Positions 1 to 64,000 of a stretch of DNA of 64,000 nucleotides are shown piece after piece. The notes below the pieces were generated by a model, which saw only the letters and a program-made list of their open reading frames with translations, was not told where the DNA came from and ran no database searches. Where the stretch lies: positions 62,001 to 126,000 of the forward strand of contig NZ_SMMI01000010.1 of assembly GCF_009733535.1 (NCBI RefSeq), read 5' to 3'. The translations under genes and the position numbers were made by a program. Every line of letters starts with the position of its first letter. The first letter of the stretch is position 1. The DNA comes from Sphingobacterium endophyticum (GTDB taxonomy: Bacteria > Bacteroidota > Bacteroidia > Sphingobacteriales > Sphingobacteriaceae).

Positions 1-308
1 ACAACATTATCGTAACTTTGACTAACAATCAAGGTCAAACAATTTCATGGTCATCAGCTGGTAAAATGGGCTTTAAAGGTTCTAAAAAGAACACTCCATA
101 TGCTGCATCACAAGCTGCTAACGACTGTGGAAAAGTTGCACATGACCTAGGATTACGTAAAGTTGAAGTTTTCGTTAAAGGTCCGGGTGCTGGACGTGAG
201 TCGGCAATCCGTTCATTGCAGACAATTGGTATCGACGTAACTACAATCAAGGATATTACTCCACTTCCTCACAACGGTTGTCGTCCTCCAAAACGCAGAA
301 GAGTTTAA
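1..308 (+). CDS. rpsK: 30S ribosomal protein S11 (5' end outside window)
   Basis: Small-subunit protein S11, a 16S rRNA binder of the 30S platform. The reading frame is already open at base 3 (codons reading N-I-I-V-T-L-T-N-N), so the TTG at 18 is an internal leucine and the true start lies upstream of the window. The 3' part is typical of S11: the [11 protein letters not shown] stretch, the [11 protein letters not shown] loop and the basic C-terminus ending [13 protein letters not shown]. It is followed by rpsD, rpoA and rplQ in the order usual for the bacterial alpha operon. Identification is certain; only the N-terminus is missing. Confidence 0.97.
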
Positions 309-373
309 TAACAATTTGTTTAAGATAAGATTCATCAGTTATAGGCTGATAGATACTTCAAACAGAATAAGAA

Positions 374-982
374 ATGGCAAGATATACAGGACCTAAGTCC
401 AAAATAGCTCGTAAATTTAGAGAGCCAATTTTCGGCCCAGATAAGGCATTAGAAAAAAAGAATTATCCTCCTGGTCAACATGGACCATCAAAAAGAAGAG
501 GAAAACAATCTGAATACGCAATTCAGTTGTTAGAAAAGCAAAAAGCAAAATACACTTATGGTGTATTAGAGCGTCAATTCGCTAACTTATTTGCTAAGGC
601 AGCAGCAAAACAAGGTGTTACTGGTGAAAACTTCTTGAAATTATTAGAAGCTCGTTTAGATAATATCGTATACCGTTTAGGAATAGCTCCTACACGTTCA
701 TCTGCTCGTCAATTAGTTTCGCATAAGCACATTACTGTTAACGGTCAAGTTGTTAACATTCCATCATACAGTATCCGTCCAGGAGATGTTATTGCAGTAC
801 GTGAGCGTTCTCAATCATTAGAAGCGATCGCTACTTCAGTAGCTGGAAGAAAAATCAATAAATTCAGCTGGTTGGATTGGGATGCAGATAAATTACAAGG
901 AACGTTTGTTAACTTCCCTGAGAGATCTGATATTCCAGAAAACATTAAAGAGAACTTAATTGTAGAGTTGTACTCTAAATAA
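374..982 (+). CDS. rpsD: 30S ribosomal protein S4
   Basis: S4 is a primary 16S rRNA binding protein that nucleates 30S assembly; in E. coli it also represses its own operon by binding mRNA. The 202-residue protein starts [15 protein letters not shown]. It has the N-terminal S4 domain and, at about residues 93-155, the S4 RNA-binding fold ([20 protein letters not shown] and [16 protein letters not shown]). The length is normal. It lies 65 bases after rpsK and is followed by a strong hairpin before rpoA. The ATG at 374 is the only sensible start. Confidence 0.98.
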
Positions 983-990
983 TAATTAAT

Positions 991-1026
991 AACAACATGC
1001 ATTGCATAGATGCGTGTTGTTGTTTT
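991..1026 (+). terminator. Hairpin between rpsD and rpoA (partial terminator or regulatory stem)
   Basis: Bases 991-1002 pair with 1010-1021 over 12 bp with one G-T wobble and a 7-base loop. The stem is followed by GTTTTC, a short T-run. It starts 8 bases after the rpsD stop and ends 37 bases before the rpoA ATG. It could attenuate or process the transcript between the S4 and RNA polymerase alpha genes. Function is inferred from structure only. Confidence 0.5.
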
Positions 1027-1058
1027 CATAAATAGTAAATAAACTTAAAAGAACATAA

Positions 1059-2051
1059 ATGGCAATTTTAGCATTTCAAAGACCGGATAAAGTTATCATG
1101 CAAAAATCGACTGATTTTGATGGTACCTTTGAATTTCGTCCACTAGAGCCAGGTTTTGGAGTTACTATTGGTAATGCTTTGCGCCGTATTTTATTGTCCT
1201 CTTTAGAAGGATATGCAATTACGTCGATAAGATTTTCAGGAGTGTCGCACGAATTCTCTACGATTAAAGGAGTAGTAGAAGACGTTACTGAGATCATCTT
1301 AAACTTGAAACAAGTACGTTTTAAGAAATCAGGTGAGCAAGGCGATAGCGAGAAGATCTTTGTGGTTATCAATGGTCAAGATCAATTTACAGCTGGTGAT
1401 ATTACGAAGTTTTCCAATAATTTTACTGTATTGAATCCTGATTTGGTCATCTGTAATATGGATAGTTCAGTAACTGTTGAAGTTGAATTATCTGTTGCAA
1501 AAGGCCGTGGATATGTGAATGCAGAGGAAAATAAAGTGGTAGACGGTCCTGTTGGAGTTATTGCGATTGATTCAATCTACACTCCAATTAAGAATGTAAA
1601 ATATACCATTGAAAACTATCGTGTAGAACAAAAGACTGACTATGAGAAATTATTGTTAGATATTTCTACTGATGGTTCTATTCATCCAGAAGATGCTTTG
1701 AAAGAAGCAGCTAAGATTTTGATCCAACACTTCATGTTATTCTCTGATGAGAACATGTTGTTAGAGTCTCAAACTAAAGAAGAAACTAAAGTGGTTGATG
1801 AAGAAATTTTACACATGCGTAAAATCTTAAAAACTGAATTAGTTGATTTAGATCTTTCAGTTCGTGCATTGAACTGTTTGAAAGCTGCAGATATTCGTAC
1901 CTTGGCTGAATTAGTAACATACGATGTAGCTGATATGTTGAAATTCCGCAACTTTGGTAAAAAATCATTGAGCGAAATTCAAGAGTTAGTGAAATCTAAA
2001 GGTTTATCGTTTGGTATGAACCTGTCTAAATACAAATTGGACGAAGAATAA
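1059..2051 (+). CDS. rpoA: DNA-directed RNA polymerase subunit alpha
   Basis: The alpha subunit dimerises to start RNA polymerase assembly and contacts promoters and activators through its C-terminal domain. The 330-residue protein has the assembly domain at about 1-235 ([17 protein letters not shown] is the hallmark) and the helix-hairpin-helix alpha-CTD at about 255-320 ([30 protein letters not shown]). The length is normal for the family. It sits between rpsD and rplQ as in most bacteria; the 76-base gap from rpsD contains a hairpin. Confidence 0.98.
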
Positions 2052-2148
2052 TAATAAATTAATATAAGCGACCTGCTGCGTAATTCCTCCGAAGTATATG
2101 GATTACCATTCGTAGAAAAAGAACGGTACGCACAAAATCAAATTAAAA

Positions 2149-2880
2149 ATGAGACACGGAAAAAAAGTAAATCACTTAGGCCGCACTGACAGTCACCGTA
2201 AGGCTATGTTAGCTAATATGGCGACTTCATTGATCAAACACAAGCGTATTACTACTACATTAGCAAAAGCTAAAGCATTACGTATTTATGTTGAGCCTTT
2301 GATTACAAAATCTAAAAACGACACGACTCACTCTCGTCGTACGGTATTCGCTTACTTGAAAGACAAAGATGCTGTTTCTATCTTGTTCCGCGAGATTTCA
2401 GAAAAAGTAGCATCTCGTCCAGGAGGTTACACTCGTATCATTAAATTAGAGAACCGTTTGGGTGACAACGCAGAAATGGCATTTATCGAGTTAGTTGATT
2501 ACAACGAAATCTACGGTAAAACTGCTCAAGCTGAGAAGAAAACTACTCGACGTCGTGGTTCTGCTAAAAAGAAAGCTACTTCAACTACTGAATCAAAAGA
2601 GGCCAAAGCTACTAAAGCTGGTGATGATTTAACAATTGTTGAAGGTATCGGACCTAAGATTGCAGAAGTATTAGCAACTGCTGGTATTGCAACTTACGCT
2701 GATTTAGCTAAAACTGATGCTGAGAAAGTTAAAGAAATCTTAACTGAAGCTGGTTCTAACTATAACACTGCAGATCCAACTACTTGGGCTGAACAAGCGC
2801 AATTAGCTGCTGATGGTAAATTTGAAGAACTAGAAAAACTTAAAGCCGAATTAGACGGTGGTAAAAAAGTTGATGAATAA
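2149..2880 (+). CDS. rplQ: 50S ribosomal protein L17 with C-terminal helix-hairpin-helix-like extension
   Basis: L17 binds 23S rRNA near the exit tunnel. Residues 1 to about 123 are an ordinary L17 ([20 protein letters not shown], then the [16 protein letters not shown] end). The protein is 243 residues, roughly double the usual 115-130. A basic, low-complexity linker (about 124-158, with [13 protein letters not shown]) leads to a domain at about 159-243. That domain begins [17 protein letters not shown], a helix-hairpin-helix-like pattern, and ends in a charged helix. Related extensions are, as I recall, found on ribosomal proteins of other Bacteroidota; their role is not clear to me. It is the last gene of the operon and is followed by a terminator. 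Confidence 0.96.
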
Positions 2881-2900
2881 TCTTTAAACGAATCATAGAA

Positions 2901-2929
2901 AAGTCCTCTTATACAAGAGGACTTTTTTA
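2901..2929 (+). terminator. Intrinsic terminator of the alpha operon
   Basis: A perfect 10-bp stem, AAGTCCTCTT (2901-2910) with AAGAGGACTT (2915-2924), has a 4-base loop and runs into a T-tract. It lies 20 bases after the rplQ stop. Confidence 0.9.
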
Positions 2930-2971
2930 TTTTATACCGTTTTAAAGTGAGTTCTGCTATTTAATTATTTG

Positions 2972-2979
2972 TACATTTG
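2972..2979 (+). promoter_or_regulatory. Putative -7 promoter element of the argD operon
   Basis: TACATTTG matches the Bacteroidota -7 consensus TAnnTTTG. A start site a few bases downstream would give a leader of about 30 bases before the argD ATG at 3014. I see no clear -33 TTTG at the expected distance, so the call rests on the -7 match and its place after the rplQ terminator. Confidence 0.45.
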
Positions 2980-3013
2980 ACTAAACTAAACTTTAGCATA
3001 TTTTTATCGTTTC

Positions 3014-4147
3014 ATGGAACTATTTAATGTATATCCTGTTACTCCCATCAATATCGTAAAAGCTCAAGGCTCTACGGTTTGGGATGAACAAGGAAATGAG
3101 TATTTGGATTTGTATGGTGGACATGCCGTTATTTCAATCGGGCACACCCATCCTCATTATGTAAAGAGTGTTTCTGATCAATTGAATAAAATTGGTTTTT
3201 ATTCTAATTCAATTTTGATTCCAATTCAACAACACTTAGCCTCTCAATTGGGTGAAGTGTCAGGAAAATTAGATTATACATTATTCTTATGCAATTCTGG
3301 TGCTGAAGCAAATGAGAATGCTTTAAAGCTAGCTTCATTTCATACTGGTCGTAAGAAAATAATTGCTTTTAGTAAATCATTCCACGGTCGGACCTCATTA
3401 GCTGTAGCTGCAACTGATAACCCTTCAATTATTGCTCCAGTCAATGAAACTGATAATGTTGTTTTTCTTCCATTCAATGATGAAGATTCGCTACAAAAGG
3501 CTTTTTCGGAATATGGCGAAGAAATAGCTGCCGTCATTATTGAAGGTATTCAAGGTGTTGGAGGTATTCGTGAGGCATCAATCCCATTTCTAAAATTAAT
3601 ACGTAACCTGTGTGATCAGTTTGGTGCAATTTTCATAGCCGATTCTGTACAATGCGGTTATGGACGTACTGGCGATTTTTATTCTCATGATTTTGCCGGC
3701 GTTAATGCTGATATTTATTCTATGGCAAAAGGTATGGGTAATGGATTCCCTATAGGAGGTATTTCAATCTCACCTAAATTTAAACCATCATTTGGTTTGT
3801 TAGGTACTACTTTTGGGGGAAATCATTTAGCTTGTGCAGCTGCTGTTTCTGTCTTGGATATTATAAAAAAAGACAATTTGATGGATAATGCCTCTAAAGT
3901 TGGTGATTACCTAATTTCTGAATTGAAGAAATTCGATAAAGTCATGGAAGTTAGAGGAAGAGGTTTAATGATAGGTATTGAGTTGCCTGCCGAATTGGCC
4001 AACGTTAAAAAGGATTTACTATTAAAAAACAGAATCTTTACCGGTGAGGCAAAACCTAATGTTATACGCTTATTGCCTGCATTAAATATAACCAAAGAGA
4101 TCGCTGATCAATTTTTAACAGCTTTCGATGAAAGATTGAAAGCTTAA
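3014..4147 (+). CDS. argD: Acetyl/succinylornithine aminotransferase (class III PLP enzyme)
   Basis: Converts N-acylglutamate semialdehyde plus glutamate to N-acylornithine and 2-oxoglutarate. The 377-residue protein is a complete class III aminotransferase: the NSGAEANENALKLA phosphate-binding loop, the SFHGRT motif and the PLP lysine K239 in SMAKGMGNGFPIGG. Next to argF', argB and argE its role in arginine synthesis is clear. The acyl group is probably succinyl, inferred from the ArgF' type. One oddity is that the usual DE-V-Q motif reads D210-S-V-Q-C-G, with serine for glutamate after the PLP aspartate. It is the first gene of arginine locus 1, 18 bases before argF'. Confidence 0.93.
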   Translation: MELFNVYPVTPINIVKAQGSTVWDEQGNEYLDLYGGHAVISIGHTHPHYVKSVSDQLNKIGFYSNSILIPIQQHLASQLGEVSGKLDYTLFLCNSGAEANENALKLASFHTGRKKIIAFSKSFHGRTSLAVAATDNPSIIAPVNETDNVVFLPFNDEDSLQKAFSEYGEEIAAVIIEGIQGVGGIREASIPFLKLIRNLCDQFGAIFIADSVQCGYGRTGDFYSHDFAGVNADIYSMAKGMGNGFPIGGISISPKFKPSFGLLGTTFGGNHLACAAAVSVLDIIKKDNLMDNASKVGDYLISELKKFDKVMEVRGRGLMIGIELPAELANVKKDLLLKNRIFTGEAKPNVIRLLPALNITKEIADQFLTAFDERLKA

Positions 4148-4164
4148 AAGATAATATAGATTAA

Positions 4165-5130
4165 ATGAAAAAATTTTTCTCCGTTGCTGATGTGGATAAT
4201 CTAAAAAGTATTGTTGACGAAGCATTAGACATAAAATCAAAACCTTATGCAAATGAGGCTTTAGGAAAACACAAGATGCTTGGATTAGTTTTTCTTAATC
4301 CAAGTTTAAGAACTCGTTTAAGTACGCAGAAGGCTGGAATGAACCTAGGAATGAATGTGATGGTCATGAATATGGATAAAGATGGCTGGGCATTGGAAAC
4401 TCGAGACGGGGTAATCATGAATGGAACTACCGTTGAGCATATTCGAGAAGCTGCAGCAGTGATGGGAGAGTACTGTGATATTTTAGGATTGCGTTCATTT
4501 CCAACACTTAAGGATAAGGTTGCTGATTATTCCGAGGATTTGTTTAATAAGTTTATTAACTATTGTGGAGTACCTGTCGTTTCATTGGAAAGTGCAACTC
4601 GACATCCACTTCAAAGTTTAACAGACTTAATTACTATTACAGAATATAAAAAGAAAGATAAGCCAAAGGTTGTCTTAGCTTGGGCTCCTCACGTTAAGGC
4701 TTTACCTCAGGCAGTGCCTAATTCGTTCTCAGAATGGATGTGTCGTGCTCAAGAAGAGGGATTAGTTGATTTTACGATAGCTCAGCCTGCTGGATACGAA
4801 TTGTCGGAAGATTTTACACAAGGTGCAAATATTACAACGGATCTTGATGCAGCATTACAGGATGCTGATTTTGTATATGTTAAGAACTGGTCTTCATTTA
4901 AAGAATATGGAGAGGTATATCCTGTGAATGAAAATTGGTTATTAGACAATGAGAAGTTAAAATTGACTAATGATGCAAAAGTAATGCACTGCCTTCCTGT
5001 CCGTCGTGACTTAGAACTTTCCTCTGAGATATTGGATGGTCCAAATTCATTAGTTATAAAAGAGGCAAGTAATAGAGTTTGGGCAGCGCAAGTGGTGTTG
5101 AAAAGAATGTTGGAGGATCTGAAGTCTTAA
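4165..5130 (+). CDS. argF': N-succinylornithine carbamoyltransferase (ArgF' type)
   Basis: Carbamoylates N-acylornithine with carbamoyl phosphate to N-acylcitrulline. It is a 321-residue transcarbamylase with the carbamoyl-phosphate motif SLRTRLSTQKA (about 47-57), the EAATRHPLQS-type motif (ESATRHPLQS) and HCLPVRRD. Start MKKFFSVADV, length and motifs fit the Bacteroides fragilis SOTCase as I remember it, not ordinary OTCase. The specificity residue (Pro90 in the B. fragilis enzyme, Glu92 in acetylornithine transcarbamylases) aligns with Val90 here (NGTTV90EH). From memory, mutating that Glu to small or hydrophobic residues including Val shifts the acetyl enzyme to succinylornithine, so succinyl specificity is the better guess. 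argB follows after 8 bases. Confidence 0.92.
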   Translation: MKKFFSVADVDNLKSIVDEALDIKSKPYANEALGKHKMLGLVFLNPSLRTRLSTQKAGMNLGMNVMVMNMDKDGWALETRDGVIMNGTTVEHIREAAAVMGEYCDILGLRSFPTLKDKVADYSEDLFNKFINYCGVPVVSLESATRHPLQSLTDLITITEYKKKDKPKVVLAWAPHVKALPQAVPNSFSEWMCRAQEEGLVDFTIAQPAGYELSEDFTQGANITTDLDAALQDADFVYVKNWSSFKEYGEVYPVNENWLLDNEKLKLTNDAKVMHCLPVRRDLELSSEILDGPNSLVIKEASNRVWAAQVVLKRMLEDLKS

Positions 5131-5138
5131 AAAATAGC

Positions 5139-5927
5139 ATGTCGGTATTAAATATTATTAAAATAGGAGGGAATGTTATTGATAATCCTGATCAATTAGA
5201 AGCATTCTTAGAAAAATTCTCTTCATTACCAGGAAGGAAAATACTGGTTCATGGCGGTGGAAAAATTGCAACACGTATTGCAACAGATATGGGCATTGAA
5301 GCCAAGATGGTGGAAGGCCGCCGTATTACTGACAGAGCAATGTTGGATGTAGTGACTATGGTATATGCTGGATTGACTAATAAAAATATTGTTGCCGCAC
5401 TACAAAAATATGATTGTAATGCCATCGGTTTATGTGGTGCTGATGCTAATGTTATCAAAGCCGTTAAAAGACCGGTAAAGGAAATTGATTATGGTTTTGT
5501 TGGTGATATCCTTGCTGATTCAATAGACTCTTTAGCTATTAAAAAATTACTTGAAGCTGAGTTTACACCTGTTTTTTCAGCTATAACTCATAATGGAAAT
5601 GGACAACTATTAAATACCAATGCAGATACCATCGCATCTTCATTGGCAGTTGCTCTTTCCAAATTATATGAAGTATCATTAATATATTGCTTTGATAAAA
5701 ACGGAGTGTTGTTGGATGTTAACAATGATAATTCCGTTATTGAAACGATCAAATCTTCTGAATTTGAAAGATTGAAGGAAAGTAAAACCATTCATGATGG
5801 GATGATTCCTAAATTATTTAATGCGTTTGATGCCATTTCAAAAGGTGTAAGCAATGTTTACATTGGCCACGCAAATAATTTACATCTTTTTCAGCAGAGG
5901 AAGTTTGGTACTTGTTTGATTGCCTAA
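5139..5927 (+). CDS. argB: N-acylglutamate kinase
   Basis: Phosphorylates N-acetyl- or N-succinylglutamate, the second arginine step. The 262-residue amino acid kinase begins MSVLNIIKIGGNVID. It has the K-I-G-G-N nucleotide loop, the HGGGK substrate loop, the EGRRITDRAMLDVVTMVYAG segment and ANTDTIA-like NTNADTIAS near residue 160. The frame is open upstream, but the first ATG, at 5139, gives the conserved N-terminus and lies 8 bases after argF'. It is tightly packed with argF' and proC, so it is presumably co-transcribed. Confidence 0.94.
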   Translation: MSVLNIIKIGGNVIDNPDQLEAFLEKFSSLPGRKILVHGGGKIATRIATDMGIEAKMVEGRRITDRAMLDVVTMVYAGLTNKNIVAALQKYDCNAIGLCGADANVIKAVKRPVKEIDYGFVGDILADSIDSLAIKKLLEAEFTPVFSAITHNGNGQLLNTNADTIASSLAVALSKLYEVSLIYCFDKNGVLLDVNNDNSVIETIKSSEFERLKESKTIHDGMIPKLFNAFDAISKGVSNVYIGHANNLHLFQQRKFGTCLIA

Positions 5928-5938
5928 ACTTAAATAAA

Positions 5939-6739
5939 ATGAATAAGATAACAATTATTGGGGGAGGAAATATTGGGTTGTCATTGGCTAACGGCTTAGT
6001 GAAATCTAACTATTGTTCATCTGCAGAAATAACAATTACGCGCAGGAACTTATCCTCTTTGACACTGGAAAAGGAAAAGGGATATGTGGTCAGTGATTCA
6101 AATTCAGAAGCTGTAATTGGCGCTGAATTTATAGTTCTAGCCATTTTGCCTCAACAAATCAAGAAGGTAATGGATGAATTAACTCCAGTGCTGACTCCAA
6201 GTCAAACTATTATTTCTGTTGTGTCTGGTGTTTCATGCCAAGATATAAAAGATGTATTAGGCCAAGATAAAATTGTTGTCAGAGCTATGCCTAATACAGC
6301 CATAGCAATTGGACAATCCATGACTTGTATTGCTACTGATAATGCTCCAGAAGAGAAAGTTGAGGAAGTATCAGTAATCTTTGAATCTGTAGGTTCGGTT
6401 GTGGTAATCAATGAGGATTTGATGACCTCGGCGACCGCTTTGTGTGCATGTGGAATTGCTTTCTTTTTAAGAAGTATTCGTGCAGCCTCTCAGGGTGGAG
6501 TGGAAATAGGGTTTCATGCACATGATGCTTTAAAAATGGCGATTCAGACGGCAAAAGGAGCTGCAGATTTATTGCTGCAAATGCAAAGTCATCCTGAAAG
6601 TGAAATAGACAAGGTTACTTCCCCTAAAGGTTGTACAATTGCTGGATTGAATGAAATGGAACACAATGGTTTCAGCTCTGCATTCATCAAGGGAATTAAA
6701 CTATCAGCAAAAAAAGCAGGAGGTTTATATAATGACTAA
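5939..6739 (+). CDS. proC: Pyrroline-5-carboxylate reductase
   Basis: Reduces 1-pyrroline-5-carboxylate to proline with NAD(P)H. The 266-residue protein has an N-terminal Rossmann fold with ITIIGGGNIGLSLANG, the VRAMPNTA motif and the C-terminal dimerisation part (TSPKGCTIAGLNEMEHNGF), all typical of ProC. The ATG at 5939 is chosen because it puts the Rossmann strand right at the N-terminus; an open frame upstream has no ATG. It lies inside the arginine operon between argB and argE and overlaps argE by 8 bases, suggesting coupled translation. A different imine substrate in this context cannot be ruled out. Confidence 0.92.
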   Translation: MNKITIIGGGNIGLSLANGLVKSNYCSSAEITITRRNLSSLTLEKEKGYVVSDSNSEAVIGAEFIVLAILPQQIKKVMDELTPVLTPSQTIISVVSGVSCQDIKDVLGQDKIVVRAMPNTAIAIGQSMTCIATDNAPEEKVEEVSVIFESVGSVVVINEDLMTSATALCACGIAFFLRSIRAASQGGVEIGFHAHDALKMAIQTAKGAADLLLQMQSHPESEIDKVTSPKGCTIAGLNEMEHNGFSSAFIKGIKLSAKKAGGLYND

Positions 6740-7796
6740 AATTGAGCTATTAATTGAGGAAAGTATTTCCTTGTTGAAGGATTTGATTCGTACTCCATCT
6801 TTTAGTCGAGAGGAAGATCAAACAGCTCAAATAATAAAAGAGTTTTTTTTAAAGCATGATATTAATATCGAAAGAATAGGAAATAATATCATTGCTTACA
6901 ATAAATATCCGGATGAAAAAAAACCTTTTATCCTATTAAATTCTCACCACGACACTGTCAAGCCAAATCCGGGTTATACAAAAGATCCATTTTTGCCCAT
7001 TGAAGAAAATGGAAAATTATTTGGATTAGGGAGTAATGATGCTGGAGGATGTTTGGTTTCTTTGATTGCAGCATTTCGATACTTTTATAATCATGAAGAT
7101 CTTCCTTTTAATCTTTGCTTAGTTGCTTCCTCGGAAGAAGAAATTTCAGGGAGAGGGGGCTTGGAAGAAGCATATAAGCATATCAAACCATGTGATTTTG
7201 CAATTATTGGTGAACCTACCTTGTTAAATTTAGCAGTTGCTGAAAAAGGATTGATGGTACTAGACTGTGAATCACTTGGAATATCAGGACATGCTGCTCG
7301 TGAAGAGGGAGAAAACGCAATTTATAATGCTATTCAGGATATTAATTGGTTCAGAACCTACGAATTTCCCAAAAAATCTGAATTTTTAGGCCCTGTAAAG
7401 ATGAGTGTGACAATAATTGAAGCAGGATCTCAGCATAATGTGGTGCCAGCCAGCTGCAAATTTGTTGTTGACGTCAGGACAACCGATGTTTATAGTAATT
7501 TAGAGGTTTTAGAAATTATTAGGGGACATGTGAAATCTACTGTTGAACCTCGTTCAACTCGATTGAACCCCTCGTCAATATCTATTGAACATCCAATTGT
7601 AAAATCTGGAATAGCATTAGGAAAACAACTATATGGGAGCCCTACGATGAGTGATCAGGCGATATTAAGTATTCCATCGATAAAAACAGGTCCGGGTGAC
7701 TCAGCAAGATCCCATTCTGCTGACGAATTTATCTATGTGAAAGAAATTCGTGATGGAATTCGATATTATATCGATCTTTTAGAAGGGATAATGTAG
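6732..7796 (+). CDS. argE: N-acylcitrulline/N-acylornithine deacylase (M20 peptidase family)
   Basis: A zinc-dependent M20 amidohydrolase, 354 residues. In pathways using ArgF' it removes the acetyl or succinyl group from N-acylcitrulline to give citrulline. Metal-site motifs are NSHHDTVKPNP, GLGSNDAGG, the SSEEEISGRGG catalytic glutamate and IGEPT, with the late ligand histidine in ARSHSADEF. The ATG at 6732 overlaps the proC stop by 8 bases and gives the normal family length; longer versions of the frame run through proC. It is the last gene of locus 1 and is followed by a shared terminator. Confidence 0.92.
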   Translation: MTKIELLIEESISLLKDLIRTPSFSREEDQTAQIIKEFFLKHDINIERIGNNIIAYNKYPDEKKPFILLNSHHDTVKPNPGYTKDPFLPIEENGKLFGLGSNDAGGCLVSLIAAFRYFYNHEDLPFNLCLVASSEEEISGRGGLEEAYKHIKPCDFAIIGEPTLLNLAVAEKGLMVLDCESLGISGHAAREEGENAIYNAIQDINWFRTYEFPKKSEFLGPVKMSVTIIEAGSQHNVVPASCKFVVDVRTTDVYSNLEVLEIIRGHVKSTVEPRSTRLNPSSISIEHPIVKSGIALGKQLYGSPTMSDQAILSIPSIKTGPGDSARSHSADEFIYVKEIRDGIRYYIDLLEGIM

Positions 7797-7814
7797 AAAT
7801 TAATGAAAATATTA

Positions 7815-7846
7815 TAAAAAAAGCGGGCATTGCCCGCTTTTTTTAT
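7815..7846. terminator. Bidirectional terminator between argE and the Lrp-type gene
   Basis: A GC-rich perfect stem, AAGCGGGCA (7821-7829) with TGCCCGCTT (7831-7839), is flanked by an A-run on the left and a T-run on the right. It can therefore end transcription from both convergent genes; it overlaps the 3' end of the minus-strand gene. Confidence 0.9.
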
Positions 7847-8313
7847 AGAGTGATTTGTCTTTTGATGCTCTCTTCTAAAGAAATAATGGTTTCAGTACGT
7901 TGAATACCTTTCAAACCTTGTATATCTTCATTTAAAACTTTGCGTAAGTGCGCTGTGTCTTTACAGATGATCTTAGCGAACATACTATATTGCCCCGTAC
8001 AATAGTGAACCTCTACCACTTCTTTTACTTGTCTTAGCTGTTCAACAGCATCTGCATATTGAGATCCTTTCTCTAAATAGATTCCAAGGAACGCCGTAAT
8101 GTCAAATCCAACCTTTTGAGGGTTGATTATTAGGTTAGATCCTCGAATTATTCCCAATTCTTCCATTTTTTTCATGCGAACATGGATAGTTCCACCAGAA
8201 ACTATTAGTTTTTTAGCTATTTCTGTGTATGGAATTGAGGCATCTTCCATTAAAATGGATAAAATTTGAACATCAAGGTTGTCTAAATCGTAATTTGAAT
8301 AGTTTTTTTCCAT
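7843..8313 (-). CDS. Lrp/AsnC family transcriptional regulator
   Basis: A 156-residue regulator with an N-terminal winged helix-turn-helix at about residues 10-60 (LDVQILSILMEDASIPYTEI, then VSGGTIHVRMKKMEELGII) and a C-terminal RAM ligand-binding domain at about 75-150 (VHYCTGQYSMFAKIICKD). These proteins sense amino acids and often regulate their own gene. It is convergent with argE and shares its terminator. A perfect 11-bp inverted repeat lies 56-81 bases upstream of its start and could be its own operator. Whether it controls the arginine genes cannot be told from sequence. The ATG at 8313 is the natural start. Confidence 0.93.
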   Translation of the reverse strand: MEKNYSNYDLDNLDVQILSILMEDASIPYTEIAKKLIVSGGTIHVRMKKMEELGIIRGSNLIINPQKVGFDITAFLGIYLEKGSQYADAVEQLRQVKEVVEVHYCTGQYSMFAKIICKDTAHLRKVLNEDIQGLKGIQRTETIISLEESIKRQITL

Positions 8314-8368
8314 AAAAATGGTATTTATCTGTTAATTTATGTTGTGTTTTTTAAAAATATCCAAAAAA

Positions 8369-8394
8369 ATCAAATAAATTTCTATTTATTTGAT
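8369..8394. promoter_or_regulatory. Perfect 11-bp inverted repeat upstream of the Lrp-type gene (candidate operator)
   Basis: ATCAAATAAAT (8369-8379), spacer TTCT, then ATTTATTTGAT (8384-8394) form an exact palindrome in the 378-base region upstream of the Lrp-type gene. Its size and AT-rich composition suit a dimeric winged-helix regulator. Autoregulation is an inference. Confidence 0.5.
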
Positions 8395-8402
8395 ATAAAA
8401 TT

Positions 8403-8410
8403 TAAATTTG
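8403..8410 (+). promoter_or_regulatory. Putative -7 promoter element facing right
   Basis: TAAATTTG matches TAnnTTTG on the plus strand, 9 bases right of the palindrome. Transcription would begin near 8415-8417, exactly where a run of three hairpins begins. There is no -33 TTTG at normal spacing, so support is limited. Confidence 0.35.
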
Positions 8411-8416
8411 TATCAA

Positions 8417-8520
8417 CAAACATGATAAAACATTACAATGTTTGCATGTTACTTCCCTCAAAATAACATAGGTTTATAATTGGTTAGCGTAGAAGCTCCT
8501 CGCCCGGGGAGCTTCTTCCA
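8417..8520 (+). ncRNA. Candidate structured small RNA
   Basis: Three consecutive perfect hairpins lie in a gene-free stretch: CAAACAT/ATGTTTG (8417-8423 with 8438-8444), ATGTTA/TAACAT (8446-8451 with 8464-8469, C-rich loop CTTCCCTCAAAA), and the GC-rich AGAAGCTCC/GGAGCTTCT (8491-8499 with 8508-8516). The third could be the terminator, though its tail (TCCATTT) is weak in T. A -7-like element lies just before. No long ORF is present. The rest of the gap (8521-8691) is AT-rich and shows nothing I can name. I do not recognise a known RNA family. Confidence 0.35.
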
Positions 8521-8691
8521 TTTATAAGCCCTTCTAAATTTTAATTCTAATTTCTAATTTTTCAAAAATAATAACAATTCTTGTGATATTAATAATCAAT
8601 TGGTAAAATTATGTCATTTTTTTTAACAGTTTTACATTGATGTATAGAACAAGTATTTTTCGTACATTCGTTTTGATCACATTTGCTCGCT

Positions 8692-9735
8692 ATGAAAGAA
8701 GATGATGTAAAGATTTCGCGCAAAAAACCAATATTTCCTGTTGGACCAGGATTGTTGAAATACTTAAAAGCCTATCAAAGAGATGGTAAGCTCCCATTGG
8801 CATATTCTGACCTTTTGAACTTTCAAGAAACCATTCCTTCATTGGATAAATTTGGAAATGATACGCTTTGGGAAATCCCTTTATATCCTCCCTATGTACA
8901 AGATGTATTATATGATCAGCTTAAAATTGTTTATGCGCAACTTAAAGCATCAGGAAATACGAGAATTGTGCAGCATAAGGTTATTGAAAAAATAGAATTT
9001 TGTGCATTTGGAAATACGCATCCATTCCGTATAAAAATAGTAAACAGACTAAATGACGTCTATGATTACTTCTATATTAAACAAGCAGATGCCTCACGGA
9101 TTTATGGCTTGGAGCTTGAAGAAATAGTCTCCCCGAATCAAGTTAATTACCTTTATGATCGAGAAACATTAGTAGAAGAGCATATCGTTGGAATTCCGGG
9201 GGATACTTTTGCTAAGACTAGAATGGATGCACCAGATTATAATCAAACTCGAATAGCAAAAGAATTTGTCAAATTCAATGAAAGATGTGTAATTTCCATG
9301 CTTGGCGACATGCGTGCTTATAATTTTGTTATGCAAATAACCCCTGACTTTGATGATTTTCAATTTAGGATAAGAGCAATTGACTTTGACCAACAATTCT
9401 ATGAAGGAAATATTAAAGTTTATTTACCTCAGTTCTTTAAGGAAAACCTTCCTTACGTAAAACTTTCCATGGACCATCTAAATGAGAAAACTGTTCTTCA
9501 ATATCAACAAGAAGAAAGATCTTCCATAGTGCACCGTGTAAGAAGCGAAAGACATCGCATTAAAGATTTAAGGGACGCATCAAGTACGCAGCAACTATCG
9601 ACTAAAGAAAACATCGAAAAGTTGAGAGAGGGGTATGCAAAGTATTATGAAAATGATCAATATTATCGATGTCATTCAATGACTGATATTATTGAATTGA
9701 ATGTAAAGAATGTAATTCGTCAAGTTCAGCTCTAA
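8692..9735 (+). CDS. Uncharacterised protein with protein-kinase-like motifs
   Basis: I do not recognise the family by name. The 347-residue protein has no signal peptide or membrane segment. Its motif order resembles a kinase fold: a beta-strand lysine K130 (FYIK130QAD), an EEHIVG hinge-like stretch, a catalytic-loop-like GD206MRAYN211 (D-x4-N, as in protein and small-molecule kinases), and D231-F-D 25 residues later in the place of DFG. The C-terminal third is charged and helical (about 275-330). The first ATG, at 8692, is chosen; a TTG lies three codons earlier. It converges on ruvC, and the two overlap by 4 bases. The kinase reading is an inference. Confidence 0.75.
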   Translation: MKEDDVKISRKKPIFPVGPGLLKYLKAYQRDGKLPLAYSDLLNFQETIPSLDKFGNDTLWEIPLYPPYVQDVLYDQLKIVYAQLKASGNTRIVQHKVIEKIEFCAFGNTHPFRIKIVNRLNDVYDYFYIKQADASRIYGLELEEIVSPNQVNYLYDRETLVEEHIVGIPGDTFAKTRMDAPDYNQTRIAKEFVKFNERCVISMLGDMRAYNFVMQITPDFDDFQFRIRAIDFDQQFYEGNIKVYLPQFFKENLPYVKLSMDHLNEKTVLQYQQEERSSIVHRVRSERHRIKDLRDASSTQQLSTKENIEKLREGYAKYYENDQYYRCHSMTDIIELNVKNVIRQVQL

Positions 9736-10295
9736 CGTATTCTTTTTTGGTTGTCTTTGACAAAAGCTTCCCAGCCTGTGTAGTTTTTACTTCCGCTAGA
9801 AAGATTTTGTTGGAAAGCGTGACATACAGCAACAGCCAAACCATCAGTAGCATCTAGGAACTCGGGAGTTTCTTTAAAGCTTAAAAGAGTTTGAAGCATA
9901 GAAGCAACTTGTTCTTTGCTTGCGTTTCCATTACCGGTAACAGATTGTTTAATTTTTCTTGGTGAATACTCGAAAATAGGAATGTCGGAATTTAATGCAG
10001 CAGCCATGGCCACACCTTGTGCACGACCTAATTTAAGCATGACTTGAATGTTCTTGCCGTAAAAGGGTGCTTCCAAAGCAACACAATCAGGCTTGTATTC
10101 CGCTATCAAGGCACTAGTTTTCTTAAAGATTCGCTGCAGTTTTAAAGCATGATCATCAAGATGTCCCATTTTAATTACGCCAAGGGTAATCAATGAGATC
10201 TTTTTATTAACCTCCTTTAATATACCATATCCCAAAACCACTGTCCCTGGGTCAATTCCTAAAATAATTCGCTCTTTCGCAGGTTCCTTTTGCAT
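9732..10295 (-). CDS. ruvC: Crossover junction endodeoxyribonuclease RuvC
   Basis: Resolves Holliday junctions together with RuvAB. The 187-residue protein has an RNase H-like fold with acidic catalytic residues D15 (ILGID15PG), E75 (ALE75APFYG) and D148/D151 (D148ATD151GLAVA). The ATG at 10295 places the first catalytic strand near residue 11 as in other RuvC proteins; an open frame extends 9 codons further upstream. ruvA and ruvB are not in the window. Its 3' end overlaps the convergent kinase-like gene by 4 bases. Confidence 0.93.
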   Translation of the reverse strand: MQKEPAKERIILGIDPGTVVLGYGILKEVNKKISLITLGVIKMGHLDDHALKLQRIFKKTSALIAEYKPDCVALEAPFYGKNIQVMLKLGRAQGVAMAAALNSDIPIFEYSPRKIKQSVTGNGNASKEQVASMLQTLLSFKETPEFLDATDGLAVAVCHAFQQNLSSGSKNYTGWEAFVKDNQKRIR

Positions 10296-10382
10296 ACTGC
10301 AATAATACGATTTTCTAAACATTGCTGTCTAAAAACGGTTATTAATTAAAAAATTATTAAAATTGTGCTTTCTTAAGCAAAA

Positions 10383-11357
10383 TTGACAAAGACACAGCGA
10401 AAATATCTCAATCTATTGATTAAAATAGCTATAGTAGCTCTAGCCATGTGGTTTGTGGTTACTAAGGTGAATAATCAAAAAAATCTAAGAGAATTTGAAC
10501 ATTTAATAAATCAGGTAGATCCAACAACCATTCGATTAGTTCTTACTGCAGTCTTTATTCTCATGTTTGTCAATTGGTTTCTTGAGGTCATAAAATGGCG
10601 ATACCTAAGTCGAAGAATAGAACCGTTAGGATTATGGAAGGCGATTAAATCTGTTTTTTGTGGGCTTACATGGGCGATATTCACTCCGAACCGAATAGGG
10701 GAGTATGGGGGACGGGTAATGCTTCTCAAACCAGAGAATCGAGCCTCCGGAGCCGTAGCAATGGGAGTGGGCTTATTTGCTCAACTCGTGCTGACAAGTA
10801 TCTTTGGCGCATTGAGTATTGCTTGGTTTGTTACAACGTTTCTTGAAACTCCAACTTCTGTAGATTTTGGAGTATGGCTAATTGCGATTATTTATGCTTT
10901 AGCCTTCCTGATTCTTTATTTTAATGTTGCTTGGGTAGACTATCTTGTAGGTAAAGTGAAATTCCTTGCAAAGATAAAACCTTTCTTTGCAGTGCTCGAG
11001 GATTTTACAATCAAAGAATTAGCTCATGTTCTTTTACTCTCAGCATTCAGATTTGGAATTTTTACCTCACAGTATATCATATTGATGTTGGTGTTTCTGC
11101 CAGAGTTGCCCTTTGTTTCTATGGTACTCATGATATTCATTATGTTTTTTATTCAATCAGCAGTACCTTCTTTAGATATTTTTGACTTTAGTGTTCGTAG
11201 TTTTGTAGCAAGCAATTTGTATGCTTATATTACAACGCAAGAAATTGCTGTCATGGCAATTGTATCCTGTGTTTGGTTTGTGAATCTTATATTTCCAGCT
11301 ATTATCGGAGCATTTTTTGTATTTAATGTGAATTATATCAGTGATAATAAATCTTAG
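10383..11357 (+). CDS. UPF0104/YbhN-type membrane protein (lysylphosphatidylglycerol synthase TM-like)
   Basis: A polytopic inner-membrane protein of 324 residues with about 7-8 hydrophobic segments. Motifs WAIFTPNRIGEYGGR (about 98-112) and the late SLDIFDFSVRS region are those of the AglD/YbhN/MprF-membrane-domain family, which is associated with lipid or glycolipid handling. It probably starts at the TTG at 10383; the next in-frame ATG is 21 codons inside, within the first hydrophobic helix. It overlaps the following glycosyltransferase gene by 17 bases. Its substrate is unknown. Confidence 0.82.
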   Translation: MTKTQRKYLNLLIKIAIVALAMWFVVTKVNNQKNLREFEHLINQVDPTTIRLVLTAVFILMFVNWFLEVIKWRYLSRRIEPLGLWKAIKSVFCGLTWAIFTPNRIGEYGGRVMLLKPENRASGAVAMGVGLFAQLVLTSIFGALSIAWFVTTFLETPTSVDFGVWLIAIIYALAFLILYFNVAWVDYLVGKVKFLAKIKPFFAVLEDFTIKELAHVLLLSAFRFGIFTSQYIILMLVFLPELPFVSMVLMIFIMFFIQSAVPSLDIFDFSVRSFVASNLYAYITTQEIAVMAIVSCVWFVNLIFPAIIGAFFVFNVNYISDNKS

Positions 11358-12474
11358 TTTTTTTCTTTTTATCATGACCATTGTTTATGTGGTCTTGGTG
11401 TTGTATATGCGAAATGGATGGATGAAACTTCCTTATTTTCATCCCGGGAAATTCATTCCTCATTCAAAAGTTACGGTCATTATCGCAGCAAGAAATGAGG
11501 AAGAGAATATTGCCAAGATTTTAGATTGCATCGGGTCCCAGGAATTTCCAAAAGAACAATTAGAGGTCATTGTGGTTGATGACCATTCAACCGATAAAAC
11601 AGGGGAGATTGTTTTAAGTTATGCCAATCAGGGAGTGAAATTAATAACCCTTAATGAAGGGAATAAATTGAATTCATATAAGAAGTTCGCAATTAATAAA
11701 GCTATTAACGTAGCTACAGGAGATGTGATCATTACCACGGATGCTGATTGCCGAATGGGACCAAAATGGATTTTGAGTATCATCCAGTATATGGAAACAG
11801 AGAACAAATTAATGGTGTCCTCCCCTGTCTGTTATGATGAGGAAAAATCATATTTCGAAAGATTGCAGACACTTGAATTTTTATATTTAATAGGATTAGG
11901 TGCTGCTGGTATAGGAAATGGTAACCCCACAACTTGTAATGGGGCAAACTTAGCCTACAAAAAGTCTCTGTTTTTTGAAATGGGTGGATTTAATGGGATT
12001 GATGAATTAGCCTCTGGTGATGACGAATTATTGCTTCATAAAGTTGCTGAGAAGAATGCAGATCGGATTGGATTCTGTAAATCTATTGATGCTGTAGTCT
12101 ACACGGATGCAAAGGAAAACCTAAAATCATTTTTAAGCCAAAGGAAAAGATGGGCATCCAAAAGTACCAAATACAAAGACAAAAAAGTTGTAATCCTTGG
12201 AGTCAGTATTTGGCTTTTTAATTTATCCTTTTTGCTCAGTCTATTGTTCTTGATTTTTGGAATCTACGATGCAAGTGAATTAGTGCTCACATCCTTATTC
12301 ATGAAGTTCTTGGTCGAATTAGCTTTCCTTTATCCAATTCTGAATTTTGTAAATAGAAAGGAACTATTGTGGAAGCTTCCTTTATTAACCGTTATCCATT
12401 CCCTTTATTTTGTCTACATAGGAATTGTGGGTAATATCGGTAAGTATGATTGGAAAGGTAGGACCGTAAAATAG
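11341..12474 (+). CDS. Membrane-anchored family 2 glycosyltransferase
   Basis: A 377-residue GT-A glycosyltransferase. It has an N-terminal membrane anchor (about 1-22), the nucleotide-sugar fold with VTVIIAARNEEENI, VVDDHSTD and TTDADCRM (the D-x-D metal site), the acceptor-side GDDE and the QRKRWASK motif typical of processive GT2 enzymes, and three C-terminal hydrophobic segments. The frame starts at a GTG at 11341 inside the end of the previous gene, giving a 17-base overlap and likely translational coupling. With the UPF0104 neighbour it may build or move a glycolipid. Confidence 0.85.
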   Translation: MIINLSFFLFIMTIVYVVLVLYMRNGWMKLPYFHPGKFIPHSKVTVIIAARNEEENIAKILDCIGSQEFPKEQLEVIVVDDHSTDKTGEIVLSYANQGVKLITLNEGNKLNSYKKFAINKAINVATGDVIITTDADCRMGPKWILSIIQYMETENKLMVSSPVCYDEEKSYFERLQTLEFLYLIGLGAAGIGNGNPTTCNGANLAYKKSLFFEMGGFNGIDELASGDDELLLHKVAEKNADRIGFCKSIDAVVYTDAKENLKSFLSQRKRWASKSTKYKDKKVVILGVSIWLFNLSFLLSLLFLIFGIYDASELVLTSLFMKFLVELAFLYPILNFVNRKELLWKLPLLTVIHSLYFVYIGIVGNIGKYDWKGRTVK

Positions 12475-12475
12475 A

Positions 12476-13222
12476 TTAATTATTTTCTTCTTTTACTTTT
12501 TCGCGGATTAAATCTTCTGCTTTTTTAACAATCTCTTCCGCGTTTAATCCTGTGGTATCAATAGGATCTAAAACTTCCCATGTCATGTGAGTAAATGGCC
12601 TTAATGGAAAAGCTCCCCATTCAACCATCTTGTAAGATCCGTTGATTGCAATAGGAACAACCAATGCTTCAGGGTTTTTCTTCAATAATGTAGCAATTCC
12701 ACCCACTGAAAAGGTTTTCATTTTCCCTGTTTTAGTTCTTGTGCCTTCGGGAAAGATAAATGCAGACCAGTTATTTTTCTTCATATTATTGGCAAGCGTC
12801 AGAATTTCTGCGATTGATTGCTTTGGATCTTTCCTGTCAATGTTTGCTGCACCGCCATGTTTCAAATTAAAGGAGATGCTGGGAATATTGGCAGTCATTA
12901 ATTCAATTTTTGATATGAATTTGCCATGAAATCTCCTTAAAAAATAAATCAATGGTGGAATGTCATAAGTACTTTGATGGTTTGCAATAAAAACAATGGG
13001 TTTTCCTACAGGGATATTTTTATTATCAATAAATTGTGTTCTATTGAAAAGAGTGTAGTTACATGCGACAAGGAATCCATTTAATATGTCCACACTTTTT
13101 TTATGAGCAGCATACCCACCAAGTTTAAGACATAACCACTGAATGGGATGAAAAATAAGCAATGATAATGCAAAACAAATGTAAAAAATTGGAGTAAGGA
13201 TAAAACCTAATAGCTTTCTCAT
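12476..13222 (-). CDS. plsC: 1-acyl-sn-glycerol-3-phosphate acyltransferase (PlsC family)
   Basis: Acylates lysophosphatidic acid or a related lipid at the membrane. The 248-residue protein has an N-terminal hydrophobic segment, the catalytic NHQSTYD motif (H-x4-D) and FPEGTRTKTGK, both hallmarks of PlsC. The ATG at 13222 leaves a short positively charged start before the membrane helix; an open frame with another start lies 7 codons upstream. It is convergent with the glycosyltransferase, with one base between the stops and no terminator visible. Confidence 0.9.
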   Translation of the reverse strand: MRKLLGFILTPIFYICFALSLLIFHPIQWLCLKLGGYAAHKKSVDILNGFLVACNYTLFNRTQFIDNKNIPVGKPIVFIANHQSTYDIPPLIYFLRRFHGKFISKIELMTANIPSISFNLKHGGAANIDRKDPKQSIAEILTLANNMKKNNWSAFIFPEGTRTKTGKMKTFSVGGIATLLKKNPEALVVPIAINGSYKMVEWGAFPLRPFTHMTWEVLDPIDTTGLNAEEIVKKAEDLIREKVKEENN

Positions 13223-13358
13223 GTTCAATCTAAAATTCAGCAAATATACAAATAAGTCTATTTCAAAGCATTTAACAATTATTAACCTAATTAATGTTTA
13301 GTCGTTGTTGAATAATATTAAAACATTTTTTAAATTTATTAATATTTATATTTATAAT

Positions 13359-13628
13359 ATGAAATTTCCTATTCAATGTCCAGCTTGCAATACTGAAATG
13401 ACTGTTGTCAAATTACATTGTGAAAACTGTGAAACTGAAGTTTCTGGCAAGTTCAACTTTCCTCTTTTAATGCGCTTGGAACCGGAAGAACAAGAATTCA
13501 TAATTGAGTTTTTGCTCAATTCCGGAAGTTTAAAGGAAATGGCCAATAAATTGGGTAAGAGTTATCCAACTGTAAGGAATAAATTAGATGAGTTGATTGA
13601 TAAAGTGAAAACATTACAACCTAAATAA
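13359..13628 (+). CDS. DUF2089-like zinc-ribbon/helix-turn-helix protein
   Basis: An 89-residue protein. Residues 1-30 hold a zinc ribbon (CPACNTEM then CENCETEVSG, two C-x2-C knuckles). Residues 40-85 form a helix-turn-helix-like region (NSGSLKEMANKLGKSYPTVRNKLDEL). This architecture is that of DUF2089 proteins, thought to be small DNA-binding regulators. The ATG at 13359 is chosen over an upstream extension of low-complexity residues. It heads a closely packed group: the next gene starts 1 base after its stop. A regulatory role over the following membrane genes is an inference. Confidence 0.8.
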   Translation: MKFPIQCPACNTEMTVVKLHCENCETEVSGKFNFPLLMRLEPEEQEFIIEFLLNSGSLKEMANKLGKSYPTVRNKLDELIDKVKTLQPK

Positions 13629-13629
13629 A

Positions 13630-14094
13630 ATGAAAAGCTTTAAAGAAACACAAAACATGTTTGCTACTTGGTTGCTATTAATCCTGTTACCCATTATTGG
13701 ATACCAGATTTATCAGGATTTATCCAACCAAGAAGATTTATTTAGAAATCCAGCAATTCTAATTACTACGGTTGTAATTATTGGGTTAATATTTCTCCGC
13801 TTAAAAACGAACTATACAGCGCAAGGAATCCATATTGTTTTTATCCCATTTGTATGGAAAAAATTTATTTCTTGGGATGACATAGCTCATGCCTATATGC
13901 GTGAATATGGAATTTCTGACTTTGGAGGTTGGGGGTATCGATTTGGAAAGGACGGAAGAGCATTCACTGCTAAGGGTAATAAAGGAATCCAATTGGTTTT
14001 AAAAGATAGTAGCAAGGTATTGATAGGAACGCAATATCCTGAGAAACTGCAAGAGATTATTAACCTGTATAAACCGTACAAAGATGAGTTCTAA
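13630..14094 (+). CDS. Small membrane protein with PH-like C-terminal domain
   Basis: A 154-residue protein of unknown function. Two hydrophobic segments (about 12-28 and 42-58) are followed by a soluble part whose strand pattern (FVWKKFISWDDI, then GKDGRAFTAKGNKGIQLVL) resembles bacterial PH-like membrane proteins. It sits between the DUF2089-like gene (1 base gap) and the Yip1-like gene (11-base overlap), so the three are almost surely translated from one mRNA. No catalytic motif is seen. Confidence 0.72.
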   Translation: MKSFKETQNMFATWLLLILLPIIGYQIYQDLSNQEDLFRNPAILITTVVIIGLIFLRLKTNYTAQGIHIVFIPFVWKKFISWDDIAHAYMREYGISDFGGWGYRFGKDGRAFTAKGNKGIQLVLKDSSKVLIGTQYPEKLQEIINLYKPYKDEF

Positions 14095-14683
14095 GAATCT
14101 TTTAAATATCTTTTTAAATCCATTTGAGGATATAAAAAGTAATACCCTTTTAGTAATTGGTACAATAGGATTTATCCTACTCAGTATATTGGGTTATTTT
14201 TTTCATTTTATTAATGATGGAATTATTCAAATACACCCATCAGTAACTAAAGAATTTTGGAAATATTTAGTTAACGGATCAATAAATACTCTTAGTCTTA
14301 CTGTTATTCTCTTCCTATATGGTAAAATGGTTAATAATAAAACAAGGGCCGAGGATGTCCTAATTGCTGTTTTAATTGCCCAGATTGCCTTGATATTTAT
14401 TGTTGTGGTAAGCTTAAATCCATATTCCACGGAAATTAGCCAAAATATACTGCAAGAAATTGAAAAGGGGAATATTGCACATTTGAAAATTGAAACAACG
14501 AGTTTAATTATTCTAACGATTAGTGGGATTATAGGCATTGTTTTCTTGTATTATTTCTTTCATCTATTAGTAATAGGAATGAAAGTTGCCATAAATAGTA
14601 AAAAGTTATCACACACGATTGTTATCGTGGTACTAACACTTGTCCTTGACATGATATTAAAGATTACATATCCTTATTTATAA
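14084..14683 (+). CDS. Yip1-like five-helix membrane protein
   Basis: A 199-residue integral membrane protein with about five hydrophobic segments (22-42, 63-83, 92-114, 146-166 and 178-196). The opening NIFLNPFEDIKS and the helix layout resemble bacterial YIP1-domain proteins, but the match is by appearance only. It overlaps the previous gene by 11 bases and is followed 3 bases later by the hydrolase gene. Function unknown. Confidence 0.7.
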   Translation: MSSKNLLNIFLNPFEDIKSNTLLVIGTIGFILLSILGYFFHFINDGIIQIHPSVTKEFWKYLVNGSINTLSLTVILFLYGKMVNNKTRAEDVLIAVLIAQIALIFIVVVSLNPYSTEISQNILQEIEKGNIAHLKIETTSLIILTISGIIGIVFLYYFFHLLVIGMKVAINSKKLSHTIVIVVLTLVLDMILKITYPYL

Positions 14684-14686
14684 GAA

Positions 14687-16051
14687 ATGAGAAAGTATAT
14701 TTTATTATTGGTTTCGATCTGTTGCTTTTCACTGGGATTTTCGCAATCGTTCGAAGGTAATTGGAAGGGAGTCTTGCAAGTTTCAGGAATGGATTTGCCC
14801 TTAATTTTTGAATTTAAATACAATGGAAGTTGGGAAGGGACAATGCAAAGTCCAAAGCAAGCTCCAAATAAATTCCCGTTAAGCAGTTTACGTGCAGAGG
14901 GAGATTCAATTTTTGTTGAATTAAAAAACATGGGGGTGAAGTACTCAGGAAAAATTTCTTCAGATCGTCATGCGGTAGACGGTCAATTTGAACAAGGTCA
15001 ATTAAAAGCAAACCTTCAATTAAAGAAGTTAACCGCAGATGAAGCTGATCAAGTTGGAAGTTTTAAACGTTCCCAACGAGTTAATCCACCATATAGTTAT
15101 GATACTGTAGACGTAACTTTTGAAAACTCAATTGATAAAGTGAGCCTTTCAGGTACGATTACAAAACCCAAAATACCGGGAAAATACCCTGCAGTAATAT
15201 TGGTTTCTGGTAGCGGTCCTCAAGATCGTAATGAAACCCTAATGGGGCATGAACCTTTCAAAATATTAGCAGACTATTTGACTAAGAATAATATTGTCGT
15301 TCTTCGATATGATGATAGGGGGGTAGGCAAATCCAAAGGAGATTTTAGTAAAAGTACAACAGGTGACTTTGGAAAAGATGCCCTTGCAGCTTTAAACTTT
15401 TTGAGAAAACATCCGCAGGTTGATCCTTTGAAGGTTGGGATTATTGGACACAGTGAGGGTGGACTTATCGCTACCATTCTTGCAGGGCAACAAGCTAGTG
15501 GCTTGAATTTCATTGTGACTTTGGCAGGACCAACAATTAAGATGGACTCTTTAATGTTGCTTCAGAATGAAGCTGTCTTGAAATCTCAAGGAAAATCTAT
15601 TTCAAAAGAAGATTTAGCAATGATTAAGCGGAATTATGAAATTATGGCTTCAGATATGCCAAGTGATAAGGCATTTGATGCTATTAGAAATAATATGAAA
15701 TCAATCAAAGGAAGTCAAAATTTAGAGAGTGCAAATGAAATCGCTTCTTTAGTCACACCATGGTTTCGTCATTTCATAAAAATAGACCCTATCCCTTTTA
15801 TAAGAAAAATTAAAATCCCTGTTTTTGCCGCCTTTGGAGGTAAGGATGTACAAGTGCCTGCAATTCAAAATATGGAAAGTCTTAAGAATAACCTTCCTAA
15901 AAATAAATTGGATCGATTTACAATTTATCCGAGTTTTAATCACCTATTCCAAAATGCAAATACAGGAGCAGTTTCGGAATATATAGAGATTGAAGAAACG
16001 ATGAATCCTGAATTAATGAAAGATATCACCCAATGGATTAAAACCCTCTAA
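14687..16051 (+). CDS. Secreted alpha/beta hydrolase
   Basis: A 454-residue exported hydrolase. It has a cleavable signal peptide (about 1-19, ending GFSQS) and an N-terminal beta-rich domain (about 20-125). The alpha/beta hydrolase domain carries the oxyanion region SGSGPQDRNE and the nucleophile elbow GHS256EGG; the late ASP and HIS are probably in FGGKDVQVP and SFNHLFQ. Bacteroidota encode many such proteins, acting as esterases or peptidases; the substrate is not predictable. It is the last gene of the DUF2089 operon and is followed by a strong terminator. Confidence 0.87.
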   Translation: MRKYILLLVSICCFSLGFSQSFEGNWKGVLQVSGMDLPLIFEFKYNGSWEGTMQSPKQAPNKFPLSSLRAEGDSIFVELKNMGVKYSGKISSDRHAVDGQFEQGQLKANLQLKKLTADEADQVGSFKRSQRVNPPYSYDTVDVTFENSIDKVSLSGTITKPKIPGKYPAVILVSGSGPQDRNETLMGHEPFKILADYLTKNNIVVLRYDDRGVGKSKGDFSKSTTGDFGKDALAALNFLRKHPQVDPLKVGIIGHSEGGLIATILAGQQASGLNFIVTLAGPTIKMDSLMLLQNEAVLKSQGKSISKEDLAMIKRNYEIMASDMPSDKAFDAIRNNMKSIKGSQNLESANEIASLVTPWFRHFIKIDPIPFIRKIKIPVFAAFGGKDVQVPAIQNMESLKNNLPKNKLDRFTIYPSFNHLFQNANTGAVSEYIEIEETMNPELMKDITQWIKTL

Positions 16052-16064
16052 AACGAGGAAATAT

Positions 16065-16103
16065 AAAAAAATCCGTTCCAATTGTTGTGGAACGGATTTT
16101 TTT
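16065..16103. terminator. Bidirectional terminator
   Basis: TCCGTTCCA (16072-16080) pairs perfectly with TGGAACGGA (16088-16096). An A-run on the left and a T-run on the right extend the stem. It serves both the alpha/beta hydrolase gene and the convergent SusD-type gene. Confidence 0.9.
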
Positions 16104-16141
16104 GTAATGATATCCGCCTATTGGCGAATTATCCTGTATGT

Positions 16142-17524
16142 TTAATTGCTTGAGTATCCTGGATTTTGCTCTAAAGCTGGATTCACAGAAATTTCACGAT
16201 ATGGAATAGGAAATACTAATTCCTTTGCATTGTAGGCAAAGGTGCCAATATTTCTTTTCGTTCTCTTTAAATCATGGATTCTATAGCCTTCAAAAGCTAA
16301 TTCCTTATCTCTTTCTGTCAGTACTTCAGTCAAGGAGAGCGAAGTTAAATTAGATAATCCAGCTCGTTCCCTTAATAAATTTACATCATTTACCGGACTA
16401 TCACCAACAGATGTACTTAACCTAAGATTACATTCAGCTCTAGTCAGATATAACTCCGTTAAACGCACTACTGGAATATTATCAAAATAATTATACCACT
16501 TACGAGTAAACCAACCTGTTTTTGCTCCATTTCCAGCATAAATCATTTGAGTTCTGCGTTTGTCATTAGCATCATAAGTGTTATAATATGACGTTAAAAT
16601 GCTTAAATCTCCACGACCTACTTTACCGCCAGTATTATTCAGATAGCTTGAGTAAAAAGTAGCTAAACCATCGTTTGAGGAACCTGCATTACTTTGTTCA
16701 TTCTGCTGTATTTCAAATATACCTTCCGAGGAATTTGGACTGCGAAAAGGTGCTTCTAGATTCGTAGCAAGAGAATATTCACCTGATTCTATAATAGTAT
16801 TAGCTAAATCTCTAGCCTTGTCATATTTTCCTTGCTGTAGATAAAGTCTTGCTAACATACCTTGGGAAGCAGCGAGGTCTGCTGGGTAGTCTGCTAATTT
16901 TGAAATGGAAGCCAATAGGTCCTGCTCTGCTTGTGCATAAGTTTCAGCCACTGTATTTCTTTTAATTCCCTTAACAATATCCTCAAATTTGGTAACCGCC
17001 TTCAATGTAATTGGGACACCCAGGCTTGCATTTGCAGCTCCTGCTTCGTAAGGTAATCCATAAAGTCTCACCAGTTCAAAGTACATAATCCCTCTGATGA
17101 AGTAGGCTTTCCCTTCAACTTCTGCTTTCATATCCTCGTCTGTAATAATCGGAAGAGCTTGTAATACCGTGTTAGCGGCATTGATAGCTTTATATGCATT
17201 CGTCCAAGTCCTAGTTACATCCTCATTGGTCGCAATAATGTTCTGATTCGAAATATCGCGATAGGTAGAAAACGAACCTGTCCAGTTCAGATAATTAGGA
17301 CTAGCATATAAATCGGGAACCATCACTAAGTTCGTCCCATATAATGCCCCTTCTGCAATAATGGTATAAGCTCCTATTAATGCATTGTTCACATCAGCAG
17401 GCGTTGATAAAGCTTTGTCAGACGATATATCGTCTACTGGTTCTATATCTAGTTTTTTTCCACAAGATCCCATCGTTAGTGCTACAACTACTGCGGGGAT
17501 TGTTATATATTTTAAAATGTTCAT
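16142..17524 (-). CDS. SusD/RagB-family outer-membrane nutrient-binding lipoprotein
   Basis: A 460-residue surface lipoprotein that works as the lid of a SusC channel. It has a lipoprotein signal with the lipobox ending at C21 (TMGSC) and an N-terminal SusD part with helical tetratricopeptide-like repeats. The C-terminal end is typical of the family (RLTELYLTRAECNLR, FEGYRIHDLKRTKRN, and PIPYREISVNPALEQNPGY). It lies 18 bases downstream of its SusC partner on the same strand. No glycoside hydrolase, sulfatase or sensor lies beside it, so the imported substrate is unknown. Confidence 0.95.
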   Translation of the reverse strand: MNILKYITIPAVVVALTMGSCGKKLDIEPVDDISSDKALSTPADVNNALIGAYTIIAEGALYGTNLVMVPDLYASPNYLNWTGSFSTYRDISNQNIIATNEDVTRTWTNAYKAINAANTVLQALPIITDEDMKAEVEGKAYFIRGIMYFELVRLYGLPYEAGAANASLGVPITLKAVTKFEDIVKGIKRNTVAETYAQAEQDLLASISKLADYPADLAASQGMLARLYLQQGKYDKARDLANTIIESGEYSLATNLEAPFRSPNSSEGIFEIQQNEQSNAGSSNDGLATFYSSYLNNTGGKVGRGDLSILTSYYNTYDANDKRRTQMIYAGNGAKTGWFTRKWYNYFDNIPVVRLTELYLTRAECNLRLSTSVGDSPVNDVNLLRERAGLSNLTSLSLTEVLTERDKELAFEGYRIHDLKRTKRNIGTFAYNAKELVFPIPYREISVNPALEQNPGYSSN

Positions 17525-17542
17525 GATAATTCGCTTAGATAA

Positions 17543-20500
17543 TTAAAAACCAACATTGATTCCAAAAGTAATAGTTCTTGGCTGGGGTGCAGTGTAGAAA
17601 TCCGTTCCTAACTGATACCTTCCAGCAAATGTAGTATTGATCTCAGGATCATATCCGTTGTATTTGGTAAATGTTAATAGGTTGGTTGCCGATACAAAAA
17701 TACGTGCTGTTTGCATATACGCCTTATTTGCAATGCTGCTAGGAAGGTTATACCCAAATACAACATTTTTTACACGGAAATAGGAGCCATCTTGAACATA
17801 CCTCGAAGAAGGGCGGGTACCATTTGCCTCATCAAATCTTGGCTGAGGGATCATAGTTACATCTCCTGGTTTCTTCCAGTAATTCATTTGATCTAAGGTT
17901 TGGTTATCAAAGTAGTCACCATTTGTTGACTGAAAACCTCCTGCCGCATTGTAAATGTCATTGCCATAAACAAATTGAGTTTGAATAGCTAAATCAAAAC
18001 TTTTATATGAAAAATTGTTTCCAAATCCTCCGTAAAATTTAGGGTTTGGATCACCTATCCACTGGTCTGCAGCTTCAGAATAGACATTAGTTGTCTTAGA
18101 TTTTGTGTCGTCCAAATAATAAAGGGCATCCCCATTTTCAGTGTCAACTCCGGCATAAGCTTTTCCATAGAAAAAACCATAAGGCATACCTTCTTCTATC
18201 CTACCTAAGTATCTTCCTCCTGGATAGATAGGTTGTCCATCAACAAGCTTTAAGATTTTGTTTTTATTGAAGGATAGATTGAATGATGTACTCCATTTAA
18301 ATTCTCCAACAAAGTTTTTTGAGTTTAAAGTAATCTCAACCCCTTTGTTTTCCATGTCTCCAACATTTTGGAGAATGGTCGTAAATCCAGTTGTCGATTC
18401 AATAGGCACATCTAACAATAGGTCTGTTGTTTTCTTGAAATATGCATCAACAGTTCCTGAAAGTCTATCGTTAAAAAATCCGAAATCTACACCGAAGTTG
18501 CTTGAAGTCGTATTTTCCCAAGTTAATTTTTCATCTCCTAATCTTAACGGCACTGTTCCTGGTATTCCGGCATAATTTGCTCCAGTATACAATGTTCTAG
18601 GTCCGAAGTTGTCAATTTCCGCATTACCAGTTCTGCCATAACTGGCTCTTAGTTTTAAGAAAGATAGCGTTGAGTTTCCTTGCAAGAAATCTTCTTCGGA
18701 TACTACCCAGCCTAAAGATGCCGCTGGAAAGGATCCATATCTTGATTCTTTACCGAATCGCGAAGAACCATCGATACGGAAAGTGGCTTCTAATAAATAC
18801 CTGTTTTTATATTTATAATTTGCTCTTGCAAAATAGGATAGAAATGAAAATCTTGACTCCGATGAACTTGCATTAGATTTTATTGCAGCACTGATTATTT
18901 TTGTGAACTGATCTGAAGGAAAACTCTTTCCTTCGGCCATCGTATATCTAAATTGACCTTCTTGATAAGCCATACCCGCCAATGCGCTGAAATCATGAAC
19001 ATCATTGAAGGTTTTGGTATAGGTTAAGGTGTTGTTGGTGTTGAAATTGATCGATCGTGCCTGATAATTCCAAGCATATCCTCCAACATCTCCTCCGTCC
19101 TGTGTCCTAGATCCTAAATATATTTCCTCTTCTAAATTTTGGAAATCCATACCATATTCTGAACGGAAAGTTAAATCTGAAGTGATTTTTGCGCTAGCAT
19201 AAGCTGTTCCAAATGTCCTATAAGTGTTTGAAAGATTTTTGCCGTTTTCCAGATCAATTAAGTTGTTATAGTAAACGGTGTAATTATTCAGTTCTCCATT
19301 TTCGTCACGGATGGGTTGTATAGGTGGAAGGGCATTTAACTGCAATGGATTTGAAAAGGCATTGTCACTGCTTACACGGTAATTGTCGATTTTATTGATG
19401 TTGATTGTACCGCCTAAATCTAACCATGAATTTGCAGAATGGTCAACTCCTAAGCGGCCAGAGGTTCTAACGAACCTATTGCCGATAATAATACCTTTAT
19501 TATCATTATAACTTCCAGATGCAATAAATCTTGTTTTAGCATCTCCTCCTGAAATATTTAAACTTATTTGCTGTACTCCACCTCTTCTTAATCCTTCATT
19601 CACCCAATTACTATCATAGTTTTTGTCCCAATCGTCTGTTCCCGTCCAATCTGACCAAAATTCACTTAATGATGGATAATCAGCATTTGGACCGATGTAA
19701 CCAGCATTGGTAACGGCAGTGCCTAATAGCTCTTTGTATTGTGCTGCATTTAGAAATTCTCCTTTTTTTGTTGGGTCACTAAAACCTCCAAAATAGCCTA
19801 ACTCAAATTTTGTCCGACCTGCTTTACCTTTTTTGGTTGTAATAATAACAACTCCATTTGATCCACGCGCACCATAGATAGCTGTGGCTGCAGCATCTTT
19901 TAATACATCCATGGATTCAATATCATCGGGACTGATTGCCGCCAATGGGTTATCAGGTTCATCATAGGTTCCCATAGGAGTTGTAATGATAGGTACTCCG
20001 TCAATAACATATAACGGTTGTGTACCCGCAGAGATTGAAGATATACCACGAACGCGAATCTGTAGTGCTTGACCTAATTTTCCACTACTTGTGTTTACAA
20101 AGACACCTGATGCACGTCCTTGAAGCGCACTTTCAACGGTTTGCAATGGTACATCCTCTAAATCAGACATCTTAATGTTGGCAACTGAGCCTGTCATGTC
20201 TTTTTTAACCTGTGTACCATAGCCCACCACAACAACTTCTTCCAAATCAGCTGCTGAAGGTACCAACGCAATGTCGATACTGCTTCTATTCTCAATGGAG
20301 ACTTGTTGTGATGCATAACCTACAAAGGTGAAATGTAGGGCCTTAATGTTTGAACTTAATCCAATTTCATAACGGCCGTTGCCATCCGTTTGGGCAGCAG
20401 AATTACTGCCAACTGCTCGAATGGTGACTCCGGAAATCGGAACATTGGTAACAGCGTCCGTCACCGTACCTGTAATAGTTTGGTCTTGCGCAAATACGGT

Positions 20501-20548
20501 TAATTGCATAAGGCAAAACGTTACGAAAAATAACAGCTTGCTTTTCAT
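17543..20548 (-). CDS. SusC/RagA-family TonB-linked outer-membrane transporter
   Basis: A roughly 1000-residue TonB-dependent outer-membrane channel partnered by the SusD lipoprotein. It has a signal peptide (MKSKLLFFVTFCLMQLTVFA), a carboxypeptidase-regulatory-like domain (about 24-100) and the LEEVVVVGYGTQ TonB-box region. The plug follows (VESALQGRASGV, VIDGVPI, DAAATAIYGARGSNGVV), then a long beta-barrel ending in the aromatic ITFGINVGF. The ATG at 20548 fits the signal peptide best; the open frame extends 12 codons to a TTG at 20584. No sigma or anti-sigma genes are next to it. A short hairpin lies upstream. Confidence 0.95.
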   Translation of the reverse strand: MKSKLLFFVTFCLMQLTVFAQDQTITGTVTDAVTNVPISGVTIRAVGSNSAAQTDGNGRYEIGLSSNIKALHFTFVGYASQQVSIENRSSIDIALVPSAADLEEVVVVGYGTQVKKDMTGSVANIKMSDLEDVPLQTVESALQGRASGVFVNTSSGKLGQALQIRVRGISSISAGTQPLYVIDGVPIITTPMGTYDEPDNPLAAISPDDIESMDVLKDAAATAIYGARGSNGVVIITTKKGKAGRTKFELGYFGGFSDPTKKGEFLNAAQYKELLGTAVTNAGYIGPNADYPSLSEFWSDWTGTDDWDKNYDSNWVNEGLRRGGVQQISLNISGGDAKTRFIASGSYNDNKGIIIGNRFVRTSGRLGVDHSANSWLDLGGTININKIDNYRVSSDNAFSNPLQLNALPPIQPIRDENGELNNYTVYYNNLIDLENGKNLSNTYRTFGTAYASAKITSDLTFRSEYGMDFQNLEEEIYLGSRTQDGGDVGGYAWNYQARSINFNTNNTLTYTKTFNDVHDFSALAGMAYQEGQFRYTMAEGKSFPSDQFTKIISAAIKSNASSSESRFSFLSYFARANYKYKNRYLLEATFRIDGSSRFGKESRYGSFPAASLGWVVSEEDFLQGNSTLSFLKLRASYGRTGNAEIDNFGPRTLYTGANYAGIPGTVPLRLGDEKLTWENTTSSNFGVDFGFFNDRLSGTVDAYFKKTTDLLLDVPIESTTGFTTILQNVGDMENKGVEITLNSKNFVGEFKWSTSFNLSFNKNKILKLVDGQPIYPGGRYLGRIEEGMPYGFFYGKAYAGVDTENGDALYYLDDTKSKTTNVYSEAADQWIGDPNPKFYGGFGNNFSYKSFDLAIQTQFVYGNDIYNAAGGFQSTNGDYFDNQTLDQMNYWKKPGDVTMIPQPRFDEANGTRPSSRYVQDGSYFRVKNVVFGYNLPSSIANKAYMQTARIFVSATNLLTFTKYNGYDPEINTTFAGRYQLGTDFYTAPQPRTITFGINVGF

Positions 20549-20586
20549 AAATTGTTTGTTGCGGTTAGTAATAGTATTTTTCAATA

Positions 20587-20603
20587 GGAGATGTTCGATC
20601 TCC
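20587..20603 (-). repeat. Short perfect hairpin upstream of the SusC-type gene
   Basis: GGAGAT (20587-20592) and ATCTCC (20598-20603) form a 6-bp stem around GTTCG, ending 38 bases before the ATG on the minus strand. It would lie in the 5' untranslated region. A regulatory role is possible but not shown. Confidence 0.4.
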
Positions 20604-20725
20604 TGAAGGTTAATATTAAAAATTAAATATATAAAAAATATATAATCCTAATATTTCAATTCTAAATTTTTAAGTATTTAAATAAAGAAAATTTATAAAT
20701 TCTAATTACTGAAAAACAATAAATT

Positions 20726-20764
20726 AAAAAAGGTCATCATTATATACTAATGACGACCTTTTTA
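20726..20764 (-). terminator. Terminator downstream of the SDR gene
   Basis: AAAAAGGTCATCATTA and TAATGACGACCTTTTT form a long stem with one mismatch and a TATAC loop. On the minus strand it ends in a T-run. It lies about 30 bases after the SDR stop and separates that operon from the SusC-type gene. Confidence 0.85.
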
Positions 20765-20791
20765 ATAAATTAATATTACTTTTTTAATCTT

Positions 20792-21502
20792 TTACGGGGT
20801 AGTGTTTGAAACTGGTAAAACCTTACCATTATAATATTTACTGCCATTTTGAGCAAATTCTGCAATATACCTACCCATTTCAAAAGCTAAGGTGCCAGCC
20901 TCGATACCAGGAAAGGCGGTTTCAAACATTTCGGTTTGTGAAGAACCTAACGCAAGGCAATTGACCTTGATATTCCTGTCCTTTAATTCTTCCGCTAAGC
21001 ATTCTGTTAAAATCGCCAATGCTCCTTTACTAGATGAATATGCAGATAAGCCTGGAAATTTAGCGGAGCCCTGAAATCCGCCCATGCTACCAATATTAAC
21101 GATATGCCCTCCATCTGTCATCAACGGTACAATACTTTTGATCATTTGGATATGACCTAATAAATTAGATTGGAACATGTGTGCAATATCTTCCATACTC
21201 GATTCCATAAAAGGCTTATTGATTAATGCTCCTGCATTATTAATCAAAATATCTACTTTATCAAATTTGGACTGTATAAATGGTACCAATGACTCTGGAT
21301 AATTATCAAATACAATGTCAAATTGAGCTGGGTACAGAGTCCCCCCATCATGATTTAATGAACTTGCAATTTCATGCAATTTCCTTAATTTATCTCCTGA
21401 CCTCGCCAAGGCAATAACCTTATTTTCTTTATTTGCTGTTAAATCTAGAACTGCTTCAAATCCTATGCCGCTGCTAGCTCCTGTAATGATGATATTTGCC
21501 AT
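20792..21502 (-). CDS. Short-chain dehydrogenase/reductase
   Basis: A 236-residue classical SDR oxidoreductase using NAD(P). The Rossmann motif is IIITGASSGIG (4-14), followed by NNAGA at about residue 90 and the catalytic serine region (NIGSMGGFQGS), and the YSSSKGA motif supplies Tyr and Lys. The substrate is not predictable. Its start overlaps the stop of the upstream UPF0104 gene by one base (TAATG), so the two are translationally coupled. Confidence 0.9.
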   Translation of the reverse strand: MANIIITGASSGIGFEAVLDLTANKENKVIALARSGDKLRKLHEIASSLNHDGGTLYPAQFDIVFDNYPESLVPFIQSKFDKVDILINNAGALINKPFMESSMEDIAHMFQSNLLGHIQMIKSIVPLMTDGGHIVNIGSMGGFQGSAKFPGLSAYSSSKGALAILTECLAEELKDRNIKVNCLALGSSQTEMFETAFPGIEAGTLAFEMGRYIAEFAQNGSKYYNGKVLPVSNTTP

Positions 21503-22422
21503 TATTCTTCCTCTTCTTTATCAATTTCTTCTTCAACTTCTTTCGCTGATGGTAATTTGTCCGCTCCTAATCTTTGTGGCCTGAAAATATAATAAATCCC
21601 AGATGAGGCTACCAATAACGATATGATATAAAATATTAAACTAATTGTAACAGCAATATGGGGATCTAACTTTAGATAGGTAGCTAAGCTAAATATTACA
21701 GTTTCTCGAAGACCAATTGCGCCTCCTATGGAAGGAACAATCGCTACCAATGATGAAACCATAAATATCAAAAGAAATGGTGAAAATTTACCGTCGAAAT
21801 TAATAGCATACAATATGAATATTGCAGTTAAGGTTTGAAATCCTTGAACACATAATGCTTTAAAATGAGTGGTAATAAAGTTTTTTAGAAACTGTTTAAA
21901 GAATAACCTTAAAACATATAAATAACTTAATGTACCAATTGCCAGCACCGCAATCGTAACGGCATTGGGAATCGCAAGTCGAGGCATAAATATCACTAGC
22001 GCTCCGGTGATAATACATAGTGCCCACAATCCAGAAAGCCTATCAAAAAATACAGCTCCTAATACTTGTCGCCTTGATATTTGGAAATTCTTCTTCAGGA
22101 AATATATTTTATAACCATCGCCACCAATTCCTCCGGGCAGAAAAAAATTGTATAGTAAACCTAATTGATAAAGCCTGAAGTTATACCGCTCACTCAATGT
22201 TAATCCAATTGCTTTAAAAAATGAATTTAGACGGGAAGATGCAACGATGATAGAGCAGCAATATGACAACAAGGCAAAGACTAAATATATGGGATTGCTA
22301 TCTTTTAATGCCGAAGTAAGCTCATTTAATGAGATCTTGGTAGATACCCAATAAAGTGCCGCCAGAGTTATCAGAACTTTAATAATATTCTTAACGATAT
22401 CCCAAATCTTAGTTTTTTCCAT
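21502..22422 (-). CDS. UPF0104/YbhN-type membrane protein (second copy in the window)
   Basis: A 306-residue polytopic membrane protein of the lysylphosphatidylglycerol-synthase TM-like family. It has the motif NFFLPGGIGGDGYK and the FFDRLSG loop (around residues 90-125), about seven hydrophobic segments, and an acidic C-terminal tail (EVEEEIDKEEEE). These proteins are linked to lipid or hopanoid/glycolipid handling, but no substrate is known here. It is more typical of the YbhN branch than the copy at 10383. A small membrane gene lies 18 bases upstream. Confidence 0.82.
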   Translation of the reverse strand: MEKTKIWDIVKNIIKVLITLAALYWVSTKISLNELTSALKDSNPIYLVFALLSYCCSIIVASSRLNSFFKAIGLTLSERYNFRLYQLGLLYNFFLPGGIGGDGYKIYFLKKNFQISRRQVLGAVFFDRLSGLWALCIITGALVIFMPRLAIPNAVTIAVLAIGTLSYLYVLRLFFKQFLKNFITTHFKALCVQGFQTLTAIFILYAINFDGKFSPFLLIFMVSSLVAIVPSIGGAIGLRETVIFSLATYLKLDPHIAVTISLIFYIISLLVASSGIYYIFRPQRLGADKLPSAKEVEEEIDKEEEE

Positions 22423-22440
22423 TTAATTATGAGCAATAAA

Positions 22441-22764
22441 TTAGATCATCGGATAGATGCGGGAATAGAATAAAATCAAATAAATCAATAAAAATCCCCC
22501 ACATAAACTAAATAACCAATTCAAATCAATACGATTGTATTTTTCTTTTAACATCATGAACATCAAAATTATAAAGATGATGAATAATGAAATGGGGGCA
22601 AATATAGCCCATTTGTTTGGAAAATTTAAGGAAATATTCTCTAGGATTTTAGCATCTTTGCTAAAAGCAAATACGATTCCGACAATTAAAATAATCATGA
22701 CCAACCGAAGAATTGCTTTCGCTACAGTTTTGCTTATGGTATGATTTTTGGAAGTGTTGTTCAT
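22441..22764 (-). CDS. Small three-helix membrane protein
   Basis: A 107-residue protein with three hydrophobic segments (about 20-36, 51-73 and 82-102) and a basic N-terminus (MNNTSKNHTISKTVAKA). I do not recognise a family. The ATG at 22764 is chosen; the frame continues 12 codons upstream to another possible start. It heads the minus-strand group with the UPF0104 and SDR genes and is divergent from a lipoprotein gene about 60 bases away. Confidence 0.65.
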   Translation of the reverse strand: MNNTSKNHTISKTVAKAILRLVMIILIVGIVFAFSKDAKILENISLNFPNKWAIFAPISLFIIFIILMFMMLKEKYNRIDLNWLFSLCGGFLLIYLILFYSRIYPMI

Positions 22765-22827
22765 CAATGAAAATTGAGTTTTTAGTTTACTAATATACAT
22801 TTATTATACTATTTTAAAATTTGTAAT

Positions 22828-23388
22828 ATGCATAAACGTATTATTTCGTTTTTATCTTTATTAACAGCTTTGTTAGTATTAGGTAGTTGTGGAGCACCTA
22901 AAAAAGGTACAACAGGTGGTTCTGAATCGGGAACAGTTTCTGCAGAAGGTCCTTCTGCATCTCAATGGCGTTCTGGTGTTAAAGGAAATTGGATTTTAAA
23001 TTCAGTTACCCGCGAGAATATCCCAAGCAGCTATACTGTGAAAAATATGTTTGATGAAGCTCCAGTTGATTGTTTCATTGGTTCTTTATGGAATCTTCCT
23101 GGTGGTAACCAAAGAGGTAGCATTACTTTTAATGCCGAAGGTAACCTTTGTGCTAGTGGAACGGTACGTACCATTGTTTGGTCTATTTTCAACCCAGGTA
23201 AAACGGGTGGCCAGCCATCTTTCCAATTCAAGAAAATTTATGCAGGTGATAAAGCTGCAAACGTAACTAGTGGTTACCGTTTAGATTTATCTTATGCTGA
23301 TGAAAATTCACTAGAAATGAGATTACCTGTTCCTTTGAATGAAGGTACTGGATTTTTGGTGCTGAAATTTAGCAGAGCTGGAGAATAA
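22828..23388 (+). CDS. Lipocalin-like lipoprotein
   Basis: A 186-residue lipoprotein. The signal peptide has the lipobox LGSC with the lipidated cysteine at 21, and a Gly/Ser-rich linker (about 22-48) follows. A beta-rich domain then begins WRSGVKGNWILNSV and contains SITFNAEGNLCASGTV, like the lipocalin-like domains common in Bacteroidota lipoproteins. No enzyme motif is seen. It probably sits in the periplasm or outer membrane. It is followed by its own terminator. Confidence 0.8.
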   Translation: MHKRIISFLSLLTALLVLGSCGAPKKGTTGGSESGTVSAEGPSASQWRSGVKGNWILNSVTRENIPSSYTVKNMFDEAPVDCFIGSLWNLPGGNQRGSITFNAEGNLCASGTVRTIVWSIFNPGKTGGQPSFQFKKIYAGDKAANVTSGYRLDLSYADENSLEMRLPVPLNEGTGFLVLKFSRAGE

Positions 23389-23410
23389 TTCTAGCTCCAT
23401 ATTTCTGAAT

Positions 23411-23442
23411 AAAAGCCATAGGCCAGTCCTATGGCTTTTTTA
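23411..23442 (+). terminator. Intrinsic terminator of the lipoprotein gene
   Basis: AAAAGCCATAGG (23411-23422) pairs perfectly with CCTATGGCTTTT across a CCAGT loop and is followed by T residues. It lies 22 bases after the stop codon. Confidence 0.9.
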
Positions 23443-23503
23443 TTTTTAATTATTTTGATATCCTTTCCCTAAAGGTTTTTCACAATCGTTTGTTTGAATT
23501 CTC

Positions 23504-23511
23504 TATATTTG
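23504..23511 (+). promoter_or_regulatory. Putative -7 promoter element of gmd
   Basis: TATATTTG matches the TAnnTTTG consensus. It lies 20 bases before the gmd ATG and behind a terminator, where a promoter is needed. The -33 region is only T-rich (GGTTTTTCAC). Confidence 0.45.
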
Positions 23512-23530
23512 TCCTGTTATAACAAATAGA

Positions 23531-24682
23531 ATGAGTCAGGAAAGCAAAAAGGTTGCTCTTATCACGGGTATTACCGGTCAAGATGGAGCTTATTTAGCAG
23601 AATTTTTATTAAAAAAAGGCTATATCGTACATGGATTGAAACGAAGAAGTTCTTTGTTCAATACCGACCGTATAGATCATTTATACCAAGATCCGCACCA
23701 GTTGGGCCGTAATTTTGTCCTTCATTATGGCGACCTTACAGATTCCACCAATCTAATTCGTATCATTCAAGAAACAAAACCTGATGAAATTTATAACCTT
23801 GCCGCTCAATCGCATGTTAAAGTAAGTTTTGATACTCCAGAATATACTGCTAATGCCGATGGTTTAGGAACCCTTCGTATTCTAGAAGCTGTTCGTCTTT
23901 TAGGATTAACCCAGAAAACCAGAATTTACCAAGCTTCTACGTCAGAACTATACGGACTCGTTCAGGAAGTACCGCAAAGCGAAGCAACACCCTTCTATCC
24001 AAGAAGTCCATATGCTGTGGCGAAATTATATGGGTATTGGATTACAGTAAATTATCGCGAAGCCTATAACATGTATGCTTGTAATGGGATTTTATTTAAT
24101 CATGAAAGTCCGGTGAGAGGGGAGACCTTTGTTACCCGCAAGATTACAAGAGCAGCAGCAAAAATTGCCCTGGGACTTCAAGACAAACTTTATCTAGGAA
24201 ATCTGTCTGCCCAACGGGATTGGGGACATGCAAAGGACTATGTGGAAGCCATGTGGCTTATCCTTCAACAAGATGTACCTGAAGACTATGTTATTGCTAC
24301 TGGTGTTACTACAACCGTGCGTGAATTCGTGAGAATGGCATTCGCAGAATTAGGTATTGAAATTGAATTCTCCGGAAAAGACGAAGCTGAAAAAGGTGTT
24401 ATTATTGATCGTGATATCGATAGATTAAAACAATTGGGCCTTGACCCTGAAAAGATTAAACTTGGCCAAACCATTGTCAAAGTAGACCCAAGTTATTTCC
24501 GCCCAACGGAAGTCGACTTATTAATCGGGGATCCTTCCAAAGCCAATAAAAAATTAGGCTGGTTACCAAAATACAATCTCGAAATGCTTGTCAACGAAAT
24601 GGTATTATCTGATCTCAAACTTATGCAAAGGGAAGAATACTTAAAACAAGGAGGTTTTGACATACTAAATTATTTTGAATAA
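23531..24682 (+). CDS. gmd: GDP-mannose 4,6-dehydratase
   Basis: Converts GDP-D-mannose to GDP-4-keto-6-deoxy-D-mannose, the precursor of GDP-fucose and related sugars. The 383-residue extended SDR has the Rossmann motif [17 protein letters not shown], the [18 protein letters not shown] signature, catalytic STSELYG and [12 protein letters not shown] (Tyr-x3-Lys), and the [15 protein letters not shown] substrate loop. The length is normal. It stands alone here: the usual partner fcl and other surface-sugar genes are not adjacent. It may serve capsule or glycoprotein synthesis. Confidence 0.95.
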
Positions 24683-24704
24683 TAAGAAATTGGAACAATT
24701 TTTG
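24674..24704 (+). promoter_or_regulatory. Putative promoter of the coiled-coil membrane protein gene
   Basis: TTTG at 24674-24677 and AATTTTTG at 24697-24704 are separated by 19 bases, the spacing expected for Bacteroidota -33 and -7 elements (TTTG and TAnnTTTG). The -33 element overlaps the end of gmd. A start near 24708 would give a leader of about 65 bases. Confidence 0.5.
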
Positions 24705-24774
24705 CATTCGAAGATTAAATAATTATTAAATATTCATTTTGAAATTGTTTTGTGTAAATGCACAGGATATTTCG

Positions 24775-25731
24775 ATGGGAAGAAAGAGGATGAAAACAGA
24801 CGTTAACAAGATAGATTCTGCTGAAGCGCAAGACGCCCCTGCCGTAAAACGGGATAATTCAAAAATCTACTTTTTCGTGATCGCTATTGCCGCTTTATTG
24901 GCTACAAACATATATTTCTACGTAAAATATAAGTCTTCAGGAGAGAAATTATATACAGTTACCCTTCAAAAAGAAAATTTACAAATTGAAATTGATCGTA
25001 TTGAAGCTGAATTGGACAATATTAAATCTGAAGGAATTACGAATACAGCAGCTTTGGTTTCTGCTGAACAATCTGCTAGACAGAAAATTGAAGATCTACG
25101 AAAAGGACTCGAGAAAAATGAAATTACTGGTCCGCAAATTGAAACCGCTAAACTTGAGGTCTCTCAATTAAAAGATCAAGTATCTAAAATGAAAGATGAT
25201 GTCACGGCATTGAAGATTAAAAATCAATTGCTGGCTGAGACGAATTCTCAACTAAATCAAAAAGTAAAAGAAACCGAAGCTAAAAATTCAGGATTACAGA
25301 CTGAACAAAATCAATTGTCAAATAAAATTGCAAAAGCTTCTTCCATCAAAGTTTCCAATGTTCATATCATTGGTATTGAAGAAAAAAGAAATGGAAATCT
25401 TGAAAATGAAAATAAAGCTAAGAGAATTGATAAACTTCAAATAAATTTTACGATTGCTGACAATCCGCTTGCTACGATGGGTAAAAAAGATGTTTATGTG
25501 AGAATAATAAATCCGAAAGGCAATCTAATCGCTGATTCTGAAGATTTATTCCTTGTACACGGAGAAAAACTACAATACACGTTTAAAGATCAGATCGAAT
25601 TCAATAACAATGGTCAAGAGTACCAATTTATGTGGTCTGACTCTAACCATAAATTTCAAAAAGGAGCTTACACGGTATTACTTTACGCAGATAATGCGAT
25701 TATGGGTAGATCTTCTGTAGTTTTAAAATAA
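24775..25731 (+). CDS. Membrane-anchored coiled-coil protein
   Basis: A 318-residue protein of no named family that I recognise. It has a short basic cytoplasmic N-terminus and one membrane helix (about 32-52, FFVIAIAALLATNIYFYV). A long coiled coil follows (about 58-195, heptads with many E, K, Q and L). The C-terminal beta-rich domain (about 200-318) includes VSNVHIIGIEEKRNG and KGAYTVLLYADNAIMGRS and probably lies in the periplasm. The first ATG, at 24775, is used; the frame opens 12 codons earlier at a TTG. It might be a cell-envelope tether, but that is a guess. Confidence 0.75.
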   Translation: MGRKRMKTDVNKIDSAEAQDAPAVKRDNSKIYFFVIAIAALLATNIYFYVKYKSSGEKLYTVTLQKENLQIEIDRIEAELDNIKSEGITNTAALVSAEQSARQKIEDLRKGLEKNEITGPQIETAKLEVSQLKDQVSKMKDDVTALKIKNQLLAETNSQLNQKVKETEAKNSGLQTEQNQLSNKIAKASSIKVSNVHIIGIEEKRNGNLENENKAKRIDKLQINFTIADNPLATMGKKDVYVRIINPKGNLIADSEDLFLVHGEKLQYTFKDQIEFNNNGQEYQFMWSDSNHKFQKGAYTVLLYADNAIMGRSSVVLK

Positions 25732-25751
25732 TAGGAAATATTAAGAAATTT

Positions 25752-25785
25752 AAAAGGAGCTAAGTTTTATTAGCTCCTTTTTTTT
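25752..25785 (+). terminator. Intrinsic terminator of the coiled-coil protein gene
   Basis: AAAAGGAGCTAA (25752-25763) pairs perfectly with TTAGCTCCTTTT (25770-25781) across GTTTTA, followed by more T. I see nothing else in the gap up to 25938. Confidence 0.92.
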
Positions 25786-25938
25786 GTAAGGTTATATCTC
25801 TTAAATATCAAACTATTCATTCTCTCCTATATTGGTTCAAGAATATTCCTTCTCATTCTTAACTTAACATAAAAGGAATACCTAAGATTCCCTCTGTAAT
25901 TAATGCTATATACTATTGATTGATTAATTCCTTGACCT

Positions 25939-28900
25939 TTATTCTTCTTCCTTATATACAGGTAGAATTATTGTAAAGGTAGTTCCAATGCCTTCAAATG
26001 TCACAAAGGAGATATCACCGTTCATCGACTCAATGGTTTTCTTAACGAATGCTAATCCCAAGCCTGTGCCGGAGCTTTTAGTCGTAAAATTTGGTTGAAA
26101 AATCTTTGGAATGACATCCGCCGGAATACCCATTCCATTATCTTTCACAATAATCTTTATTTTATCTCCATCAATATATTCTATTAATATACTTATCAAG
26201 TGCTTTTTGCGACCTATTGAGGCTTCTATTGAGTTTTTAATCAAATTGTTGAATGTCCTTAATAATTGGTCTCGATCCCCAAAAACAAAGACTTTCTCAT
26301 CATCTGTATTATTGATGATTTTGATATAGGTATTGTGATTGTTATGATAGACGTTGGCGGATTTATTAATCTTTTCAATAATATTGATTTTGGCAAGATT
26401 GGTGTCGGGTAATTTTGCAAAATTTGAAAACTCCGTTGCAATTCTACTCAAACTATTGATTTGTTCAATAAAAGAATTAGAAATTTTGAAAAATCTTTCC
26501 TCAAACCTAGGGTCATTCTCGGTATAACTCCGTGTAAGCTGTTGTATACCTAATTTCATTGGTGTCAGAGGATTCTTGATTTCATGGGCAATTTGCTTTG
26601 CCATTTCTCGCCATGCATATTCTCTTTCAGCATTTAACAGCTGTTTCGCATTTTCCTCCAATTTGACGATCATAAAATTATATTCCTTCACCAATGCACC
26701 AATTTCATCATCTCGTTCCCAATATAAAGGTTCATTCGGCTTATTGCTAAAGATAGTCTGTGAAAGTTTTCTACCAATTAAATTCAGTGGCTTTGTAATT
26801 GAATTCGCAACCATTACCGTTAAAAATCCAAGCCCTAAAATGATAATGGTATAGATATTTAATAATGTATTTAATAACAGATTCTGGCTTTCATTTTCTT
26901 CCTCAACTGAGGTGAAATAAGGAATATTCAAGAATAAAATATTGTTATATTCATTGTTCTTGATTGTAGCATAACTTGAATTATATTCAAAAGTTACTAC
27001 TGATTCCTTAATAAAGGAGTCAGTTTTCTTCAGTACGTTTAGATTATTAAATGCAATCGGATTGATAAATCGAGACACTAATCCCATGTCGTATATTTTG
27101 GGTTGTGATGTAAAGATCAATTTACCATTCTTGTTATACAAATTGATATCTGTCACGGTTGATTCAGAAAATTCTTTAACAAATTCCTGGATCTGTGATT
27201 CTGTAAGATTATCGGAAGACTGAATTTTATTTTCAATCTTTTTAACTACATCCATAATATAACTTAGACGCTGTTGGATTTTTGATTTTTCCAACTGACC
27301 GGAGATACTAATGAATGAAATAAATCCAGATATTACGATGGCGAATATAACAACCCCAATAATCATAGTCTGAATCCTTGTACTATATTGGATGCGGTTT
27401 ATTAGTAATTTAAAATGATATTTAATACTTCTAAAATTAAAAGACTTTTGTGTAATGGTACTGAAGAAATATTTTATGCTATCGAATATCAAAAAGTAGA
27501 TATATAAACATAGGAACAGGAAGGAGAAGACAGCAATTGATTGCCAAAGGCTTAATTGTGGTACACTAACAACAAGAGTTGTATTCGCATCCGGCTTATA
27601 AACTACATTGAAATATCCATTATAATCTTCTAAATTAACGTATTGCTGGACCTTACCTCCGAATGCTTCATCTTTGTTTGGATAGGTGAAAGAACCATTC
27701 TGGGTTACTAAAGATCCGTCTCTATATAGTGCAAAGGATGATGAACTACTTTGATATCCCCTAATAAATTCTACCTTACTATCCGATAGAATTTCAGGGT
27801 ATGGCATGGATGTGCCGTAAGCCCTATTTTTTAAGTTAATGAAAACCTGAACAACCTGATCATCGGTATTAGCAACTGGAATATCGAATTGTAAGAAATA
27901 TTCATGTGTCCCTAAATCACTGCGCACACGATAAAAATGTTCGGTTTGTTGGACTTTCGTGGATTTATTGATTACCTTTTCTCGATATTCCTCAATCTTA
28001 TTGTTATCATAATTTCCTAAGGGTTGATCATTAAAATAATAAAATCCATTAAACTCAAATTTCGTTAAATAACCGCTAAAATAGGTGTTCTTGATATAAT
28101 CATTGATTATATCTGTCTGTGTATTTGGTAGGCTGATTGCAAAAGATTGTCGCAGTCCTTCATCGGCAACAATTTTCTTCTCTAGCTCTACAAATAACGC
28201 GGTTGCATTGAGGTCATCCTCGGCCTCCAATTGATTCACGGTGACCTTCATTTCCCGCTCAACCTTCGCTTCCAAACTCCTTGTATAAACCGAAGTGGTC
28301 ATAAAAGCTAAGAATATTAAGGTTAATATGAAAGTCGACATTGATAGGCTAACTTTTACCTTGCTATACGCCCTTATCATAATTACCCCAGCTAAAAATA
28401 TATTAAAGAACGTGTTCTCACCTAAAAGAACAGCGTTTAATATGATGGCGGTTACCAGGGCTATTAATTGGAGATTTAAAAAAGAAGTGGTGTTCGGGAG
28501 TATGGATTTGAGAATTCCAACCACCGAATCAATAAAATAAAGCAGGATAACCATATTGACACACATAATCAATATATTCAACCAGCTATAGCTATTAAAC
28601 GATAGCAGATTGGTTAAGTCAAGGGTTACTACTGTACTATTTGTAATTAATGTTGATAGATGGAAAAATAATGTATTACTGATAAAGTAGATGGAAAGTA
28701 TACAAACTAGTGAAACGATAGTTGCTAAATTACCAGAGATCTTTTTTAATGAATGTCTTAAGTAAGGTTGAATTGCTTTAAAGTAAAACACGAGCCAACC
28801 TACCAAAATGGTCGTCATCAGAAAGCCCCATAAATTCGGTAGGAGCGGACTATATGCATAGTATTTTGGGTCGAATAAACCTATGCTTGAGGATGAAGCC

Positions 28901-29688
28901 AACCAGTTTGTATTTAGGTCAACATACCGCGTTAAAATAAGTGTCAAAGCAAAGAACAACAGGGAGAACCAGGGCTTACCATTTCTCGCTATCATTAAAC
29001 AGATATTGTTGACTAATATTAGGAAACAAATAGACGCGAAAATCCAACATAAAAATTGAATGTCCATGAATATATTGTCCTGTTTCCCTTCATTTAATTT
29101 GACAGAGAATAGGTAAGATCCATTTTGACTGTAAATGTTTTTAATATTTTCTGTGTCCGTATAATCAGCTATCGTAAGATTATTCGTAGAAATCAATTCA
29201 TTGAAAAATCTGTTTTTGAGATATTGATTGGTAATGGAAAAGTTTGTTTTAATTGGAATTAATGCAAGGACTGAGGTGTTGGATGTTAGGGTTTTCCGTT
29301 TGAGTATAAAAGACCTATTGTCCTCTTGGATAAATACAACATCAGACTGTATGCCGCCGTCTGTTAAAGGAACATAGATATTATTGCTCCAAAAAATAGG
29401 TTTGTGGTCCTTAAAAATGTAAAAAAAGATCTTGTATTTATCGCCATATTTCTTGGTAGCCTCAAGAACCTGAGTAGGGTATACTTCAACATTTACAAAT
29501 GCTTTCATCAGGTTGGAATCAGCAAACAAATCGTCTACTAATTCCTCATAGCGGTGTATGTTGTTTGAAAGAGTTCTAGTATCTAATTCCAACATATCAT
29601 CCTTTGTTATCATGTTATTGATCATGATAGCTGTGGCAAGGAAAGATACGGTTAGAATTAGTAAGAGGATTCTTATTTTATTACCCAT
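25939..29688 (-). CDS. Giant multi-domain sensor histidine kinase
   Basis: A 1249-residue membrane sensor kinase, far longer than usual. The order is: membrane helix 1 (about 5-25), a periplasmic domain to about 215, a block of seven or more helices (about 220-460), a second periplasmic domain (about 465-745), further helices around 750 and 815, a third sensory loop, and a helix near 965. A HAMP-like linker (SITKPLNLIGRKL) follows. The kinase core has the phosphorylated H1035 (H1035EIKNPLTPMKLG, NtrY-like) and an ATPase domain with DNGMGIP and GTGLGLAFVK. No response regulator gene is adjacent, so its partner is unknown. Confidence 0.93.
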   Translation of the reverse strand: MGNKIRILLLILTVSFLATAIMINNMITKDDMLELDTRTLSNNIHRYEELVDDLFADSNLMKAFVNVEVYPTQVLEATKKYGDKYKIFFYIFKDHKPIFWSNNIYVPLTDGGIQSDVVFIQEDNRSFILKRKTLTSNTSVLALIPIKTNFSITNQYLKNRFFNELISTNNLTIADYTDTENIKNIYSQNGSYLFSVKLNEGKQDNIFMDIQFLCWIFASICFLILVNNICLMIARNGKPWFSLLFFALTLILTRYVDLNTNWLASSSSIGLFDPKYYAYSPLLPNLWGFLMTTILVGWLVFYFKAIQPYLRHSLKKISGNLATIVSLVCILSIYFISNTLFFHLSTLITNSTVVTLDLTNLLSFNSYSWLNILIMCVNMVILLYFIDSVVGILKSILPNTTSFLNLQLIALVTAIILNAVLLGENTFFNIFLAGVIMIRAYSKVKVSLSMSTFILTLIFLAFMTTSVYTRSLEAKVEREMKVTVNQLEAEDDLNATALFVELEKKIVADEGLRQSFAISLPNTQTDIINDYIKNTYFSGYLTKFEFNGFYYFNDQPLGNYDNNKIEEYREKVINKSTKVQQTEHFYRVRSDLGTHEYFLQFDIPVANTDDQVVQVFINLKNRAYGTSMPYPEILSDSKVEFIRGYQSSSSSFALYRDGSLVTQNGSFTYPNKDEAFGGKVQQYVNLEDYNGYFNVVYKPDANTTLVVSVPQLSLWQSIAVFSFLFLCLYIYFLIFDSIKYFFSTITQKSFNFRSIKYHFKLLINRIQYSTRIQTMIIGVVIFAIVISGFISFISISGQLEKSKIQQRLSYIMDVVKKIENKIQSSDNLTESQIQEFVKEFSESTVTDINLYNKNGKLIFTSQPKIYDMGLVSRFINPIAFNNLNVLKKTDSFIKESVVTFEYNSSYATIKNNEYNNILFLNIPYFTSVEEENESQNLLLNTLLNIYTIIILGLGFLTVMVANSITKPLNLIGRKLSQTIFSNKPNEPLYWERDDEIGALVKEYNFMIVKLEENAKQLLNAEREYAWREMAKQIAHEIKNPLTPMKLGIQQLTRSYTENDPRFEERFFKISNSFIEQINSLSRIATEFSNFAKLPDTNLAKINIIEKINKSANVYHNNHNTYIKIINNTDDEKVFVFGDRDQLLRTFNNLIKNSIEASIGRKKHLISILIEYIDGDKIKIIVKDNGMGIPADVIPKIFQPNFTTKSSGTGLGLAFVKKTIESMNGDISFVTFEGIGTTFTIILPVYKEEE

Positions 29689-29716
29689 TTATCTGTCTTT
29701 ACTATAGGGTAAATAT

Positions 29717-29757
29717 AAATAAAAAACTCCTCGCAAATAACTTTACGAGGAGTTTTA
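29717..29757 (-). terminator. Terminator of the sdh operon
   Basis: AAAACTCCTCG (29723-29733) pairs perfectly with CGAGGAGTTTT (29746-29756) around a 12-base loop. On the minus strand the stem ends in a T-run. It lies about 17 bases after the sdhB stop. Confidence 0.88.
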
Positions 29758-29772
29758 TGAAGAAATTCGACC

Positions 29773-30549
29773 TTAATGTTGGTGTACGTCTTCTTGACGG
29801 AAGAATTTTGCCGTAAAGTATTCACGGTTCATTCTTGCGATATTCGTTAATTTGATTCCTTTTGGACATTCTGCTTCACATGCTCCTGTATTTGTACAGT
29901 TACCGAAGCCTTCTGCATCCATTTGGTCAACCATTGCTTGCGCGCGTTCATAACGCTCTGTTTGTCCTTGTGGTAATAAGGCAAACTGCGAAATCTTTGC
30001 AGAAACAAATAACATAGCGGATGCATTTTTACATGCAGCAACACATGCTCCACATCCAATACAAGTCGCAGATTCAAATGCCTCGTCTGCAACACGCTTA
30101 GGGATTAAGATGTTATTTGCATCTTGAGGACCACCTGTATTGATGTTTACATATCCTCCAGCTTGTTGGATTCTATCAAATGAGGTTCTATCTACTGCTA
30201 AATCCTTCAATACCGGAAATGCTGATGCTCTCCATGGTTCAATTACGATCGTTTGTCCATCATGAAACGAACGCATGTGCAATTGACATGTAGTAATTCC
30301 ATATTTTGGTCCATGTGGGCGTCCATTGATAACAAGTGAACACATTCCACAGATACCTTCACGACAGTCATGGTCGAAATAGATAGGGTCTTCCCCTTTA
30401 CGAGTCAAGTCTTCGTTTACTACATCAAGCATTTCTAAGAAAGACATATCATCTGCAATGTCTTTTGCTTGAATAGTCACGAATTGACCTTTGTCATTTG
30501 AGTTTTTTTGACGCCAAACCTTTAGCGTTAAATTCATATGTGCACTCAT
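29773..30549 (-). CDS. sdhB: Succinate dehydrogenase/fumarate reductase iron-sulfur subunit
   Basis: Carries electrons between the flavin and the membrane haems of complex II. The 258-residue protein has a plant-type [2Fe-2S] domain ([17 protein letters not shown] and a later Cys in TTCQL), then [15 protein letters not shown] and [15 protein letters not shown] for the [4Fe-4S] and [3Fe-4S] clusters. The ATG at 30549 ([14 protein letters not shown]) is preferred; a second ATG lies 4 codons in, and the upstream frame opens with a TTG. It is last in the sdhC-sdhA-sdhB operon, the order seen in Bacteroidota. Confidence 0.95.
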
Positions 30550-30595
30550 AATAGTATTTTTGAGTATCAAATGGCCCCCTGAGAAGCCATTTGGC

Positions 30596-32530
30596 TTATT
30601 TATAACTTCTTTGTGTTAACTTAACGTTTTCGAATATTAATGGCTCTTTGTGCAAGATCTCCGGTTGATTATCACCGTTGTATTGCCATGCAGCAACATA
30701 TGCATATTCTTCATCATTACGCTTTGCTTCGCCTTCTTCAGTTTGTGATTCTAGTCTAAAGTGACCTCCACAAGACTCATTTCTATTCAAAGCGTCGTCA
30801 ACCATTAATTCTCCTAATTCCAAAAAGTCTGCAACACGACCCGCTTTTTCCAAGGACATATTTAATTCTTCATTTGCACCTAATACACGTGCATCTGTCC
30901 AGAATTCTTTACGCAAATCTTGAATTAAACCTTTCGCTTTCTGCAATCCTTCTGCTGTACGAGCCATTCCACAATATTCCCACATAATATGGCCTAATTT
31001 CTTGTGAATATCATCTACAGTTTTTGAACCATTTAGAGATAACAACTTATTGATTCTTTCTTCAACCTCTTTGCGAGTTTGTTCGAATGCTGGATTGTTT
31101 TTATCAACTGGTTTGAAGTTTCCAATTTTCGCTAGGTAATCCCCAACTGTATATGGAATCACAAAATAACCATCTGAAAGACCTTGCATTAATGCTGAAG
31201 CACCTAAGCGGTTTGCTCCGTGATCTGAGAAGTTTGCTTCTCCTAAACAGTATAGTCCTGGAACAGTAGTCATTAAGTTGTAATCAACCCAAACTCCACC
31301 CATCGTGTAGTGAACAGCTGGGTAGATACGCATTGGTTGCTCATATGGATTCTCGTCTGTAATTTGGTAATACATATCGAAAAGGTTACCATATTTCGCT
31401 TCTACAACATCTCTTCCTAAACGTTGGATTGCCTCAGCAAAGTCTAAGAAAACTGCAACTCCAGTTTTACCAACTCCACGGCCTTCATCAACCATTTCTT
31501 TAGCATTACGTGATGCAACATCACGTGGTACTAGGTTACCGAATGATGGATATTTTCTCTCTAAGAAGTAATCGCGATCGTCTTCTTTAATATCTTTAGG
31601 CTTCAATTCTCCTTTACGAAGTTTCTCAGCTAATTCAATTGTTTTTGGAACCCATACTCGGCCATCATTACGTAATGACTCAGACATCAAGGTTAATTTT
31701 GATTGGTGGTCACCAGTAACAGGAATACAAGTTGGGTGAATCTGTGTGTAACACGGGTTTGCAAAGTAAGCTCCACGTTTGTGTGCTCTCCATGCTGCAG
31801 TCACGTTACATCCCATAGCGTTGGTAGACAAAAAGAAAACGTTTCCATATCCTCCTGTACATAATAGTACAGCATGTCCTTCATGTGCTTCAATTTCTCC
31901 TGTAACTAAGTCACGGGTAATAATTCCTTTTGCTTCGCCATCGATTTTTACAACATCTAGCATTTCGTGACGCGTATAAGATGTTACTTTACCTTTTTCA
32001 ATTTGGCGATTTAGTGCGGAATAAGCACCTAGTAATAATTGCTGACCAGTTTGACCACGTGCATAAAATGTACGGGATACCTGAGCACCACCAAATGAAC
32101 GGTTATCTAATAAACCACCATATTCACGTGCAAATGGAACTCCTTGAGCAACACATTGATCAATGATATTTCCAGATACTTCAGCTAAACGATAAACGTT
32201 CGCTTCACGTGCACGGTAATCTCCTCCTTTAATCGTATCATAAAACAAACGGAAAACAGAGTCACCATCGTTTTGATAGTTTTTAGAAGCATTGATACCC
32301 CCTTGAGCTGCAATTGAGTGCGCGCGTCTTGGAGAATCCTGGTAACAAAATGTTTTAACGTTGTAACCCAGTTCTGCTAATGAAGCAGCAGCAGCTGCAC
32401 CTGCCAAACCGGTACCAACAACGATAATGGTAAACTTACGCTTGTTGGCTGGGTTGACCAGCTTCATCTCAAATTTATGTTTTGACCATTTTTCGGCCAA
32501 AGGGCCTGAAGGTACTTTTGAATCTAACAT
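30596..32530 (-). CDS. sdhA: Succinate dehydrogenase/fumarate reductase flavoprotein subunit
   Basis: Oxidises succinate to fumarate (or the reverse) with covalently bound FAD. The 644-residue protein has the dinucleotide motif [19 protein letters not shown] near residue 34 and the flavinylation segment [18 protein letters not shown]. Substrate-site motifs are [23 protein letters not shown] and [16 protein letters not shown]. The long form with an extended N-terminus matches the B-type enzyme with a single cytochrome b subunit. It lies 46 bases before sdhB. Confidence 0.96.
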
Positions 32531-32579
32531 ATCCTTTATTTATTTATAAGATCTTGCTATTGCGTAATCTGTAAATAAC

Positions 32580-33362
32580 CTATTTAATAAAATAAAAATA
32601 CAATGGCATCGATGCGAATAGGATTGGGATAATGATACCAAATACCCATACTCCAATCGTTCTTATAATTCCATTGTAACGTCTGTGGTTGAATCCAATC
32701 GTTTGGAATGCTGATTGAAATCCATGTATCAAGTGAAATGATAATGCAGCCATACCCAATACATATAAACCTACTAATAATGGGTTCTTAAAGGTTTCTT
32801 CAACCTGTCTGTATAGATCTTTCGATTTCACAACTTCTATCCCTCCTGGTTCTGGATAAATTACATATCCATTGTAATCTGAAGGAACATCATCTAACTT
32901 TAATACTTCTTGATTTCCTGTTGATACCTCTGTGCGGTATTCTACATACGGAGTAGTACCAAATTTGTACTGATACCAAAAGTTTTGCATGTGAGTAACA
33001 ATGAAAATTAATAGTACTGTTCCTAAAATTCCCATATTGCGAGAATTCCAAGCACTATTCGCTTTTCCATCGTATTGGTCATAGCCAATCGGACGTGCAG
33101 CCTTGTTCTTCGTAGTTAAGATTAAAGCATAAACAGCATGGATAATGATAGAAAGATAAAGTAAGTATGAAACTACTTTAATGGGGGTAAAGTGGGTCAT
33201 AAAATATGCGTAGTTATTGAACGCATACCCCGCATCATCTTTAAATAGTTGTAAGTTACCAATCAAGTGAACTATTAAGAAAGTACATAAGAACAATCCC
33301 GTCAAGCTCATGATTAGTTTCCTCCCTAGTGAAGATGTTAATACTGGCTTTGATTTACTCAT
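32580..33362 (-). CDS. sdhC: Succinate dehydrogenase cytochrome b subunit (B-type)
   Basis: A 260-residue membrane anchor of complex II with about five membrane segments. Conserved histidines in the helices (FLIVHLIGNL, IIHAVYAL, IFIVTHMQNFWY, SFHLIHGFQSAFQ) are candidate ligands for two haems b. A single large subunit of this kind, close to the Wolinella and Bacillus type, replaces the separate SdhC and SdhD of proteobacteria. It is the first gene of the operon, 49 bases before sdhA, with a good -7 promoter element about 30 bases upstream. Confidence 0.93.
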   Translation of the reverse strand: MSKSKPVLTSSLGRKLIMSLTGLFLCTFLIVHLIGNLQLFKDDAGYAFNNYAYFMTHFTPIKVVSYLLYLSIIIHAVYALILTTKNKAARPIGYDQYDGKANSAWNSRNMGILGTVLLIFIVTHMQNFWYQYKFGTTPYVEYRTEVSTGNQEVLKLDDVPSDYNGYVIYPEPGGIEVVKSKDLYRQVEETFKNPLLVGLYVLGMAALSFHLIHGFQSAFQTIGFNHRRYNGIIRTIGVWVFGIIIPILFASMPLYFYFIK

Positions 33363-33389
33363 TATTACTATGAATTTAATTTAAGTACG

Positions 33390-33397
33390 CAAATCTA
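33390..33397 (-). promoter_or_regulatory. Putative -7 promoter element of the sdh operon
   Basis: On the minus strand the bases read TAGATTTG followed by C, a full match to TAnnTTTG. It is 28 bases before the sdhC ATG. No TTTG stands at the ideal -33 distance. Confidence 0.5.
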
Positions 33398-33469
33398 TCT
33401 ATTTGATGACATATAAATGAGATTTATGTACAAAAAAGGCCTAATTTAGAATGGTTCTAATTTCTGACA

Positions 33470-33503
33470 AAAAAATAAGCCTGATTTTTATCAAATCAGG
33501 CCT
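33470..33503 (-). terminator. Terminator of the beta-barrel protein gene
   Basis: AAGCCTGATTT (33477-33487) and AAATCAGGCCT (33493-33503) form an 11-bp stem with one mismatch. On the minus strand it runs into a T-rich tail. It lies 25 bases after the stop of the outer-membrane protein gene. Confidence 0.85.
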
Positions 33504-33527
33504 AAATATTTTATAAAGCTTGCTCTA

Positions 33528-34106
33528 TTACAAGAATGCATATCCTAAACCAATTGACCACATACTGATCTTTTGGTTGTGATCTGAATTCTGGCTAATA
33601 TTATTTAAGCCATGCTCATATCTTAAATCAATAGTTAATTTGCTGATATCTGCTCCAATGCCTCCAATAATACCAGTAGACGATTTTTTGTAAGTGTCTG
33701 GATTGGTGACTTGCGTAACTTTCCCATCATGTGCAAATGAAAATACAGGACCTGCCTGAATGCGTACACCAACTGGACCTAAGCCAATTTTGGTTCCTAA
33801 TAAAATAGGTAAATCAACACTTTTAAAGGTAGCTTCTCCATTTTGGCCATCCTCTGTTTCATAGCCAGCTTTTTTCTGTGCATAATATAATTCCGGTTGT
33901 ACGTGGAAACCTGCTACGCCTACACGTCCCCAAATACCTGCTTGAAAACCTGCTTTCGTATCTGAACTCAACCATTTTCCTTCTGACTTTAAGCTCGAGA
34001 AGTTCACCGCGCCTTTAATACCTAATTTTAAACTAGGTAATAATTGTGCTTGCGTAGCCTGAACGCAAAAGAATAAGGCCGCTAATCCAAGTAAGATTTT
34101 TTTCAT
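33528..34106 (-). CDS. Outer-membrane beta-barrel protein (porin-family type)
   Basis: A 192-residue outer-membrane protein. It has a signal peptide (about 1-20, FFCVQATQA before the cleavage) and alternating beta-strands such as KLGIKGAVNFSSL, FHVQPELYYAQKK, VRIQAGPVFSFAHDG and SMWSIGLGYAFL. The C-terminal phenylalanine-leucine end suits barrel insertion. This is the common Bacteroidota outer-membrane beta-barrel (PorT/OmpX-like) fold; no specific cargo is known. It is a single gene with its own terminator. Confidence 0.85.
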   Translation of the reverse strand: MKKILLGLAALFFCVQATQAQLLPSLKLGIKGAVNFSSLKSEGKWLSSDTKAGFQAGIWGRVGVAGFHVQPELYYAQKKAGYETEDGQNGEATFKSVDLPILLGTKIGLGPVGVRIQAGPVFSFAHDGKVTQVTNPDTYKKSSTGIIGGIGADISKLTIDLRYEHGLNNISQNSDHNQKISMWSIGLGYAFL

Positions 34107-34178
34107 ACTAAAAATTTATATATTTACTATTTCCAATCACTAAAATAAAAGTTTTTATTCAATTAGCGTATATTTAAT

Positions 34179-34394
34179 ATGTATAATTTCAAGATTCATG
34201 CCAATGAATGGCCCGTTTTAAAGCTAAAACTAAAGAGAAAATACAACCATCTGTCTGAGGAAGATCTTCAGTTTCAGGAAGGTCAAGAGGTAGAATTACT
34301 CTCACGTTTGGCGAAACGACTAAACCGTAATGTTGACTACGTCATATATACTCTTTCTAAAGAAATGGCTGATTTAAATTCTAATAGTTTGTAA
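34179..34394 (+). CDS. Small CsbD-like protein
   Basis: A 71-residue soluble, helical protein. The pattern N-x-W-P-V-L-K-x-K-L-K-x-K-Y followed by LSEEDLQFQEGQEVELLSRL resembles the CsbD stress-protein fold, in which a Trp and an acidic 'L-T-D-D-D-L' turn are conserved. The likeness is by eye only. It lies 6 bases before csaA and could share its transcript. The ATG at 34179 is the first in frame. Confidence 0.7.
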   Translation: MYNFKIHANEWPVLKLKLKRKYNHLSEEDLQFQEGQEVELLSRLAKRLNRNVDYVIYTLSKEMADLNSNSL

Positions 34395-34400
34395 TTTTTT

Positions 34401-34742
34401 ATGGAGAAACTCATTAATTGGGAAGAATTTGAACAGGTTGATCTTAGAGTAGGTACAATATTGGAGGTAGAGGATTTTCCCAAAGCTAAAAAACCAGCTT
34501 ATCAATTGCTGGTCGATTTTGGTCCTGTCATTGGAACTCGTAAATCGTCAGCTCAAATTACCGTTCATTACTCAAAACAAGAATTAATTGGTAAACAAGT
34601 AGTTGCTGTAATCAATTTTCCAAAAAAACAAATTGCCAATTTTATGTCTGAATGTTTGGTCACTGGATTTGAGGATCAAAACGGTGATATTATCTTGACT
34701 GCAGTAGACAAACTTGTTCCAAATGGCTCCAAATTGAAATGA
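34401..34742 (+). CDS. csaA: CsaA-type tRNA-binding-domain protein
   Basis: A 113-residue protein consisting of one OB-fold tRNA-binding domain (EQVDLRVGTILEVEDFPKAK, then STQITVHY-like SAQITVHY and NFPKKQIANFMSE). The length and motifs are those of CsaA, described in Bacillus as a chaperone-like or export-related protein; a tRNA-related role is also possible. Its stop overlaps the start of the deaminase gene (ATGA), so the two are translationally coupled. That link with a tRNA-modifying enzyme favours an RNA-linked role here, as an inference. Confidence 0.9.
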   Translation: MEKLINWEEFEQVDLRVGTILEVEDFPKAKKPAYQLLVDFGPVIGTRKSSAQITVHYSKQELIGKQVVAVINFPKKQIANFMSECLVTGFEDQNGDIILTAVDKLVPNGSKLK

Positions 34743-35218
34743 TGAAAGTATATAATTTCGAAGACGATTCCCAAAATACGACTCCAACTCTTGATGAACA
34801 GTATATGCGGGAGGCCTTAAAGCTGGCCAAACGTGCATTTGAAGAAGATGAAATACCTATTGGGGCAATCATTGTTTCAAATGGTAAAATCATTGGAAAA
34901 GGATATAATCTTACTGAACGATTAAATGATGTAACAGCACATGCTGAAATGCAGGCGTTTACGGCTGCGGCTAATTTCTTAGGCGGCAAATACCTTCGTG
35001 ACTGTACTTTGTATGTTACTGTTGAGCCTTGTGTAATGTGTGCCGGGGCAAGCTATTGGACCCAAATCAGTAAAATAGTTTATGGAGCTAAAGATGAAAA
35101 ACGTGGATATTCTAGTATCAACGAAAAAATCATCCATCCCAAAACAATCATACAGCCTGGAGTGCTTGAAAATGAATGTGCTGAATTGATGATGTCTTTT
35201 TTTCGTAATAAACGCTAA
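34739..35218 (+). CDS. tadA: tRNA-specific adenosine deaminase
   Basis: Deaminates adenosine 34 of tRNA-Arg to inosine. The 159-residue cytidine-deaminase-fold enzyme has zinc ligands H68 in H68AE70M (E70 is the catalytic glutamate) and C98/C101 in PC98VMC101AGA. Length and the C-terminal helix (GVLENECAELMMSFFRNKR) fit TadA better than guanine deaminase. It starts at 34739, overlapping the csaA stop; a second ATG follows immediately at 34742. Confidence 0.9.
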   Translation: MMKVYNFEDDSQNTTPTLDEQYMREALKLAKRAFEEDEIPIGAIIVSNGKIIGKGYNLTERLNDVTAHAEMQAFTAAANFLGGKYLRDCTLYVTVEPCVMCAGASYWTQISKIVYGAKDEKRGYSSINEKIIHPKTIIQPGVLENECAELMMSFFRNKR

Positions 35219-35310
35219 GTTATCCACAAATTGGGCCGTAAACGAAACAAAAACGCTTCCAAATTGTTATATTCGTATATTGATAATTAATAAATAAAAA
35301 AATAATCGTT

Positions 35311-35922
35311 ATGGCATTTGAATTAGAAGCGTTACCATACGCAGCAGACGCATTGGAACCTACAATCGATAAAGAAACTATGATTATTCACCACGATCGT
35401 CACCATCAAGCATATGTTGACAATCTAAATAAAGCTATTGCAGGTACTGATGCCGAAAACCTTTCTTTAGAAGAAATCCTAAAGAACGTAAGCAAATACC
35501 CAGCTGCTGTGCGCAATAATGCTGGTGGTGTTTGGAATCACAACTTATTTTGGAAAGTTCTAGCTCCTAACGCTGGTGGGCAACCGACAGGCGATTTAGC
35601 AGAAGCTATTGATACAACTTTCGGCTCATTTGATGAGTTAAAAAAGAAATTGCAAGAAGCTGGTGCTGGTAGATTCGGTTCTGGTTGGTCTTGGTTAATC
35701 GTAGGGCAAGATGGTAAATTAGCAGTAGTATCTTCTCCTAATCAAGATAACCCATTAATGGATGTTGCCGAAGTGAAAGGTACCCCAATTTTTGGAATCG
35801 ATGTATGGGAACATGCTTATTACTTAAAATACCAGAACAAACGCCCTGCTTATTTAGAAGAAATATTCAACGTAGTTAACTGGGATGATGTAGCTAAACG
35901 TTATCAAGAAGCTAAAGGTTAA
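35311..35922 (+). CDS. sodA: Superoxide dismutase (Mn/Fe)
   Basis: Dismutates superoxide. The 203-residue protein shows the complete Mn/Fe family: an N-terminal ligand histidine in [36 protein letters not shown], and the two late ligands in [16 protein letters not shown]. The residue set (GGQPTG before the barrel, GSGW) does not let me settle manganese against iron by eye. No signal peptide is present, so it is cytoplasmic. It is a single gene with its own terminator. Confidence 0.95.
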
Positions 35923-35945
35923 TTTTATTAAATTTTCCTAATATG

Positions 35946-35977
35946 AAGCGGATATCACAATAGATGTCCGCTTTTTC
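35946..35977 (+). terminator. Intrinsic terminator of sodA
   Basis: AAGCGGATATC (35946-35956) pairs with GATGTCCGCTT (35963-35973) with one wobble, followed by a T-rich tail. It lies 23 bases after the stop. Confidence 0.88.
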
Positions 35978-36386
35978 TTTATATGTTATTCTAAATAAAC
36001 TTTTATAAATCCTATTTGTTATTTCGCCAAAAGGAATAAATCTGTTTAAGATTTTGAAAATTTAAATTTGATAAAATATGGTAAAATATGCTTAATTATA
36101 CTGTATATGATACATTTAGTCTCAAGTTTATCAATTTTTAGAACAATTTAGGTAAACATTTATTTTGTATCTTTACGGAGGTATAATTAAAAATGGACAA
36201 AATATGTTTATTATCGGTTGAGATATGTTATATCCAAAAACTACATATTTAGTAACTTCGAATAAAATTTTAAAGAAGTGTGCGTTTAGTTATAAAAGCT
36301 CTGTTAAATGGAGTTTCTCTTCCAAATAGAACAGGTTATGCTGTTGAACTTTACGTATTTTATAAATAAAAATAATATTTGTTATT
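35978..36386 (+). other. Gene-free region upstream of pruA
   Basis: This stretch is very AT-rich. A near-consensus -7 element, TATCTTTA, stands at 36168-36175; it would give pruA a leader of about 200 bases. Two very short ORFs (36193-36252 and 36225-36329, 34 residues at most) fall in that leader, with nothing to show they are translated. A second TAAATTTG is at 36063-36070. I see no tRNA, repeat or recognisable riboswitch. Confidence 0.35.
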
Positions 36387-38021
36387 ATGTTAAAAGGATT
36401 TTTTAATGTTCCTACACCTACAAATGAGCCAGTTTACTCATATGCACCAGGAACAAAAGAAAGAAGTTTGCTGAAAGAAGCTATTGCAGCTGCTAGAGCT
36501 ACTGAATTAGATATCCCAATGTATATCGGTGGTGAAGAAGTTCGTACGAGTAAAAAAGTTAAAATTACTCCTCCACATGACCACAAACATGTGTTAGGTT
36601 ATTTTAATCAAGGTACTAAAGCTAATGTTAAACAAGCTATTGATGCTGCTTTGGCCGCAAAAAATGATTGGGAAAATCTTCCATGGGAGCAACGTGCAGC
36701 AATTTTCTTGAAAGCTGCCGAGTTAATCTCTACAAAATATAGATATAAACTAAATGCCGCAACCATGCTTGGGCAATCTAAAAACCCATATCAAGCGGAA
36801 ATTGACTCTGCATGTGAAATCGCAGATTTTCTTCGTTTCAATGTTAAATACATGAGCGAAATCTATCAACAACAACCTCCAATTAGTCCTAAAAACGTGT
36901 GGAATAGAGTGGAACAACGCCCACTAGAGGGATTTGTTTTTGCCTTGACACCTTTTAATTTCACTGCTATTGCTGGTAACCTGCCAACTAGTGCAGCCAT
37001 GATGGGAAATGTGGTCGTTTGGAAACCTGCTAATACCCAAATTTATTCAGCGAATGTCTTGATGGAAATTTTCCAAGAAGCTGGTGTGCCTGCTGGGGTA
37101 ATAAACTTAGTTTATGTATCTGGTCCCGATGCTGGAGACGTAATCTTCAAACATCCTGATTTTGCTGGTATTCACTTCACAGGTTCAACTGGGGTTTTCC
37201 AGGATATATGGAAAACAATTGGTGAAAATATTCACCTTTATAAAACCTATCCACGAATTGTCGGTGAAACAGGGGGTAAAGATTTTATTCTCGCTCACCC
37301 TTCTGCTAACTTAGAGGTGTTAAATACTGCTTTAGTACGTGGTGCTTTTGAATTCCAAGGTCAGAAATGTTCTGCTGCTTCTCGTGCATATGTTCCTAAA
37401 TCTTTATGGAAAGACTTAAAGAAAATGATGGATCGTGATATCAAATCCTTTAAAATTGGTGGAACTGAAGATTTTAGCAACTTTATTAATGCTGTAATTG
37501 ACGAGAAATCATTCGATAAAATTACTAAATATATTGATAGGGCTAAAAATTCTAAAGACGCTGAAGTGGTAATTGGTGGTGAGTATGATAAATCCAAAGG
37601 GTATTTCATAAACCCTACAGTAATCGTTGCTAAAAAGGCTGACTATGAAACAATGAGTGAAGAACTTTTTGGTCCAGTCTTAACCATATTTGTTTACGAT
37701 GATAAGAAATGGAACGAAACATTGAAGGTTGTAGATACAACATCAATTTATGCTTTAACTGGTTCTATTATTGCTCAAGACCGTTATGCTATCAGCCAGG
37801 CAACTGAAGAATTGAAAAATGCTGCCGGTAATTTCTATATTAATGATAAATGTACTGGTGCCGTTGTTGGTCAACAACCTTTTGGTGGGGCTAGAGGTTC
37901 AGGTACAAATGATAAGGCAGGTTCAATGATTAATCTTTTGCGATGGGTTTCTCCTAGAACAATCAAAGAGACATTCAACCCTGATGTTGATTATCGATAC
38001 CCATTCTTGTCTGAAGAATAA
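36387..38021 (+). CDS. pruA: L-glutamate gamma-semialdehyde dehydrogenase (P5C dehydrogenase)
   Basis: Oxidises glutamate semialdehyde (from 1-pyrroline-5-carboxylate) to glutamate with NAD, the last step of proline breakdown. The 544-residue aldehyde dehydrogenase has VAFALTPFNFTAI-like FVFALTPFNFTAIAGNLP, FTGSTGVFQDIWK, the general-base region GETGGKDF and the catalytic C328 in FQGQKC328SAAS. The length is that of the single-function PruA, not the bifunctional PutA. It also bears on arginine metabolism, since ProC in arginine locus 1 uses the same intermediate. putA is not adjacent. Confidence 0.94.
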   Translation: MLKGFFNVPTPTNEPVYSYAPGTKERSLLKEAIAAARATELDIPMYIGGEEVRTSKKVKITPPHDHKHVLGYFNQGTKANVKQAIDAALAAKNDWENLPWEQRAAIFLKAAELISTKYRYKLNAATMLGQSKNPYQAEIDSACEIADFLRFNVKYMSEIYQQQPPISPKNVWNRVEQRPLEGFVFALTPFNFTAIAGNLPTSAAMMGNVVVWKPANTQIYSANVLMEIFQEAGVPAGVINLVYVSGPDAGDVIFKHPDFAGIHFTGSTGVFQDIWKTIGENIHLYKTYPRIVGETGGKDFILAHPSANLEVLNTALVRGAFEFQGQKCSAASRAYVPKSLWKDLKKMMDRDIKSFKIGGTEDFSNFINAVIDEKSFDKITKYIDRAKNSKDAEVVIGGEYDKSKGYFINPTVIVAKKADYETMSEELFGPVLTIFVYDDKKWNETLKVVDTTSIYALTGSIIAQDRYAISQATEELKNAAGNFYINDKCTGAVVGQQPFGGARGSGTNDKAGSMINLLRWVSPRTIKETFNPDVDYRYPFLSEE

Positions 38022-38057
38022 TTCTTTATTGAATTAAATAATCTTTAATAATTGTAT

Positions 38058-38087
38058 AAGGCATTCCGATTTTGGAATGCCTTTTTT
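38058..38087 (+). terminator. Intrinsic terminator of pruA
   Basis: AAGGCATTCC (38058-38067) pairs perfectly with GGAATGCCTT (38074-38083) across GATTTT and is followed by T residues. The gap to 38270 shows nothing further. Confidence 0.92.
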
Positions 38088-38270
38088 CATTCCTGATTTA
38101 TTCAAGTAATAGGTGGATTAAATATTTATTATTGATTTGCATGAATATGGTGGCATTCAAATAAATCGACTAGTTTTTTTATTAAATTACAAGAAGAAAT
38201 ATCGAAACTTTATATTTTTTATGTAACGTTCTTCAATCTCTGCTAACTAACCTCTTAAAGCTGATAAATT

Positions 38271-39752
38271 ATGTTTAAAAGATTATTTATACTAGAATGG
38301 AATTCTTTCTTTAGATCCGCTGATTTAGGAAAAGGAATTGCTGTTAAAATATTACTTGGTTTCTTGGGACTATATTTTCTAGTCTCTTTTATGACTTTGG
38401 GATTTTCCCTTCATTTCCTATTAAAGGAGCTCTATCCCAATGATGAACCCATCTTTTTGGTAAATAAATTTTTGCTAATCTGGTTTTGTGTAAGTTTTTT
38501 TATTCGGGTTATGTTTCAGAAAATTCCTCTTTTGAACATTAAACCCTTACTCATTCAAAATATTAATAGATCTTCAATTGTTCATTATACCTTAATGAAA
38601 ACAATTTATTCTTTTAGTAATTGGTTGTTAATTGCTGTTATGATCCCTTACGTTATTATAACCTCTAGGATTACAGATTTCAGTAATACTCAACTCTTGG
38701 GCTGGTTTGTTGCTGTATTAGGTACTGAATATATTATCAATTTTTATAACCTCTATATTCAAAAAAATTTCAGCACTTCTTTAATAAAAATCTTACCATT
38801 TCTGATTCTCGTCATCGTATTATTTTGTTTAGATTATTTTAATATATTCTCTGTAACTGATCTATTTGGTTCATTTTATGATCTTGTGTTAAATAATCCA
38901 TTACTATGTTTAGTACCCATTTTAATTGTAGCATTTAGTTACTTGCTTCTCTTCAATGATATAAAAAGAAACATGTATCTAGATGCCTATTTGCAAGATG
39001 AAAGAAGTGAATTTAAAGAATATAACCTTTCTTGGACAAACCGCTTTGGTGAATTAGCTCCATTTTTACAATTGGATTTAAGGTTATTGTGGCGAGCAAA
39101 AAGGGCGAGAAATACAATTATTGTTTGTCTGTTATTTTTAGCGTATGGTCTCTTCTTTTATCCAAATCCTGAATTCAAGGATTCGTCTATGCTGGTGTTT
39201 GTAGGAATATTTATTTCGGGTATTTTCATTATTAATTTTGGTCAATTTGTTCCAGCATGGGATAGTAGTTATTATTCAATGTTGATGACTCAGAATATGC
39301 CAATAAAATTATACTTAGAATCTAAGGCAACTCTAATGGCAATTTCAGTTGGTATTCTTACAATTTTAAGTACAGGATACCTTTATTTTGGATGGGAAAT
39401 CTTATGGATAAATATTTCTTGTGCAATTTATAACCTTGGTGTAAATATTCCTTTAATACTTTTGTTTGGTGCTATGAACAAAAAGAGGATCGACCTAGAT
39501 AATGGGAATTACTTTAATTATCAGGGCGTAGGTGCTGCCCAATGGTTAGTTGGAATTCCTCTTCTAATCATTCCAATTATTATTTGGGTAATTTTTAATT
39601 TTATTGCTGGAATGAATGTGGCCAATATCGTCCTAATCTTATTAGGTATGATTGGTTTGGCATTCCGAAACCACTTGTTAAATTGGATAGCAAATAAATA
39701 CATCATTAAAAAATATTCGATGTTAGCGGGATTTAAAGAGGTGAATAATTAG
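38271..39752 (+). CDS. ABC-2-like membrane permease (DUF5687-type)
   Basis: A 493-residue polytopic membrane protein with about 11-12 hydrophobic segments. The N-terminus (MFKRLFILEWNSFFRS) and overall layout resemble the DUF5687 proteins of Bacteroidota that pair with an ABC ATPase. It contains soluble loops around residues 235-275 (DAYLQDERSEFKEYNLSW). The ATPase gene starts 24 bases later, so they form a two-gene ABC transporter, probably an exporter of unknown substrate. Confidence 0.83.
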   Translation: MFKRLFILEWNSFFRSADLGKGIAVKILLGFLGLYFLVSFMTLGFSLHFLLKELYPNDEPIFLVNKFLLIWFCVSFFIRVMFQKIPLLNIKPLLIQNINRSSIVHYTLMKTIYSFSNWLLIAVMIPYVIITSRITDFSNTQLLGWFVAVLGTEYIINFYNLYIQKNFSTSLIKILPFLILVIVLFCLDYFNIFSVTDLFGSFYDLVLNNPLLCLVPILIVAFSYLLLFNDIKRNMYLDAYLQDERSEFKEYNLSWTNRFGELAPFLQLDLRLLWRAKRARNTIIVCLLFLAYGLFFYPNPEFKDSSMLVFVGIFISGIFIINFGQFVPAWDSSYYSMLMTQNMPIKLYLESKATLMAISVGILTILSTGYLYFGWEILWINISCAIYNLGVNIPLILLFGAMNKKRIDLDNGNYFNYQGVGAAQWLVGIPLLIIPIIIWVIFNFIAGMNVANIVLILLGMIGLAFRNHLLNWIANKYIIKKYSMLAGFKEVNN

Positions 39753-39776
39753 TAAAATCAAAAATCGAAATTAATC

Positions 39777-40475
39777 ATGATTCAAATACAGAATTTAAGT
39801 AAGAGTTATAATGGAATTCAGGTGTTAAATATTCCTGAACTTAGAATTCAAAAAGGTGAAAGTGTTGGACTTGTTGGAAACAACGGCGCAGGTAAAACGA
39901 CTTTATTTAGCTTAATATTAGACTTAATACAACCTGATTCCGGCAATGTGGCATTAGGGGGTATTCTAGTTCATGGTCACGATGAGTGGAAGAAATTTAC
40001 TGCAGCTTTTGTTGATGAAAGTTTTTTAATAGGGTATTTGAGTCCTGAAGAATATTTTTATTTTTTGGGGGAATTAAGGGGTATGAACAAAGTTGATGTT
40101 GATGCGGTTGTGGCTGAATATAAAGAGTTTTTTAATGATGAAGTATTAAACCGCAAAGTGTATATTCGAGATTTGTCGAAAGGTAACCAAAAGAAAGTTG
40201 GAATTGTTGGAGCACTTATAGGTAATCCAGAGTTGATCATTTTGGATGAACCTTTCGCTAATTTAGACCCTAGTACCCAATTTAGGTTGAAGAATTTAAT
40301 TAATAATCTTAAAGAGAAAAAGGAAATAACATTGCTTATTTCAAGCCATGATCTTTCCCATACTGTTGAAACTGCTGATCGTATCATTGCCCTGAATAAA
40401 GGGATCATCGTCAAGGACTCTATTAAAACGCAAGAGACCTTGGCCGAGTTAAATTCTTTTTTCGCAGTTGAATAG
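39777..40475 (+). CDS. ABC transporter ATP-binding protein
   Basis: A 232-residue ATPase. Walker A is GLVGNNGAGKTT (about 33-44), the signature is DLSKGNQKKVG, Walker B is ELIILDEPFANLDP and the switch histidine is in ISSHD. The signature begins LSKGN instead of LSGGQ, which is common in ABC-2-type exporters. It pairs with the permease 24 bases upstream and ends at a shared terminator. Confidence 0.92.
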   Translation: MIQIQNLSKSYNGIQVLNIPELRIQKGESVGLVGNNGAGKTTLFSLILDLIQPDSGNVALGGILVHGHDEWKKFTAAFVDESFLIGYLSPEEYFYFLGELRGMNKVDVDAVVAEYKEFFNDEVLNRKVYIRDLSKGNQKKVGIVGALIGNPELIILDEPFANLDPSTQFRLKNLINNLKEKKEITLLISSHDLSHTVETADRIIALNKGIIVKDSIKTQETLAELNSFFAVE

Positions 40476-40491
40476 CTAATCAAAATATGAT

Positions 40492-40530
40492 AAAAAAATT
40501 TCCCTCTAATTGTAGAGTGGAATTTTTTTT
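40492..40530. terminator. Bidirectional terminator after the ABC ATPase
   Basis: An A-rich left arm and a T-rich right arm flank CTCTA/TAGAG plus TTCC/GGAA pairing with a small internal mismatch (40492-40530). It lies between the ABC ATPase gene and the convergent phosphoesterase gene and can serve both. Confidence 0.75.
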
Positions 40531-40554
40531 ATTAATTACTTTCGATTGACGGGA

Positions 40555-41739
40555 TTATCCTTTTGTGAACCTGTTAATTGTACTTCCATCGTCCAGATTT
40601 AATGAGACTAGTAAACTCTTCCCCTGAGCTGATATATCAACAAATGTTCTATTTCCAGCTTTTGGACCTCCTCCAATTATTACATAGTAATTGTGGTTAT
40701 TGTCTGGCGGATGAAAACTATATTGATGTGTGTGACCGGATATAACGGCATCCACTTTGTGATTGTTTAATAATTCATGGAAACACTCATGGTTATGTTT
40801 CGTTCCATGCCAATCATCTGAATGATGAAATGGAATGTGGGTTACAACTAATGTATGTTTTGCTTCTTTTCTTTCTTTTGATTGTAATACTTTAGCTAAC
40901 CATGCCTTTTGCTCAAGCCTATAATTATCATAATCCACAGTCCCTCCATACACCTCATGGTCATCTGGCTTGTCTTCTCCACTATCTAGGACGATCCAAA
41001 ATATAGGTCCCATTTTAAATGCCTGATAAAATTTGTTCTCTGGATAATCAAAATATTTTTTATAATCCCTGGCAAAACTTCCTCTAGTTTCATGATTTCC
41101 ACGAACCATAATAAACGGAGTCTCACTAGCAAATTTATTCCCAATTGGTGTTAGTAGTTTCTCTGTCAAATCATTTTGATTGCTTACATAATGAAAGGAA
41201 TCCCCATTTAGAAAAACTAAATCTTTTTTAGGAAGCTTACTCTTATCATAAAGATATGCATAGCTGTCCTTTGCCTCGTGAATATCATTTAATATTAAAA
41301 CATTGATGTTTTCTTGTTTTGATTGAGGAAGATTTATATCTGTAGGATTAGATTGTATGGTCTCCCCGTATTCTATTTTATAAGGATCGAATTTTTTGAT
41401 TTTCTTGGCTACAACCCGATATTTTAAAGACTTGGAATTCGTGTTAATCTTAAACTTGAATAATTCTGCATTCGCATTTCGCATACCGTCTTCTACTTGA
41501 TAAATTGTTTTTAAGACTTGGTTATTGCTATCTAACAGTTCTACCCAAGCGAGACAGGGTTTGGTAAAAACTGAACAAATGCTAATTGATTCCTCTTTAA
41601 GATTTTGGAGATATGGGGGGCAGGCAAATGTAAATGCAGTATCCTGCTTCGTAATTATCTTCTCAGCATAAACTGGCGTACTTGCTCCTATGCTGATCAA
41701 GCCAAGACTCTTTAGGAAATTTCTTCTATTGAAGCTCAT
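40555..41739 (-). CDS. Exported calcineurin-like metallophosphoesterase
   Basis: A 394-residue phosphoesterase with a twin-arginine signal (MSFNRRNFLKSLGLISIGAS). An N-terminal beta-domain (about 28-130) resembles the Fn3-like domain of purple acid phosphatases. The two-metal site is spelled out by ILNDIHE, LNGDSFHY, VRGNHETRG, VTHIPFHHSDDW and SGHTHQYSF. The combination suggests a periplasmic phosphatase or phosphodiesterase; the substrate is unknown. It is transcribed alone, convergent with the ABC exporter. Confidence 0.9.
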   Translation of the reverse strand: MSFNRRNFLKSLGLISIGASTPVYAEKIITKQDTAFTFACPPYLQNLKEESISICSVFTKPCLAWVELLDSNNQVLKTIYQVEDGMRNANAELFKFKINTNSKSLKYRVVAKKIKKFDPYKIEYGETIQSNPTDINLPQSKQENINVLILNDIHEAKDSYAYLYDKSKLPKKDLVFLNGDSFHYVSNQNDLTEKLLTPIGNKFASETPFIMVRGNHETRGSFARDYKKYFDYPENKFYQAFKMGPIFWIVLDSGEDKPDDHEVYGGTVDYDNYRLEQKAWLAKVLQSKERKEAKHTLVVTHIPFHHSDDWHGTKHNHECFHELLNNHKVDAVISGHTHQYSFHPPDNNHNYYVIIGGGPKAGNRTFVDISAQGKSLLVSLNLDDGSTINRFTKG

Positions 41740-41778
41740 AGTTCATTTCGGTTAGATTGTATGAATATGTAAATTTAT

Positions 41779-41812
41779 AAAAAAACAGCAACTAAAAATT
41801 AGCTGCTGTTCT
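41779..41812 (-). terminator. Terminator of recA
   Basis: AACAGCAACTAA (41784-41795) and TTAGCTGCTGTT (41799-41810) pair with one mismatch and, on the minus strand, run into T residues. It lies about 57 bases after the recA stop. Confidence 0.85.
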
Positions 41813-41866
41813 ATATTAACTCCTTAATTTTGAAACCTAGCGGAGTCCTTGTAAAAAATGTTCCTA

Positions 41867-42892
41867 TTAATCTTCTTCCTTGATAGCAACTTGATCCAGA
41901 TCTTGTCCAGTTACTTCTGCTCTAATCTTTGCTTCTAGCTCATCCATCAAATCTGGGTTGTCTAACAATAATGTTTTTACGGCGTCTCGACCTTGACCCA
42001 ATTTCGTGTCTCCATAACTAAACCAAGAGCCTGATTTTTTAACAATTCCGTATTCAACCCCTAAGTCAATGATTTCACCAACTTTGGAAATTCCTTCACC
42101 AAACATAATGTCAAATTCAGCAATTCGGAAGGGTGGTGCTACTTTGTTCTTAACGATTTTTACTTTTACACGGTTACCAGCAACTTCGTCTGAATCTTTA
42201 ATTTGAGAGGTGCGGCGAATATCTAAACGTACTGAAGCATAAAATTTTAATGCATTACCACCAGTTGTAGTTTCTGGATTTCCAAACATAACACCAATTT
42301 TTTCGCGTAATTGGTTAATGAAAATACAACAACAGTTAGTCTTTGAAATTGTACCGGTTAATTTACGTAATGCTTGAGACATCAATCTGGCCTGTAAACC
42401 CATTTTTGACTCTCCCATTTCTCCTTCAATCTCTCCTTTTGGAACCAAAGCTGCCACTGAGTCAATCACAATAACATCGATCGCTCCTGAACGGATTAAA
42501 TTATCAGCAATTTCTAAAGCTTGCTCTCCATTATCAGGTTGCGATATTAATAAATTCTCAATGTCAACACCTAATTTTTGAGCATAATATTTATCAAAAG
42601 CGTGCTCAGCATCAATGATTGCTGCAATGCCACCTTTCTTCTGTGCTTCTGCTACAATATGAGTGGCTAACGTAGTTTTACCTGATGATTCTGGACCATA
42701 AATCTCAATGATACGGCCCTTGGGAACTCCACCAATACCTAATGCTATATCTAAACCTAAAGATCCAGTCGAAATCGATTCAATTGGTTCTACCGCAGTA
42801 TCACCTAATTTCATGATCGTTCCTTTACCGTAATTCTTTTCTAGTTTATCTAAGGTAAGCTGTAAGGCTTTTAATTTATCTGAGTTGCTCAT
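41867..42892 (-). CDS. recA: Recombinase RecA
   Basis: Strand-exchange recombinase and SOS coprotease. The 341-residue protein has Walker [10 protein letters not shown] (66-74), the IDAEHAFD catalytic glutamate region, [13 protein letters not shown], loop L1 [20 protein letters not shown] and loop L2 ([20 protein letters not shown]). The acidic C-terminal tail ([12 protein letters not shown]) is short. I see no convincing LexA box upstream, only AT-rich sequence with a near -7 element TAGATTTC on the minus strand. nth lies upstream on the same strand. Confidence 0.97.
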
Positions 42893-43032
42893 ATTTTTAG
42901 TATATTGTTGTCAAAAATAATTTTTATTATTGAAATCTACAAATAAAATGCTAAAAAAATTAGTTAATATTTTTTCATCCCTAAAATAAGTAGATTTATT
43001 CGCATATCTAATAATTTGATAATAAGGAATAG

Positions 43033-43695
43033 TTAATCTTTTTCTATGTGTTTTGCTTTATATGTTTTTTCAAAATATTTACAGAAATAGGTAATTGGAC
43101 AAATATCACATTTAGGGCTTCTTGCTAAACAAATATATCGTCCATGTAATATAAGCCAGTGGTGGGCTATTGCAATTGTATCTTTTGGTAAGTGTTTTAC
43201 TAATTGTTTTTCAGATGCTAATACTGTGCTTGCTCGATTAGTTAATCCTATTCTGTTGGCAACTCTAAAAACATGGGTGTCAACTGCCATCGCGGGTTGA
43301 TGATAAACTACAGATGAAATAACATTTGCTGTTTTTCTTCCAACTCCTGGTAACTTGACTAAATCTTCAATTTTTTCTGGTATTTCTCCGTTGAAATCGA
43401 TTAAGAGTTTTTTTGCCATTCCAACCAGATGTTTGGATTTATTGTTGGGATAGCTCACCGAACGGATATAACTGAATACTTCCTCCGGGCTACTTTCTGC
43501 CAATGATTCAGGATCCGGATATCTTTCAAATAGGGCAGGGGTGATCTGATTAATCCTTTTGTCCGTGCATTGCGCTGAAAGTATTACCGCAATTAATAAT
43601 TCAAATGGATTGCTATAATTGAGCTCAGTTTGAGCCTCTGGATTGTGGGTAGAAAAATACTCAACAAAAGCTTTGTAACGTTCCTTTATAAGCAT
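43033..43695 (-). CDS. nth: Endonuclease III
   Basis: A base-excision glycosylase/AP lyase for oxidised pyrimidines. The 220-residue protein has the helix-hairpin-helix LPGVGRK121TANVI with catalytic K121, the catalytic aspartate D139 (AVD139THVFRV), and the [4Fe-4S] cysteines C189-x6-C196-x2-C199-x5-C205. It starts at the ATG at 43695; two codons upstream the open frame begins at a TTG. It is on the same strand as recA, 140 bases away, a DNA-repair neighbourhood. Confidence 0.95.
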   Translation of the reverse strand: MLIKERYKAFVEYFSTHNPEAQTELNYSNPFELLIAVILSAQCTDKRINQITPALFERYPDPESLAESSPEEVFSYIRSVSYPNNKSKHLVGMAKKLLIDFNGEIPEKIEDLVKLPGVGRKTANVISSVVYHQPAMAVDTHVFRVANRIGLTNRASTVLASEKQLVKHLPKDTIAIAHHWLILHGRYICLARSPKCDICPITYFCKYFEKTYKAKHIEKD

Positions 43696-43741
43696 AAACA
43701 AAGATAATAATAATTCTAGCTTACTATTAATGCTTATAAGG

Positions 43742-43781
43742 TTAAAAGCAACGAAGCCATTCTGTCTTAGAATGGCTTCGT
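43742..43781 (-). terminator. Terminator of the small gene upstream of nth
   Basis: A perfect 13-bp stem, ACGAAGCCATTCT (43751-43763) with AGAATGGCTTCGT (43769-43781), has a 5-base loop. Its minus-strand tail reads TGCTTTTAACC, a short T-run. Confidence 0.8.
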
Positions 43782-43782
43782 A

Positions 43783-43980
43783 TTATAAGTTACGAAATGT
43801 CTTTGAATAATTGAGGATGTTTTCGATTGTCCTATCTTCTGGATCTTTAGACAATTGTTGTATGCAACTTTTTATTTTTTCCTCGAATGATACTTCAAGA
43901 TTGTTGTCTTGAATTATACCTGAAAGTTGACCTTCGTAATTTACTTCTTTAATTTTAGTAGAATTTTCAACCATAAGCAT
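43783..43980 (-). CDS. Small hypothetical protein (65 aa)
   Basis: A 65-residue soluble protein with mixed charge. The C-terminal half (ILNYSKTFRNL, CIQQLSKDPEDRTIENI) is predicted helical by eye. There is no signal peptide, membrane segment or motif that I recognise. It is a free-standing gene with its own strong terminator two bases after its stop, which supports it being real. Two ATGs lie close together at its start (43980 and 43974). Confidence 0.6.
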   Translation of the reverse strand: MLMVENSTKIKEVNYEGQLSGIIQDNNLEVSFEEKIKSCIQQLSKDPEDRTIENILNYSKTFRNL

Positions 43981-44039
43981 CTTGTTTTCTTATCTAAACG
44001 CAAGATACTAAGCATTATTGTGAAAAATTTAACATTTTT

Positions 44040-45662
44040 TTACTTTTTTTGAGAAACAATTTTATTAGCTTCTTCAATTGCCTTATAAGCATTCACAATA
44101 CCACCGCTAACGCTGATTTCATCAAGGTAAACGCGTTTGGTTCCACCATCTTTTTTCACTTTTACTTTCTGGTCTACTTTTGTGACGCTCTTCATAATAA
44201 CATCTTTTACCTGCTCAGCACTTAAGCTTGGATAATATGCACGAATCATTGCTGCTAATCCAGAGACAACTGGCGCAGCCATACTAGTCCCTTGGTTTTC
44301 TTTATACTTTGATTCTGGAATCGTCGAATTAATTTTTACTCCAGGTGCGAAAACGTCTACACTACGGTAACCATAGTTCGAAAATTCTGCCAATAATTCT
44401 GAATCTGATTTTAATCCTGTGGCACCTACTGTTATCCAATTTCTTGCCTCACCAATTACAGCATCTAAACTGTCTGTGAAATATTTGGTAGGAAAGTTCT
44501 TTTCAATGTCATTATCTTGAGAATCATTACCTGCTGCGTGTACCAATAATACATCCTTTGATTCTGCATATTTAATCGCATCATCAACAGCCTTTTTATT
44601 GTGTGCATAACCTTTTCCAAAACTCATATTGATCACTTTAGCTCCATTATCAACTGCATAACGGATCCCATTAGCAACATCTTTGTCTCGTTCATCCCCA
44701 TTTGGAACTAAACGAACGGCCATGATCTGAACATTATCTGCAACTCCATTTACACCTAAGTCATTGTTACGTTTTGCAGCAATAATTCCTGCAACATGGG
44801 TTCCATGTTCCGCATCCGGACCTTTAACATCATTGTTTCCATAATATTTTTCGGTAACATCTTCATAGTTGTCACCTACAATACCCCTAGGATCAAACTC
44901 CTTGTTCAAATGGAAATCTGCCTGATCAGTGAAATATTTTACTGCATCCTGAATGTCAGTGTAGAATTTATCAAACGAACCATTGTCTAACTCCTTTTTT
45001 GCAATTCGAATTGCCATTTTTTGACGATCACCTGTCGTTTGGAAAGCTTCTAAATCTGCCTTGTTGATGTCCTTGGGCTCTTTGCCAATCTTCTTTATGA
45101 TGCTATCGATCTCCGTTTTTAGTCCACCATAATTTACTTTCCCGAAAGAAGCCTCATCCATTTTGGACGTGTAATCTGTAATCATTTTTTGATAGGCTAC
45201 AAACTCTCTTCTTTCCTTTTCTGATAGGGGAGTACTCGGAAGTACGGAAATATATTTTGGCTCATAAATCCGAATTTGACGCGTTACTTCTAGATTATCT
45301 TGGTCTACATTCTTACCATCTTTTCCGCCAATAAAGTTCCATCCATGAACATCATCGATATAGCCATTGCCATCATCATCTTTTCCATTGCCAGGGATTT
45401 CTTTTGGATTCGTCCAAAGAACATCTTTTAGATCTTCGTGTTGAACATCTACTCCTCCATCAAGAACTGCAACGATTACAGGAGATGCTTTTTTACCCTT
45501 CAATAATTCTTGGGCTTTCTCAGTACTGATTCCCATGTAGCCATCTTTTTGGAAATCTAAATTGTACCAGTTTGCAGCTGGAGTAGTTTTATCTTGGCTG
45601 AAACCAAGTGTGGGAAGTATTCCTAAAGCTAAATAACACAGAAATTTATTTGTTCCTATCAT
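44040..45662 (-). CDS. Secreted subtilisin-like serine protease (S8)
   Basis: A 540-residue exported protease. It has a signal peptide (about 1-22, LPTLGFSQ) and the catalytic triad D68 (AVLD68GGVDVQHEDL), H289 (EHGTH289VAGI) and S460 (GTS460MAAPV). Between D and H is a long insertion (about 75-270), typical of the large Bacteroidota S8 proteases. No C-terminal sorting domain is seen. It probably acts in the periplasm or outside the cell on proteins, and lies divergent from an S9 peptidase gene. Confidence 0.92.
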   Translation of the reverse strand: MIGTNKFLCYLALGILPTLGFSQDKTTPAANWYNLDFQKDGYMGISTEKAQELLKGKKASPVIVAVLDGGVDVQHEDLKDVLWTNPKEIPGNGKDDDGNGYIDDVHGWNFIGGKDGKNVDQDNLEVTRQIRIYEPKYISVLPSTPLSEKERREFVAYQKMITDYTSKMDEASFGKVNYGGLKTEIDSIIKKIGKEPKDINKADLEAFQTTGDRQKMAIRIAKKELDNGSFDKFYTDIQDAVKYFTDQADFHLNKEFDPRGIVGDNYEDVTEKYYGNNDVKGPDAEHGTHVAGIIAAKRNNDLGVNGVADNVQIMAVRLVPNGDERDKDVANGIRYAVDNGAKVINMSFGKGYAHNKKAVDDAIKYAESKDVLLVHAAGNDSQDNDIEKNFPTKYFTDSLDAVIGEARNWITVGATGLKSDSELLAEFSNYGYRSVDVFAPGVKINSTIPESKYKENQGTSMAAPVVSGLAAMIRAYYPSLSAEQVKDVIMKSVTKVDQKVKVKKDGGTKRVYLDEISVSGGIVNAYKAIEEANKIVSQKK

Positions 45663-45789
45663 ATTTTTAAAGATTATAATTCGACAAATTTAATGAATCA
45701 AATAAGATGCTTTTGTTAATTAATCTAAAATCATTAATAAATTGTCTTATTTTTAAATATTCTTTAACCAAATTAATTAATTTAAATAT

Positions 45790-47946
45790 ATGAAAGATAA
45801 ATATGTAATTGGTTTAATATTGTCTATCATGATTTCTTCTTGTTCCCCGGACAACAATACTAAAAAAGAGCCCATAAAGTGGCCAAATGCAACTCACCCT
45901 GTGGCTGAATTGAAAGACCACAATCGGGTTATCCATGGTGATACCGTAGCAGATCCTTATTATTGGATGAATGATTATTTCAAAAAAGGACCCGACTCCT
46001 CAAAAGTAGTCGCTTACCTTGAAGCTGAAAATAATTATACCAATGAAATGATGAAGGATACGAAACCTTTCCAGGATCAGCTTTTTAACGAAATGAAAGC
46101 AAGGGTGAAGGAAACTGATGAAAGTGTTCCTTATTTTAAGAATGGTTACTATTATTATCAACGAACAGAGGAAGGAAAACAATATTATAAACTTTGTCGC
46201 AAAAAAGCAAGTTTAGAGGCTCCCGAAGAAGTTTTGTTAGATGTAGACAAAATGGCTGAAGGATTTCCTTATTATGCTTTAGGTGCTGCATCGGTCAGTC
46301 CAGACAATAAATTGTTGGCATACGCTGTTGATACCGTTTCCAGAAGAGAGTACATTATTCATATTAAAAATCTTGAAACTGGTGAGTTATTACCTGATCG
46401 TATTATTAGAACATCTGGTGGGACCGTTTGGGCTGCTGATAATAAAACCATTTTTTACACCTCCAAAAATCCTGTCACATTATTAAGTGAAAAAATAAAG
46501 CGACACACCTTAGGAACTAAGTCCGATACTGATGTCGTAGTTTATGATGAAAAGGATAATACAAACTATATAGGTGTTTCAAAATCGAAAAATGAAAAAT
46601 TTATTTTTATTTATTCAGGAGGCACCTTAAGTTCTGAAACTAGATATATCAAAGCTGATGAACCCAATGCTGAGTTTAAGGTATTCCAACCTAGGACAAA
46701 AGATGTTCTTTATGATGTTACCCCTCTTGAGGATAAATTCTTGATCGTAACCAACGAAAATGCAAAGAACTTCAAAGTGATGGAGACTCCATTGGATAAA
46801 ACAACGAAGGAAAACTGGAAAGAATATATTCCTCATCGCGAAGATGTCCTGGTTGAGGGAATCGATGAATTTGCCAACTATTTAGCAATTTCAGAAAGAA
46901 AGAATGGCTTAACCCAATTAGCAATTCGAAATTTAAAAGATAATAATCAGCACTATCTTGATTTGGGTGAAGCTGCGTATACTGTTTACCCAAGCACCAA
47001 TGTGGATTATAATACTGATGTTCTTCGCTATGGTTATACTTCTTTAGTTACTCCTTCCTCTACATTTGACTATAACATGAAGTCAAAAGAAAAATCCTTG
47101 TTAAAGCAGCAGGAAGTTTTAGGCGGGTATAATTCAAAAGATTATATTACGGAGAGGGTAATGGCTAAAGTATCTGCTGATGTTCAGGTGCCTATTTCAA
47201 TAGTTTATAAAAAAGGGACAAAGAAGGATGGGAAAGCTCCTTTACTATTATATGCTTATGGGTCTTACGGTAGTTCCATGAACCCAAGTTTTAGTTCATC
47301 AAGATTATCCTTATTAGACCGAGGATTTATCTATGCAATCGCTCATATCCGTGGAGGTGAAGAGATGGGGAGGCAATGGTATGAAGATGGGAAAATGATG
47401 AAAAAGAAAAATACTTTTACAGACTTTATTGATTGTGGAAAATTCTTAATCGATCAAAAGTTTACTTCAAAAGAACATCTTTATGCCCAAGGAGGAAGTG
47501 CCGGTGGTTTATTAATGGGTGCTGTTATTAATATGGCTCCAGAAATATGGAACGGGGTAATAGCTCAAGTTCCATTTGTGGATGTCGTAAACACGATGCT
47601 CGACGAAACTATACCGCTTACTACGAATGAATACGACGAATGGGGTAATCCAAACAATAAAGAAGCTTATGATTATATGAAATCTTATTCTCCCTACGAA
47701 AATATTGAAGCTAAGGAATATCCAAATTTATTAGTGACAACTGGACTTCATGATAGTCAAGTTCAATATTTTGAACCAGCAAAATGGGTGGCTAAATTAA
47801 GAACTCTTCATCAGGGGAATAATGTTATCTTATTGAAAACAGATATGGATTATGGTCATGGTGGTGCATCTGGACGCTTTGACTATTTAAAGGATGTAGC
47901 GCTGAGTTATGCATTTCTCTTTAAACTTGAAGGGATAACGAAATAA
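45790..47946 (+). CDS. Prolyl oligopeptidase-family protease (S9A, oligopeptidase B-like) lipoprotein
   Basis: A 718-residue S9 peptidase with a lipoprotein signal (SCSPDN after ISS; the lipidated Cys is C18). A beta-propeller (about 80-440) precedes the alpha/beta hydrolase domain. The triad is S570 (GGS570AGGLLMG), D655 (GLHD655SQV) and H690 (YGH690GGASGRF). The HIRGGEEMGRQWYEDGK motif is close to oligopeptidase B, which cleaves after basic residues; membership in S9A is firm but the exact specificity is not. It is divergent from the S8 protease gene, 127 bases away. Confidence 0.93.
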   Translation: MKDKYVIGLILSIMISSCSPDNNTKKEPIKWPNATHPVAELKDHNRVIHGDTVADPYYWMNDYFKKGPDSSKVVAYLEAENNYTNEMMKDTKPFQDQLFNEMKARVKETDESVPYFKNGYYYYQRTEEGKQYYKLCRKKASLEAPEEVLLDVDKMAEGFPYYALGAASVSPDNKLLAYAVDTVSRREYIIHIKNLETGELLPDRIIRTSGGTVWAADNKTIFYTSKNPVTLLSEKIKRHTLGTKSDTDVVVYDEKDNTNYIGVSKSKNEKFIFIYSGGTLSSETRYIKADEPNAEFKVFQPRTKDVLYDVTPLEDKFLIVTNENAKNFKVMETPLDKTTKENWKEYIPHREDVLVEGIDEFANYLAISERKNGLTQLAIRNLKDNNQHYLDLGEAAYTVYPSTNVDYNTDVLRYGYTSLVTPSSTFDYNMKSKEKSLLKQQEVLGGYNSKDYITERVMAKVSADVQVPISIVYKKGTKKDGKAPLLLYAYGSYGSSMNPSFSSSRLSLLDRGFIYAIAHIRGGEEMGRQWYEDGKMMKKKNTFTDFIDCGKFLIDQKFTSKEHLYAQGGSAGGLLMGAVINMAPEIWNGVIAQVPFVDVVNTMLDETIPLTTNEYDEWGNPNNKEAYDYMKSYSPYENIEAKEYPNLLVTTGLHDSQVQYFEPAKWVAKLRTLHQGNNVILLKTDMDYGHGGASGRFDYLKDVALSYAFLFKLEGITK

Positions 47947-47988
47947 AAAAAGAAGGGCAGAAAATAAATTTCCGCCCTTCTTTTTTTT
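47946..47988. terminator. Bidirectional terminator
   Basis: AGAAGGGCAGAAA (47951-47963) pairs with TTTCCGCCCTTCT (47969-47981) with one mismatch, an A-run on the left and a T-run on the right. It serves the S9 peptidase gene and the convergent small membrane protein gene. Confidence 0.9.
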
Positions 47989-47998
47989 AGTTTTTCGA

Positions 47999-48247
47999 TT
48001 ATTTATGTTTTAAACTATCTGAAATATTTTCTGCTTCAATTTCTCTGGCATCTATTTGATGCTGTTTATAGTTCTCCATAGCAATTTTACTAGCTCTTTG
48101 AGAAACTACTAACCCAAATATGGCAACAACTGTGACTACTATAATTCCCCACATATATTTCTTCTTATCCTGTTTAACTAACCAGTACATAAAAAGAATG
48201 TATGGAATGACGAATAAGGCATAAAAAAAGATACTTGGACCTACCAT
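47999..48247 (-). CDS. Small two-helix membrane protein
   Basis: An 82-residue protein with two hydrophobic segments (about 4-24 and 31-51, IIVVTVVAIFGLVV) and a hydrophilic, charged C-terminal tail (about 52-82). I do not recognise a family. It stands alone, convergent with the S9 peptidase gene and divergent from the arginine locus 2 leader. Confidence 0.65.
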   Translation of the reverse strand: MVGPSIFFYALFVIPYILFMYWLVKQDKKKYMWGIIVVTVVAIFGLVVSQRASKIAMENYKQHQIDAREIEAENISDSLKHK

Positions 48248-48457
48248 GATGATGAAATTTTATGCAAAATTAAGGATTTATTTAATTATTGTGCTATTTA
48301 CAAAGCATTCAAACAAAAACTTACAAAACAATGAGAGATTTTAAACGTTTCAATAATTGGAAAGTCTGATTGAAAGGTTTTCAATGAAGCTTGAACCTAT
48401 TTGTTTTTTAATTAAAAAAACTACTTTGAGATTGCATAAAAGAAAAAAATAATTGTT

Positions 48458-48465
48458 TACTTTTG
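48458..48465 (+). promoter_or_regulatory. Putative -7 promoter element of arginine locus 2
   Basis: TACTTTTG, followed by C, fully matches TAnnTTTG. An ATTG 23 bases upstream might be the -33 element. Transcription from near 48470 would make a leader of about 285 bases, holding a small arginine-rich ORF and several hairpins. Confidence 0.5.
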
Positions 48466-48504
48466 CGCTGTCAGATCACTTAGTATAAATAAGATATATT
48501 AACG

Positions 48505-48639
48505 ATGTATTGTAACAAATTGTATATGAATTCTTCTGCTCAAGCTTATGAAAAGCTTGTGAAGGATGCCTATTGTGCAGTACGAACACTTAATTGTCCT
48601 GTTCTACGATTCCGACGACCTATTCTGCCTCGAGCTTGA
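48505..48639 (+). CDS. Putative arginine-rich leader peptide of the argG operon
   Basis: A 44-codon ORF with an ATG at 48505 and TGA at 48637-48639; a second in-frame ATG at 48526 would give 37 codons. The C-terminal half reads AVRTLNCPVLRFRRPILPRA. All five arginines (codons at 48583, 48607, 48613, 48616 and 48631) use CGA, and they fall in the last 18 codons before the stop. In nearby argG nearly all arginines are CGT and I see no CGA. The stop codon lies in the loop of hairpin 48625-48650. Placement before arginine genes suggests a leader peptide whose translation reports Arg-tRNA supply. This is an inference. Confidence 0.5.
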   Translation: MYCNKLYMNSSAQAYEKLVKDAYCAVRTLNCPVLRFRRPILPRA

Positions 48640-48714
48640 TTCTGAGGCAGGCAAACTTCCCATTTTGTTATTCATCCAGCTCGATGAATGATATTCAAAT
48701 TAGATTTTTAGTTC
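48541..48714 (+). promoter_or_regulatory. Structured leader of the argG operon (candidate attenuator)
   Basis: Three perfect hairpins lie in order: CAAGCTT/AAGCTTG (48541-48547 with 48553-48559), CTGCCTC/GAGGCAG (48625-48631 with 48644-48650) and ATTCATC/GATGAAT (48670-48676 with 48683-48689). Bases 48630-48636 (TCGAGCT) are the exact complement of 48678-48684 (AGCTCGA), so the second and third loops can pair or compete. The 5' side of the first hairpin can also pair with 48633-48638. Mutually exclusive folds of this kind are what a ribosome-controlled attenuator needs. Confidence 0.5.
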
Positions 48715-48737
48715 AAATACTTTGGTATTTATTTTTT
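48715..48737 (+). terminator. Small terminator-like hairpin just before the first arginine locus 2 gene
   Basis: AAATAC (48715-48720) pairs perfectly with GTATTT (48725-48730) around TTTG and is followed directly by ATTTTTT. The stem is weak (one GC pair), but the T-tract is in the right place. It ends 16 bases before the GNAT start codon, the position expected for the terminator of an attenuator. Confidence 0.45.
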
Positions 48738-48753
48738 AGGTCGACATTATTAA

Positions 48754-49470
48754 ATGACAATCTCAGATTTTTTAATTATTCCAGCAGCGGCAGATCATGT
48801 GAAATATGCCGAAGAAGTCTGTAATGAAATGTTTGAGTCTGCAAAGGCTCGTGGAACCGGTATCGCACGTAGAAAACCAGAATACGTTGCACGTAAAATG
48901 GAAGAGGGCAAAGCCGTAATCGCTTTGCATAAAGACGGTACTTGGGCTGGATTCTGTTATATTGAAACATGGAGTCATGGTGATTATGTCGCTAATTCAG
49001 GCCTTATTGTAAATCCTGTGTTCCGTAAAGTTGGCCTAGCCAAAGCAATTAAAAAAAGAGTGTTTGAACTCTCTAGAGAAAAATACCCTCATTCTAAGAT
49101 TTTCGGATTGACAACAGGATTAGCTGTAATGAAAATCAACTCCGACCTAGGATATGAACCTGTGACCTATTCTGAATTAACTCAAGACGAAGAATTCTGG
49201 AAAGGTTGCCAATCTTGTGTTAATTACGATATCTTAATGTCTAAAGATCGCAAAAATTGTATGTGTACGGCGATGCTTTGGGATCCTGTCGAAAAAGAAA
49301 AAGAACTTAAAGAAAAAATTCAGCGTAAAGCTGAAGCAAAGGAACGATTGGATAGAATCTCCAAAAAACAGTCTCTCCTAAAAAGAATTGAAGCGAAACT
49401 GTGGAGATCAACTAAGAAATTTGTTGCTGCGGTATTTCCCGTAGGTGCTAGACCTGTAAAAGGTTTTTAA
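48754..49470 (+). CDS. GNAT N-acyltransferase of arginine synthesis (probable N-acylglutamate synthase)
   Basis: Probably makes the N-acylated glutamate that starts the pathway. The 238-residue protein has a GNAT domain (about 5-140) with the acyl-CoA loop NPVFRKVGLAKAIKKR. It then has a cysteine cluster C152-x2-C155-x13-C169-x-C171 that could bind a metal, and a basic helical tail (about 178-238). In Bacteroides the equivalent gene next to argG has, as I recall, been proposed as N-succinylglutamate synthase. It is not similar to the classical ArgA or ArgJ. It is first in the locus, 41 bases before argG, behind the candidate attenuator. Confidence 0.82.
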   Translation: MTISDFLIIPAAADHVKYAEEVCNEMFESAKARGTGIARRKPEYVARKMEEGKAVIALHKDGTWAGFCYIETWSHGDYVANSGLIVNPVFRKVGLAKAIKKRVFELSREKYPHSKIFGLTTGLAVMKINSDLGYEPVTYSELTQDEEFWKGCQSCVNYDILMSKDRKNCMCTAMLWDPVEKEKELKEKIQRKAEAKERLDRISKKQSLLKRIEAKLWRSTKKFVAAVFPVGARPVKGF

Positions 49471-49475
49471 TTTGT

Positions 49476-49483
49476 TATTTTTG
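49476..49483 (+). promoter_or_regulatory. Possible internal -7 element before argG
   Basis: TATTTTTG matches TAnnTTTG in the 41-base gap between the GNAT gene and argG. A start near 49487 would leave a 25-base leader. There is no -33 element in place; it may be a chance match in AT-rich DNA. Confidence 0.3.
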
Positions 49484-49511
49484 TTATTATCAGTATATAA
49501 ATCATTATAAA

Positions 49512-50699
49512 ATGAAAAAAGTAGTTTTAGCTTTTAGTGGTGGATTAGATACTTCATTCTGTTGTATTTATCTATCTCGTGACTTAGGAATGGAAGTTCA
49601 CTCTGTTATTGTTAATACCGGAGGTTTTTCTGAAGAAGAATTAAAGAATGTCGAAAAAAGAGCCTATGATTTAGGTGTTAAGTCACATACCACAATTGAT
49701 GAAACTGAAGATTATTACCAGGATACCATTAAGTATTTGATCTTTGGTAATGTTTTGAAAAATGCTACCTATCCTCTTTCCGTTTCAGCAGAACGTGTTT
49801 CTCAAGCTACAGCAATTGCAAACTATGCAAAAAGTATTTCCGCAGAATGTGTCGCTCATGGATCAACTGGGGCAGGTAACGATCAAGTTCGTTTTGACAT
49901 GATCTTCCAAACATTAATTCCAGGCGTAGAGATTATTACTCCGATCCGTGACCTTCAATTGTCTCGTGAGGATGAAATCGAATACCTTAATAAGCACGGA
50001 GTTGAGTATTCTGCTGAAAAAGCTAAATATTCTATTAATAAAGGCCTATGGGGAACTTCAGTTGGTGGAGCCGAAACCTTAACTTCAAATAAATATCTTC
50101 CTGAAAGTGCTTGGCCTACTCCATTAACTTCTACGGAACCTCAAAAAATCACTATAGATTTTGAAAAAGGGCAGCCTGTAGCGTTGAATGGAAATAAATT
50201 AGGACCTGTTAAAGTTATTCAAGAACTGCAGGCTTTAGCTCAGCCTTATGGTATTGGTCGTGATATACATGTTGGTGATACTATTATTGGAATTAAAGGA
50301 CGTGTTGGATTCGAAGCTGCCGGCCCAATTATTTTAATCAAAGCTCACCATACTTTAGAAAAACATACGCTAACGAAGTGGCAATTATCTTGGAAAGATC
50401 AATTAGCAGCTTTCTATGGGAATTATATGCATGAAGGTCAGATGCATGACCCTGTTATGCGTGATATGGAAGCTTTCCTTCAGAGTTCTCAAGAAACCGT
50501 CTCAGGACGTGTATTTGTGGAACTGCACCCTCACCGCTTCGTTATTTTAGGAATTGAGTCAGAACATGATTTGATGTCTAACAAATTCGGTAGCTATGGT
50601 GAAATGAATAAGGGCTATACAGGTGATGATGTAAAAGGTTTCTCGAAAATTTTCGGTAACCAAACCATTATTTGGCATAAAGTAAATCATAAAGATTAA
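49512..50699 (+). CDS. argG: Argininosuccinate synthase
   Basis: Condenses citrulline and aspartate with ATP to argininosuccinate. The 395-residue protein has the PP-loop FSGGLDTS (8-15), SAERVSQATAIANYAKS, the substrate motif HGSTGAGNDQVRFD and SINKGLWGTSVGGAE. Its length fits the family. It is the second gene of arginine locus 2. Its stop overlaps the next gene's start by one base (TAATG). The partner argH is not in this window. Confidence 0.96.
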   Translation: MKKVVLAFSGGLDTSFCCIYLSRDLGMEVHSVIVNTGGFSEEELKNVEKRAYDLGVKSHTTIDETEDYYQDTIKYLIFGNVLKNATYPLSVSAERVSQATAIANYAKSISAECVAHGSTGAGNDQVRFDMIFQTLIPGVEIITPIRDLQLSREDEIEYLNKHGVEYSAEKAKYSINKGLWGTSVGGAETLTSNKYLPESAWPTPLTSTEPQKITIDFEKGQPVALNGNKLGPVKVIQELQALAQPYGIGRDIHVGDTIIGIKGRVGFEAAGPIILIKAHHTLEKHTLTKWQLSWKDQLAAFYGNYMHEGQMHDPVMRDMEAFLQSSQETVSGRVFVELHPHRFVILGIESEHDLMSNKFGSYGEMNKGYTGDDVKGFSKIFGNQTIIWHKVNHKD

Positions 50700-51145
50700 T
50701 GATAATTGAAGCCGACCTTAATCACTTAGAGGACCTCGCTCCACTATTTGACTCATACCGAGTTTTTTATAAGCAAGATTCGGATCTTGAAAGGGGAAAA
50801 GCTTTTCTGAAATCGAGAATCGAAAATAATGAGTCTATTATTTATATGTTCTATAAGGATGGTAAAGCCGTAGGTTTTACCCAGCTTTATCCAAAATATT
50901 CTTCTGCAAGATTAATCAAAAATTGGATTCTTAATGATCTGTATGTTGATGAAAATTATAGAAGGGAAGGAATTGCTAAACAGCTTATAAATAAGGCAGT
51001 TTCGTTTTCTAATGATCAAGAAGCAGAGTTTATTCAATTAGAGACTCAGAATAGTAATAGTAATGCTCAATTATTATATCATAAAATGAATTTTCAAATT
51101 CAGGATTCTGATCAAGAATTTATTTTATTTAAAAGATTTTTATAA
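50699..51145 (+). CDS. Second GNAT N-acetyltransferase
   Basis: A 148-residue stand-alone GNAT enzyme. The acyl-CoA-binding segment is VDENYRREGIAKQLINKA (about 82-99, R-x-x-G-x-A form), and the C-terminal NSNAQLLYHKMNFQ strand-helix is typical of the family. It differs in length and sequence from the 238-residue GNAT three genes up, so it is not a duplicate. It is translationally coupled to argG. It could acylate an arginine-pathway compound or an unrelated small molecule; sequence does not decide. Confidence 0.83.
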   Translation: MIIEADLNHLEDLAPLFDSYRVFYKQDSDLERGKAFLKSRIENNESIIYMFYKDGKAVGFTQLYPKYSSARLIKNWILNDLYVDENYRREGIAKQLINKAVSFSNDQEAEFIQLETQNSNSNAQLLYHKMNFQIQDSDQEFILFKRFL

Positions 51146-51150
51146 TTAAT

Positions 51151-51178
51151 AGGGCACGTTTTTTAAGGTGCCCTTTTT
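51151..51178 (+). terminator. Intrinsic terminator inside the argG-argC group
   Basis: AGGGCAC (51151-51157) pairs perfectly with GTGCCCT (51168-51174) across a 10-base loop, followed by a T-run. It starts 5 bases after the GNAT stop and ends 11 bases before the argC ATG, leaving almost no room for an argC promoter downstream. Confidence 0.8.
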
Positions 51179-51189
51179 ATTTATTTATT

Positions 51190-52209
51190 ATGGAAAAAAT
51201 TAAAGTAGGAATTGTTGGGTCGGCTGGTTATACTGGTGGTGAGTTATTAAGATTATTAATCTTTCACCCCAACGTAGAGATTATTTTCGCGAATAGTGCT
51301 TCTAATGCAGGTAATAAACTATCTGACGTACATAATGACTTATTTGGTGATACCGAATTGACATTCTCATCTGATTTTCATTCTAATATAGACGTTTTGT
51401 TCCTATGTGTGGGACATGGTGATGCAAGGAAATTTTTAGATGCTAATCCAATTGACCCTTCTGTAAAAATTATTGACCTTTCTCAAGATTATAGATTAAA
51501 GAATCGTGTTGAATATCAAGGAAAGAATTTTATCTATGGGCTTCCTGAGTTGAATAAAGAGGCTATTAAAACTGCGCATTATATTGCTAACCCTGGATGT
51601 TTTGCAACAAATATTCAGTTGGCATTATTGCCATTAGCAAGCAAAGGATTGTTGCCTGATCAAATTCATGTCAATGCTACTACTGGTTCTACAGGTGCTG
51701 GACAAAAACCAAGTGCTACAACTCATTTCTCTTGGCGGAATAATAACCTTTCTGCTTATAAATCGTTTGAACATCAACATTTACAAGAAATATCAGAGTC
51801 TCTGAATCAATTGCAGGACAATTTCCTCCCAATCGGCGACGGGTCATTATTAGATAGAGCGGCTCAAAGGATTAATTTTATACCTCAACGAGGAGATTTT
51901 GCTAGAGGAATTTTTTCTGCAATCTATGTTGAGACTGATTTATCGGAGGATCAAGCTTATGAGTTGTTTGAAACTTATTATGCTGAACACCCATTTACTC
52001 ATGTTTCTAGAGCTAATATCGATTTGAAACAAGTTGTAAATACCAATAAGAGTATTATACATCTTGAAAAACATGGTAATAAACTGCTTATCCTTAATGT
52101 GACTGATAATCTGCTGAAAGGAGCGTCTGGACAGGCGGTTCAAAATATGAATTTGATGTTCGGATTGGATGAAAAGGCTGGTCTGGGATTAAAATCCGTT
52201 GGCTTTTAA
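51190..52209 (+). CDS. argC: N-acyl-gamma-glutamyl-phosphate reductase
   Basis: Reduces N-acylglutamyl phosphate to the semialdehyde with NADPH. The 339-residue protein has the Rossmann motif KVGIVGSAGYTGGELLRLL (5-23) and the catalytic C137 in ANPGC137FATN. The substrate part follows with HINATTGSTGAG-like HVNATTGSTGAG, then FEHQHLQEI. It supplies the step between ArgB and ArgD of locus 1. Its start is 12 bases beyond a terminator-like hairpin, so its expression may depend on read-through. A bidirectional terminator follows. Confidence 0.95.
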   Translation: MEKIKVGIVGSAGYTGGELLRLLIFHPNVEIIFANSASNAGNKLSDVHNDLFGDTELTFSSDFHSNIDVLFLCVGHGDARKFLDANPIDPSVKIIDLSQDYRLKNRVEYQGKNFIYGLPELNKEAIKTAHYIANPGCFATNIQLALLPLASKGLLPDQIHVNATTGSTGAGQKPSATTHFSWRNNNLSAYKSFEHQHLQEISESLNQLQDNFLPIGDGSLLDRAAQRINFIPQRGDFARGIFSAIYVETDLSEDQAYELFETYYAEHPFTHVSRANIDLKQVVNTNKSIIHLEKHGNKLLILNVTDNLLKGASGQAVQNMNLMFGLDEKAGLGLKSVGF

Positions 52210-52261
52210 ATATAAAATTTTTATGAATAAAGCTTTCCTTGAAAGCTGTTATTAAAATGCA

Positions 52262-52300
52262 TAAAAAAAGGGCTGAATTACAAATTCAGCCCTTTATTGT
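52262..52300. terminator. Bidirectional terminator after argC
   Basis: AAGGGCTGAATT (52268-52279... pairing with AATTCAGCCCTT at 52283-52294) forms a 12-bp perfect stem with a 3-base loop, preceded by A and followed by T residues. It serves argC and the convergent lipoprotein gene. Confidence 0.92.
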
Positions 52301-52311
52301 TATTGGGAATT

Positions 52312-53124
52312 CTATTTCTCCAATAAATTAATTTTTCTCTCAACAGAAACATTGTCACCTGTTACAGCATTTCCATCTTTGTCTACCAAAGTTAGTTTTA
52401 CTGTAGCTTCTCCTAATGGAAGGTTAAGGATTTCGTAAGGAACCCATTGATCTAAAGTAAAGTCTTGTCCATTAATGTTAGCTTTTACTTTGTAGTTGTC
52501 TGCGCCTAAAGTTGCGTTGGCAACAAAGAAGTCTAATAATAAAGCTTTTGTTTCTTCACCTTTGTAGTCTCCTTTTGGTCTGCTATAGAATAAAGAAGGT
52601 TCAGTTGGAGCTGGAAGCTCTGCAATCTTACCATCTGCTTCAACCTTAAATTTGATTAATTTAGAAGCGTCTGCAGTCTTTATAGATTCATGAAATGATC
52701 GAGACAAGAAAGACATTAAATAATGCTCAGAGTTTACAGGTACTGTAAAACTGTGCTCTGGTTTGTATAATGCCGCATATGGTGTATTATCCAAAATAAA
52801 GTGGATGTGTTGTCCATCATGCGAGTTGGCCATATGGTGGGTATGTTCAGTCTGCTCAGTTAATTTGAAGTTTTGAACATCATATTTTACCGTGATTTTT
52901 GCTGAATCTGTACCAACTTTCTCAGAAGTCAATGATGATATTTTTAAGGTAGCTCCTGGAAAATCCTTAGCATGTTGAAGTGGATTTACTGCTATAGCGC
53001 CTACTGTGTCTGCTAATGCTGTTGAATCCTTAACTTCGCCTTCTTGATTTTTTGTAGGGGTATTACATGAAGCAAGTACCGCTGTTGCAGCTAATACTGC
53101 TAATGCTGATTTAAGTGTTCTCAT
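52312..53124 (-). CDS. Histidine-rich-loop lipoprotein of unknown function
   Basis: A 270-residue lipoprotein. The signal peptide ends at the lipobox VLASC (lipidated C20), followed by a Thr/Glu-rich linker (about 21-50). The domain that follows contains a histidine-dense stretch, EHTHHMANSHDGQHIHFIL (about 93-111), and a late His pair (SEHYLM and SFHESI). The histidines suggest metal binding, though no named domain is clear to me. The ATG at 53124 is the only good start. It lies 67 bases from hemL on the same strand. Confidence 0.78.
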   Translation of the reverse strand: MRTLKSALAVLAATAVLASCNTPTKNQEGEVKDSTALADTVGAIAVNPLQHAKDFPGATLKISSLTSEKVGTDSAKITVKYDVQNFKLTEQTEHTHHMANSHDGQHIHFILDNTPYAALYKPEHSFTVPVNSEHYLMSFLSRSFHESIKTADASKLIKFKVEADGKIAELPAPTEPSLFYSRPKGDYKGEETKALLLDFFVANATLGADNYKVKANINGQDFTLDQWVPYEILNLPLGEATVKLTLVDKDGNAVTGDNVSVERKINLLEK

Positions 53125-53191
53125 TTTTAAAATAATATTTAGTCGAAATATGTTTGATTACTAAACAAATATAAACGATAATTGTTTAATT

Positions 53192-54505
53192 TTATTGAAA
53201 AACAATATGTAATGATTCTTTTATTGCTGCTAGTGTCTTTTTTAAATCCTCCTCTGTATGTGCCGCTGAAATAAATCCTACCTCATATCCAGAAGGTCCA
53301 AAATATATTCCTCGGTTCAATAATTCCCTGTGCATGATTTTGTACTTTTCCATGGATGCTGGATCAATTTCATCTGCACGTTGGATTTTTTCTTGATCAG
53401 TAAAGGCAAACCAAAATATTGAACCTATCGTAGTCAGACTTACTTGGTAGTTGTTTTCCTTAATAAATGAACGTAATTCTTCAACAAATTCTTTGGTAGT
53501 TTGCTCTAATCTCTCGTAAAATCCTGGCTGTGCAAGGATTTTCAATGCAGCAATACCTGCGGCCATAGCAACTGGATTGCCAGAAAGTGTACCAGCTTGG
53601 TAAACGGCACCATCTGGTGATATATTACTCATTAATTCTTTGGATGCTCCATAGGCACCAACCGGCATACCACCACCAATTATTTTTCCATAGGTGATAA
53701 TGTCTGGTTGGATATCATAATATTTTGATGCTCCTTCAAATCCTAATCTGAACCCAGTAATTACTTCGTCCATAATCAACAAGGAACCGTTTTCCTTGGT
53801 TATCGATCTTAAGAAATCTATATAGTCCTTATCCTGAATTAATAAGCCATTGTTTGCTGGAACACCTTCAATAATCACCGCTGCAATTTGACCTTTAAAG
53901 TCTTCGAATACAGCTTTCAATGCCTCTTTATCATTTAATGCAATGACAATTGTTTCATCTGCAAAAGCCTTTGGAACACCTGCTGAGGATGTCTCTCCGA
54001 AGGTCACAAGACCTGATCCTGCTTTCACAAGCAAGGAATCGGAATGGCCATGATAACAGCCTTCAAATTTTACTATTTTATCACGTTTGGTAAATCCACG
54101 TGCTAATCGAATAGCCGACATTACAGCTTCTGTACCGGAACTTACAAAACGTATTTTTTCAATTTTCTTATTATTATTTAGAATCAATTCTGCAAGATCA
54201 TTCTCAAGTGAGGTAGGTGCTCCAAAACTTAACCCTTTCCCTAATTGTTCTTCAACCGCCGCTTTGATTTCAGGGGTATTGTGTCCTAAGATTAAAGGAC
54301 CCCATGAACAGCAATAGTCGATAAATTCATTCCCATCAGCGTCCCATAAATGTGCTCGGTCTCCGCGTTCAATAAATAAAGGGGTTCCATAAACTGATTT
54401 AAAGGCTCGTACTGGAGAATTTACCCCTCCTGGGAAGTATTGCTTAGCTTTTTCAAATAACTTCGCCGACTTTTCACGTGAAATATCCGAAGTAGATGTT
54501 GTCAT
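53192..54505 (-). CDS. hemL: Glutamate-1-semialdehyde 2,1-aminomutase
   Basis: Converts glutamate-1-semialdehyde to 5-aminolevulinate in the C5 haem pathway. The 437-residue PLP enzyme starts MTTSTSDISREKSAKLF, with FPGGVNSPVRAF, the SSGTEAVMSAIRLAR loop, EGCYHGHSD, the PLP-binding D246 (MD246EVITGFRLG) and the Schiff-base K274 (TYGK274IIGGGMPVGA). The ATG at 54505 is chosen; an upstream open stretch has only a TTG. It is transcribed on the minus strand before the small lipoprotein gene. Confidence 0.95.
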   Translation of the reverse strand: MTTSTSDISREKSAKLFEKAKQYFPGGVNSPVRAFKSVYGTPLFIERGDRAHLWDADGNEFIDYCCSWGPLILGHNTPEIKAAVEEQLGKGLSFGAPTSLENDLAELILNNNKKIEKIRFVSSGTEAVMSAIRLARGFTKRDKIVKFEGCYHGHSDSLLVKAGSGLVTFGETSSAGVPKAFADETIVIALNDKEALKAVFEDFKGQIAAVIIEGVPANNGLLIQDKDYIDFLRSITKENGSLLIMDEVITGFRLGFEGASKYYDIQPDIITYGKIIGGGMPVGAYGASKELMSNISPDGAVYQAGTLSGNPVAMAAGIAALKILAQPGFYERLEQTTKEFVEELRSFIKENNYQVSLTTIGSIFWFAFTDQEKIQRADEIDPASMEKYKIMHRELLNRGIYFGPSGYEVGFISAAHTEEDLKKTLAAIKESLHIVFQ

Positions 54506-54650
54506 AGTCTTCTGTTTGATTGTGTAGAACAAAATTAATATTTAGTAGTTAGTATTTGGTATTTAGTCCCTGATAAGTTTGAAAAATAGGGATTATGACG
54601 AAAATGTGGCTTTAGGATAGATATTTTAAAAATGCTAGAGCCATAGCTAA

Positions 54651-54682
54651 AACAAAGAAAGCTCCACTATGGGAGCTTTCTC
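54651..54682 (-). terminator. Terminator of sucC
   Basis: GAAAGCTCC (54657-54665) pairs perfectly with GGAGCTTTC (54672-54680) around ACTATG. On the minus strand the stem leads into a T-rich tail (TTTGTTTTAGC). It lies about 20 bases after the sucC stop. Confidence 0.87.
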
Positions 54683-54699
54683 TTATTTTTTTGGTATTC

Positions 54700-55899
54700 T
54701 TATTTACCTTCTTCTAGAACTTTAGTAACTAGTTCAGCCGCTTCTTTTAATAAGATAGCTGAATATACTTGTAATCCAGAATTATCAATCAATTCTTTCG
54801 CTTCTTTTGCGTTAGTTCCTTGTAAACGAACGATAATTGGAACCGGGATATTTCCGATTTCATTATAAGCGTCAATTACACCTTGAGCAACACGGTCACA
54901 ACGAACGATACCTCCAAAGATGTTAATTAAGATCGCTTTTACATTAGGATCTTTTAAGATGATATTGAAACCAGCTTTTACAGTTTCAGCATTTGCAGTA
55001 CCACCAACATCTAAGAAGTTTGCAGGTTCACCACCAGCAATTTTAATGATGTCCATCGTTGCCATAGCTAAACCAGCACCGTTTACCATACATCCTACGT
55101 TACCATCAAGTTTAACATAGTTAAGGTTGAATTCTCCAGCTTCTACTTCGGTTGGATCTTCTTCAGTAATATCACGTAATGCTGCAATTTCTGGATGACG
55201 GTATAATGCGTTTTCATCCAAATTAACTTTAGCATCTACAGCTAAGATTTTATCATCTGAAGTTTTTAATACAGGGTTAATCTCAAACATAGATGCATCT
55301 ATTGAATCATATGCTTTGTATAATGCCGCAACAAATTTAACCATGTCCTTATGTGCCGCTCCTGAAAGTCCTAAGTTGAAAGCAATCTTACGTGCTTGAA
55401 ATCCTTGAAGACCTACTTTTGGATCAATCTCTTCCTTGAAAATTAAATGTGGAGTTTTTTCTGCAACCTCTTCGATATCCATACCTCCTTCAGTCGAATA
55501 CATAATAATGTTACGACCTGTAGCACGGTCTAAAAGTACAGACATGTAGAATTCTTTGGTTTCGCTATCACCTGGATAGTAAACATCCTGGGCAATTAAA
55601 ACCTTGTTAACTTTTTTACCTTCTGGACCAGTCTGTGGAGTTACTAGTTGCATACCGATGATGTCTGTTGCTCGTTGCAATACTTCATCTTGGTTTTTTG
55701 CTAACTTAACACCACCACCTTTACCACGGCCACCCGCATGGATTTGTGCTTTTACCACAACCCAATCCGAGTTGAATTCTTCCTTCATTCTCTTAGCAGC
55801 CTCAACAGCTTGCTCTGGGGTTTCGGCAACAATACCTTCTTGTACTCTTACTCCGAAACTCTTAAGTATTTCTTTTCCTTGATATTCGTGAATGTTCAT
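54700..55899 (-). CDS. sucC: Succinyl-CoA ligase (ADP-forming) subunit beta
   Basis: Interconverts succinyl-CoA and succinate with ATP formation in the TCA cycle. The 399-residue protein has the ATP-grasp N-terminus ([17 protein letters not shown]), the [19 protein letters not shown] stretch and [31 protein letters not shown] in which the ATP-grasp metal residues lie. The C-terminal ligase part contains [10 protein letters not shown]. sucD is not adjacent. Next to sdhCAB and the acyl-transferring arginine genes it marks a window rich in succinyl-CoA metabolism. It is divergent from lolD. Confidence 0.95.
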
Positions 55900-56045
55900 T
55901 GATAAAAAAATTTGCTGTAAAAATAGCGTATTTATTCGGAAGGGACAAGTTATTATTACGATTAAATTGCGCTAATTTCAATCGTACCCTATTTATTATA
56001 TTTCCATTTCAACCACTTGTTTTTGTTTTTTATTATTTTCGCAAT

Positions 56046-56699
56046 ATGATCTTAAAGGCCAATAATATTTTTAAGTCCTATGCTGACCTTGAAATTCTGA
56101 AAGGTGTCAGTATCTCTGTCAAAAAAGGAGAGATTGTTTCAATTGTTGGGGCGTCTGGTGCCGGTAAAAGTACCTTGTTGCATATTATTGGAACACTCGA
56201 TAAACCCGATAAAGGAACTGTCCTTATCGAAGGTGAAGACGTCTTCGCATTAAATGAAAAACAATTGAGTGACTTCAGAAATAAGCATATAGGATTTGTA
56301 TTTCAATTTCATCATCTGCTGCCTGAATTTACCGCATTAGAAAATGTTTGTATTCCTGGATTTATAGCTGGGCAAGATAAAAAGTCTGTTGAAAATAGAG
56401 CAATGGAATTGTTGGGGATTCTAGGTGTTGAACATCGGGCAAATCATAAACCTGCTGCGATGTCCGGTGGTGAACAGCAACGCGTATCTGTTGCCCGGGC
56501 ATTAATCAACAACCCTACATTAATCTTAGCTGACGAACCATCAGGTAATTTAGATTCTGAAAATGCAACCGCATTACATCAGCTTTTCTTTGAATTGAGG
56601 GAAAAAATGCAGCAAACTTTTATTATTGTTACCCATAATGAGGAATTGGCCAGAATCTCAGACCGAACTATTCATATGAGAGATGGATTAATCTATTAA
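56046..56699 (+). CDS. lolD: LolD-type ABC ATPase of lipoprotein release
   Basis: A 217-residue ATPase that in LolCDE drives release of lipoproteins from the inner membrane. Walker A is [10 protein letters not shown] (34-43), the signature is [16 protein letters not shown] and Walker B is [12 protein letters not shown]. The Q-loop [16 protein letters not shown] is characteristic of LolD. The ATG at 56046 is used because an upstream extension of 49 codons is not conserved in this family. No membrane partner (LolC/E) is adjacent. Confidence 0.88.
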
Positions 56700-56700
56700 T

Positions 56701-57168
56701 ATGCAAAAATTACTGATCACTTTTGGAACGAGGCCATTGGCTCAAAGACTTCATAAAATGCTAAATCCTCATTTTCAAATTATATTTGCTACATCAGAAG
56801 AGGTACCTACTTTTTTAGCTGCTAACTACCAAAAAATCCCAACAGGTCTAAATCCGACTTTTGCTCATGAAGCCTTAAAACTATGCTTAGACAAGCAAAT
56901 CGACTGTATTTTGCCTTTAGGGTTATCTGAAATCCAGTCTTTGAGCTCAGCAAATGTATTATTTGAAGAATATGGAATCCATATTTTGGCACCAAACCAA
57001 GAAAATTTGAATGAGTTATTTGTGCTGGAAAACCCGGCTTCTTCGGTTGATTTAATTCTTTGTCAAGATGGTAAAAGTTTGATCTCTGAAAAAGATTTAG
57101 GAATTAAAATTAGCGGATTATTTGCCCTTGCTGATGAGGGGGATGATTTAGCCCTATGTACTATTTAA
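56701..57168 (+). CDS. Small preATP-grasp-like protein (reduced)
   Basis: A 155-residue protein of unknown function. The opening MQKLLITFGTRPLAQRLHKML and the middle CILPLGLSEIQSLSSANVLFEEYGIHIL resemble the Rossmann-like preATP-grasp domain of carbamoyl-phosphate-synthase-type enzymes, but the ATP-grasp domain that should follow is absent. The start is 1 base after the lolD stop, and the HAD-like gene follows after 3 bases, so these are probably co-transcribed. The relation is by appearance only. Confidence 0.65.
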   Translation: MQKLLITFGTRPLAQRLHKMLNPHFQIIFATSEEVPTFLAANYQKIPTGLNPTFAHEALKLCLDKQIDCILPLGLSEIQSLSSANVLFEEYGIHILAPNQENLNELFVLENPASSVDLILCQDGKSLISEKDLGIKISGLFALADEGDDLALCTI

Positions 57169-57171
57169 AAA

Positions 57172-57729
57172 ATGATAGATTTTTCTCATATCCCTCAAAA
57201 TAAAAAATTGTTTCTTTTTGAAATTGACGATGTTCTCTTTCCCAAAAAGGATTATTTGTTACAAATATATTATCTGTTTGCTCAATTCGTGGAGTTTACA
57301 GAAGCTAGGCCAATCGCTTCAGAAATGATTGAGTTTATGAAGGAAACCTATTTGGAGCTAGGAGAGGAAGTAGTGTACAGCAAAACAGCTGAAAAATTTA
57401 ATTTCTCGAATAATTACCATGAAAATTTTGAAAGATTGATGGCAAATGGACATTTACCTTTGAAATTATTCTTATATAATGAGATTAAGCTATTATTTGC
57501 CTCCATTATTGAGAGGGGAGCCAATATAGCTATTCTAACGAAGGGTAATCCTGTATTGCAGCTGAATAAACTGAAACACATGGATTGGCAAGGTTTCGAT
57601 AAGAATGTAAAAATTTATTTTATAGACGAGTTAAACTTTAGAAATATTGAACCATTTAGTTATATTGCTTCTGAAAATCATCTAACAGAAAGTGATTTGA
57701 TTTTCATTGAAGACAATTTATCTAAATAA
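57172..57729 (+). CDS. HAD-superfamily-like protein with Glu for the nucleophile Asp
   Basis: A 185-residue protein with a HAD-like layout: motif I FLFE17IDDVLFP (usual form D-x-D-x-V/T), a helical cap (about 27-95), motif II/III candidates ILTKG and the C-terminal DLIFIEDN. The catalytic nucleophile position is Glu17 instead of Asp, while D19 is kept. That suggests a non-enzymatic or altered member. The chain ends soon after the last motif (NLSK). It sits between the preATP-grasp-like gene and the first S41 peptidase, whose start overlaps its stop by one base. Confidence 0.68.
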   Translation: MIDFSHIPQNKKLFLFEIDDVLFPKKDYLLQIYYLFAQFVEFTEARPIASEMIEFMKETYLELGEEVVYSKTAEKFNFSNNYHENFERLMANGHLPLKLFLYNEIKLLFASIIERGANIAILTKGNPVLQLNKLKHMDWQGFDKNVKIYFIDELNFRNIEPFSYIASENHLTESDLIFIEDNLSK

Positions 57730-59225
57730 TGATGAAAAAATTTCTGTTAGCTGCTGTATTAGTTTCCTGTTTGTTTGGAACTAGCTGTAAAAAGGATTCA
57801 GTTCAACCAACTGACAAACCTGTAGATGAAGATAAAGAGATTCTCTTAAGAGATTCAACTTACTATTATTCCTTAGTATTTTCCCTTTGGGAGGATAAAC
57901 TTCCACAACCTAAGGTGGATGCTAAAGGGGATGCAGATTTAAAAGCCTTTACAAATCCCTATAAGACTTCCGAAGAAGTTTTAGACGCTCTGAGAAAATA
58001 CGCTACTGATGATCGATTTAGTTTTGTAGATCGTGCCGGAACGGTTAGTGAAGAAATCCAACAAGGCGTATATAAGGAAACAGGTGCTACACCCATATAT
58101 TTGACGACCGTTGATCAAAATAACAATGAGGAAACAAAGCTGTATATAAAATTGGTTCAAAAAAATTCTCCTGCCGAAAAAGCTGGTTTAAAACGGGGAA
58201 TGAGAATCGTAAGTATAAATGGTGATTCTAAATTGGATTATGCTACGGATGAAAAACAGAATTTCAAAAACTTTTATAAGTTAATTAATGGTGAAGGGAC
58301 GCTGAATTTAGTGGTTCAAACAGCAGGAGAAACAAAAACCCAGACGATATCGGTGGCTGCTAATGCCTATAATATTGATCCTATATTAATCAAGAAAATT
58401 TTTACTGTAGGAAATAAAAAGGTAGGTTATTTATTTTATACTTCTTTTGTTAATGTTTATAGTCAATCGGGTACAAATGCCTATTATACGGCAATGGTTA
58501 ATGCTTTCAAAGAATTTGAAACAGCAAACGTCAATGAATTGGTTGTCGACTTAAGATATAACGGTGGCGGTTCAACTAGTTCTGCTGAACTATTAGCAAA
58601 TCTCATCGCTCCGACGGCAACTGCTAAAGGAAAAATGTACGACTATAAAGTAAATAAGAATTTAGTCGAAGCTGGTTGGGTTGATGAGTCAGATCCAAAA
58701 GCCCCTTTTAGGTCTGTCAATTTTAATAAAACCAATAGCTTAAATTTATCTAGAGTTTATTTCTTGGGAACAACAGGAACTGCTTCTGCTAGTGAATTAG
58801 TTATCAATGTTCTTAAACCTTATATGAATGTCGAAATTATCACGACAAACGGCAAAGGAACTTACGGAAAACCAGTTGGATTCTTTGGGTATCCTGTAGT
58901 TGATGAATACGCCGATTTATATATTACCTCCTTCCAAATGCTAAATAAGGATGGCTTTGGTGATTATTTTAATGGTTTAAAAGGTACTAAAACAGATGCA
59001 CGTGATGGTTTCTTAACGCAATTGGGTGAACAAAATGAGTCCATGCTGGCAACTGCACTAGATCATATCGCTACTGGAAGTTATTCTGCAAAAGCGTCGG
59101 CAAGAAGTACAAAAACTGCTGCCGAACGTATTCAAACACCTTCTCAGCCTGATGTAAATCAGTACAGAAAGAATATGTACAAATTTTCAGAGCAAAGATT
59201 GCCAATTCTGCCAATACAGAATTAA
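57729..59225 (+). CDS. Lipoprotein S41-family peptidase with PDZ domain (first of two)
   Basis: A 498-residue lipoprotein with lipobox FGTSC (lipidated C20). A PDZ-like domain (about 125-215; SPAEKAGLKRGMRIVSINGD) precedes the S41 tail-specific-protease fold. That fold has LVVDLRYNGGGSTSSA and the catalytic S355 in GTASAS355ELVIN, followed by TYGKPVGFF. The family cleaves C-terminal tails of periplasmic proteins. The lysine that completes the Ser-Lys dyad is not placed by eye; KPYMN after the serine is a candidate. A homologous gene follows 70 bases later. Confidence 0.88.
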   Translation: MMKKFLLAAVLVSCLFGTSCKKDSVQPTDKPVDEDKEILLRDSTYYYSLVFSLWEDKLPQPKVDAKGDADLKAFTNPYKTSEEVLDALRKYATDDRFSFVDRAGTVSEEIQQGVYKETGATPIYLTTVDQNNNEETKLYIKLVQKNSPAEKAGLKRGMRIVSINGDSKLDYATDEKQNFKNFYKLINGEGTLNLVVQTAGETKTQTISVAANAYNIDPILIKKIFTVGNKKVGYLFYTSFVNVYSQSGTNAYYTAMVNAFKEFETANVNELVVDLRYNGGGSTSSAELLANLIAPTATAKGKMYDYKVNKNLVEAGWVDESDPKAPFRSVNFNKTNSLNLSRVYFLGTTGTASASELVINVLKPYMNVEIITTNGKGTYGKPVGFFGYPVVDEYADLYITSFQMLNKDGFGDYFNGLKGTKTDARDGFLTQLGEQNESMLATALDHIATGSYSAKASARSTKTAAERIQTPSQPDVNQYRKNMYKFSEQRLPILPIQN

Positions 59226-59295
59226 TCTTTCCTTAAAAATTTGAGTCAATTATTGGAATCAAATTTGTATGATTTGATTTCTCTTATTTATACGA

Positions 59296-60735
59296 ATGAA
59301 AAACACGTTTCTAGGAAAGCTATTGGTATTATTAACAATAGTTTCATTAATAGGTTGTAAAAAAGATGTAAAGGAAATTGATCCACCACCACGTCCAGAT
59401 GGGGGGGACCGTAGCATCGACCAACAGGTTCTAGATAGTGTTTACTCCAAGTATAAATATTTGTCATATTGGGAGTCATCCATTGAAGTTGCCAATCCAA
59501 TTTCAAAATTAACGGATAAATACACGGATTATAATGCCCTTCTCTCTTATTTGATGGGGCAGACTCCGGCAAAAACAGATTATAAATTTCATCCAAATTA
59601 TGACGGTCCATTGGATCGATTCTCTTGGATCGAAGATATTGAAACGGATTCAAAAGCATCGATTAGAGCTGACCTTGCTGATGGCTATGGGTTATATATG
59701 GCATTTGACGGGAATAGAAATGATAGTTTATTCGTTTTCTTCGTTGAAGGTGGTTCTCCAGGTGAAAAAGCCGGAATAAAACGTGGCGATAAAGTCCTTG
59801 AAATGCAAGGGGATAAAAAAATGATCTATGCTAATAAAACCAAGATAGACGAGTATATCGACGGTAAGACACTAAGTATTAAAACAGAAAGCATTTCTAA
59901 AGTTCAAAAATCATATAATTTAACGTACACCTCTTATGACATTCAACCTTTTCAATTAGGAAAAGTCTTTACCGAAAATGGCATGAAAGCTGGGTATATC
60001 GGCCTTTCTTCTTTTGAGGAATTGACTTCTGGAGGTACTGATACCAAAATGAAACGTGGAATAGATTCAACTTTTAATGATTTTGGAACTCAAAATATCA
60101 ACAACCTTATTGTTGATTTAAGATATAATGGTGGTGGATATGTGAGCACTGCGATCTATCTTTTAAATAAGATTATTAATAGTTCCGGAAATGGAAAAGT
60201 AATGTTTAAATATGATTTGAACAAAAACCTTAAAAAAGAACGTGATCAAGGTAGTCAAGAATTTGTTGATGAAATCTTCAAAAAAAATAACAGCACCGAA
60301 ATTACGAATGTTGTCTTTCTTGTTAGTGACTATACTGCCTCAGCAAGTGAAATTGTCATTTCAGCTCTAAAGCCCTATATGAATGTAAAAATTGTAGGGG
60401 ATGATGGTGCAACCTATGGGAAACCTGTTGGCTTTTTTAGGGAAGATATTTTAAATAAAGCCGGGTTATGGGCTGCCTCCTTTAAAATTATTAATGCAGC
60501 GAACTATACAGATTATTGGGATGGTATTCCTGCTGATTATCCATTTATAGATGATAATTTTTATAAGCAATTAGGAGATCCTACTGAAGACATGACGAGA
60601 AAAGCCTTGGATGTGTTACTCAGTATCTCGGGTAAAAAGGCTTCAACAAGGTCATCAAGGATTCAAAGCTCTTCAATGAAGAATGTTCGAGAACTGAATA
60701 AAATCCCGCCTCGCAATATGTTAAAGGATAAATAA
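59296..60735 (+). CDS. Lipoprotein S41-family peptidase with PDZ domain (second of two)
   Basis: A 479-residue lipoprotein, lipobox SLIGC (lipidated C21), followed by a Pro/Gly-rich linker. The PDZ-like part is at about 130-200 (SPGEKAGIKRGDKVLEMQGD). The S41 fold has LIVDLRYNGGGYVSTA and the nucleophile S351 in YTASAS351EIVIS, then ATYGKPVGFF. It is clearly homologous to the neighbour at 57729 throughout, so the pair is a tandem duplication that has diverged. It is followed by a LacI gene. Confidence 0.88.
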   Translation: MKNTFLGKLLVLLTIVSLIGCKKDVKEIDPPPRPDGGDRSIDQQVLDSVYSKYKYLSYWESSIEVANPISKLTDKYTDYNALLSYLMGQTPAKTDYKFHPNYDGPLDRFSWIEDIETDSKASIRADLADGYGLYMAFDGNRNDSLFVFFVEGGSPGEKAGIKRGDKVLEMQGDKKMIYANKTKIDEYIDGKTLSIKTESISKVQKSYNLTYTSYDIQPFQLGKVFTENGMKAGYIGLSSFEELTSGGTDTKMKRGIDSTFNDFGTQNINNLIVDLRYNGGGYVSTAIYLLNKIINSSGNGKVMFKYDLNKNLKKERDQGSQEFVDEIFKKNNSTEITNVVFLVSDYTASASEIVISALKPYMNVKIVGDDGATYGKPVGFFREDILNKAGLWAASFKIINAANYTDYWDGIPADYPFIDDNFYKQLGDPTEDMTRKALDVLLSISGKKASTRSSRIQSSSMKNVRELNKIPPRNMLKDK

Positions 60736-60763
60736 ATCATTATTTAATTATTAACTTTGACCT

Positions 60764-61774
60764 ATGGCAGGAAACAAACCAACTACGATTAAAGAAATCG
60801 CTAGGAAACTAAAGATTTCTCCTTCTACAGTGTCTAGAGCATTAAATGATCATCCAAGTATTGGACTCGTTACTACCATGCGCGTGAAGAAAATGGCCGA
60901 AGAAATGGCATATGAGCCAAATCAAACCGCTATTTTCTTTAAGCAAAGAAAGACATTTACAATTGGGGTCATCCTTCCTAAACTTTCAGAACCTTTCTTC
61001 TCAGAAGCTATTAGTGCCATTGAAACGGTAGCTGAAGAAAAAAAATATACCGTATTATTGGGCCAGTCTCTAGATGATGAGAATAGGGAACTTAATATTA
61101 TCCAAACATTTAAAAAACATAGGGTAGATGGAATATTGATTTCTATGAGTAAGAATACTGGAAATACAGATTTTCTCACTCTACTTGCTAAAACTGAAAT
61201 TCCAATTGTATTTTTTGATTGTGTTCCAGACCTTCCAAATGTACATAAGATCTATAGCGACTTAGAATCGGGTATGATCGAAGCTATCGATGCATTTATT
61301 GACCGTGGTCATAGCAAAATTGCTTTGATTAATGGCCCTGAATCATTATTGGCATCTAAAGAACGTGCTGATGCATTTAAAAGTGCTCTCAAAAAGAATA
61401 AAATCCCTTTTGATTCCAATTTTATTGTCAATACAGATTTAACAGAACATGGAAATGAAGCTGCTATGGAAAAAATCTGTTCGTTGATAGATCGACCATC
61501 TGCGGTGATTTCTTTTAATGATTTCGTTACCTTAGATCTTATTCGATATGCGAAACAGCGGGGGATAGTCTTGAACCAAGATATGTTTTTCATTAGCTAT
61601 GCAAATTATCCTCTATGGAAATATATGGATAACCCGCCTATGGGAAGTATCGAACAATACCCCGAAAAACAAGCTCATAAAGCTGCTGAAATATTGTTCG
61701 ATTGTATTGATAAGAAAGAATATACTAACGACGCTCAAGTGGTCGTTTTCCCTTCAAAATTAGTACTTAAATAA
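60764..61774 (+). CDS. LacI-family transcriptional regulator
   Basis: A 336-residue repressor or activator. The N-terminal helix-turn-helix is at about 7-30 (TIKEIARKLKISPSTVSRAL) with the hinge at NDHPSIG, and a periplasmic-binding-protein-like sugar domain starts at about 63 (TFTIGVILPKLSEPFFSEAI). The effector is unknown; no sugar operon lies next to it. The 28-base gap from the S41 gene contains TAACTTTG at 60752-60759. It ends 5 bases from the convergent OsmC gene with no terminator. Confidence 0.92.
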   Translation: MAGNKPTTIKEIARKLKISPSTVSRALNDHPSIGLVTTMRVKKMAEEMAYEPNQTAIFFKQRKTFTIGVILPKLSEPFFSEAISAIETVAEEKKYTVLLGQSLDDENRELNIIQTFKKHRVDGILISMSKNTGNTDFLTLLAKTEIPIVFFDCVPDLPNVHKIYSDLESGMIEAIDAFIDRGHSKIALINGPESLLASKERADAFKSALKKNKIPFDSNFIVNTDLTEHGNEAAMEKICSLIDRPSAVISFNDFVTLDLIRYAKQRGIVLNQDMFFISYANYPLWKYMDNPPMGSIEQYPEKQAHKAAEILFDCIDKKEYTNDAQVVVFPSKLVLK

Positions 61775-61779
61775 AAATC

Positions 61780-62196
61780 TTAGTTGATTTGAATGCTATA
61801 GGTAATGTCGATTCCGCCATTAGCCAACATATCATGTACTGAACAATATTTTTTTACCGCTAATTCAGCCGCCTTTTGAGCTTTCGCCTCGTCAATTTGA
61901 CCTTTTAGCTTAAATGATATGTGAATTTTAGTAAAGATGTTTGGGATTTCTTCCCTACGTTCGCCTTGAACATCTACTTCAATATCTTGTAAATCCTGAC
62001 GTTGTTTTTGTAAAATTGTCGTCAAGTCAAAAACGCTGCATGATCCTAAAGCCATCAAAACCAGCTCCATCGGTCTTACTCCTTTTCCTTCTCCACCGAT
62101 TGATTCCGGACCATCAATGTTTACTTTTACGTTTGATAACTCACTAGAGGCTTCAAAATGTACGCCTTCATTCTGTCTTTTTAAATGAACTTTCAT
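61780..62196 (-). CDS. OsmC-family peroxiredoxin-like protein
   Basis: A 138-residue protein of the OsmC/Ohr fold, thiol-dependent reductases of organic hydroperoxides. The two active-site cysteines are C53 (MALGSC53SVFDLTT) and C118 (KYC118SVHDML); the ExxxMxxxG-like GVRPMELVLMALG precedes the first. The N-terminal HLKRQNEGVHFEA strand is typical. It is most like the YhfA branch. It is alone on the minus strand, convergent with the LacI gene. Confidence 0.88.
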   Translation of the reverse strand: MKVHLKRQNEGVHFEASSELSNVKVNIDGPESIGGEGKGVRPMELVLMALGSCSVFDLTTILQKQRQDLQDIEVDVQGERREEIPNIFTKIHISFKLKGQIDEAKAQKAAELAVKKYCSVHDMLANGGIDITYSIQIN

Positions 62197-62307
62197 GTTT
62201 TAAGTTTTGATAATGTAAAGGTAGGTAAATTAGAATGATTCCTCCTTGCATTGAGATTTTGTATGCTGAATATGGAATTCATTTGATAATTCATCCTGCC
62301 GAGATCG

Positions 62308-62357
62308 AGAATAAAAATAAGAAGCCGTATCCTAAATTAATTTGGATACGGCTTCTT
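62308..62357 (-). terminator. Terminator of the GDSL lipoprotein gene
   Basis: A perfect 14-bp stem, AAGAAGCCGTATCC (62319-62332) with GGATACGGCTTCTT (62344-62357), has an 11-base loop. On the minus strand it continues into ATTTTTATTC, a T-rich tail. It lies 33 bases after the stop. Confidence 0.9.
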
Positions 62358-62389
62358 GATTATTTTAAAGCTAATGATTTAGCCAATTT

Positions 62390-63700
62390 TTAGTTAGGAT
62401 ACTTAACACCTCGATATTGACTGATGTCAAGCTTCGATATTTTGGAATCGTACTTCGAGTTGATGGCATCGATGAATAAATTAGCTACGATAGCATTTCC
62501 CATAGGTGTAAGGTGAACCCCATCTAAGGAGAAAGCATTGCCAGTAATAAATGCTGCTGAAATATGAACACCATTATAGTTATAACCCGCTTTTACTTTA
62601 TTCAAAAATGCATGAACATCGGCAATTGCCAGATCTTTAGAGGTAGCTATCGCTTTAATTTTATCATTATATGCTTTTACTCGAGCTGTTACAGCCGCAA
62701 CTTCAGCCTTATCTAAAACATATTTATCTTCAATAGGATTCATTGGGTGCATACCATAAGGTATTTTTAAATCATTTGGAACACCTAATAAAGCTGTTGG
62801 AAAGGTTAAGACAATTAAGTCTTCCGCTGTCGCTGCTCTTGGACCGGTTTTAGTCGCTATAAATACATTTTTAGCTGCACCGCCTGATGCTGCTTCCACT
62901 GCCGCATTCAAGCGCGCAGTAGTAACCGTATTCATAAATGGAATCGACGTAACGTCAGGTATTGTTGCTACTACACCTTTCGAACCTTTTGCAGTTAATG
63001 CAGTAATGAATGTGTTATATGCAAATTCAAAGGTCGGTACATCGGTGAGCTTTTTCGTCGGATCTTCAGACTCAGCGGCACCATTCATTGCATAACCTAA
63101 TACATCATTATTCCCTAACCAGAAGCTGAAAAAAGTATGCTCATGTGAAGATGCATATTCAACATATTTTAATGCTGGGGAGGTACCCTCTGGCAATAAT
63201 CGCTCGAAATATGGATTTCCAGCTACCGTTCCAATGCCCGGAGCCATAGACATATCCAAACGCATCCCTGGTACGCCTAAATTCTGAATTGGTTCTGTAT
63301 ATTTTGTATATAATGGTCCACCGCTTGGACTTTTGCCTCGAATAGCTAATTTATCAGTAACAGGTTCCATTACGGGGTTGCCATCAACCAATGATTTTAA
63401 CCTAATATAACCAGAACCATTCTCTTGTTCCGTACTAAAGAATGGAGAGGTAAATTCACCTCCACCTACTAATTTGAATTGTTCTGCCATCAAATTCGGA
63501 AATGCGACCTTCTGTCCTTCTAAATATAGTCCGTTGTCAGCATAACCGGATGTTAGCGAGTTTCCAACTGCGATGAATTTAGAAAAGTCAGCTGTTCCCT
63601 TGCTGGTCTCCAACTCATCAAGGGTTGGAGCACATGATGTTGCCAAGCCTAATAGGGCAAGTCCAATATATAATTTAAAATTCTTTTTCATTGTTTTCAT
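62390..63700 (-). CDS. SGNH/GDSL-family lipoprotein hydrolase
   Basis: A 436-residue outer-envelope lipoprotein with lipobox LATSC (lipidated C23). The SGNH hydrolase fold has block I S48 in AVGNS48LTSGY, the block III asparagine in WLGNNDVLGY and the catalytic D/H in SLDGVHLTPMGNAI. Members are esterases or lipases of many substrates; this one often accompanies FadL-like porins in Bacteroidota, and here it lies 10 bases downstream of one. That suggests a role in taking up a hydrophobic or acylated compound, as an inference. Confidence 0.85.
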   Translation of the reverse strand: MKTMKKNFKLYIGLALLGLATSCAPTLDELETSKGTADFSKFIAVGNSLTSGYADNGLYLEGQKVAFPNLMAEQFKLVGGGEFTSPFFSTEQENGSGYIRLKSLVDGNPVMEPVTDKLAIRGKSPSGGPLYTKYTEPIQNLGVPGMRLDMSMAPGIGTVAGNPYFERLLPEGTSPALKYVEYASSHEHTFFSFWLGNNDVLGYAMNGAAESEDPTKKLTDVPTFEFAYNTFITALTAKGSKGVVATIPDVTSIPFMNTVTTARLNAAVEAASGGAAKNVFIATKTGPRAATAEDLIVLTFPTALLGVPNDLKIPYGMHPMNPIEDKYVLDKAEVAAVTARVKAYNDKIKAIATSKDLAIADVHAFLNKVKAGYNYNGVHISAAFITGNAFSLDGVHLTPMGNAIVANLFIDAINSKYDSKISKLDISQYRGVKYPN

Positions 63701-63710
63701 AATTTAAGAC

Positions 63711-64000
63711 CTACCAATAGTAAGAAACAGAAATACCAGGTGCATGAATGTTCGTTTCATATGCTCCCCTTAATTGAGTCTCCGCATTCGTTGTGGTACG
63801 CTTCAATATTTTTTGGAATACATAAGCTGCTGACATTTGCCAATTTGGTGAAAACTTATAGGTCACACCCCCCGCTGCCATGACACGATTGTTATCTGGC
63901 GTCTCGGGATATACATATCTTGCTTGAACCGGTGTGTAAACGTACCCAGCACCTACGCGTAAATCTAACTTGTCATTCACTTCATAGTTAATCCCTGCTT
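63711..64000 (-). CDS. FadL/OmpP1-like outer-membrane protein (C-terminal part; runs off the window)
   Basis: The frame stays open to the right edge of the window, so the protein is cut off there; only about 96 C-terminal residues are present. They carry strands of the FadL/TodX barrel: AGINYEVNDKLDLRVGAGYV, PETPDNNRVMAAGGVTYKF and AAYVFQKIL, ending SVSYYW. FadL proteins transport hydrophobic molecules across the outer membrane. The gene lies directly upstream of the GDSL lipoprotein gene on the same strand. Confidence 0.85.
   Translation of the reverse strand, partial: AGINYEVNDKLDLRVGAGYVYTPVQARYVYPETPDNNRVMAAGGVTYKFSPNWQMSAAYVFQKILKRTTTNAETQLRGAYETNIHAPGISVSYYW

Follow-up and report, generated by a model that had tools for sequence, protein, structure and literature searches.

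Upstream of a GNAT-argG-GNAT-argC operon in Sphingobacterium, a conserved arginine-codon leader that most likely takes the place of the ArgR repressor, with counterparts in many relatives

ArgR is the established repressor of arginine genes. The fungal arginine attenuator peptide and SpeFL/orf34 act as arrest peptides, and the cat and erm leaders of chloramphenicol and macrolide resistance work by translational attenuation, in which a parked ribosome is the controlling agent. Bacteroidota rarely use Shine-Dalgarno sequences. The trp, his, leu, and thr attenuators are built on a leader ORF with codons for the end product of the pathway (PMC1183508); the main text of that paper, which deals with attenuator theory, does not contain the word “arginine”. 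In the LEU element before actinobacterial leuA, as outlined in PMC1262725, a run of Leu codons in the leader pairs with the Shine-Dalgarno box, a pseudoknot is also present, and translational attenuation was proposed. The account of Actinobacteria in the same source states that conserved RNA structures were not seen before arginine operons and that T-boxes serve arginine elsewhere. A flavobacterial transcriptome study reports strong clues for leader-peptide attenuation at amino-acid operons and identifies conserved 5’ elements upstream of pheA and of hisG, and the section concerned does not mention arginine (PMC9723704). A literature search, mostly confined to work outside subscription journals, returned no arginine-specific leader peptide of the kind described below. 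An earlier sequence-only reading of the locus likewise pointed to no arginine leader peptide of this form in Bacteroidota.

The locus lies in a window of 64,000 nucleotides from Sphingobacterium endophyticum, in an assembly of 4.72 Mb and 48 contigs. All features of the locus given below are on the plus strand. The first gene (48754..49470) encodes a GNAT-like acetyltransferase, with Pfam GNAT matches under the curated cut-off and a match to the PDB structure of the GNAT protein PA4794 (E 2.8e-07). It is followed by argG (49512..50699, TIGR00032 above cut-off), a second GNAT gene (50699..51145, PF00583), and argC (51190..52209, TIGR01850 above cut-off). The leader ORF (48505..48639) encodes a 44-residue peptide, MYCNKLYM...LRFRRPILPRA-stop. 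Its five arginines occupy codons 27, 35, 37, 38, and 43, and every one is CGA, as the sequence-only reading had described; across the ORFs of the window CGA makes up 77 of 635 Arg codons.

The Bacteroidota -7 element has the consensus TAnnTTTG. A promoter element of this type, TACTTTTG, can be read directly at 48458..48465, where it had been placed before, and a TAnnTTTG box lies no more than 70 nt 5’ of the leader in 80 of 81 same-genus genomes (base shuffles give 2.7). The distance from box to leader start is 19-39 nt in these genomes.

The closest counterpart in layout may be the LEU element. In both, a run of end-product codons in an upstream ORF would pair just before the first gene, and a pseudoknot would lie inside the pairing. 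The LEU element belongs to leucine and leuA in Actinobacteria and its partner is the Shine-Dalgarno box, whereas here the end product is arginine and the partner is a TAGGTCG sequence. The candidate pseudoknot here is a loop-loop contact between two hairpins, H1 and H2, around the leader stop codon and within the closing stem. With the trp, his, leu, and thr attenuators the locus shares a leader ORF carrying codons for the pathway end product (PMC1183508); the Sphingobacterium leader differs from them in having no conserved terminator. The likeness to the cat and erm leaders would be that a parked leader ribosome frees the initiation region of the next gene, but the signal there is a drug, while here it would be arginine shortage acting on a biosynthetic operon. 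The fungal arginine attenuator peptide and SpeFL/orf34 resemble the locus in being short upstream ORFs connected with arginine or ornithine metabolism. ArgR is a DNA-binding protein and in that respect differs, but its gene adjoins the same GNAT gene on the upstream side in nine genomes of the class.

Leader-region DNA matches 84 of 93 same-genus genomes at E values up to 0.01 (own genome included), with some matches covering only part of the query, and the GNAT protein matches 91 of the 93 (in G072 a paralogue only). Upstream DNA was read in 81 of the 93, the window included. The rows absent from this set are G069 and G083, which have no GNAT match, and G072 with its paralogue; G018, G044, G055, G060, G068, G075, G078, G088, and G091 also fall outside the 81. 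A leader was found in all 81, with an ATG start in 80 and a GTG start (44 codons) in G029, and every one of the 81 closes with RRPILPRA-stop. Counted from the nearest fitting ATG, the leader is 44 codons long in nearly all same-genus genomes although residues 2-30 drift. The exceptions are G062, with 45 codons, and a few leaders with a further in-frame ATG upstream. A 40-base match on contig C22 was considered as a second copy of the leader in the genome and was rejected, because it is confined to the AT-rich 3’ portion of the query sequence and lies in a neighbourhood that by eye looks unrelated.

Codon usage was tabulated for the 77 distinct leaders among the 80 that start with ATG, G029 being excluded because of its GTG start. 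Codon 35 (48607..48609) specifies Arg in 77 of 77 and does so through six codons: CGA 39, CGC 23, AGA 7, AGG 3, CGG 3, and CGT 2. Codons 37 and 38 (48613..48618), the tandem control codons, are CGA CGA in all 77. Codon 43 (48631..48633), at the 5’ edge of the H1 loop, is again Arg in all 77 (CGA 53, CGG 23, AGA 1). Pro32 is kept in 76 of the 77 through four codons and Leu34 in 73 through six. Synonymous change at Arg35, Pro32, and Leu34 points to translation and to selection on arginine. Comparison thus supports the view that the leader ORF is translated and that its Arg residues are under selection, and the Arg-sensing translated leader proposed from the single sequence gains accordingly from the comparison. 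The tRNA-Arg anticodons found in the own genome are ACG (two), TCT, CCG, and CCT. In this set only the ACG tRNA, by way of inosine, should be able to read CGA. I-A wobble decoding is slow.

A set of named loci was formed from the best 80 of 581 GNAT loci. Candidate leaders start with ATG in 79 of the 80 and with GTG in Olivibacter (L056), and those of L067 and L082 are weak candidates. Conservation of the ORF, which had been put forward as a check, thus extends through Sphingobacterium and other Sphingobacteriaceae. The tails read LRFRRPILPRA in Sphingobacterium and Parapedobacter, LRFRRPFMPRT in Daejeonella, SRRRPYMPRV in Mucilaginibacter, LRRRPLYIPRF in one Pedobacter type, and SRSSRSRA, mostly with CGG codons, in Myroides and Flavobacterium, and variants of these tails occur. 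Of 79 named loci, 69 carry a tandem CGA-CGA in frame; those without it are L067, L082, and eight loci of Myroides/Flavobacterium. In 77 of the 79, Arg is encoded by the sense codon before the last. Across 80 leaders including that of the window (48505-48639, L032-L111), 39 have a length of 44 codons and 23 a length of 41.

A class sample of 80 loci was picked by hand, across families, from 130 genomes of the class outside the genus that have a GNAT match. Gene starts in this sample were estimated from the match, so distances are approximate. Counting as Arg-rich any ORF whose final 14 codons include three or more Arg and which is located no more than 350 nt upstream, such ORFs precede the GNAT gene in 50 of the 80 loci, against 9.0 in Markov shuffles. 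Ser, Leu, and Lys fall below expectation at the same threshold in these 80 loci, and after Arg the largest excesses belong to Pro (15 vs 6.0), Val (9 vs 4.8), and Cys (4 vs 1.5). The Arg codons vary by family (CGT, CGC, CGG, AGG), so that the common feature is arginine and no single codon. In g14, a genus of the same family (L243, L245, L247, L248), the arginines are more scattered, as in ERLRP...SNRHTYTPRI.

The distribution of ArgR was compared with that of the leader. The ArgR C-terminal domain was found in none of 30 genomes searched (the own genome, 17 of the same genus, and 12 of the same class), while the Bacteroides control was positive. The N-terminal domain was found in 8 of 149 class genomes, 7 of them above cut-off, and in 10 of the 80 sampled class genomes, 9 of them above cut-off; the weak tenth is on a contig other than that of the GNAT gene. 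All nine above-cut-off matches (L309, L307, L305, L308, L312, L311, L301, L314, and L292) are on the contig and strand of the GNAT gene, with argR directly upstream. The long ORF at the ArgR position ends 10-124 nt before the estimated GNAT start in these nine genomes. Leader candidates occur in 2 of the 9 ArgR genomes and in 48 of the 71 others (Fisher p = 0.012), and both candidates in ArgR genomes fall inside the ORF at the argR position; without these the count is 0 of 9 and p = 0.00012, both p-values being descriptive only because related genomes are not independent. It looks as if a single slot in the operon is filled by either the leader or ArgR. Taken together, conservation in the genus, enrichment in the class, and the presence of ArgR in the same slot make arginine sensing by a translated leader well supported, and in much of the class Bacteroidia an Arg leader very probably serves in place of ArgR.

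The RNA of the leader has a fold z of -3.34. Covariation was assessed in 48 of the 81 same-genus rows, after removal of G062 (45 codons) and of leaders at least 90% identical to others, against the maximum number of compensatory cells over 1000 arm shuffles, a control that ignores relatedness. RNAalifold on these 48 non-redundant leaders predicts, in both the MFE and the centroid structure, a long-range helix and the hairpins P0, H1, and H2, with two pairs remaining of H3. The covariation check invited by the sequence-only reading comes out above the arm shuffles for five of six helices, the exception being H3.

Hairpin P0 (48541..48559, CAAGCTT/AAGCTTG) lies within the leader and has 24 compensatory cells against a shuffle maximum of 21. 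Hairpin H1 (48625..48650, CTGCCTC/GAGGCAG) is perfect and carries the leader stop TGA in its loop, exactly as first read. It has 7 compensatory cells against a maximum of 4, including the variant CTACCTC/GAGGTAG, in which a synonymous CTG to CTA change is matched on the other arm. The leader stop is inside a hairpin in 78 of 78 distinct same-genus leaders (control mean 52.2, maximum 60) and in 57 of 62 other named loci, the eight of Myroides/Flavobacterium included (control mean 33.0, maximum 41). In the class sample the count is 37 of 50 and is not significant (control mean 30.8, maximum 37). In two loci with a PTRRRP tail (L287 and L288) a tight hairpin, CCC-GTAA-GGG, has the stop TAA in its loop, and the loop of the next hairpin, GGAAATAGGTGAGTCCATTTCC, could by eye pair with the Arg codons.

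In hairpin H2 (48670..48689, ATTCATC/GATGAAT) compensatory cells number 66, where the shuffles reach 35 at most. Its loop AGCTCG (48678..48683) is the predicted kissing partner of CGAGCT in H1 (48631-48636), with 259 of 280 cells paired and 6 compensatory cells against a maximum of 5. The second hairpin and its complementary loop had been noted before and stand, but the 7-base match TCGAGCT/AGCTCGA given for the loops does not. It overlaps both stem ends, which leaves about 5 bases (GAGCT/AGCTC) as the true match between the loops. The kissing pair follows the change of codon 43 from CGA to CGG, CGAGCT/AGCTCG becoming CGGGCT with GGTCCG, AGTCCG, or the shorter-matching TGTCCG. Among the distinct same-genus leaders, a convincing kissing partner was not found in G022, G030, and G063. 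Hairpin H3 (48715..48730, AAATAC/GTATTT) is followed by an AT-rich tract, ATTTTTT. A small hairpin often recurs nearby, and covariation of H3 in the 48 leaders does not exceed the control (21 cells against a shuffle maximum of 27).

The long-range helix would join CGACCTA (48616..48622), which runs from the Arg38 codon through that of Pro39 into the first base of Ile40 and is here called the anti-initiator strand, to TAGGTCG (48737..48743), which ends 10 nt 5’ of the GNAT start. The first strand is proposed from the RNAalifold consensus and pair counts, and the second from the pairing match as well. When the last 26 nt before the gene are searched for the best complement of the Arg strand, its end falls 7-10 nt upstream of the start codon in every one of the 78 distinct leaders. 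In G067 the Arg strand pairs poorly with the region before the GNAT start, and six distinct leaders lose the outer C-G pair, their 3’ strand ending GGTCA or GGTCT. Covariation support for this helix is thin. There are 6 compensatory cells against a shuffle maximum of 5, the fraction of paired cells is 0.95 against 0.94 in shuffles, and the near-invariant strands bias RNAalifold towards predicting the helix. Its changes, like those of H1, belong mainly to one clade (CCT/AGG to CCC/GGG in the helix, CTGCCTC/GAGGCAG to CTACCTC/GAGGTAG in H1). Among 8 loci of the Parapedobacter group with A37T11, inspection shows a G opposite the CCC type in 7, the exception being L051. The Mucilaginibacter, Pedobacter, and Olivibacter types keep CGA-CGA but have no such partner for the Arg codons near the gene start, so pairing is not the sole reason for these codons. 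Their retention where the helix is missing suggests that selection acts on the codons themselves.

The reading that we consider likely, with a fair measure of confidence, is that the element is an arginine-specific, ribosome-mediated attenuator of translation whose Arg codons double as the anti-initiator strand. With ample arginine, ribosomes would clear the leader, the long-range helix would close, the GNAT initiation region would be hidden, and the operon would be low. With scarce Arg-tRNA, a ribosome would wait on CGA-CGA and cover the anti-initiator strand, while H1 and H2 would stay free, the footprint of a ribosome parked there ending at about the start of H1 (48625). The initiation region would then open and GNAT-argG-GNAT-argC would be translated. 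The repressing strand would consist of the same bases as the regulatory codons.

Ribosome positions were simulated with an assumed footprint of 16 nt behind and 12 nt ahead of the A-site codon. With the ribosome on Arg37, mean unpairedness of the GGTC region increases from 0.09 to 0.34, and it rises by more than 0.1 in 39 of the 48 leaders and falls in none. The wider initiation region opens slightly (0.40 to 0.46). The GGTC-region value is 0.34 with the ribosome on Arg43 and 0.29 with the ribosome on the stop codon, and Arg37 exceeds the stop-codon position by more than 0.1 in just 8 of 48 leaders. The computed fold thus does not tell a ribosome on an Arg codon from one on the stop codon, and the switch would rest on dwell time. 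A translational output in Sphingobacterium is more likely than not, though less certain than an Arg leader in place of ArgR in much of the class.

A classical transcription attenuator, in which formation of a terminator before the GNAT gene depends on where the ribosome stands along the Arg codons, is unlikely for this leader. Such an output was what the sequence-only reading implied in ending its element on a small hairpin with ATTTTTT. The hairpin and the tract are present in the window, and leader-peptide attenuation has been inferred for amino-acid operons of Flavobacterium psychrophilum in the part of PMC9723704 that treats them. H3 alone folds at only -2.2 kcal/mol, compared with -14.5 for the terminator-like hairpin before argD in the same window, and its U-tract is not conserved. 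Of the 78 distinct leaders, 43 have a U-rich tail (at least 6 T of 9) on their best small hairpin, some of these hairpins being chosen further upstream. In a uniform test of hairpins between leader and gene, terminator-like hairpins were found in 12 of 78 distinct Sphingobacterium leaders, above the 1.9 in shuffles, and some of these leaders may terminate transcription. The remaining 66 fail the test, as do all 8 of the Parapedobacter group (0 of 8); the H3 of the window is among the failures because it has just two G-C pairs. Terminator-like hairpins were likewise found in 1 of 28 loci of the Mucilaginibacter type, 1 of 7 of the Pedobacter type, and 1 of 8 of Myroides/Flavobacterium. A terminator scan of 48350-48800 reported none, but the same scan also missed the obvious one before argD, so its negative carries no weight here. 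No competing antiterminator arm for H3 was seen, and the strand with recurrent pairing sits 3’ of the U-tract. H3 was rejected as a terminator forming the general output in the genus. The feature common to the genus is, on these comparisons, the predicted helix over the region before the GNAT start and not a terminator. The Daejeonella/Hufsiella/Arcticibacter loci are of another kind, with terminator-like hairpins in 6 of 7 against 0.0 in shuffles, and the output of the Daejeonella group may be transcriptional. In L058, L064, L065, and L068 of the Daejeonella type, TCCG...CGGA and a T-run stand directly before the gene. The leader in this group could pair with the 3’ arm of the terminator, although simple logic then gives the wrong sign.

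Two further explanations concern the peptide and the RNA taken by themselves. An arrest peptide, with RRPILPRA in the exit tunnel sensing arginine or a related metabolite and stalling the ribosome at the stop, would account for RRPILPRA-stop in all 77 distinct leaders, for the synonymous conservation of Pro32 and Leu34, for Arg at the second-last sense codon of the named loci, and for the excess of Pro in the class. The conserved P32, L34, P39, and P42 are indeed surplus to the needs of a pure codon sensor. The tails across the class are nevertheless diverse (PTRRRP, FYIRR, RRFRRPSGV, SRSSRSRA), with mainly their Arg content in common, and the Sphingobacterium tail partly overlaps H1, so that the RNA may fix those bases. 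A stall at the stop under high arginine would also open the GNAT start in the computed fold, which is the wrong sign for a biosynthetic operon. This explanation is less likely, and we regard it as improbable. An element acting purely as RNA, such as an arginine riboswitch, in which the ORF is incidental, would fit the covarying folded RNA of P0, H1, H2, and the loops. At the gathering score, Rfam gave no match in the window, and in a search of 20 related loci it matched no leader, the single match being an SRP RNA in L087. The preservation of Arg35 through six codons and of Pro and Leu through synonymous codons in the 77 distinct leaders, together with the recurrence of Arg-rich ORFs in distant families, argues against an incidental ORF and makes this explanation very improbable.

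The observation on which the earlier reading was based is confirmed as real, and its interpretation is partly supported: the sensing leader is upheld and the terminator as general output in the genus is not. The most likely account overall is that an arginine-poor ribosome switches the arginine genes on, in place of the usual repressor protein, in Sphingobacterium and many relatives. We give about even chances to a fuller statement: that much of the class Bacteroidia governs its argG operon by arginine leader peptides and not by ArgR, the leaders occupying the slot that argR has in relatives, that CGA-CGA in Sphingobacterium, read in the tRNA set found by the ACG tRNA alone, is both the sensor and the start-blocking strand and is clamped by the kissing loops around the leader stop, and that the arrangement is an independent counterpart of the LEU element. 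If right, the attenuator of translation proposed here would explain how arginine is sensed in Bacteroidota that have no ArgR, and would show that the same operon slot can be taken either by a repressor protein or by a leader peptide that acts as sensor. It would also be a second case of control codons that double as an anti-initiator strand, in a phylum whose initiation differs from that of E. coli.

The window contains another arginine cluster at 3014-7796, in which argB was assigned by TIGR00761 and argD, a transcarbamylase, and an argE-like gene by eye. No leader was found before this argD cluster (from 3014), where there is insufficient room for one. A small gene on the minus strand at 7843-8313 by eye resembles an Lrp/AsnC regulator.
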